Virus record (IMG/VR): IMGVR_UViG_3300020215_000118
Coordinates: 1 to 29,555 of that record
Source of the DNA: a virus
Length of the DNA stretch: 29,555 nt
Strand: one strand, 5' to 3'
A program made the translations under genes and the position numbers. Shown in pieces: positions 1-29,555 of the stretch. Below the pieces are notes generated by a model that saw only the letters and a program-made list of their open reading frames with translations, was not told the origin of the DNA and did not search any database. Every line of letters begins with the position of its first letter. Position 1 is the first letter of the stretch.

Positions 1-1145
1 AGATGCTGCCGGATGGCTTCGGCCAAGCCAACCACGACAACCACATGCGTCTAGTCAACCCGGCCAACGACGCGGTGATATCGGGGGAGGGCGGCAAGAA
101 CATGGGCCGGGGCGGCCGCTCCACCGTCTACTGCGTGGACGAGGCGGCCTTCGTCGAAAACGCCGAGGCCGTAGAGGCGGCGCTGTCGGGCAACACCGAC
201 TGCGTGCTGTGGGTCTCGTCGGTCAACGGGATGGGCAACCTGTTCGCCCGCAAGCGCCATAGCATCCTGAAGCCGCATCAGATCTTCCGCATGCACTGGC
301 GGGACGACCCTCGAAAGACGGAGGCGTGGGCCGAGGCCAAGAAGGCGAGCTTCTCCGACCCGACGACCTGGGCGAGCGAGTACGACATCGACTACAGCGC
401 CTCGGTCGAGGGCATCTGCATCCCGGCCGCCTGGGTCGAGAGCGCCAAGAGGGTCGCCAAGCTGGAGCCCCGGCTGCTGGCGTCCAACCGCAGCGTCACC
501 GGCTTGGACGTGGGCGCCGGCAAGTCCAAGTCCGTGGCGATCACCAAGGCCGGGCCAGTGGTCACGCCGCCCAGGTCCCGAGGCGAGCCGGACACCACCG
601 GCACCGCGCACTGGGCCCTCGACATCGCGAAGGCGCATGGCTCGGTGGTGCTGAACTTCGATGCGCCAGGCGTGGGCGCCGGCGTCTCGTCCACCCTGAT
701 GCACAATGAGGTGGACGGGCTCGAGGTGACCGCGGTCAACACCGGCGTGCCGCCTACGGAGCGCAAATGGCCCGACGGCCGGTCGTCCAAGGAGATGTTC
801 GGCAACCTGAAGGCCGAGCTGTGGTGGTTGTGCCGAACCGACCTTCAGCGAACCCACGAGCACGTGCTGTTCTTGGAGGGCAAGGAGAACGGCAAGGAGC
901 ACCCGGTCACTGATCTGCTGGCGCTTCCATCGGGGGACAAGGAGAGCGCCGCGCTCTGCCTGCAGCTGTCGCTGGTGAAGTGGGGCCGAAACGAGCGGGG
1001 CAAGATCGTCATCGAGACCAAGGACGCCTTGAAGCGGCGCGGGATCTCCAGCCCCGACCACGCCGACTCCCTGATGCTGACCTACGTCGAACCCGAGCCG
1101 GCCCCGACCGTGGCCATGTTCCTTCAGAAGAGGCACCGCAAATGA
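1..1145 (+). CDS. terL: Phage terminase large subunit (5'-truncated by window edge)
   Basis: Packaging motor and nuclease that drives DNA into the prohead. The frame is open from the window edge, so the first visible Met is probably internal and the Walker A region is missing. Numbering from that Met, a Walker B-like CVDEAAF (D46, E47) is followed by a coupling-type motif LWVSSVNG (about 69-76). An RNase H-like nuclease follows, with acidic residues in TGLDVGAG (D169), NFDAPG (D220) and DHADS (D352, D355). The gene ends in an ATGA overlap with the portal gene, the usual terminase-portal order. The family call rests on motifs and gene order. The exact subfamily is not determined. Confidence 0.93.
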   Translation, partial: MLPDGFGQANHDNHMRLVNPANDAVISGEGGKNMGRGGRSTVYCVDEAAFVENAEAVEAALSGNTDCVLWVSSVNGMGNLFARKRHSILKPHQIFRMHWRDDPRKTEAWAEAKKASFSDPTTWASEYDIDYSASVEGICIPAAWVESAKRVAKLEPRLLASNRSVTGLDVGAGKSKSVAITKAGPVVTPPRSRGEPDTTGTAHWALDIAKAHGSVVLNFDAPGVGAGVSSTLMHNEVDGLEVTAVNTGVPPTERKWPDGRSSKEMFGNLKAELWWLCRTDLQRTHEHVLFLEGKENGKEHPVTDLLALPSGDKESAALCLQLSLVKWGRNERGKIVIETKDALKRRGISSPDHADSLMLTYVEPEPAPTVAMFLQKRHRK

Positions 1146-2527
1146 ACCGCCTCACCCTGATGGCGAATGCCGCTCTGCGCCGCCTGGACGTCATGTTCCC
1201 GGGCTTCTTCGCCCAGGCCAAGCACAACCACTATGCCGACTTCGGCTATCCCACCGAGCTGGCCTTCCCCCAGTTCTACGCGATGTACATGCGTAACGGC
1301 ATGGCCCGGGCCGGGGTGGACAAGACGGTCGCCAAGACCTGGCAGGACACGCCCTTCTTACAGGATCACCAGCGCGATGGGAGCGCGGGGCCGGCCGCCG
1401 AGACGCCGCTGGAGAAGGAAATCCGGGAGCGGTTCGCCGACCTGCGGGTCTGGCAGCACCTGGCCGAGGCCGACCGGCGCTCGCTGGTGGGCTCCTATGC
1501 CGGCGTCATCCTGCGCCTGGCCGACAGCAAGACCTTTGACCAGCCGGTTGACCGGGTGCCGGGCGGTCTCGACGGCCTGGTCGAAGTCATCCCGGCCTGG
1601 GAAGGCCAGCTGACCGTGGCCGAGTGGGACAGCGTGCAGACCTCGGCCACCTACGGCCAGCCGAAGATGTACCAATTCACCGAGTCCGCGGTCGGCGGCG
1701 CGACGGGTCAGCCTCGGCAGTTCCGCCTGCATCCGGACCGCGTCATCATCTGGTCCAAGGACGGCACCGTGCATGGCCGCTCCCTGCTGGAGGCCGGCTA
1801 CAACGACTTGCTGACCCTGGAGAAGGTCAGCGGCGCCGGCGGCGAAGGGTTCTGGAAGAACGCCAAGTCGGCCCCGGTCCTCGAGGTCGACCAGAACGCC
1901 AAGCTCGCCGACATGGCCAGGGCGATGGGCGTGGCGCCCGAAGAGGTCGCCGACAAGATGAACGAGCAGGTGGAGGCCTGGCAGGCGGGCTTCGACAAGC
2001 TGCTCATGCTCCAGGGCATGAAGGCCACTTCGCTGGGCATCACGCTGCCCTCGCCCGAGCACTTCTTCAATATCGCCCTGCAGTCCTACGCGGCCTCGAT
2101 CTCCTGCCCGCTGAAGATCCTGGTGGGTTCCCAGACCGGCGAGCGCGCCAGCACCGAGGACGCCCGCGAGTGGGCCCAGACCAACATGGCCCGGCGCCTA
2201 GATCAGGCGGTTCCGAACACCCTAGCCATAGTCCGCCGGCTGGAGCGCTTCGGCATCCTGCCCGAGCGGGACTGGTTCCTCAGCTGGACCGACCTGACGG
2301 AAAGCAGCATCGGCGAGAAGATCGACCGGGCCGCCAAGATGGCCACGGTCAACCAGACCATGAAGGACACCGGCGAGTTCATCTTCACGCCCGAGGAGAT
2401 TCGGGCCGTGGTCGACTTCGAGCCGCTGTCCGACGCCGACAAGTTCCGGCAGGACCCCGACGCCGGCGACGCCGCCGATGCGCTGGGCGACCTGCCATCG
2501 CGCACCACCGAAGCCCAGGCGGCCTAG
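1142..2527 (+). CDS. Phage portal protein (DUF1073/phage_portal_3-like)
   Basis: 461-residue dodecameric portal candidate, the vertex ring through which DNA enters and leaves. The start is the ATG that overlaps the terminase stop (ATGA). The frame is open further upstream, but that part lies inside the terminase gene. The stretch around GSQTGERASTEDAREWAQ and the following RRLDQAVPNTLAIVRRLERFG resembles portals of the DUF1073 (Phage_portal_3) family, whose Pfam name also mentions Acb1. No additional C-terminal Acb1-type phosphodiesterase domain with paired HxT motifs is visible, and the protein ends in an acidic, Ala-rich tail. Position directly after terL supports the call. Confidence 0.88.
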   Translation: MNRLTLMANAALRRLDVMFPGFFAQAKHNHYADFGYPTELAFPQFYAMYMRNGMARAGVDKTVAKTWQDTPFLQDHQRDGSAGPAAETPLEKEIRERFADLRVWQHLAEADRRSLVGSYAGVILRLADSKTFDQPVDRVPGGLDGLVEVIPAWEGQLTVAEWDSVQTSATYGQPKMYQFTESAVGGATGQPRQFRLHPDRVIIWSKDGTVHGRSLLEAGYNDLLTLEKVSGAGGEGFWKNAKSAPVLEVDQNAKLADMARAMGVAPEEVADKMNEQVEAWQAGFDKLLMLQGMKATSLGITLPSPEHFFNIALQSYAASISCPLKILVGSQTGERASTEDAREWAQTNMARRLDQAVPNTLAIVRRLERFGILPERDWFLSWTDLTESSIGEKIDRAAKMATVNQTMKDTGEFIFTPEEIRAVVDFEPLSDADKFRQDPDAGDAADALGDLPSRTTEAQAA

Positions 2528-2555
2528 CCGCACCCGACCACCAAGGAGGCCGGCC

Positions 2556-2741
2556 ATGCCACCCCGCGATCCGGGCGTGCGCCCGCCCCGCCGTCCTATG
2601 CCACTGCCCCCGCCGCCGCCGCAGCAGTGGTCGTCCCGTCCCACCGAACCCAGCATCGCCTGGAAGGTCCTCAGCCACGGCCCGGTCCTTCTGGTCGGGA
2701 TCGGAATCGGCTCGGCCCTCGCCAACCTCCCTCAGGGGTGA
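2556..2741 (+). CDS. Small proline-rich single-pass membrane protein
   Basis: 61 residues, not recognised as a known family. The ATG lies after a strong Shine-Dalgarno (AAGGAGG, about 2543-2549). The N-terminal half is proline and arginine rich (a PLPPPPPQQ run). The C-terminal half carries one hydrophobic segment (about residues 40-56, VLLVGIGIGSALAN). It fills the gap between portal and protease genes, 4 nt before the protease ATG. The strong ribosome site and close packing argue that it is expressed. Function is unknown; a membrane-targeted moron or assembly-site peptide are possibilities only. Confidence 0.6.
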   Translation: MPPRDPGVRPPRRPMPLPPPPPQQWSSRPTEPSIAWKVLSHGPVLLVGIGIGSALANLPQG

Positions 2742-2745
2742 CCCC

Positions 2746-3918
2746 ATGAACCAGCTGCCCGCCGCCCGCGCCTTCATCGTCAACCGCGAGGCGGGCGACC
2801 AGGTGCGCGTCAACATCCGCACCCTGGCCAACACCGCCGCCGTGCGCCGCGAGAAGCGCAACGGCCGAGACGTGGTCATCGTGCCCAGCGCCACTCTGCC
2901 CGACGACGTGGTGATGAACGGCATCCTCTATCCGGCTGCCGAGATCGCGAAGGGCTTCAAGACCCTGGAGCGCTCGCCGGCTCCGCTCGGTCACCCGACC
3001 ATCAACGGCAAGTTCGTCTCGGCCCGCGACCCCGAGGGCATCAACCTCGGCTGGATCGGCGCTTGGAACGAGAACGTCCGGCAGGAGAAGGGCCGGGTCC
3101 TGCTGGACAAGGTAATCGACGTCGAGATGGCCAACCGCTCCGAGGGCGGCAGGGCGGTCCTGGCCGCGGTCGACAAAGGGGGTCCGATCCACACCTCCAC
3201 GGGCCTGCTCTGCATGCTCGAAGCCGCCAACGGCGAGGTGGATTACAAGCATATCGCCCGCGAACTGGAGTTCGACCACGACGCGATCCTGTTGGCGGAG
3301 GATGGCGCGGCCACCCCAGAGCAGGGCGTCGGGATGATGGTCAACTCGGCGGGCAACGAGATCGAGGTCATCAACAGCACCCTCACCGAGGACGCTGAGC
3401 GTGGCGTCGACTGGGCGGTCGACTACCTCGCCCAGGCTCTGGAGCGGCGCCAACGCGCGTCCGTGCTGGAGCGCTTCAAAGCCGCTGTCATCGAGGCCTT
3501 CAGGGGCTCCGGGCGGGAAACCTCACCCAAAGACGAAAAGGAAGACGCCATGACTGTCTCCAAGGAGCAGTTTGACGCGCTTTCCCAGAAGGTTGACGCC
3601 CTCTCGGAAAGCCTAAAGCCCGATGCGCTGGCTACCGCCATCGGCAACGCCGTCGCCACGGCCGTGAAGCCGCTGACCGACGCCAACGAGGCCCTGGTCC
3701 AGAACCAGCAGGCCAAGGACGAGGAAGAGCTGACCGGTCTCCGGCAGACGATCGCCAAGGCGAACCTCATGGACGAGGCAGCCGCCGGCGAACTGACCCT
3801 GAACGCCGCCCGCGCCCTCGCCAAGTCGGCCAAGCCCGGCTCCGCTGCGCCCCTCAACGGCGCTTTCAAGGGGGGCGGCGAGAAGCCCACCTATCAACTG
3901 CCGAAGGGGGAGGAATAA
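2746..3918 (+). CDS. DUF2213-type prohead protease fused to scaffold-like C-terminus
   Basis: 390 residues. The N-terminal two thirds resemble DUF2213 phage proteins, thought to be capsid-maturation proteases: LGHPTINGKF near residue 81 (H83) and HTSTGL near 149 (S151) are the conserved blocks and the likely catalytic His/Ser. After about residue 255 the sequence becomes charged and helical (KEDAMTVSKEQFDALSQKV and following), like a scaffold or delta domain. Position between portal and capsid genes fits. An in-frame internal ATG with its own Shine-Dalgarno is listed separately. Protease activity is inferred from family and place, not shown. Confidence 0.82.
   Translation: MNQLPAARAFIVNREAGDQVRVNIRTLANTAAVRREKRNGRDVVIVPSATLPDDVVMNGILYPAAEIAKGFKTLERSPAPLGHPTINGKFVSARDPEGINLGWIGAWNENVRQEKGRVLLDKVIDVEMANRSEGGRAVLAAVDKGGPIHTSTGLLCMLEAANGEVDYKHIARELEFDHDAILLAEDGAATPEQGVGMMVNSAGNEIEVINSTLTEDAERGVDWAVDYLAQALERRQRASVLERFKAAVIEAFRGSGRETSPKDEKEDAMTVSKEQFDALSQKVDALSESLKPDALATAIGNAVATAVKPLTDANEALVQNQQAKDEEELTGLRQTIAKANLMDEAAAGELTLNAARALAKSAKPGSAAPLNGAFKGGGEKPTYQLPKGEE
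3550..3918 (+). CDS. Possible nested scaffold protein from internal start
   Basis: In-frame ATG at codon 269 of the protease gene, preceded by AAGGAAG about 5 nt upstream. It would give a 122-residue helical protein with the same C-terminus as the protease. Lambda C/Nu3 and related phages make their scaffold from such an internal start. The charge-rich, low-aromatic, coiled-coil-like composition suits a scaffold, and no separate scaffold gene is seen before the capsid gene. This is an inference from the ribosome site and precedent. Confidence 0.45.
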   Translation: MTVSKEQFDALSQKVDALSESLKPDALATAIGNAVATAVKPLTDANEALVQNQQAKDEEELTGLRQTIAKANLMDEAAAGELTLNAARALAKSAKPGSAAPLNGAFKGGGEKPTYQLPKGEE

Positions 3919-3921
3919 CCC

Positions 3922-4383
3922 ATGGCGCGCATCAACAAGATCTTCCTCGGCCCCGCCGAGCAGAACAAGCCGCAGGTCCGCGAACTGCTCGCGTCCGTGG
4001 CCCTCAAGCCCGGCCGCCTGGCCGTCATCACGGCCGGCAAGTTCGCGCTGGCCGGCGCCACCACCGTCGGCAAGGTCTACCTGATCCAGGACAACTACCT
4101 GGCGCAGAAGGGCGTGGACGATGACTGGGCGCAGGACAGCGTGGCCATCGGCCTGGAGCTGTTCGACGACCAGCTTTACGCTGCGCGGATCGCCAACGGC
4201 GTCAATGTGGCCGCGATCGGCACCGCGCTGACCCCCGGCGCCAACGGCACGCTGGCCATCGCCAGCACGTCCGACCTCGTCGTCGCCTACAGCGAAGAGG
4301 TCTTCAACAACAACACCGGCAGCGAACAGCTGATCCGCATCCGCCCTGCGGGTAGCGCGTCGCACCTGTCGGCCGCGTCCTAA
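3922..4383 (+). CDS. Head decoration-like structural protein
   Basis: 153 residues, starting 3 nt after the protease stop and ending 12 nt before the capsid start. Rich in Ala/Gly and beta-prone sequence (KPGRLAVITAGKFALAG; ARIANGVNVAAIGTALTPG), without Cys or a signal peptide. Genes of this size between protease and capsid commonly encode the capsid decoration or stabilisation protein (gpD position in lambda). I do not recognise a specific family by sequence, so the call depends mostly on position and composition. Confidence 0.6.
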   Translation: MARINKIFLGPAEQNKPQVRELLASVALKPGRLAVITAGKFALAGATTVGKVYLIQDNYLAQKGVDDDWAQDSVAIGLELFDDQLYAARIANGVNVAAIGTALTPGANGTLAIASTSDLVVAYSEEVFNNNTGSEQLIRIRPAGSASHLSAAS

Positions 4384-4395
4384 GGAGGGGCGACC

Positions 4396-5463
4396 ATGCG
4401 TTACTTCGATCAACAGCTCGTCGCCAACTCCCGGCCGCACGCGGCTTGGTGGGGCGAGGTCTCGGTGGTGCGCGAGCACTTCCACCGGACCGAGGAGGCC
4501 CATGCCGGCCTGATGAATGAACTGCTCGGCAACGCCGCTGCGGTTCTGCCGCGCGACGCCTGGCTCGACCTCGACGGGATCACCCGACGGGTCATGCGGA
4601 ACGATGAAGGCCAGGTGTTCATGGCCGACCTCATGCCGCTGGCCAAGGCCGTCCACATCGGCAAGCTGGTTCACCTGTCGCGCGTCTCCTCGGACGCCGG
4701 CACGGTCCAGCGCTCGATGAGCGGCCAAGTCGCCAACCCGCTGGACAAGGTGGCATACGACTACCGGGGCGCCCCGGTCCCGATCTTCTCGACCGCGTAC
4801 GGCCGGGAATGGCGGGAGTGGAACACCCTGCAGTCGGAGAACTTCGACGCCCTGTCGGACGACCAGGAGGCGCACACCGCCAAGCTGCGTCGCGACATGG
4901 CGCAGTATGTCCTCGACGGCGACCCCAAGCTGACCTTCCAGGGCTACACGGCCAGCGGCATCCGCACCTCGACCCTGTCCAAGGCCATCAACCTGGGCAC
5001 GGCTGGCGGCGGCGCCAACATCGACCTGACTTCCGCGTCCACCACCTCGGACGCCATCGACGCCTTCTTCACCCAGACCCTCGGCGCCATGCTTGACGCC
5101 AACCTGATCACGGGCAAGGTCAACTTGTACGTCTCGCCCGAGATCGGCCGGAACCTGGACCGCTCCTACTCCGGCTCGTCCGGCTTCAAGGGCGGGACGC
5201 TGATGAGCTATCTTCTGACCAACCGGCGCATCAACAAGATCGCGGTCACCTACGAACTCAGCGGCAACCAGTTCTTCGGCTTTGTCCCGAACGCCGAGTA
5301 CATCCGCCCGCTGGTTGGCATGGCAGTCAACACCACGGCCATCACCCGCCTCAACCCGACCGACAATTACCAGTTCCTGGTGATGGGCGCGCTCGGGATC
5401 GAGATTCGGGCCGACTTCTCCGGCAAGTCCGGGGTCTTCTACTCCACCGACATCGACAGCTAA
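4396..5463 (+). CDS. Major capsid protein
   Basis: 355 residues, the shell subunit. The size, an N-terminal helical region (DAWLDLDGITRRVM), the central block RGAPVPIFSTAYGREWREW and a C-terminal domain with strands such as YQFLVMGALGIEIRADFSG suit an HK97-fold capsid of the encapsulin-like type. A good Shine-Dalgarno (AAGGAGGGG) precedes the ATG. Following protease and decoration genes it is the expected next gene. A hairpin follows the stop codon. The exact capsid family was not determined. Confidence 0.85.
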   Translation: MRYFDQQLVANSRPHAAWWGEVSVVREHFHRTEEAHAGLMNELLGNAAAVLPRDAWLDLDGITRRVMRNDEGQVFMADLMPLAKAVHIGKLVHLSRVSSDAGTVQRSMSGQVANPLDKVAYDYRGAPVPIFSTAYGREWREWNTLQSENFDALSDDQEAHTAKLRRDMAQYVLDGDPKLTFQGYTASGIRTSTLSKAINLGTAGGGANIDLTSASTTSDAIDAFFTQTLGAMLDANLITGKVNLYVSPEIGRNLDRSYSGSSGFKGGTLMSYLLTNRRINKIAVTYELSGNQFFGFVPNAEYIRPLVGMAVNTTAITRLNPTDNYQFLVMGALGIEIRADFSGKSGVFYSTDIDS

Positions 5464-5471
5464 GGCGGCGG

Positions 5472-5507
5472 GGTCCCGGCTACGGCCGGGGCCTCCCTGC
5501 GGGGAGA
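5472..5507 (+). promoter_or_regulatory. Tandem hairpins downstream of the capsid gene, second near the next ribosome site
   Basis: A 9-bp stem (5472-5480 with 5485-5493, one T.G wobble) closes a TACG loop, giving C(UACG)G, a member of the very stable UNCG tetraloop class. It starts 9 nt after the capsid stop. A second short stem (CTCCC/GGGAG) follows at once and pairs part of the purine-rich ribosome site of the next gene. There is no T-tract, so it is not an ordinary terminator. mRNA stabilisation or dampened downstream translation is inferred. Confidence 0.5.
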
Positions 5508-5513
5508 GGCAAC

Positions 5514-5837
5514 ATGAAAATCCAGATCACCGCCGGTGGCATCTACAACGCCAAGGGCGAGGAAATCCCGGTCGGCACGGAACTGACCGTCAAGGGCGAA
5601 CCCACCGCCTGGGCCGGCCGCTACACGGTCGTGTCGGGCGGGAAGTCCGAGGGCAAGACCGCCGTCACCAACCCGGCGCCCAGCCTCAAGGCCGAGCATC
5701 ACGGCGGCGGCAAGTTCAACATCACCGAGGGCGAAAAGGTCCTGAAGGAAGGCCTCACCAAGGCCGATGCGGACGCCTTCAACGCCCTGTCCGACGAGGA
5801 CAAGGCCGCCTTCATCGCGGCCCAATCGAAGGACTAA
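5514..5837 (+). CDS. Hypothetical head-region protein
   Basis: 107 residues, no recognised family. The N-terminal half is beta-prone (MKIQITAGGIYNAKGEEIPV) and resembles a small SH3-like or barrel fold. The C-terminal half is a charged segment ending LSDEDKAAFIAAQSKD, like a short helical recruitment motif. Comparable small proteins often follow the capsid gene in siphophages. The ribosome site GGGGAGAGG lies partly in a hairpin after the capsid gene. The stop is 4 nt before the next ATG. Confidence 0.65.
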   Translation: MKIQITAGGIYNAKGEEIPVGTELTVKGEPTAWAGRYTVVSGGKSEGKTAVTNPAPSLKAEHHGGGKFNITEGEKVLKEGLTKADADAFNALSDEDKAAFIAAQSKD

Positions 5838-5841
5838 CCCG

Positions 5842-6348
5842 ATGGCCGGCTACGGTGACGACGCGACATTCGACGCATGGCTGGCCTCCAACGGCTACAG
5901 CCTGCCCCCTGGCGCACCGGCTACGGCCGTCTTGCGCCAGCGGGGCAGCACTTATCTCGATGGCCTGTACGGCAGCCGCTATACCGGCGCCCCGACCGGC
6001 GGCTATGCCCAGGAGCGCGCATGGCCGCGCACCGGCGCCACCGCCTACAGCATGGCCATCCCCGACAACGTCATCCCGACCCCCATCATCCATGCCAGCT
6101 ACGCGGCGGCGCTCCAGGAGGCCAAGACCCCCGGCAGCCTCGCGCCCGTTGTGACCGCCGGCCGGCAGATCAAGCGCGAGAAGGTCGAGGGCGCCGTGGA
6201 GCGTGAGTACTTCCAGGGAGGCGATGACGCGACCGCCAACGCCGTCCCGGTCCTGGCCGAGGTCGCTGGGCTGGTCGCCCCCTACCTGCTGCCCGAGGAC
6301 AACGGCGGCGTCGGTCTCTGGGCAGTTGGACAGCCCGCTGGCCTGTGA
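5842..6348 (+). CDS. DnaT-like head-tail adaptor protein
   Basis: 168 residues starting at ATG 5842. The layout of an N-terminal acidic/aromatic helix (DDATFDAWLASNGY), a conserved RQRGSTYLDGLYGSRY, an AWPRTGA segment and IHASYAAALQEA resembles the phage adaptor family annotated as DnaT-like, which attaches to the portal as a head-completion ring. Gene order after the capsid agrees. The nearby Glu/Gly-rich VEREYFQGG segment is typical of the family's middle part. It is not a replication DnaT; the name comes from fold similarity only. Confidence 0.7.
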   Translation: MAGYGDDATFDAWLASNGYSLPPGAPATAVLRQRGSTYLDGLYGSRYTGAPTGGYAQERAWPRTGATAYSMAIPDNVIPTPIIHASYAAALQEAKTPGSLAPVVTAGRQIKREKVEGAVEREYFQGGDDATANAVPVLAEVAGLVAPYLLPEDNGGVGLWAVGQPAGL

Positions 6349-6360
6349 CATGGTGGCACC

Positions 6361-6599
6361 GTGGCAGATCATGAAGACCGCATCTCCCTGATCGGGGCGC
6401 ACAGGAAGCCGGCGCTCCTCGCGACCGCGGCGCTCCAGGACATCATCGGCCAGGCCAGGGCCCTTGAGGCCGCCGCCTTGCGCAATCGAGCCCCGAGGAT
6501 CAGGCCGCCATCCGGCAGCGCGGCCATGATCTGCTCGACGCCTATTTCGACCACACCGCCGCCGCCGCGACGGCCGTCCGATTGCTGATCGACCCGTAG
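6361..6599 (+). pseudogene. Small head-region gene split by a -1 frameshift
   Basis: GTG at 6361 opens a frame that begins MADHEDRISLIGAHRKPALL, but from about codon 42 its product turns into Pro/Arg/Ser-rich nonsense up to TGA at 6588. The frame one base back carries a sensible continuation, EDQAAIRQRGHDLLDAYFDH and on to TAG 6597-6599. That frame is blocked upstream by TGA 6465-6467 and lacks its own ATG, GTG or TTG. A single shift between 6468 and about 6495 would join them into roughly 79 residues. No canonical slippery heptamer is visible there, so a one-base deletion or a sequence error is more likely than programmed shifting. Confidence 0.55.
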
Positions 6600-6605
6600 G
6601 TCTCC

Positions 6606-7646
6606 ATGCCCCGCACCCCGACGCAGCAACAGCTCTTCGCGGAGCTGATGGATCGGTATGGCCCGGAGATCGCCGAAGCATTTCTTGAGGCGATCCGCGA
6701 TCTGCGCTCGAACGTCAACCTGCAAGCCTTCCAGGGGGCCCTGGAGCGAGGAGACATCGAGGGGGCTATCACAGCCCTCAATCTCGAAACGGCCGCCTAC
6801 GAGCCTCTGGAGACGGTTATACGCGACGCCTACTTGGCGGGGGGTCGGGCCGGCGTCCGCACCATGCCAGGCATCGGGCGCCTGATCGTCGGCTTCAGGT
6901 TCGACGTGCGGAACTTCCGGGCCGAGGCCTGGCTGCGGGATCACTCATCGAGACTGATCACCAGCATCTTGGAAGAGCAGCGCGCGGCAGTGCGCGAAGC
7001 CCTCGGGGCCGCCATGGTAGTGAGCCAGCATCCGCGCACCACGGCACTGGAGATCGTCGGCCGGGTCAACCGGGCTACCGGGGCCCGTGAGGGCGGCATC
7101 CTGGGCCTGTCTGACCCTCAGCGGGCGGCTCTGGCCAAGGCGAAAGCCGAACTGGCCTCGGGCGACCCTGAGCAGCTGCAGAACTACCTGACCCGCGAGC
7201 GGCGCGACCGGCGCTTCGATCGGTCGATCACCAAGGCCATCCGCGAGGGCCAGCCCGTACCCGCCGACGTCGCGGCCATGGCGGCCGAGCGGTACGGCGC
7301 CAGGCTCGAGCAGCTGCGGGGCGAAACCATTGGCCGCACCGAGGCTTTGACCAGCCTGCGGGCGGCCAAGCTGGAGTCCTACGAGCAATTGGTCCAGGCG
7401 GGCCACGTCACCGCCGACCAGGTGCAGAAGGTCTGGAAGGCTAGCGCCGACCGCCGCACGCGAGACACCCACGCCAACCTCCACGGCAAAGTGGTCGGCC
7501 TTCGCGAGCCGTTCCGCAGCATCAGCGGGGCCCAGATGATGTTCCCGGGCGACACCAGCCTGGGCGCCCCGGCTGCGGAGATCGTTGCCTGCCGCTGCGA
7601 TTTCGCGGCGCGCATCAACTGGCGGGCGCTGGCCGGCGTCAGCTGA
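6606..7646 (+). CDS. Phage Mu F-like minor head (head morphogenesis) protein
   Basis: 346 residues. The C-terminal part shows the Phage_Mu_F (SPP1 gp7-like) pattern: IGRTEALTSLRAAK, then KVWKASADRRTRDTHANLHG (about residues 275-295), FPGDTSLGAP and the Cys-rich end ACRCDF (C329, C331). The N-terminal half is helical with alternating charges. Members are minor capsid components needed for head assembly or ejection. They usually sit right after the portal; here the gene lies later in the head cluster. ATG 6606 is 6 nt after the split gene's TAG. Confidence 0.87.
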   Translation: MPRTPTQQQLFAELMDRYGPEIAEAFLEAIRDLRSNVNLQAFQGALERGDIEGAITALNLETAAYEPLETVIRDAYLAGGRAGVRTMPGIGRLIVGFRFDVRNFRAEAWLRDHSSRLITSILEEQRAAVREALGAAMVVSQHPRTTALEIVGRVNRATGAREGGILGLSDPQRAALAKAKAELASGDPEQLQNYLTRERRDRRFDRSITKAIREGQPVPADVAAMAAERYGARLEQLRGETIGRTEALTSLRAAKLESYEQLVQAGHVTADQVQKVWKASADRRTRDTHANLHGKVVGLREPFRSISGAQMMFPGDTSLGAPAAEIVACRCDFAARINWRALAGVS

Positions 7647-7671
7647 GCAGCCGAGCCGACGGAGGATCCTG

Positions 7672-8052
7672 GTGAGCCAGTTCTACGAGGACATGGCCGG
7701 CATGGCCAACGAGATGATCGCCGAGTTTGGCCAGGCCGTCACCCTGAGCGTCACGACGCCCGGCAGGTACGACACCAAGACCGGCAGGAGTTGGGGCCCC
7801 ACGACCTCCACCACCCACTGCCGAGGCATCGACCGGGCTTACAAGGCCGACGAGATCGACGACACGCTGGTCAAGCGAGGCGACAAGCGCCTCATCGTCA
7901 GCCCCCGGGACGCCTCGGGCGCCGCCTTGGATCAGCCTACCGCGAACGGCCGTGCAACCCTGGCCGACGGATCGAGCTGGACCATCATGGCGGTCGAGCC
8001 GATCCGTCCGGGTGGGTCGGCGATCATCTACATCGTGCAACTTAGGAACTAG
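7672..8052 (+). CDS. Head-closure/tail-attachment protein candidate
   Basis: 126 residues from GTG 7672, chosen because GGAGGA lies 5 nt upstream; the frame is open further 5' but that part overlaps the Mu F-like gene. Short beta-rich protein with AVTLSVTTPGRYDTKTG, a central RGIDRAYKADEIDDTLVKRG, and ending SAIIYIVQLRN. This matches the usual look and position of head-closure (lambda gpFII/SPP1 gp16-like) proteins, which plug the portal-adaptor channel. The family call is inferred from order and size. Confidence 0.65.
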   Translation: MSQFYEDMAGMANEMIAEFGQAVTLSVTTPGRYDTKTGRSWGPTTSTTHCRGIDRAYKADEIDDTLVKRGDKRLIVSPRDASGAALDQPTANGRATLADGSSWTIMAVEPIRPGGSAIIYIVQLRN

Positions 8053-8055
8053 GCA

Positions 8056-8472
8056 GTGGGCACGTTCACGCTGACGTTCGAGAGGTTCGCGGAAGAGACC
8101 AAGGCGAAGTTCCACATCATCGGCCTGGGCATCATCCTGGAGGTCGGCGAGCGGCTTGTCGACCGATCACCTTGGGACACCGGGTTCTTCCGGGCCAACT
8201 GGCGCTTTTCGCTGGACACGCCAGACCGGACCGTCATCGACCCAGGCGGCACGAGCGAGAACCCCGCGCCCAAGCCGGGTCTGCCCGACTTCTCGGGGCA
8301 GATCGCCGGGCGGGTGGCCTACTGGACCAACGCGGTGCCCTACGGCCCGGTGCTGGAGGAAGGCCACAGCAAGAAGGCCCCCCTCGGCTTCGTCCGGATC
8401 ACGGTCATGGAATACCTGGCCATCGTCGACGACGTGGTCGGCCGCAGCATCGGCGTCGGAGGTAGCGAATGA
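8056..8472 (+). CDS. HK97 gp10-like neck/tail-completion protein
   Basis: 138 residues from GTG 8056, 3 nt after the previous stop. It has the characteristic pattern of the HK97 gp10 / minor tail protein Z group: an N-terminal helix, then RSPWDTGFFRANW (about 38-50), and later VPYGPVLEEGHSKKAPLGFV with the YxxxLExG core. These proteins act at the head-tail joint or during tail completion. The last codons overlap the next gene's ATG (ATGA), so translation is probably coupled. Confidence 0.82.
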   Translation: MGTFTLTFERFAEETKAKFHIIGLGIILEVGERLVDRSPWDTGFFRANWRFSLDTPDRTVIDPGGTSENPAPKPGLPDFSGQIAGRVAYWTNAVPYGPVLEEGHSKKAPLGFVRITVMEYLAIVDDVVGRSIGVGGSE

Positions 8473-8903
8473 GCGAAGCTGCCATGCGCGCCGCGGTCGA
8501 AACCGCCTTGATGACGCTGGGCTGGGAAGACCAGACCGCCTGGGAGAACCGGGCCTTCAATCCGACCGCCGGTGTGCCGTACCAGCGTGTCACCTGCGGC
8601 TTCGGCAGGCCCAACCACCAAGAGAACCGGGCGTCCTACACCCAGCAGGGCTGGATGCAGGTCGACCTGTTCTATCCCTCCGGCGATGACCCCGACGCCC
8701 CGCCATCGGGCCCGGGCGAAGCGACCGCTCGGGCAGAGTCGTTGAGGACCATCTTCTGGCGCGGCCGGACCCTCGTCCACGCCGGCATCAAGACCACCAT
8801 CTGGGAAGCCCCCGAGATCATGACGGGCCGCAGAGACGGCGACCGCTACATCGTCCCGGTCGTGGTCCGCTTCTACGCCCAAATCGAAGTTCAGCCGGCC
8901 TAG
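8469..8903 (+). CDS. Tail terminator protein
   Basis: 144 residues beginning in the ATGA overlap with the neck gene. Family-like features are a long first helix (AAMRAAVETALMTLGW), a beta strand with YTQQGWMQVDLFYP, a helix TARAESLRTIFWRG and a final strand YIVPVVVRFYAQIEV. This is the alpha/beta layout of lambda gpU-like terminators (DUF4128-type), which cap the tail tube at its correct length. Position between the neck gene and the tube gene agrees. Confidence 0.78.
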   Translation: MSEAAMRAAVETALMTLGWEDQTAWENRAFNPTAGVPYQRVTCGFGRPNHQENRASYTQQGWMQVDLFYPSGDDPDAPPSGPGEATARAESLRTIFWRGRTLVHAGIKTTIWEAPEIMTGRRDGDRYIVPVVVRFYAQIEVQPA

Positions 8904-8966
8904 GCCTGCCGATCCCCGGGCCGGTCTCCGGTCCACCCACCACCCCTGACATCTTAGGAGACCATC

Positions 8967-10187
8967 ATGGCCGCTCAGGGCATCGCGAAGACTGTCGCCT
9001 ACAAGAAGCAAGCCGGCCTAGGGACCGCCGCCAGCGGCGCCGGTGGCCAGTACCTGCGCACCCGCACCGCCAGCCTCAGCATGCCGGCGGACAAGTACAT
9101 CAACGACGAGCGGACCTCGCACCGCCAGTCCACCGGCGACACCGCCGGGATCCGGCGTGGGACCGGCAAGATTTCCGCGCTGCTGTCCCCCGGCACCTAC
9201 GCCGACTGGTTCGCCTCGCTGATCAAGAAGGCCTGGGCGGTCCCCTATGCGCCCATCGCGCTGGCCGCCACCACCCTGGCCGTCGCGGTCTCGGGTTCGA
9301 ACTACACCCTGACTCGGTCGGCGGGCAGCTGGCTTACCGACGGCGTCAAGGTCGGCGACGTCATCCGCCTCACCGGCGCCGGCCTCAACGCCGACGCCAT
9401 CAACAAGAACTTGGTCGTCCTGTCGATGACCGCGACGGTGCTGACGGTTCGCCCGGTCAACCTCTCCACGATCACCGCCTCGGCCGCGTCGGCCAACGCC
9501 ACCATCACCTTCCCTGGCAAGAAGACCTTCGCGCCGCTGACCGGCCACACCGACGACTGGTACACCCTCGAAGAGTTCTACACCGACCTCGCCCGCTCCG
9601 AGCTGTGGCCAGACACCCGGATCCAGCAGGCCGCCGTCGGCATCTCCGCCACGGGCAACGTCTCCCTGGACTGGGATGTGATCCCGCTGCGTCGCGTGCG
9701 CGGCGCCTCCCAGGTGCTGACCACGCCGGCAGCGGAATCGTCCTCGACCGTCGTCGCCGCCATCAACCTGTTCCTGATGGTCGGATCCACCCTGACCCCG
9801 GTCACCGGACTGCAGCTGACGATCGCCAGCGGCGACAGCCCCGGCGAGCCGGAGACGGGCGGCAACGGCATATCCGACGTCGCCAAGGGCGTGCTGGCCG
9901 TCAGCGGGCAGTTCACCGCCAAGTTCAACCACACCACCTTCCAGGACGCCTACGACGACCAGACGCCGGTCTCGCTGTTCGGGGTGATCGCCACCGACGC
10001 CACCGGCCTGGCCGACTTCGTCACCTTCGTACTGCCGCGCGTGAAGCTGTTCAACGACGCTCCCGACGACGGCAAGAAGGAGATCATCCGCACCTACCCC
10101 TTCACCGCGGAAATCCCGCCCACGGGCGGCGCCGGCGTGGCCAACGAGCGGGCCATCGTCAGCATCCAAGACAGCCTGGCCCCGTAG
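8967..10187 (+). CDS. Major tail tube protein with inserted beta domain
   Basis: 406 residues with AGGAG upstream. The N-terminal part (AYKKQAGLGTAASGAGGQYL, then NDERTSHRQSTGDTAG) resembles the phage tail tube 2 family, and the C-terminal part (VSGQFTAKFNHTTFQDAYDD) returns to that pattern. Residues of about 93-190 look like an added beta-sandwich (DGVKVGDVIRLTGAGLN and following strands), which in other siphophages decorates the tube surface. It is the first tail gene and directly precedes the chaperone pair. Confidence 0.85.
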   Translation: MAAQGIAKTVAYKKQAGLGTAASGAGGQYLRTRTASLSMPADKYINDERTSHRQSTGDTAGIRRGTGKISALLSPGTYADWFASLIKKAWAVPYAPIALAATTLAVAVSGSNYTLTRSAGSWLTDGVKVGDVIRLTGAGLNADAINKNLVVLSMTATVLTVRPVNLSTITASAASANATITFPGKKTFAPLTGHTDDWYTLEEFYTDLARSELWPDTRIQQAAVGISATGNVSLDWDVIPLRRVRGASQVLTTPAAESSSTVVAAINLFLMVGSTLTPVTGLQLTIASGDSPGEPETGGNGISDVAKGVLAVSGQFTAKFNHTTFQDAYDDQTPVSLFGVIATDATGLADFVTFVLPRVKLFNDAPDDGKKEIIRTYPFTAEIPPTGGAGVANERAIVSIQDSLAP

Positions 10188-10264
10188 GCCAGCTGAACAA
10201 GACCAACCCTCCTCAACTCTACGCCTCGAGTCGCGCCCGGGGTGCTTTTTCAGGAAGCAGAACC

Positions 10265-10717
10265 ATGACCAAGCCCACCGCTACCACCACCACGGCCGAG
10301 TTCTCGGTCGACGACATCCTGCGGAAGGTTGCCGGCGATGAAGCCGCCGAACTGCCGATCTACAACAACAAGGGCGATCCGACCGGCATCGTGTTCCTGG
10401 TCAAGAGCGACCAGGCGCCGGGCGTGAAGGAGGCGCTCACCGCCCTCGGGGACGGCCGCCGTCGGAAGGAGAACATGCTGGCTGCCCAGGCGCAGAAGGC
10501 CCGGCCCGGCCACGAGCCCTTCATCACCGTGGAGGAAGATGCCGAGTTCGTGCGGCAGGCGGCTGTGGTCCGGCTCGCTGGCTGGCGCGGGATCAAGGAC
10601 GAGTTCTCGCCCGCCACCGCCCTGAAGCTGCTCGCGGGCGTTCCGGCCTGGGCAACCCAGATTAACCAGAAGGCCCAGGAACTGGCGGGTTTTACGACGG
10701 ACTCGGCGAAGCTGTAG
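10265..10717 (+). CDS. Tail assembly chaperone, G-type (zero-frame product)
   Basis: 150 residues, alpha-helical and soluble. Lambda gpG-type chaperones coat the tape measure protein and recruit tube subunits. The sequence runs FSVDDILRKVAGDEAAELPI, a mixed core, then the terminal helix TALKLLAGVPAWATQINQKA and TAG at 10715-10717. Position between the tube and tape-measure genes and the -1 frameshift signal near its end identify it; primary sequence alone would not. Confidence 0.85.
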   Translation: MTKPTATTTTAEFSVDDILRKVAGDEAAELPIYNNKGDPTGIVFLVKSDQAPGVKEALTALGDGRRRKENMLAAQAQKARPGHEPFITVEEDAEFVRQAAVVRLAGWRGIKDEFSPATALKLLAGVPAWATQINQKAQELAGFTTDSAKL

Positions 10718-11085
10718 TCACCTTCGCCGAGGCCCAGTTCGCGCTGGAAAAGCAGATCGACGACGGAGCCGGTGGGAAATGCGCCCGTCGGGTCCACCTC
10801 GAGCGCATGTTCGAACAGGGCGACCCCGAGGCCGAACTGGAGCTGTTCCATGGGCCGCGCCTTCCTGCCGAGGGGGCGCACCTGTGGACCTGGTGGCTGG
10901 ACCTCCACAGCACCCGAGGAAGTGGGGGCTTCGGCCCAGCTTCCATCACCCGCCACGACATCCAGGCCTTCGAGCGGGATGAGGGCCACCGGCTCCTGTC
11001 GTGGGAGCGCAAGGCGATCTTCCGCATCGATCGGGCCTACCTGATCTCCATCGTCCCCGATAAGCCCAGCAAGGAGGGCCCATGA
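10265..11085 (+). CDS. Tail assembly chaperone GT fusion by -1 frameshift (join 10265..10693, 10693..11085)
   Basis: Ribosomes slipping back one base at GGGTTTT (10687-10693) leave the G frame after codon 143 and continue in the next open frame for 130 codons, giving about 273 residues. The second half starts YDGLGEAVVTFAEAQFALEK. It contains LWTWWLDLHSTRGSGGFGPA and ITRHDIQAFERDEGHRLL, a soluble tail-chaperone T-type domain. Its TGA overlaps the tape-measure ATG (ATGA). No ATG with a ribosome site opens the T frame before codon 10807, consistent with expression only by frameshift. Confidence 0.88.
10687..10731 (+). promoter_or_regulatory. Programmed -1 frameshift signal (slippery site plus stem-loop)
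   Basis: The heptamer G GGT TTT fits X XXY YYZ in the chaperone's reading frame (codons GGT 10688-10690, TTT 10691-10693). After an 8-nt spacer, CTCGGCGAAG (10702-10711) pairs perfectly over 10 bp with CTTCGCCGAG (10722-10731) across a 10-nt loop. The zero-frame stop TAG (10715-10717) lies inside the loop. All parts are seen directly; the efficiency is unknown. Confidence 0.92.
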
Positions 11086-14000
11086 GCGCACCGCCCACCG
11101 TTGCCGAGCTGATCGTCGAGTACAACGCCACCTCCGCCGACACCGCCGCCGAGAAGATGGACCGGGGCACAGCCTCGGCCGGGCGCCTTGAGACGGCGAA
11201 CGAGCAGCTATCGTCCTCGTCCCGCGAGGCGTCTGCGGCGCTGGGGGGCCTTGGCCAGTCGGCCGCCAGTAGCGGGTCTGCGCTCGGCAGCATGGCCTCG
11301 GGCCCCCAAGCCGCCGCCGCAGCGCTGGGCAACCTCGACGCCCGGACCCAGGCGCTGCGAGCCGCCATCAACCCGCTCCAGGCGACCCAGCAGCGGCTCA
11401 ACGCCGAGTTGGCGGAGGCCCGCACCCTGTATGCCTCCGGGGCCATCGGCGCCGAAGAGTACGGCCGGGCGGTCGCTATGCTGGAGGGGCGGCTTGCTAT
11501 CGCGAGCAAGGCGCAGGCGAACATGGAGACCGCCGCGCTGCGGGCGACCGGCGCCACCCGGCTGCAGACCCACGAGGCGGCCAACCTGGGCCGCCAGTTC
11601 GCGGACGTCGGGGTGATGCTGGCCAGTGGCCAGAACCCCTTCATGACACTTCTGCAGCAGGGTCCGCAGATCGCGGACATCATGTTCACCTCTGGCCTGA
11701 GCATCCGGGGTGTCGCCCGCGAGCTGGGCCTGATGACCGGCGTGCTGAAGCTCGTCGAAGTCGCCAACGACGCCAACGCCGTCAGCAATGTGGCTGTGGC
11801 GGCCTCAACGGGAGCTGTCGCGGTCGCATCGGGCGCCGCCGCCGCCGCGCACGGGGCCCAGGCGGTCGCCGCCCAGGCCGGTGCGGTCGCCGAGGCTGAA
11901 CTCGCTGCGGCCACCAGCGCCGCCGCCTCTGCCTCGGGTGCAGGCGCGGCCGCCAGCTCCGCGGTTGCGGCCGCCCACGGTGCTCAGGCGGTCGCGGCTC
12001 AGGCCGCGACGGTGGCCGAGACCGGCTTGGCAGTCGCGACACGGGGGGCTGCCGGAGGCGCAACGGCGGCAGGGATTGCGGCAGCGGGTGGGGCTGCTGC
12101 TACGGCGGGATTGGGGACGGCAGCAACCGGCGCCACCGTCGCCCTCGGCCCTCTGGCGCTGGTTCTGGGCGTCGTCGCGGGCGTCGCTGCGCTCTTCGCC
12201 GGCGGCCTGGCCATCACGGCCCAGCAGATTGACAAGACCGGTCACTCCGCTGCGGACCTGGAGCGCCGCCTCGGGCTGAACGAAGCCCAGATGAAGCGGC
12301 TGAAAAAGGAAGGCCACGACATGGGGGTCACCATGGGTGATGTCCTTGGCGGCACCTTCGACTTCATCGGCAAGAAGGCGGCCGAGGCCTTCCATTGGGA
12401 CGACATCAAGAAGTCGATCGCGGAGTTCTACCAGTCCGCCGTCGATTGGACCGTGAAGGCCATCCGGGACATGGTCGGCATCTGGGCAGGCTTCCATGGC
12501 GGTCTGCTCATGGCCTTCATGGCGATGCCCGCCACAATCGGCGAGTTCACCATCAACGCGGTCAACGCCGCCATCCGGGTCATCAACAAGGCCTTGGAAT
12601 GGATCACAGACAAGGTGAACAGCGTCGTGGGCTTCGTGAACGCGGCTGCTGCCCTGGTCGGCCTGGATATCGAAATCCCGCGCTTCGACGTTGCGCAGTT
12701 GAAGGAACTCGACAACCAGTTCGCCGGCGCCGGCAAGGCCATGGGGGAGGCCTGGGAGCGCGGCTTCAAGGACAGTCAGGCCAAGGCCCTGACCCAGTTC
12801 GACAAGGACGTGGCCGAGTGGCTGGCCGCCATCGACGCCAGATGGCTGGAGCGCAACAAGAAGGCCGCCGGCGACGCGGGTGCGGACAAGAAGCCGAAGC
12901 AGGAAGCCGAATCCGACTTCAGCAAGACCATGCGCCAGATCGCTGAGCAGGCGGTGACCACCAACGACGCCACCAAGGCCCAGCTGGACTGGAACGCGGC
13001 CGTGGCATCGGGGACGATGACCGCCGAAGAGGCGAACCGGGCCCGGGATTGGGCGATCACCCGCGCCGGCCTGGAAGCCGCCGCTGACGCCAAGTCGGCC
13101 GAGGAGAAGCAGGCCCTGAAGCAGGCCCTGGACGCCCTGTCGGTGTCGTATGAGCGGAACAACGCCGCCAAGCTGGTCGGCGCCACCATCGAGCGGAACG
13201 CCGCCCAAGCGCAGGAGATCGCGTACCTGCAGGAGCAAGTCAGGCTTACCGGCGAGCTGGCGGGCGCGCGAGACGTGGCCTTGGCCCGGTTCAAGGCCGA
13301 GCAGGACGCGCGGGCTTCGGGCCTGTGGAAGGCTGCCCAGGATCCGGGCGCCGAAGGTCAATCGGCCAGGGAGGTGATGGAGGCCAACATCGAGGGGGCC
13401 GTGAAGCTGGCTGCCCTGCAGAACCAGCTGGCAATGGGGCAGGAGCTTTACAACGAGGCGCTCGGCGCGACGCTCGACCGGCTCCAGCAGATCGATGACC
13501 TAGTTTCGAAGTCCAGCCGGGGCCTTGAGGACGCCTTCAACGGCGTGGGCGACGGGATCGAGCGGGTGGTCGGGGGGATCGGCGCACTGCTGCGGGCCTA
13601 CACCCAGTACGGCGTGCGCCGGGAGCAGATCGACAGGGGTCTCATCATCTCTCAGCAGCGGGTCGACAAAGCCTATGCTGACGCCGAAATCACCGGCCTG
13701 TGGGACGCCTGGGAGGCCGCATTTGAGGCCAACATCAGGACGATGGACGGGGCGGCCCGGGAAAGCGCCGACCTCCAGATCGGGCTCTACGGCGACATTG
13801 CCGGGGCGGCGAAAACCTTCTTCAAGGAAGGCAGCGAGGGCTATGAGCTCCTTAAGGCCGCGGAGATCGGCTTCCGCACGATCCAGTTCGCGATGTCGGT
13901 CGCCGCGATGGCGCAGAACGCTGCGGAGTCCGAGAGCGCCATTGTGGCCTCCACGGGCAAGGCCGTGTCCAGCACGATCGCCGGGGTCGCGAAGGCCTTC

Positions 14001-16169
14001 GAGCAGATGGGCGTCTGGGGCTTCGTCGGCGCCGGCGCGATCCTGGCCTTCATGGCGGCGGTAGGCGTCAACGCCGGTGGTGGCGGGGGAGGCCCGGCCT
14101 ACGATCTCGAAGCGATCCAGGAGCAGCAGGGAACCGGCTCGGTGCTGGGCAGCGTTGACGCCAAGTCCGACAGCATTCGCCGCTCCCTCCAACTGGTCGC
14201 CGACCACACCAACGACCAGCTGGAATACAGCAACGCCATGCTCCGCGCCCTTCGCGGGATCGAGAGCAACATCGAGAACCTGGCCGCTGCTGTCGCCCGC
14301 TCGCTGACGCTGGGCACGATGTCGGAGTTTGACGGCTATTCCTACAACCCGATCACCGGCCGGGACGCCTCGGGCGAGATCAACAAGGTGCTGCTCGGGG
14401 CCGGCGGCGCGGCGGACTGGGGCAAGCTCGCCAAGGCCTTCAGCGAACCGTTCGGCAGCGGCAACATTCTGCGGGACATCTTCAACCCGGGGCCCATTGA
14501 TCCCCTCGGCCTGTTCGATAGTAAGATCACCAAGAAGCTGGTCGATGCCGGCGTCGAGATCGCTGGCCAGAAGCTGAGCGACATCCTCTCGAATGGCCTT
14601 CAGGCCAGCTACTTCCAGGTCCTGCGCACGACCCGCGAGGACAAGGCGTTCGGCTTCACCTACTCCACCAGCACCAAGGACAGGACGGCCAAGACCCCTG
14701 TCGAGGAAGAGCTTGAGCGTCAGTTCGGCTTGGTGATCGGCAGCCTACGGACTGGCGTTCTCGAAGCCGCCAAGGTGCTCGGCATCGACGGCGCCCAGGC
14801 CGTGCTCGACGCCTTCCAGGTCAACATCGGCAAAATCTCCTTCAAGGACATGGACGCCGACGAAATCCAGAAGACGCTGGAGGCTGTGTTCTCGAAGGTG
14901 GGCGACGAGATGGCCGGCGCCGTCCTGCCGGGCCTGACCGCCTTCCAGAAGGCCGGGGAGGGCCTGTTCGAGACCCTGATGCGTGTGGCCCGGCAATATC
15001 AGGTGATCGACGTCACCCTACAGTCGGTCGGCATGACCTTCGGCCAGGTGGGCCTATCCTCCCTGGCCGCGCGTGAGCGGCTGGTCGACCTGTTCGGCGA
15101 CTTGGACAGCTTCACCGAGGCGGTCGGCTTTTACGGTCAGACCTTCCTAACTGAGGCCGAGCGCCTGGCTCCGATCCGCGCCGCGGTCACGGCCGAGTTC
15201 ACCCGCCTCGGCATCGCCGGGCTGGATACGCGGGACGAGTTCAAGCAGTTGGTCCAGGGTCTGGACGTCTCCACGGCGGCCGGCGCTGAGCTTTTCGCCG
15301 CCTTGATGGCCATCGCGCCCGCCTTCGCCGCCATCACCGAGGAGACGCAGGAGATCGCGGATGCCCGCGACGTGCTGAGCGACGCCTATGCCCGCGAGCG
15401 GGACGCGCTGATGGAAACCCGAGACACCGCCCGGCGGGTGTTCAGCGGCCTCGGCGACTACCTGGGCACGCTCTATCGAGGCCCCACGGCCGCTCTGACG
15501 CCCGAACAGCAGTACATGGCCGACAAGGCCGAGTTCGAGCGTGTGCGGGCCCTGGCCCTCGGCGGCGACACTCAGGCGCTGGCGGACCTCCAGGGCGTCT
15601 CTGAGGCCTATCTGGCCGCCAGCCGAGACTACTTCGCCTCCAGCGCCGGCTACTTCGCTGATCTGGAGGCCGTGCGGGACGCCGTGACCGCCGCCAAGGG
15701 CATTGCTGGCCAGCAGGTGGACACGGCCGAGGCGCAGCTGGATCAGCTGAAAGCCATGGTCGCGGGCGTGCTCGACCTCAACGAGACCCAGTTGTCGGTC
15801 GTGCAGGCTCTAGCTAACCTCAACGCCCTGCTGGCCGACGCCCTCGGCTATGACCCGACGCCGGTGACGGTGACCCCGGCGGGCACTTTGGCGCCGACGG
15901 CGGGACAGACGACCAGCCCGCCCCCCACCACCGACGTGACCCCGGCTCCCGGCAGCGGGACCGGTCCGGGAGCCAACGACAACTCCGATGTCGTTGCGGA
16001 GCTTCAGGCCATGAACCAGGCGCTGACCGAACGCTTGGCGCGCTTGGAGGCCCAGCTCCAGGAGGGCATGAACCACCAAGGTCTGATCGCCACCGAGCAA
16101 GCGGCCCGCGATGCTGAAACGCTTGAGGCCCTGGACAAGACCGTCACCGCCCTGCGGGCCAAGCCCTAG
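11082..16169 (+). CDS. Tail tape measure protein
   Basis: 1695 residues, the longest gene, which sets tail length and takes part in DNA entry. The N-terminal part carries the TMP_2-like block NLGRQFADVGVMLASGQNPF and LLQQGPQIADI (about 167-195). An Ala-rich stretch of about 225-350 contains a duplicated unit, and a strong hydrophobic segment follows (about 352-378, LGPLALVLGVVAGVAALFAGG). Further hydrophobic stretches lie near 470 and 965-1000, with coiled-coil regions between. The end has a Pro/Thr linker (about 1597-1630) and a terminal coiled coil. The start overlaps the GT stop. No lysozyme or peptidase domain is evident. Confidence 0.93.
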   Translation: MSAPPTVAELIVEYNATSADTAAEKMDRGTASAGRLETANEQLSSSSREASAALGGLGQSAASSGSALGSMASGPQAAAAALGNLDARTQALRAAINPLQATQQRLNAELAEARTLYASGAIGAEEYGRAVAMLEGRLAIASKAQANMETAALRATGATRLQTHEAANLGRQFADVGVMLASGQNPFMTLLQQGPQIADIMFTSGLSIRGVARELGLMTGVLKLVEVANDANAVSNVAVAASTGAVAVASGAAAAAHGAQAVAAQAGAVAEAELAAATSAAASASGAGAAASSAVAAAHGAQAVAAQAATVAETGLAVATRGAAGGATAAGIAAAGGAAATAGLGTAATGATVALGPLALVLGVVAGVAALFAGGLAITAQQIDKTGHSAADLERRLGLNEAQMKRLKKEGHDMGVTMGDVLGGTFDFIGKKAAEAFHWDDIKKSIAEFYQSAVDWTVKAIRDMVGIWAGFHGGLLMAFMAMPATIGEFTINAVNAAIRVINKALEWITDKVNSVVGFVNAAAALVGLDIEIPRFDVAQLKELDNQFAGAGKAMGEAWERGFKDSQAKALTQFDKDVAEWLAAIDARWLERNKKAAGDAGADKKPKQEAESDFSKTMRQIAEQAVTTNDATKAQLDWNAAVASGTMTAEEANRARDWAITRAGLEAAADAKSAEEKQALKQALDALSVSYERNNAAKLVGATIERNAAQAQEIAYLQEQVRLTGELAGARDVALARFKAEQDARASGLWKAAQDPGAEGQSAREVMEANIEGAVKLAALQNQLAMGQELYNEALGATLDRLQQIDDLVSKSSRGLEDAFNGVGDGIERVVGGIGALLRAYTQYGVRREQIDRGLIISQQRVDKAYADAEITGLWDAWEAAFEANIRTMDGAARESADLQIGLYGDIAGAAKTFFKEGSEGYELLKAAEIGFRTIQFAMSVAAMAQNAAESESAIVASTGKAVSSTIAGVAKAFEQMGVWGFVGAGAILAFMAAVGVNAGGGGGGPAYDLEAIQEQQGTGSVLGSVDAKSDSIRRSLQLVADHTNDQLEYSNAMLRALRGIESNIENLAAAVARSLTLGTMSEFDGYSYNPITGRDASGEINKVLLGAGGAADWGKLAKAFSEPFGSGNILRDIFNPGPIDPLGLFDSKITKKLVDAGVEIAGQKLSDILSNGLQASYFQVLRTTREDKAFGFTYSTSTKDRTAKTPVEEELERQFGLVIGSLRTGVLEAAKVLGIDGAQAVLDAFQVNIGKISFKDMDADEIQKTLEAVFSKVGDEMAGAVLPGLTAFQKAGEGLFETLMRVARQYQVIDVTLQSVGMTFGQVGLSSLAARERLVDLFGDLDSFTEAVGFYGQTFLTEAERLAPIRAAVTAEFTRLGIAGLDTRDEFKQLVQGLDVSTAAGAELFAALMAIAPAFAAITEETQEIADARDVLSDAYARERDALMETRDTARRVFSGLGDYLGTLYRGPTAALTPEQQYMADKAEFERVRALALGGDTQALADLQGVSEAYLAASRDYFASSAGYFADLEAVRDAVTAAKGIAGQQVDTAEAQLDQLKAMVAGVLDLNETQLSVVQALANLNALLADALGYDPTPVTVTPAGTLAPTAGQTTSPPPTTDVTPAPGSGTGPGANDNSDVVAELQAMNQALTERLARLEAQLQEGMNHQGLIATEQAARDAETLEALDKTVTALRAKP
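11839..12030 (+). repeat. Ala-rich internal duplication in the tape measure gene
   Basis: The block AAHGAQAVAAQA occurs twice with its His codons at 11850 and 11976 (residues 257 and 299), exactly 126 nt apart. Each copy continues VAExxLAxAT. The DNA copies differ at several third positions, so the duplication is not brand new. Such repeats change predicted tail length in whole units. Confidence 0.75.
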
Positions 16170-16222
16170 CCAAGGTCCGGCCGCTTCGGATAGCGTTCTG
16201 ATCTCCGGGCAAGGAGTCAGCG

Positions 16223-16663
16223 ATGCGTGGTTGGATTTTGGCCGTGACTGCAGCGGCAATCCTCGGTAGCGCCGCCCCGGCGGCGGCGCACTGGGAATGG
16301 ACGCGCTGGGGGATGACCCAGCAAGAGGTTGTCGCGGGCAGCGGCGGCAAGGCCGTGCAGGGGATGAACGGCACGCTCAAGGTCGAAGAACCGCTCAAGT
16401 TCGCCGGCTTCGACTTTGACGGCGTCTACTTCGGCTTCGCCGACGGGAAACTGGATACCGTCACACTGGGCGCATCGAAGCCACTCGCGTTCGAGCATCT
16501 TGAGCAGGCGCTGGCCGCGCAGTTCGGCCAGCCGCTGGCGGTCCAGGAGGGTCGCTACAGAGCACGTGTCTTCGTGGATAAGCCCAAGGGCAACACGATC
16601 ACCCTGCGGTCGTCGGAGGGCCGCGTCAGTCTGAGCTACACCCGGCTGGAGCAGCGCTTCTAG
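16223..16663 (+). CDS. Secreted (periplasmic) hypothetical protein, moron-like
   Basis: 146 residues with a clear Sec signal peptide: [20 protein letters not shown], probably cut after AAA-22 before HWEW. The mature part is small and beta-prone with a [14 protein letters not shown] motif, reminiscent of short bacterial periplasmic proteins. It lacks Cys and a lipobox. AAGGAG lies 6 nt upstream of the ATG. It sits between the tape-measure and fibre genes and is followed at once by its own terminator, unlike the structural genes around it. That arrangement suggests an added cargo gene acting in the host envelope. Function is unknown. Confidence 0.75.
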
Positions 16664-16700
16664 GTCGTTCCAGCGAACAGCGCCGCCCCTGAAATTTCGC

Positions 16701-16727
16701 AAGGCCCGCCCCACCGGCGGGCCTTTT
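16701..16727 (+). terminator. Intrinsic terminator inside the tail cluster
   Basis: GGCCCGCC (16703-16710) pairs perfectly with GGCGGGCC (16716-16723) over a CCACC loop, extended by AA/TT, and is followed by TTTT (16724-16727). It lies 38 nt after the secreted protein's stop. The next gene's ribosome site begins only a few bases later, so downstream tail genes need read-through, antitermination or a promoter buried upstream. Confidence 0.82.
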
Positions 16728-16742
16728 CATTGGAGACCGCCG

Positions 16743-18275
16743 TTGACCCTCGTCACGCGCAACGGGCCTGCCTTCAGGGAAGGCGGCTCGGCCATCATCT
16801 ATGCCGGCGAGACAGTCTCGGTTGGCTTCCGCCTTTGGCAGCCGGACGGCGCCGGCGGCTGGGAGCTGCAGGACCTGGCAGGACGCTCCTTCGGCCTGCA
16901 GCTTTACGCCGACGGTGGGGAAGTCCGGCTCAGCGTCCTGGGCGCGGAGACCGCGCACACCGGCGGCGCCTATATCGGGTGCGTCCTGTCGGGCGATGAC
17001 ACCAAGAATCTGACTGACAGGATCCTGGGCTGGGAGTTCGTAGAGTTCGTCGACGACGGCCGGCTCGTGATCAGATCCGGCCGAGCCCAGGTAGCGATCG
17101 GCGCCGTAACCACCGTGCCGCCGAGCGCGCCTGGGGCGGGCGCCTCGCCCATCACGCTGTACGACCTCGGAACCGACGGCGGGATCATCGAGATCCAGTT
17201 CACGGGCCCGCCTGGTCCTCAGGGGGCGCAGGGCATCCAGGGTCTCACCGGCGACATGGGGCCGCAAGGTCCCGCCGGCCCTCAAGGCGCTCAGGGTCCA
17301 ATCGGCCCGCAAGGCGAGCAGGGGCCGCAGGGCGTTCAGGGCCCGCAGGGTATCCAGGGCCCGGCCGGCGGTCTGACCGGCGGCGACGCAAGCGGGAACA
17401 TCGGGTTCCTGCCTGGCCTCGTCGGCACCCCGGGTCTCTATGTGGTCGGCGACACCAACACGGGCATCTGGTCCCCGGGTGCGGACACCTTGGCCATCTC
17501 CACCGGCGGGGTGGAGCGCCAGCGCTGGGACTCGGCTGGCCTGGTCGGCATCGGGATGACCAGCCTGTCGGCCCAACTGAACGTCCAGTCGGGCAGCAGC
17601 GGCCGGGTGGTCGAGATCATCAAAGGGGCGGCCGGCCAGAGCGCCCTGATGACGCACTGGCAGACCAGCACCGGCGTGACGATGGCCGAGATGAGCGCCA
17701 AGGGCCATCTCGGGCTGAATATGGCGACGTCGTCGGACACCGTGATCATCAACTTCTCTGGCGCCTCCAACGAGCGGGTCGACACCACCACCACGGCGAT
17801 CGGCATCTCCGGCACCGTCATCAACGCCCAGTCGGGCAATATCCAGGGCGCGAACCTCACCGTCGAGAGCCGGTTCGTCGGCGCGACGGGGACGGCCACC
17901 GGCGTTCAGGCGACCGTTCGCGCCAACACCGCGAGCAGCACCATCACCGCCGGGGCCTGCTTCATGGCGACAGCCCCTGCCGGGAGCGGCTTTGTGACCA
18001 GCGCCTACGGGCTCCGGGTCGCTGCTCAGAAGACCGCAAACGTCACCAACGCCTGGGCGATCTACGCCGAAGGTGCGAACGACAACAGCTATTTCGCCGG
18101 CAACGTGCTGATCGGGGACACGGCGGTACCGGCGTCGATGTCTGGCGGAATCGCCTTGAAGAACGCCGCTGCCGTCCCGACCGGCAACATCACCGGCGGC
18201 TCGCTCTACGCCGAGGGCGGCGCGCTGAAGTGGCGCGGGTCCGCGGGCACCATCACCACCATTGCCGCCGCATAA
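16743..18275 (+). CDS. Collagen-like tail fibre protein
   Basis: 510 residues from TTG 16743, chosen because TGGAG lies 7 nt upstream and no better start exists. The N-terminal domain of about 150 residues (virion attachment, by analogy) is followed by 18 Gly-X-Y triplets (residues 155-208), which should form a collagen-like triple helix. The remaining 300 residues are Gly/Thr/Ser-rich beta sequence such as [18 protein letters not shown], a pattern of fibre tips and receptor-binding regions. It likely trimerises and contacts the host surface. No intramolecular chaperone motif was recognised at the C-terminus. Confidence 0.8.
17205..17369 (+). repeat. Collagen-like Gly-X-Y repeat
   Basis: Eighteen consecutive GXY codon triplets, Gln- and Pro-rich (GPQ, GAQ, GIQ types), in the fibre gene. 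The DNA is a degenerate 9-nt repeat, a plausible site for length change by slippage. Confidence 0.9.
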
Positions 18276-18289
18276 CCTGAAGGAGCCCC

Positions 18290-18598
18290 ATGAAAGCCGA
18301 TCTCTCGACCCCATTCCTCGACCGCAGCGGCAAGCCCATCCCCGATGGCGCCGAGAATCTGACCCTCCGCTCGGTCATGTTCCAGGTCCTCGATGTGCCG
18401 CTGCCCGACGACATCCACGCCGCCCCTGGCGCCCGGCTGAAGCTGGCGCAGATCGGGCACAAGGTGCAGGCCGATCAGCATATCGACCTCCCCGCCGCCG
18501 ATACGGCCCTGTTCCTCGAGCGGGCCGCGCGAGTGGCGAACGCCAACCTTTTCGGCCAGCTGGTCAAGCTGCTCGACCCGGCCCAACTGGAGGCTTGA
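18290..18598 (+). CDS. Small conserved phage protein
   Basis: 102 residues, with AAGGAG upstream of the ATG. The opening MKADLSTPFLDRSGKPIPDG followed by LTLRSVMFQVLDV resembles a widespread group of small tailed-phage proteins that begin MKxDLxxPxxxxDGKPI and have no assigned function. It lies between the fibre and hub genes and ends 2 nt before the next ATG. It has no membrane or signal segment. A role in tail or fibre assembly is possible but not shown. Confidence 0.6.
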   Translation: MKADLSTPFLDRSGKPIPDGAENLTLRSVMFQVLDVPLPDDIHAAPGARLKLAQIGHKVQADQHIDLPAADTALFLERAARVANANLFGQLVKLLDPAQLEA

Positions 18599-18600
18599 TC

Positions 18601-18906
18601 ATGGTGGCGTTCGAGTGGACGGCTGACCTGGAATGCGAGCCCAGCGACCTGGGCCCAGTTGTCCGTGTCGTCCATTGGCGCTGCACCGGCCGAGAGGGAG
18701 GCCGCGACGCGGCGGTTTACGGGTCGCAGCGTCTCGGCGAACCTGACCCGAGCAACTTTCTTGACGCGCCAGACGAGATCACCAGCGAGGTGATCCGCGC
18801 CTGGGTCGGCGACGGAGCTGCGGCTGCTGAAGAGGCGGTCACCGTCCAACTGTCGGTGATCGCCGAGCGGGCGGCCCAACAGCTCCTCGCCGCCCCCGTC
18901 GAGTAG
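18601..18906 (+). CDS. Small DUF7936-like phage protein
   Basis: 101 residues from ATG 18601. The layout, an N-terminal FEWTADLECEPSDLGPVVRV, a HWRCTGRE strand, a GSQRL turn and a C-terminal helical half with VIRAWVG, resembles small phage proteins annotated as DUF7936. Function is unknown in that family. It is tightly packed between its neighbours (2 nt gap before, 4 nt after), so it is co-translated with the tail-tip genes. Confidence 0.55.
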   Translation: MVAFEWTADLECEPSDLGPVVRVVHWRCTGREGGRDAAVYGSQRLGEPDPSNFLDAPDEITSEVIRAWVGDGAAAAEEAVTVQLSVIAERAAQQLLAAPVE

Positions 18907-18910
18907 CGCC

Positions 18911-20434
18911 ATGATCACCGCCGAGATCACCGCCGCGGTCGACGGGGCCGGAACCCTGCGCACCTTCTACGCGGCCGACGCCGGCTTCGTGACGGAACCG
19001 ACCGACACGCCAGCGAACACCGCGTTCGCCGCAAGCCTGACGGACCCTGGAAGCATCGCGGTGACGGCCTTCGGTGACGGGAGAACGGGCGGCGCCACCC
19101 GCCTAGCGCTTGGCGAGATGCGCCTGGCCAACGTGGACGGGCAGTACGATGGCTGGCTCGACTTCGCGTTCGATGGCCGCCCCGTTGTGCTGCGGCGAGG
19201 GGCCACGGCTGGAGCCTATCCGGGCAGCATGCAGGCCGTGTTCACCGGCACCATCGAGGCGCTTACGGTCACCACCAAGGCTGTCGTCGTACGGCTGCGG
19301 GACAAGCAGTTGATCTTCGACCGCAAGGCCCTGCCGAATACCTACGCCGGTAGCAACATCGCTGGGAACGGCATCGAGGGAGGACCGGACGACATCAAGG
19401 GCCAGTCGAAGCCTCGGCTGTTCGGCTACGGCTTCTACCTGCCGGCGCCCTGCGTCAGTCCCCAGAAGGCCGTCTATCAACCGAACGACGGGCCGCTGTT
19501 CAGCATCGACGCCGTCTATGTGGCCGGGGACGCCCTCACCAACGCTGGCGACTATCCAGACAGTCCGTCGCTGCTCGCCGCGACGCTGACTCCCGGGCCC
19601 ACCTTCGTCACCTGTCTGGCCGAGGGCCTGTTCCGGCTTGCCGCCGACCCCGGGGGCAAGTCCGTTCGCTGCGATGCGGTCCAGGGCGGCACCCCCGATG
19701 TCCGGACAGCCGGCCAGATCCTGAAGGCCCTAGCGCTGATGGCCGGCCTGGACCCCGCCGAGATTTCTACCGAGGACATCGCGGCGCTAGACGCCGCCAA
19801 TTCGTCGGGCATCGGGCTCTGGATCACAGGCGACCAGACCTTCACCGCAGCAATGGATGCGGTCAGCGGCAGCGTGGGGGCGTACTACGGCTTCGACGGT
19901 CCCGGTCACCTGCGGATGGCGAGGCTGGAGGCTCCGGTTGGCTCACCGGTGCTAGAGATCGCCGAGAACAAGATCCTCGGCAACTTCGAGCGGCGCCCTG
20001 CGTCCGACGGTGACATTCCAACCTGGTCTTACACCATCCGTCACAGCCGCATCTGGAGCATCGACACCGACATCGCCGGTTCAGTCCCGCCGGGTCGGCG
20101 AGCCTATCTGGCCAACGAATACCGGGCCGAGCGCGCAGAGGACCCGCTGATCCGCGCCAAGCACCTGCTCGCCACCGAGGGGTCAGCTGACACGCTCCTG
20201 GTGTCTGGCGCCGCCGAGGAAGCTGCACGCCGCCTTGAGCTTCACAAGGTGCGCCGCGACTTCTTCGACGTCGTAGTGCCGGACGAGGTGCTTAACGGCG
20301 TGGCCCTGAAAATCATGGACCTGGTCCTCCTTCGGGCACGGCGGTTCGGCTTGGCCGGAGGGCGGCTCTTCCGGGTCCTGGGCATCACGCCCCAGCTGTC
20401 CAAGGGCCGCACCACCCTCACGCTCTGGGGCTGA
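18911..20434 (+). CDS. Tail hub/baseplate-like protein
   Basis: 507 residues. The N-terminal part has beta-rich segments with MRLANVDGQYDGWLDFAFDG and VFTGTIEALTVTTKAVVVRL, similar to tail hub proteins that form the ring closing the tube. The middle (DVRTAGQILKALALMAGLDP; TFTAAMDAVSGSVGAYYGF) resembles hub proteins that bind the tape-measure end. The C-terminal half carries RREL-type basic helices and ends KGRTTLTLWG. The assignment is inferred from position and layout; no exact family was identified. Confidence 0.6.
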   Translation: MITAEITAAVDGAGTLRTFYAADAGFVTEPTDTPANTAFAASLTDPGSIAVTAFGDGRTGGATRLALGEMRLANVDGQYDGWLDFAFDGRPVVLRRGATAGAYPGSMQAVFTGTIEALTVTTKAVVVRLRDKQLIFDRKALPNTYAGSNIAGNGIEGGPDDIKGQSKPRLFGYGFYLPAPCVSPQKAVYQPNDGPLFSIDAVYVAGDALTNAGDYPDSPSLLAATLTPGPTFVTCLAEGLFRLAADPGGKSVRCDAVQGGTPDVRTAGQILKALALMAGLDPAEISTEDIAALDAANSSGIGLWITGDQTFTAAMDAVSGSVGAYYGFDGPGHLRMARLEAPVGSPVLEIAENKILGNFERRPASDGDIPTWSYTIRHSRIWSIDTDIAGSVPPGRRAYLANEYRAERAEDPLIRAKHLLATEGSADTLLVSGAAEEAARRLELHKVRRDFFDVVVPDEVLNGVALKIMDLVLLRARRFGLAGGRLFRVLGITPQLSKGRTTLTLWG

Positions 20435-20436
20435 AG

Positions 20437-21297
20437 ATGTCCAACATGATCTTGGCCTACGGCAACCTGGCCGAGGCCGCGACCCTGACCGGCGGCTCCT
20501 GGGTCGACACCCTGCCGCTGACCAACCTGCAGAACCGGCAGCTGGACGACGTGGCGCGCTCGGTCTCGCTCGACCCGGCGGCTACCCAGTTCACCGCAGC
20601 CTTCAGCACCCCGCGCCTGGTGCGGGTCCTGGCCTTGGTCAAGCACAATGCCGGGGTGCTGGGTCGGCGACGCTTCGTCCTCAGTTCGACCGCGGACTTC
20701 TCGACCATCGTTCACGATAGCGGCTGGGAAGATATCTGGCCCACCGTCTACCCATTCGGCTCTCTGCCTTGGGGGTCCCCGAGCTTCTGGACCGGCAAGT
20801 ACTCGGCCGAACAGATCGCCGCGTTCGGCGGGGCGCCTATGGTCTACATCCTGCCGCAGTCGATGAACGCCCAGTATCTGCGGGTCGAGATCGACGACCA
20901 GACCAACCCCGCCGGCTATTTCCAGGCCGGCCGGCTTTTCGTCGCCGATGGCTGGCAGCCGATCCGGAATTTCCGGTGGGGGTCGTCGCTCAGCTGGGAA
21001 AACCGGACTGAAGTGCAGGAGGCCCTGTCCGGGGCCGAGTACTTCAACGCGCGGCAGGCGCGGCGCATCGCCCGCTTCGATCTACCCTCGATGAGCGAGA
21101 GCGAGGGGATGGCCCAGGCTTTCGACCTTCAGCAGTCCGTGGGGGTGTCGAAGGAGGTCCTCTTCATCTTCGACCCCGAGGACACCGTCCACGCCATCCG
21201 CCGCCGATTCCTGGGGCGACTGCGCACCCTCAACCCCATCGAGAACCCCGGCGTCGACCGCTGGCGATCCCCCTTCGAAATCTCGGAGCTGCTCTGA
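20437..21297 (+). CDS. Tail-tip structural protein
   Basis: 286 residues, beta-rich, with Trp-rich stretches (ILAYGNLAEAATLTGGSWVD; NFRWGSSLSWENRTEVQEAL). The ATG is 2 nt after the hub gene's stop, and the last base is shared with the next gene's start (TGATGA arrangement). Its galactose-binding or jelly-roll-like look (YLRVEIDDQTNPAGYFQAGR) is typical of carbohydrate-contacting tail parts in some siphophages, but this is only suggested. No catalytic residues were recognised. Confidence 0.55.
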   Translation: MSNMILAYGNLAEAATLTGGSWVDTLPLTNLQNRQLDDVARSVSLDPAATQFTAAFSTPRLVRVLALVKHNAGVLGRRRFVLSSTADFSTIVHDSGWEDIWPTVYPFGSLPWGSPSFWTGKYSAEQIAAFGGAPMVYILPQSMNAQYLRVEIDDQTNPAGYFQAGRLFVADGWQPIRNFRWGSSLSWENRTEVQEALSGAEYFNARQARRIARFDLPSMSESEGMAQAFDLQQSVGVSKEVLFIFDPEDTVHAIRRRFLGRLRTLNPIENPGVDRWRSPFEISELL

Positions 21298-22718
21298 TGA
21301 CCACTGTCAACATTCCGGTCGACCGCGGTGGCGACGGGGAGACATATTCCGACGACGCCAACCCGACCACGGGCATGATCGGGGCCGACGGCTACGGCTA
21401 CGTCACTCGCTTCATGAAGCTGATCTCGGCGATGATGGGCGTCGCCAACTGGATCAAAGACCAGGCTGATGCGATCGCGCTGCAGGTCTCGGCCGCCGCA
21501 TCCTCGGCCGCGTCGGCCCTCAACGCCCCAGGCACGAACGCGACCAGCACCACCAGCCTGACGGTCGGCACCGGGACCAAGAACCTGACCTTGGCCCAGA
21601 CCGGCAAGGCTTACTCGGCCGGCCAAACGGTGGTCATCGCCTCGACGGCGTCGCCGAACAACCAGATGACGGGGGTGATCACCTCCTTCACCTCGGGCAC
21701 CGGGGCGATGGTTGTCGACGCCCAGCAGGTCCTGGGCTCTGGCACCTTCGCGGCTTGGACCATCTCCCTGGGCGCCCTGGTCTCCTCGACCCTGCCGAGC
21801 CAGACCAGCCAGGGCGGGAAGTTCCTGACCACGAACGGCACCTCGGCCAGCTGGGCCGCCGCCGTCATCCCGTCCAACAACGGCAGCGACTTCACGAACA
21901 CCGCCACGGTGCGCCAGAACCTGGGCCTGATCATTGGCACGAACGTGCAGGCCCAGAACGCGAACCTGAATGCCTTCGGCGGCCTGACCCTGATCGCCGA
22001 CCGGCTCCCTTACGCCAATGGCAGCGGCACGCTGGCCCTGACGACCTTCACCGCCTTCGCTCGGACCATCCTTGACGACGTCGACGGCCCTGCGGTGCGG
22101 ACGACCATCGGCGCCCAGGCCTCCCACGCCAACCTGACGGCCTTCGCTGGTCTGACGGGCGCGGCCGACAGGCTGCCGTACTTCACCGGCTCCGCTGCCC
22201 TCGGCCTGGCCACCCTCTCGGCCTTCGCGAGGACCATCCTCGATGACGTCGACGGCGATGCGGTGCGGAACACCATCAACGCCGCGAAGAAGGGTGAGAA
22301 CAACGACATCACCAAGATCCTGGGCCTGACCGATCCGCTGTCGATCGCACAGGGCGGAACCGGGGCTGTCGATGCGGCCGGAGCCAGGACCGCCCTGGGC
22401 ATCGGGTTCACGGCTTCCGGCATGGCCCTCTGCACCGTATCCGGGAGCACCCTCACCGTCGCCTGGATCAGCGGCAACATCGCCGGCATCACGCGAAGCA
22501 CCACGGGGGTCTTCGTCGTCCAGCGGTCCGTCGCCGCCGGCGCCGCTGCCGACTGGGGCGTCATCGCCATCCCGTTCGGATCGACGAACCAGTGGGCGAT
22601 CCAGGAGAACTACGCCTCGCGCGACGGGACCTACGCCTTCCTCTATGAGCGCAACAACGCCAGCAACGCCGAGGACGGCGCCGGCTTCTTCCTGCTCATG
22701 TTCGACCGTCCCGCCTAG
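21297..22718 (+). CDS. Tail fibre with 56-residue repeats
   Basis: 473 residues. The N-terminal 80 residues are helical (FMKLISAMMGVANWIKDQAD), likely the attachment part. Thr/Ser/Gly-rich beta strands follow. Two tandem 56-residue repeats (about 223-278 and 279-334) share the pattern NLxAFxGLT, ADRLPYxxGS, FARTILDDVDG. The conserved LPYxxG and RTILDD blocks are typical of phage tail fibres. The C-terminal 130 residues are probably the receptor-binding tip. It is the last tail gene before lysis. Confidence 0.8.
   Translation: MTTVNIPVDRGGDGETYSDDANPTTGMIGADGYGYVTRFMKLISAMMGVANWIKDQADAIALQVSAAASSAASALNAPGTNATSTTSLTVGTGTKNLTLAQTGKAYSAGQTVVIASTASPNNQMTGVITSFTSGTGAMVVDAQQVLGSGTFAAWTISLGALVSSTLPSQTSQGGKFLTTNGTSASWAAAVIPSNNGSDFTNTATVRQNLGLIIGTNVQAQNANLNAFGGLTLIADRLPYANGSGTLALTTFTAFARTILDDVDGPAVRTTIGAQASHANLTAFAGLTGAADRLPYFTGSAALGLATLSAFARTILDDVDGDAVRNTINAAKKGENNDITKILGLTDPLSIAQGGTGAVDAAGARTALGIGFTASGMALCTVSGSTLTVAWISGNIAGITRSTTGVFVVQRSVAAGAAADWGVIAIPFGSTNQWAIQENYASRDGTYAFLYERNNASNAEDGAGFFLLMFDRPA
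21963..22298 (+). repeat. Two 168-bp tandem repeats in the fibre gene
   Basis: Copies begin at the AAC codons at 21963 and 22131, exactly 168 nt apart. They share AAC-CTG and a GACGACGTCGACGGC-like core, and differ mostly at wobble positions and in some loops. The repeats add fibre-shaft units. Confidence 0.75.
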
Positions 22719-22772
22719 GCGGCGTCCACCGCGCAGCTCAGCAGACCAGTGCCCGCGCCTCCGGAGTTCCCT

Positions 22773-23198
22773 ATGCCCGATGAAGAGATCATGACGGCCG
22801 TCTCGCGTCCGGAGGCTGTGGCCATGGCTGAGATCCACGCGATGCGGCAGCTCGCCGACGCTGTTCAAGGCCAGACCAAACTGTTCGGCGAGTCCATGGC
22901 GGCGAGCGTTCGGGCCATGGAGAAGATCGGGGCGAAGATGGATAGCCTCAGCGACGAGGTCCGCCAGGTTGATCGCCGGCTTCTCCAGATGGAGGCCAAG
23001 GAACACAGCGCAGCGATCGACAAGCTGAACGGCCAGATCGAGGCGCTCAAGACCAAGATCGACGGGCTGGAAGCGACCCGCGACCAGCAAAAGGGCGCCC
23101 TAAACCTGGTCGGCTGGCTGAGGCAGACCACCCCCTGGCTGCTGGCGATCGGCGCCGGCATCGCGGCCGCGCTCGGCTGGAAGGACGGAACACCATGA
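22773..23198 (+). CDS. XhlA-like coiled-coil membrane protein (holin accessory)
   Basis: 141 residues from ATG 22773, preferred over an upstream in-frame GTG at 22749 because CGGAG lies 7 nt before it. Residues 45-105 are a charged heptad-like coiled coil (KMDSLSDEVRQVDRRLLQME) and 119-136 form a single C-terminal membrane helix. XhlA-type proteins of phage lysis modules share this plan and work with a small holin. The next gene is a two-TM protein that starts within the ATGA overlap, which fits a holin pair. The assignment is by architecture and position. Confidence 0.6.
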   Translation: MPDEEIMTAVSRPEAVAMAEIHAMRQLADAVQGQTKLFGESMAASVRAMEKIGAKMDSLSDEVRQVDRRLLQMEAKEHSAAIDKLNGQIEALKTKIDGLEATRDQQKGALNLVGWLRQTTPWLLAIGAGIAAALGWKDGTP

Positions 23199-23497
23199 CC
23201 GACACACCGCCGATCACCACCCCGCCCTCGAGGTTGGATCAGATCAAGGCCTTCATCGGCGACCTGGCGCGGCCCTTCGCCATCATCATCAGCTCTGCCG
23301 GCGGCGCCTGGGCCAGCGTGGTGGCTGCGTACAGGGTCGACAACGGCAATGACGGCGCTCTTTTGCTCGGCGCGATCTTCGCCGGCATCAGCGCCATTTA
23401 CATCGGCAAAGCCTGGGAGGTCGCCAAGACTGGCAAGCACTCCGCTCAGGTCGAGATAGCGAAGGTCGGGGGACCCGCCGCTGGGAACACTGGCTAG
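23195..23497 (+). CDS. Two-TM holin candidate
   Basis: 100 residues with two predicted membrane helices (about 27-46 and 54-72) joined by a short NGNDG-type turn and flanked by charged ends. The last codons are at the stop shared with the opposing gene. Holins make membrane holes that release the endolysin to the peptidoglycan. The endolysin here has no signal peptide, so it needs one. Overlap with the preceding coiled-coil gene supports a lysis pair. Confidence 0.65.
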   Translation: MTDTPPITTPPSRLDQIKAFIGDLARPFAIIISSAGGAWASVVAAYRVDNGNDGALLLGAIFAGISAIYIGKAWEVAKTGKHSAQVEIAKVGGPAAGNTG

Positions 23498-24450
23498 GGT
23501 TGGTGGGTCAGGCCCCAGTAGACGGCGTAGGCGACATGTGCCCAGGCGACCACCGCCGCGACAAGGGGTGGCCAAGTCCGTATCCCGTCGAGAAAGCGTT
23601 CGATCGGCAAGAATAGGGGCCTAGCCGCCGGATCGGAATGTACCACGCGGAGATAGTCAGCGGAGGCGAGCTCCAGACGTTCCAATTCGGCGATGTGTTT
23701 ATTCCGCTCAGCAAGATATCGCCGATACGCTGCGCCCGCTTGCCGCGAAAAGTTGATTAAAGACTTTAGAAGATCGCCAGGTATTTCAATGGAAACTACG
23801 TTTTGTTTAGGAGGAGGATGAACCCTGCTCAGATAATTGAATATTCGCTTTCTCAGCTCTTCATCGGTTTCGTGTGCAATCTCCAACGCTTGCATTTCCG
23901 ATGCGGCAGAGTCGGGGGCTTTGAACGCAGTCGCCTGAGCGACGTAAGACACTAGGTCCTGGTATTCGTATGGCACCGCCTTGACAGCCTGATCGTAGTG
24001 ATCTTCGAGCAATCTAATCTGGCCTAAGATAGGGGTGAGTTCCTTTTGGATCCTCTCGTGCTCCAGCTGGGCGGCGATCATATCCTGACGGCGTTTACTC
24101 GCGATACGGTCTTCAAGAACGATGTCGTACGTACCGCGGAGCTGCAGAAGAAGGGCCGCATATTGGATTGTCGTGAGGGAGAGACCCGCCAGTATCGCGG
24201 TAGTCGCGATTTCCGGAGTGACCGCGATGAGCCCCTTCAATAGAGGGCCAACCGCCTTCGGCTGAAGCAGCCCAGCCGCGTTGAAACCCGCCAAGGCGCT
24301 GGAGAAATACAGCCACTTTCGCAGCTTCAGCAGCCGCTTGTATGGCCCCTCTGCGGCTGTTCCCTCGTCGTCGCCGAAGTAGCTGCTGATCATCTCGCCC
24401 CCGGTCTGAGCAAGATCGGACCACAACTCGCAGTCGTCAAGGCGGGCCAC
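23494..24450 (-). CDS. Membrane-anchored coiled-coil protein of unknown function (opposite strand, low GC)
   Basis: 318 residues from GTG 24450; an alternative is the ATG at 24393 (residue 20). I recognise no family. There are two N-terminal hydrophobic segments (about 46-63 and 81-104), a charged coiled-coil-like stretch (105-155), a helical middle, a second charged helix ending LAERNKHIAELERLELAS, and a C-terminal TM (about 295-314, PLVAAVVAWAHVAYAVYWGL). It interrupts the lysis genes on the other strand. Base composition falls well below that of its neighbours between about 23,700 and 24,250, suggesting recent acquisition. Its stop overlaps the holin stop on the opposite strand. Exclusion, defence or lysis control are all inferences. 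Confidence 0.72.
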   Translation of the reverse strand: MARLDDCELWSDLAQTGGEMISSYFGDDEGTAAEGPYKRLLKLRKWLYFSSALAGFNAAGLLQPKAVGPLLKGLIAVTPEIATTAILAGLSLTTIQYAALLLQLRGTYDIVLEDRIASKRRQDMIAAQLEHERIQKELTPILGQIRLLEDHYDQAVKAVPYEYQDLVSYVAQATAFKAPDSAASEMQALEIAHETDEELRKRIFNYLSRVHPPPKQNVVSIEIPGDLLKSLINFSRQAGAAYRRYLAERNKHIAELERLELASADYLRVVHSDPAARPLFLPIERFLDGIRTWPPLVAAVVAWAHVAYAVYWGLTHQP

Positions 24451-24477
24451 TTTTCACTAGAATGGAAGGCACCAAAA

Positions 24478-25083
24478 ATGAGCAAGGCTCTATTCGACGC
24501 CGTGCGCGCCATCGTCGGCCGCGGTCTAACCCAGCCCGAGGTCGACCAGATCAACCGGGCGCTGATGGGCGACCTGGCGACCACGGCCCGCGAAGGCATG
24601 CGGATCAGCCAGCGCGGGATCGACCTGATCCACAGCTTCGAGCAGCTGCGGCTCACCTCGTACCCGGACTCTGGCAGCAAGAACGGCCTGCCCGTCACCT
24701 GCGGCTGGGGCACCACCCGCGACGAGGACGGCTCGCCGATCAAGCTGGGCGCCGTGTGGACGAAGGAGAAGGCCGACCGGCTCTTCGCTCGCGACATCGC
24801 CACCTTCGAGCAGGGGGTCAACCTGCTGTTGGCCGGAGCGCCGACCACCCAGGCGCAGTTCGATGCGCTGGTCAGCTTCGCCTACAACGTCGGCCTCGAC
24901 ATCGACGACGACACTGTCGCCGAGGGACTGGGCGACTCCTCGCTGCTGCGGAAGCACAAGGCCGGTGACTACGCCGGCGCCCAGGCCGCGTTCGGCAGCT
25001 GGATCTACAACGACGGCAAGAAGCTGAACGGCCTGATCCGGCGCCGGGCGGCCGAGGCGGCGCTGTACGGGAGCGCCGGCTGA
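24478..25083 (+). CDS. GH24 (T4-type) endolysin
   Basis: 201 residues, with GGAAGG 8 nt before the ATG. The lysozyme signature is clear: HSFEQLRLTSYPDSG has E55 and D64 in the E-x8-D spacing of the T4 lysozyme triad, and VTCGWGTT supplies T74 in place of the usual TIGYGHT threonine (an SKNGL insertion lengthens the D-to-T gap). Later FDALVSFAYNVG and GLIRRRAAEAALY are standard family blocks. There is no signal peptide or membrane anchor, so export depends on a holin. The first 40 residues are an extra N-terminal helix of unknown use. Confidence 0.93.
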   Translation: MSKALFDAVRAIVGRGLTQPEVDQINRALMGDLATTAREGMRISQRGIDLIHSFEQLRLTSYPDSGSKNGLPVTCGWGTTRDEDGSPIKLGAVWTKEKADRLFARDIATFEQGVNLLLAGAPTTQAQFDALVSFAYNVGLDIDDDTVAEGLGDSSLLRKHKAGDYAGAQAAFGSWIYNDGKKLNGLIRRRAAEAALYGSAG

Positions 25084-25508
25084 TGCCCAGGCTCACCGAC
25101 CTCATCCCCGCGCCCTATCGCTGGCTCGCCTGGCTGGCCGGCGCCGTGCTGCTGATCATCGTCATCATGGTGATCGGCTCCCGCTTCGGCGGCTGGCTCA
25201 GCGACCCGTTCGGGATCGGTGCCGCCAACCGCGCCCAGGACCGCGCGGACGCCCGGGCCGCACCGCATGCCAAGGCCGCCAGCGACGCCGCCGCCCAGGC
25301 TGCAGGAGAGCAGGCCGCCCGCGAACTTGAAAGCCGAACCACAGAACAGGAGAACCGAAATGCGATCCTCAACGCCCCGAATGCTGGCGACGGCGCTGGC
25401 GCTGCTGGGGCCATCGGCCTTGAGCGCCTGTGCCGGCGGGCCTCCTATCGAAACCATCCCGATTGCGCTGGACTGCGCCGGCCGGATCCCGCCCCAGCTC
25501 CGCGCTGA
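25083..25508 (+). CDS. Inner-membrane spanin (Rz-like)
   Basis: 141 residues starting in a TGATG overlap with the endolysin. One N-terminal TM (about 14-32), then an Ala/Arg/Glu-rich periplasmic helical region, then a Cys-containing end LERLCRRASYRNHPDCAGLR, common to Rz-like proteins of alphaproteobacterial phages. With the lipoprotein whose start is inside it, it should fuse inner and outer membranes in the last lysis step. The unusual C-terminal composition reflects overlap with the second frame. Confidence 0.82.
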   Translation: MPRLTDLIPAPYRWLAWLAGAVLLIIVIMVIGSRFGGWLSDPFGIGAANRAQDRADARAAPHAKAASDAAAQAAGEQAARELESRTTEQENRNAILNAPNAGDGAGAAGAIGLERLCRRASYRNHPDCAGLRRPDPAPAPR

Positions 25509-25722
25509 GGTCGCCCCGGCGGCGCCGCCGGCCGACAACAGCGTCGGCGCCTGGGTGGCGTTCGGCGACGCCCAGACCGGGCGGCTGGAGAGCGCCAACG
25601 AACGGAAGGCAACGGTGATCTGGATCCTCGACCGCTGCAAGGCGGAGGAGCGGGCGGCGGGCAAGGCCGTCGATACCCGGCCCTGGTGGCAGAAGATGCT
25701 CAGGCCGCTGAAGCCGGGCTAG
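25360..25722 (+). CDS. Outer-membrane spanin lipoprotein (Rz1-like)
   Basis: 120 residues in the +1 frame relative to the i-spanin, with AGGAGA about 6 nt before the ATG. A signal peptide ends in lipobox LSAC with C24 as the lipidation site. The ribosome site and start lie within the i-spanin gene, the classical Rz/Rz1 nested layout, but the coding part continues 214 nt past the i-spanin stop. At 120 residues it is longer than lambda Rz1. Most of it is Ala/Pro-rich and ends PWWQKMLRPLKPG. Confidence 0.8.
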   Translation: MRSSTPRMLATALALLGPSALSACAGGPPIETIPIALDCAGRIPPQLRAEVAPAAPPADNSVGAWVAFGDAQTGRLESANERKATVIWILDRCKAEERAAGKAVDTRPWWQKMLRPLKPG

Positions 25723-25731
25723 TCGAGCCGT

Positions 25732-26085
25732 CTACTGGGCGAAATAGTTGGCGTCGGCCACTGGTGACCAGGTGAGGCTCCGGACGGGGCGCACGTGAGC
25801 CACTTGGCGGACGCCCTTTACCGGCTTGACGCGCTTGACCCCTTTGACCGGTTTGACCTTCCTGACCGGCTTAATCGGCCCGCCTGCGGCACTTTCGGAG
25901 AAGAGTGCAGGCTTGTTTTTGCGATCGTAGAGCCAACCATCCTCAAACCAGCCCAGCAGGCGGCCTGAAAACGCCCAGACCTTGCCCTCAGCAATGTAGC
26001 CGGCCGGTCGACCGTCCCACAAATAGATGTGTTCGCCATCGTCGAGGTAGCAGACCGCCGCCCCTGTTCGTGAATAGAATTCCAT
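25732..26085 (-). CDS. 4-fold beta flower protein with basic repeat tail
   Basis: 117 residues from ATG 26085, chosen over the upstream in-frame ATG because GGAG lies about 7 nt before it. The N-terminal 70 residues carry repeated turns MEFYSRTGAAVCYL, HIYLWDGRPAGYIAEG, KVWAFSGRLLGWFEDGW, like the small 4-fold beta flower family known from alphaproteobacteria. The C-terminal half holds PVKGVKRVKPVKGVRQV-type basic repeats. Function is not known. The stop lies 9 nt from the spanin stop on the other strand, so the two genes converge. No clear terminator separates them. Confidence 0.72.
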   Translation of the reverse strand: MEFYSRTGAAVCYLDDGEHIYLWDGRPAGYIAEGKVWAFSGRLLGWFEDGWLYDRKNKPALFSESAAGGPIKPVRKVKPVKGVKRVKPVKGVRQVAHVRPVRSLTWSPVADANYFAQ

Positions 26086-26321
26086 GGGTTCGTCTCCATG
26101 TCTTGATGAACCACGGACCACACCGGCCAACCGTTAATCTGGCACTCGATGCTGTTGCCTGCCAACGAGAACACGGAATAAGAACAGGAAGCGTTGCGGT
26201 TCGCCGTGATGTGAAAGAGCGGGGGAGGGCGGCTTTCAGGCGCCAACCAAAGGGCCGGCCTCTCCCCAGTTTCCCTAAACGACTGCGTCACGCCTTCCGC
26301 CCAGAGCCATGTTTTTCGCGC
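26086..26321. other. Intergenic region upstream of the beta flower gene
   Basis: 236 bp between the starts and stops of the two - strand genes. It likely holds the promoter of the beta flower gene, but no convincing -35/-10 pair was found: a TTGGCA on the - strand has only a weak partner. No RNA gene or repeat was seen. Confidence 0.4.
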
Positions 26322-26447
26322 CTAGCGGCGCTTCTTGGGCTTGCCGCCGCTCGGCTTCACCGTTTCCACCACGTGGGTGTTCGGGCGAGCTTTCGCGGTG
26401 CTGACCGGGGTGAAGCGTCCTGTGCGGGCGCTGCGTCCGATCTTCAT
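26322..26447 (-). CDS. 41-residue basic conserved hypothetical protein
   Basis: Starts at ATG 26447 behind GAAAGG (about 7 nt spacing); the frame is open further upstream but without a better ribosome site. The sequence, beginning MKIGRSARTGRFTPVSTAKA and ending in KPKKRR, resembles a group of very small proteobacterial proteins with RSAKTGRF and TxVxET blocks whose function is unknown. It lies 84 nt downstream of the RES toxin stop and may be in the same transcript. Confidence 0.6.
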   Translation of the reverse strand: MKIGRSARTGRFTPVSTAKARPNTHVVETVKPSGGKPKKRR

Positions 26448-26531
26448 GACCGTACCTTTCGCTATGTCCGAGCGGCCGCCCCGCCCTGGCCTCCCGGTGG
26501 TCATCACCGAATTTCTGCTGAGCCTCTTGGC

Positions 26532-27230
26532 TCAGGCCGCCGCGCTTGCGGCAGCTATCCTTTCGACCGTGGGAATCGGGGTTCCCGACCAGGTGATCCT
26601 GTAGATTTCGCCCTGGGCGACCGATTGCACCACGTGAGGCCAGAGAGCCGCGAAGCAGACGCCGCCCTCATGCCGGACCGACGGATAGATGATCCCGTTG
26701 AGACCCGCCGCCCGCGCGTTCTTCGCCAAGGCGTTGCCGGCAGGGTAGCCAATGGCCGGGTCGGGGTGGAGACAATCGTGTCCTTGTGCCCTCAAGTCCA
26801 GAAACACGCCCGACATGCTGGAGAACATCTCGGCGTAGTCGATCACCGCCTCATAGCGGCCCGTCCGGCCGATGGCCTCGGTCATGTGGAAGACCACTTC
26901 CCGCAGGCAGGTCTCGACTTCCAACGCGGCGTACCAGGCCCCACGATCCGGGCCGTTGAACCGGTTCATCTCCATGGGTTTGGCGTAGGAGAAGGACGCG
27001 TTGATGAAAGCGGCATGGGGGACGCCGTAGACGAACTCTTCGGGGTTCACCGCCCCGGTACCGCGATCCTGGGCGACCAGTCGATTGCTGGTCGCCCCCT
27101 CGATCTCCGCGATGGCAGCCAAGTCGGCGGGCTCGACGAGCTTCAGCAGCACCGGGTCGCGCAGACGTGCGGACGTGACCAGCCGGACGGTCCTGGAAAA
27201 CGCTTCACGAACTACAGGAATACCGTCCAT
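26532..27230 (-). CDS. RES-domain toxin (NAD-depleting type II toxin)
   Basis: 232 residues from ATG 27230, 10 nt after the antitoxin TGA. RES toxins such as MbcT degrade NAD+ and so poison the cell. Family residues are visible: R90 in MEMNRFNGPDRG, Y100 in AWYAAL, E106 in EVETC and S184 in IIYPSVRHEGGVC. Length is normal for the family. The Xre-type gene upstream is its expected antitoxin. No inactivating change is visible. Activity is inferred from family. Confidence 0.88.
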   Translation of the reverse strand: MDGIPVVREAFSRTVRLVTSARLRDPVLLKLVEPADLAAIAEIEGATSNRLVAQDRGTGAVNPEEFVYGVPHAAFINASFSYAKPMEMNRFNGPDRGAWYAALEVETCLREVVFHMTEAIGRTGRYEAVIDYAEMFSSMSGVFLDLRAQGHDCLHPDPAIGYPAGNALAKNARAAGLNGIIYPSVRHEGGVCFAALWPHVVQSVAQGEIYRITWSGTPIPTVERIAAASAAA

Positions 27231-27240
27231 CGTGGTCCAC

Positions 27241-27678
27241 TCAGATCCCGCCTCTGATGGCGTCAATATAGCGGCGCGCGTCGAGCATTGCGGGGATGCC
27301 ACCCTCGATCATCGCGTCGACCGGGGACCGCCGGTCAAACAGCGGCCCCTTGTTTGGCAGCTTGACCCAGTCGTCGGCCATGCTGTCGGCGAATAGAAGA
27401 TGCAAACCCTTGAAGATTCCGATGGCCGCCGAGATGCGGGTCAGCTGGTCTTGGTTGAGCGCGGGCTCCTGGCCGCGTTTGATCCGGTCCCAGCTGCTTT
27501 CAGACATGGCCAGGAGGGCGGCGGCCTCGGCATTAGTCAGCTTCCAGTGCTTGACCAAGTTGCGATAAGCGCGAAGGGCGGGTCCGCTCAGGCGGGCGCG
27601 ATCACCCTCAGCCGAAAACGACTGGGGTTCGGTAGGCGTGAGAGGCGCGTGCTTTCCGGTGTGGGCGAGGTTGGTCAC
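27241..27678 (-). CDS. Xre/MbcA/ParS-type antitoxin
   Basis: 145 residues from GTG 27678, chosen because AGGAGA lies 6 nt upstream; an ATG further upstream (27726) has no such site. A helix-turn-helix-like segment (LTNAEAAALLAMSESSWDRI, about 48-67) is followed by the C-terminal toxin-binding region typical of RES-linked antitoxins (FADSMADDWVKLPNKGPLFD, then GGIPAMLDARRYIDAI). It precedes the toxin by 10 nt and probably represses its own promoter. The gene order antitoxin-toxin is usual for the family. Confidence 0.88.
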   Translation of the reverse strand: MTNLAHTGKHAPLTPTEPQSFSAEGDRARLSGPALRAYRNLVKHWKLTNAEAAALLAMSESSWDRIKRGQEPALNQDQLTRISAAIGIFKGLHLLFADSMADDWVKLPNKGPLFDRRSPVDAMIEGGIPAMLDARRYIDAIRGGI

Positions 27679-27684
27679 GGGGTA

Positions 27685-27717
27685 TCTCCTGACGGCAATG
27701 TGCGCGTCACCTGACGG
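27685..27717 (-). promoter_or_regulatory. Candidate operator at the antitoxin start
   Basis: CCTGACGG occurs at 27688-27695 and again at 27710-27717, 22 bp apart (about two helical turns). TGACG at 27690 and CGTCA at 27705 also form an imperfect dyad. The first copy overlaps the antitoxin's ribosome site. Binding by the antitoxin is inferred. Confidence 0.5.
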
Positions 27718-27861
27718 AAAGTCCATAGGGACGGTTTAGGTTTCGTTACTACAGCGGTCTGGGCCATCACATCGCACCCCCCGCCGGGTGCCGCTCCCGA
27801 TCCGAGCCGGGCCAGCTGGCGCTCTCTAAAGCAGGCGGGAGCCCTCACTCCTCGCCTTGAA

Positions 27862-27893
27862 GGCCCCTCGGTTCGCCGGGGGCTTTTGCTTTT
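27862..27893 (+). terminator. Intrinsic terminator without an obvious + strand gene before it
   Basis: GCCCC-T-CGG (27863-27871) pairs with CCGGGGGC (27876-27883) across a TTCG loop, with one bulge, followed by TTTTGCTTTT. No + strand gene ends just upstream; the antitoxin lies on the other strand. It may end a small RNA or the remnant of an older gene. The rest of 27,718-27,970 shows no other feature I can support. Confidence 0.7.
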
Positions 27894-27970
27894 GGCATGC
27901 AGTGTTTGGCGGGATCGCGGGCACCAAACAACCAAACGACAGTTCGCGCGGGGCCGGGTAACAGGGGTAC

Positions 27971-28142
27971 ATGGATTCGCCGACTGCCCGCGTCGAAGAG
28001 TTCCGCCGACGCGCCGCCGAGGCCGAAGAGAAGGCGTCAAAAGCTCCCAGGCGAAATGGCGGACCAGTTCAGGCAGTTCGCCATCCAGTGGCGCACCCTC
28101 GCGGACGAGCTCGAGACTCCGCCCCCCAATTGGCGCTGGTAG
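27971..28142 (+). pseudogene. Small alphaproteobacterial protein gene with a frameshift
   Basis: ATG 27971 opens ARVEEFRRRAAEAEEKASKA, then reads into low-complexity sequence. Skipping one base in the CCC run at 28046-28048 restores GEMADQFRQFAIQWRTLADE and TAG at 28140-28142. The joined protein resembles small helical proteins common in alphaproteobacteria (EYRRRAEEAE ... IARQWRxLADE). Function is unknown. An added C, a sequence error, or (less likely) +1 frameshifting could explain it. Confidence 0.55.
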
Positions 28143-28406
28143 GCGACCGCGGGCGCGGTGGGCCCCACCCGATCGATCTTGATCCGCCAAGCCGGGGCCT
28201 TATCCGCTCAGCCTCCGGCTGATGGTATGGACCTGAGGTGGCTTTTGCGCTGGTGGGCGCGGGATCCGAACTGGCCACCACCGATGATCGGCGACCACCC
28301 GCGCGATCAGCAACGCTCCTCCCCGGGCAATCGGAGCACGGTGCGGCCGGAGCGAACTTCAGGCCCCCGGCTCCGGCCGGGGGGCCTTTCGTCGCGTCGG
28401 CCCGGC
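28143..28406. other. Intergenic region with no supported gene
   Basis: 264 bp. Open frames here have poor codon character and run antisense into the GvpU-like gene, so none is called. One hairpin at 28362-28386 is listed separately. Nothing else was recognised. Confidence 0.5.
28362..28389. terminator. Strong hairpin, possible terminator
   Basis: GGCCCCCGG (28362-28370) pairs with CCGGGGGGCC (28377-28386) with one bulged G, followed by TTT on the + strand. It lies about 18 nt past the stop of the - strand GvpU-like gene, so it may work for either strand. The T-tract is short on + and poor on -. Confidence 0.5.
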
Positions 28407-28880
28407 TCAGGTCGCCGAAGTCACCGACAAAATCCCAAGCGTGAAGCCATCGACAGAAGCAAGTTTCCCGCGCCAGAGCAGGCCTTCGTCGTGGGGCAAC
28501 TGCCCGTCATGGGAAACGAACTTGGCATCCTTGAGATGGATATACCGGCGCTCATCCAATTCGTTTGCCGCCGCAGCACGATCGCGGTGGTCCGCCTCAG
28601 CAGTGAAAAACTCTACGCTGGATTGCTCGTTGCCAAAGCTTTTCGACATCTGCGTCGCGAAGGCGCGAAGGTAGTCACCTTCCCCGATCAGCCAGCCGGA
28701 CAGAACCTGCCCCCCCATCAAGAGGGTGATGTTCACCGAGGCCCCGGGCGCGCTGTTTACGATGCTGATGAGCAGCTGGAGCATCCGGTCCGTGCCCTTT
28801 GCGCGCGCCCGGACCCTTTCCTCTTGGCTCTCGTCCGGCTCGTTGTGGGAGTCGGTCGTGGGTTCAACATCGTCTGCCAT
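28407..28880 (-). CDS. GvpU-like accessory-domain protein
   Basis: 157 residues from ATG 28880, chosen for GGAGG about 5 nt upstream. The acidic N-terminus (about 30 residues) is probably disordered. The core has SVNITLLMGGQVLSGWLIGE and, near the end, YIHLKDAKFVSHDGQLPHDE followed by LLWRGKLASVDGFTLG. These blocks look like the gas vesicle accessory protein GvpU, which also occurs in bacteria without gas vesicles. No gas vesicle structural gene is in view. Function here is unknown. The gene follows an unknown 179-residue gene on the same strand after an 87-nt gap. Confidence 0.55.
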   Translation of the reverse strand: MADDVEPTTDSHNEPDESQEERVRARAKGTDRMLQLLISIVNSAPGASVNITLLMGGQVLSGWLIGEGDYLRAFATQMSKSFGNEQSSVEFFTAEADHRDRAAAANELDERRYIHLKDAKFVSHDGQLPHDEGLLWRGKLASVDGFTLGILSVTSAT

Positions 28881-28967
28881 TGTTTCCTCCAACGGATAAC
28901 CTATCGCAAGATTCGGCTTGCGGGCCATCTCGCGGACTTTGTCGGCTCCGCCTGGGTCTTTTCTGCG

Positions 28968-29507
28968 TTAGCGCATCACCGGGTCGGAATCGAAGATGCC
29001 GGCGTGGTCACCACTCCCGACGGCGCCATGCAGATCGTCAGCGAAGGCGCGCATGTCGCCTGACGCCATCCGGATAGCCCGGGCCGCGATTCGAGCCTCT
29101 GGCTCCTCGCGACTGCACCGCAGCTCAACCCGCGCCGTGATCACCCGTTCGTACGGCGCATCTGCCTCCACAGCCCGGAATTCACTCGTCGACCACCAGG
29201 TCGCCTTTCCCTCTCGTCGGCTGACCTCGGGCGGCAACTCGCCGCTGGCGAATTTGGCCGCGGCCCTGCGCAGCATCGGCACCATGATCCGGGCGGTTCG
29301 TTTTCGCAGCGAATTTAGGTCCTGAAAGATGGTCGCCTCAAAGGTGGCCGCCAAAGCCAATCGAGTACCTTCGCTGTTGAGGCCGCCGCCCGTCCCAGTG
29401 GCGATCGTCTGGGTGATCACCCGCGGACCCCCGGCGCCGAAGATGGTGACGATCGTCGGCTCGTTGCACGCGACGAAGAAGCCATTGCGCGTTCTGAATG
29501 CGACCAT
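28968..29507 (-). CDS. Hypothetical protein upstream of the GvpU-like gene
   Basis: 179 residues, with GGGAGG about 7 nt before the ATG. I do not recognise a family. The N-terminal third is beta-prone and Thr/Gly-rich (PRVITQTIATGTGGGLNSEG), the middle is basic and helical (LNSLRKRTARIMVPMLRRAA), and the C-terminal third is mixed. There is no signal or membrane segment. It is probably co-transcribed with the GvpU-like gene 87 nt downstream. Confidence 0.6.
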   Translation of the reverse strand: MVAFRTRNGFFVACNEPTIVTIFGAGGPRVITQTIATGTGGGLNSEGTRLALAATFEATIFQDLNSLRKRTARIMVPMLRRAAAKFASGELPPEVSRREGKATWWSTSEFRAVEADAPYERVITARVELRCSREEPEARIAARAIRMASGDMRAFADDLHGAVGSGDHAGIFDSDPVMR

Positions 29508-29555
29508 CTCAGGCCTCCCTCGGTGACTGGTTTTTCGCGGCAGCGGCTAGAAATC

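Follow-up and report, generated by a model that had tools for sequence, protein, structure and literature searches.

The 29,555-base IMG/VR virus record analysed here (a 29.6-kb, possibly incomplete contig, hereafter the window) carries, inside its lysis cassette and on the opposite strand, a gene that is very probably a free-standing, mobile and horizontally acquired moron of a Caulobacteraceae prophage. The gene is foreign cargo, it has moved between sites, and it encodes a real, selected protein with membrane helices by hydropathy. The fuller statement, in which this cargo moron also excludes other phages, is advanced tentatively, and we rate it somewhat below an even chance. The gene and its three relatives define an undescribed single-gene family. 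Where the profile libraries are empty, there is thus a defined and testable family, recognisable by a motif and comprising four members in three types of location, and laboratory models exist for its bacterial hosts, the Caulobacteraceae. If phages are excluded, the family would add a single-gene membrane defence, and its member in the window would be a defence gene placed antisense among lysis genes, an arrangement relevant to the way prophages shut off their own defences at induction.

Position, composition and start of the cargo gene

The plus strand of the window reads from terminase through portal and capsid-region genes and tail genes to the lysis cassette. At 22749..23198 (plus strand), a protein with a coiled coil and a C-terminal transmembrane segment (TM) may be an XhlA/hemolysin-like accessory lysis protein; its matches to the PHROG 'hemolysin' models 1193 and 937 are weak (E 0.008-0.012 only), and it has a relative in locus L086. 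The gene at 23195..23497 (plus strand) encodes a two-TM holin-like protein of 100 aa that has no family match in Pfam or PHROG and whose relatives adjoin the endolysin in L034, L029 and L032. The endolysin itself (24478..25083, plus strand; Phage_lysozyme, PF00959, 8.3e-32; phrog_7) is followed by a probable i-spanin (25083..25508, plus strand), assigned from its sequence and a weak match to the Rz-like spanin phrog_1152 (E 0.07). An o-spanin-like lipoprotein frame overlaps the latter on the same strand (within 25083..25722, end at 25722).

The cargo gene lies between the holin-like gene and the endolysin, on the minus strand, and has a GC content of 56%. Its longest open reading frame (ORF) spans 23494..24450 (318 aa, GTG start at 24450), and its probable real extent is 23494..24393 (299 aa), on the evidence of relatives (L103, L104 and L105), hydropathy and composition. 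The stop codons of the cargo and holin-like genes overlap in the palindrome CTAG (23494-23497). By codon position, the GC of the ORF is 0.646/0.414/0.646; the GC3 of 0.65 compares with 0.78-0.94 in the plus-strand phage genes used for comparison, and the flanks have a GC of 0.68. A maximum-likelihood change-point fit delimits a low-GC segment at 23581-24495, lying over the gene (GC 0.549 versus 0.682, log-likelihood gain 27). A previous sequence-only reading had described a low-GC gene on the opposite strand between a holin candidate and the endolysin, and the ORF, its composition and its neighbours bear this out.

That reading gave the protein 318 residues. The corresponding ORF exists, but the start is probably ATG 24393 rather than GTG 24450, because Met20 of the window protein is aligned with the first residue of the L103 relative, and because GGGGGCGA precedes the ATG, just upstream of it, in both the window gene (minus strand, 24393) and the L103 relative. 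The 84 bp between this probable start and that of the endolysin (24394..24477), delimited by the two divergent starts, would hold the promoter of the cargo gene; the ribosome-binding site of the endolysin, GGAAGG, is also found there, at 24465-24470. A simple scan of the cargo gene revealed no clear sigma-70 promoter on the minus strand and no terminator at the gene end, and near the start it returned one weak plus-strand match, at about the level expected by chance.

The product and the search for known families

The product is predicted to be an inner-membrane protein. In the numbering of the 318-aa ORF, TM2 (~83-105) and the C-terminal TM (~294-314) are clear by hydropathy, and a helical charged region (~106-290) lies between them. 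The hydrophobicity of TM1 (~45-63) is marginal, with a best 19-residue Kyte-Doolittle mean of 1.14-1.43 in three proteins. Hence, the N-terminal hydrophobic segments and C-terminal TM that had been proposed from the letters alone are retained for TM2 and the C-terminus, with TM1 remaining marginal. The basis of the 'coiled coil' label, proposed at the same time, is helix prediction and charge content only, and the sole structure model, a single-sequence AlphaFold prediction, is poor (pLDDT 48).

The protein has no family match in Pfam, NCBIfam, PHROG or PADLOC, and profile searches of the PDB, one of them with a three-member profile of the family, revealed no similarity to a solved structure, in agreement with the earlier failure to recognise a family. 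For the window protein and its relatives alike, there was no profile match to SieA/SieB superinfection exclusion in Pfam, PHROG, NCBIfam or PADLOC. Among the PADLOC defence profiles, none matched the window protein, and the L103 relative gave only coiled-coil noise (E 0.2). A DUF4806 match (E 0.04), far below the cut-off, was ignored.

Searches beyond the Caulobacteraceae genomes were also negative. With the window protein and two relatives as queries, tblastn against phage and plasmid collections gave no real match: a Halioglobus plasmid ORF (E 0.3), which looks like a plain coiled-coil protein, was rejected as a matter of composition. Weak matches in L094, L095, L096 and L098 were rejected as shadow-frame chance. 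Peptide-pattern scans found no relative in viral contigs (using the whole protein, its two halves, the three-member alignment and a degenerate DNA motif) or in genome contigs; such scans demand exact 7- or 8-residue matches and are therefore no proof of absence. Sampled genomes from wider groups were searched as well (398 from Caulobacterales, 385 from Alphaproteobacteria, 398 from Pseudomonadota and 398 from Sphingomonadales) and gave no real relative.

Relatives in prophages and chromosomes

Three relatives, with E values of 5e-22, 8e-21 and 5e-10, emerged when 390 Caulobacteraceae genomes were searched in six frames; their loci are L103, L104 and L105. The family thus counts four members including the window gene, one of which (L105) is frameshifted. 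Its members share an N-terminal block, G[DE]DExTAxxGPYxRxLKxRKWL (in short form GxDExTAxxGPYxRxLKxRKWL), a pair of membrane helices with QLxxxYDxVLxxRxAxR after it and, towards the C-terminus, RxxxxxxExxxDxxRxxxP ahead of the last TM; the helical middle part varies in length between members. What had been suspected to be an undescribed system is indeed undescribed, but is better termed an undescribed single-gene family.

The L103 relative (216 aa, 9539-10189, minus strand, genome G1401) belongs to a prophage, in which its position is immediately upstream of the terminase genes. The portal- and capsid-region proteins of this prophage are 64%, 71% and 53% identical to those of the window (71% being the value of a capsid-region protein), and by these identities it is a prophage of the same kind as the window phage. 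We infer the temperate lifestyle of the window phage from this prophage relative. Beside the relative, the G1401 prophage contains two further low-GC genes on the opposite strand (8522-9412 and 6392-7342, both minus), whose products each combine a hydrophobic N-terminal segment with a stretch resembling a coiled coil and showed no convincing family match.

The other two relatives are chromosomal: recQ and htpX flank them, and no phage genes are visible around them. In L110, a close relative, recQ and htpX are adjacent without the cargo gene, separated by a 12-bp gap. The dN/dS of the L104/L105 pair is about 0.04 in the N-terminal part and 0.10 in the rest, which, as a pairwise estimate, shows purifying selection on the chromosomal genes. 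The L105 copy has a one-base shift, taken to be either recent or an assembly error because its dN/dS against L104 is still ~0.04-0.10. The dS of the cargo gene between the two loci is 1.5-2.6, a rough value near saturation, versus 0.45 for recQ and 0.34 for htpX. Since the former is far above those of its flanking genes, the cargo gene has its own history, and this suggests a separate acquisition or an exchange.

The lysis junction in related phages

The holin-like and endolysin genes touch, and the cargo gene is absent, in L009/L034, L029 and L032. They are close together in L011 (Brevundimonas viscosa), and in the L103 prophage the lysis genes overlap and no other gene intervenes. Related phages thus lack the gene at this position, and its base composition deviates from that of the phage; both are hallmarks of a moron, and the earlier suggestion of inserted phage cargo is upheld. 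It proved to be neither a fixed lysis gene of matching GC nor a member of a housekeeping family, the outcomes that had been named as contradicting this suggestion. Relatives at other sites, junctions without the gene and purifying selection together identify it as mobile single-gene cargo and not as a lysis gene.

Other genes occupy this neighbourhood in related phages. The holin-endolysin gap of L014, whose endolysin is 70% identical to that of the window, holds two other opposite-strand ORFs (minus strand, 4806-5411, 201 aa, and 5658-5960, 100 aa). In L038, an HNH_3/AP2 gene (HNH_3, 1e-12) lies on the opposite strand just upstream of the lysis genes, and in L054, an Acyl_transf_3 gene (4390-5469, minus strand, 9e-24) is inserted antisense in a related phage, just ahead of its lysis genes. 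Because these three loci carry such genes, the surroundings of the endolysin are a recurrent site for opposite-strand cargo, of which only L014 represents strictly the same gap, the cargo of L038 and L054 being nearby. The 201-aa ORF of L014 looks HNH-like by eye (CxC, HG and DRID motifs), with no Pfam match at E 0.01. In L009, another related phage, a 197-aa opposite-strand ORF (6799-7392, minus strand) follows the endolysin directly and also looks HNH-like by eye. The acyltransferase-3 gene of L054 is of the O-antigen-modification type.

Possible functions of the cargo gene

Superinfection exclusion, or defence exerted from the membrane, is our best mechanistic guess; the sequence-only reading had named superinfection exclusion and abortive infection, and both are plausible. 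Exclusion fits best because the gene encodes a membrane protein that is sporadic in prophages and chromosomes, by analogy with SieA. Weighing against it are the failure of any defence profile to match the protein or its relatives, the lack of similarity to solved structures, and a scan that yielded neither a clear minus-strand sigma-70 promoter nor a terminator. The N-terminal helix pair would sit in the membrane, with the N-terminus inside by the positive-inside rule, and a helical stretch in the cytoplasm, differing in length between family members, would connect it to a membrane anchor at the C-terminus. In the lysogen, a promoter of its own would drive the gene, and the membrane-seated protein may block or abort infection by other phages, either when their genomes enter or early in development. 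On induction, the late transcript would run antisense through the gene and turn it off; conversely, the cargo transcript may damp leaky holin mRNA in the lysogen. In its position and orientation, antisense inside the lysis operon, the gene resembles a 'noncontiguous operon', an arrangement that could switch it off at induction, so that expression in the lysogen and expression in the lytic phase would exclude each other. The most elaborate version would be a new Caulobacteraceae anti-phage membrane family, mobile between prophages and chromosomes and here wired antisense, such that induction switches the guard off and the guard transcript restrains the lysis genes in the lysogen. Taken as a whole, we consider this version unlikely.

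A close rival to exclusion is a lysogenic-conversion or host-benefit membrane protein with no anti-phage role, acting for example in envelope stress, transport or membrane organisation and carried as an accessory gene on prophages and chromosomes. We regard it as possible, if on the unlikely side. The two chromosomal relatives between recQ and htpX, with no phage genes in sight and under purifying selection, are in its favour, this selection being equally expected of a gene of host physiology, and the acyltransferase among the near-lysis cargo (L054) is a typical surface-modification conversion gene. However, the occurrence of the family in 3 of 390 genomes, its low GC and its history of exchange are no less compatible with defence or selfish cargo, and no known physiological family was matched in the profile searches. 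The helix pair, the sensor-like cytoplasmic region and the third TM could also be those of a suicide effector of abortive infection, with helices that would open a pore or cause depolarisation once infection is sensed by the helical region in the cytoplasm. RexB and SieB are examples of such prophage morons. Here this seems quite improbable, given that no sensor domain or partner gene was recognised, that the gene stands alone in L104 and in the window, and that no PADLOC effector matched.

Lysis timing had been the second option of the sequence-only reading, and an antiholin or lysis inhibitor acting with the neighbouring holin would explain why a membrane protein is wedged between holin and endolysin; an antisense transcript extending past 23494 would, moreover, cover the holin mRNA. 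This option is now disfavoured, to the point of being very improbable, by the opposite orientation and lower GC of the gene, by its absence at the junction in relatives with the same type of holin, and by family members that lie away from lysis genes, upstream of terminase or between recQ and htpX. The co-occurrence and co-orientation with the holin expected of an antiholin are not observed. Finally, a chance ORF, or the shadow of a plus-strand gene, would account for the family having a single member in the viral collections by peptide-pattern scans. The existence of three relatives with matching motifs refutes this reading. In addition, dN/dS is 0.04-0.1 in one pair, second-order Markov simulation of the region produces a stop-free run of at least 318 codons in 0.4% of cases, and no plus-strand gene of comparable length competes in the holin-endolysin gap, so that the chance of an artefact is negligible.

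Comparison with known systems

SieA of P22, an inner-membrane protein of 162/164 aa for which three TMs are predicted, blocks the delivery of DNA (PMC10883804). SieA-type genes (PMC10883804) and the cargo gene are alike in being single prophage-borne genes, poorly conserved between types, for small proteins of the inner membrane, the cargo protein by prediction; each has about three TMs, of which TM1 is marginal in the cargo protein, but the cargo protein has no sequence similarity to SieA by profile scans, and SieA is half its length and has no long cytoplasmic helical region. Like the cargo gene, the prophage morons HK97 gp15 (cited in PMC10883804) and those of DLP4 (PMC6469090) are single acquired genes of deviating composition that are inserted between phage genes and variably present in relatives. 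Unlike gp15 and the DLP4 morons, the cargo gene is antisense in a lysis operon, and its family is also found in chromosomes with no phage genes in view.

Antisense nesting switches a Staphylococcus aureus prophage defence gene, Tha, off at induction (PMC11087260). By position and orientation, Tha/Ith and the cargo gene have in common a gene nested antisense inside an operon that belongs, in the case of the window presumably, to the opposite phase of the life cycle. In Tha/Ith, the defence gene is part of the cI operon, and what is nested is a small inhibitor gene in antisense (PMC11087260), whereas in the window it is the candidate defence gene itself that is nested, no inhibitor is seen and, unlike in Tha/Ith, there is no HEPN domain. 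The cargo hotspots of P2-like phages and P4-like satellites (PMC9122126) resemble the lysis region described here in that one genomic position accommodates differing cargo. The phage and the site differ from those of the window, and the nearby cargo of L038 and L054 (HNH and acyltransferase) is not defence.

Other genes behind the lysis cassette

The right end of the contig has two minus-strand ORFs, 28407-28928 (173 aa) and 28968-29507 (179 aa), with no Pfam match. Just downstream of the spanin frames, a gene at 25732-26130 (minus strand) encodes a 4-fold beta flower protein (PF21784, 1e-37), with a GC3 of 0.68 that is lower than that of the plus-strand phage genes. Directly behind the lysis cassette, the window also carries a toxin-antitoxin pair, consisting of a RES-domain toxin (26532-27302, minus strand; PF08808, 7e-26) and an Xre-like antitoxin (27241-27726, minus strand; PF20432, 6e-12).
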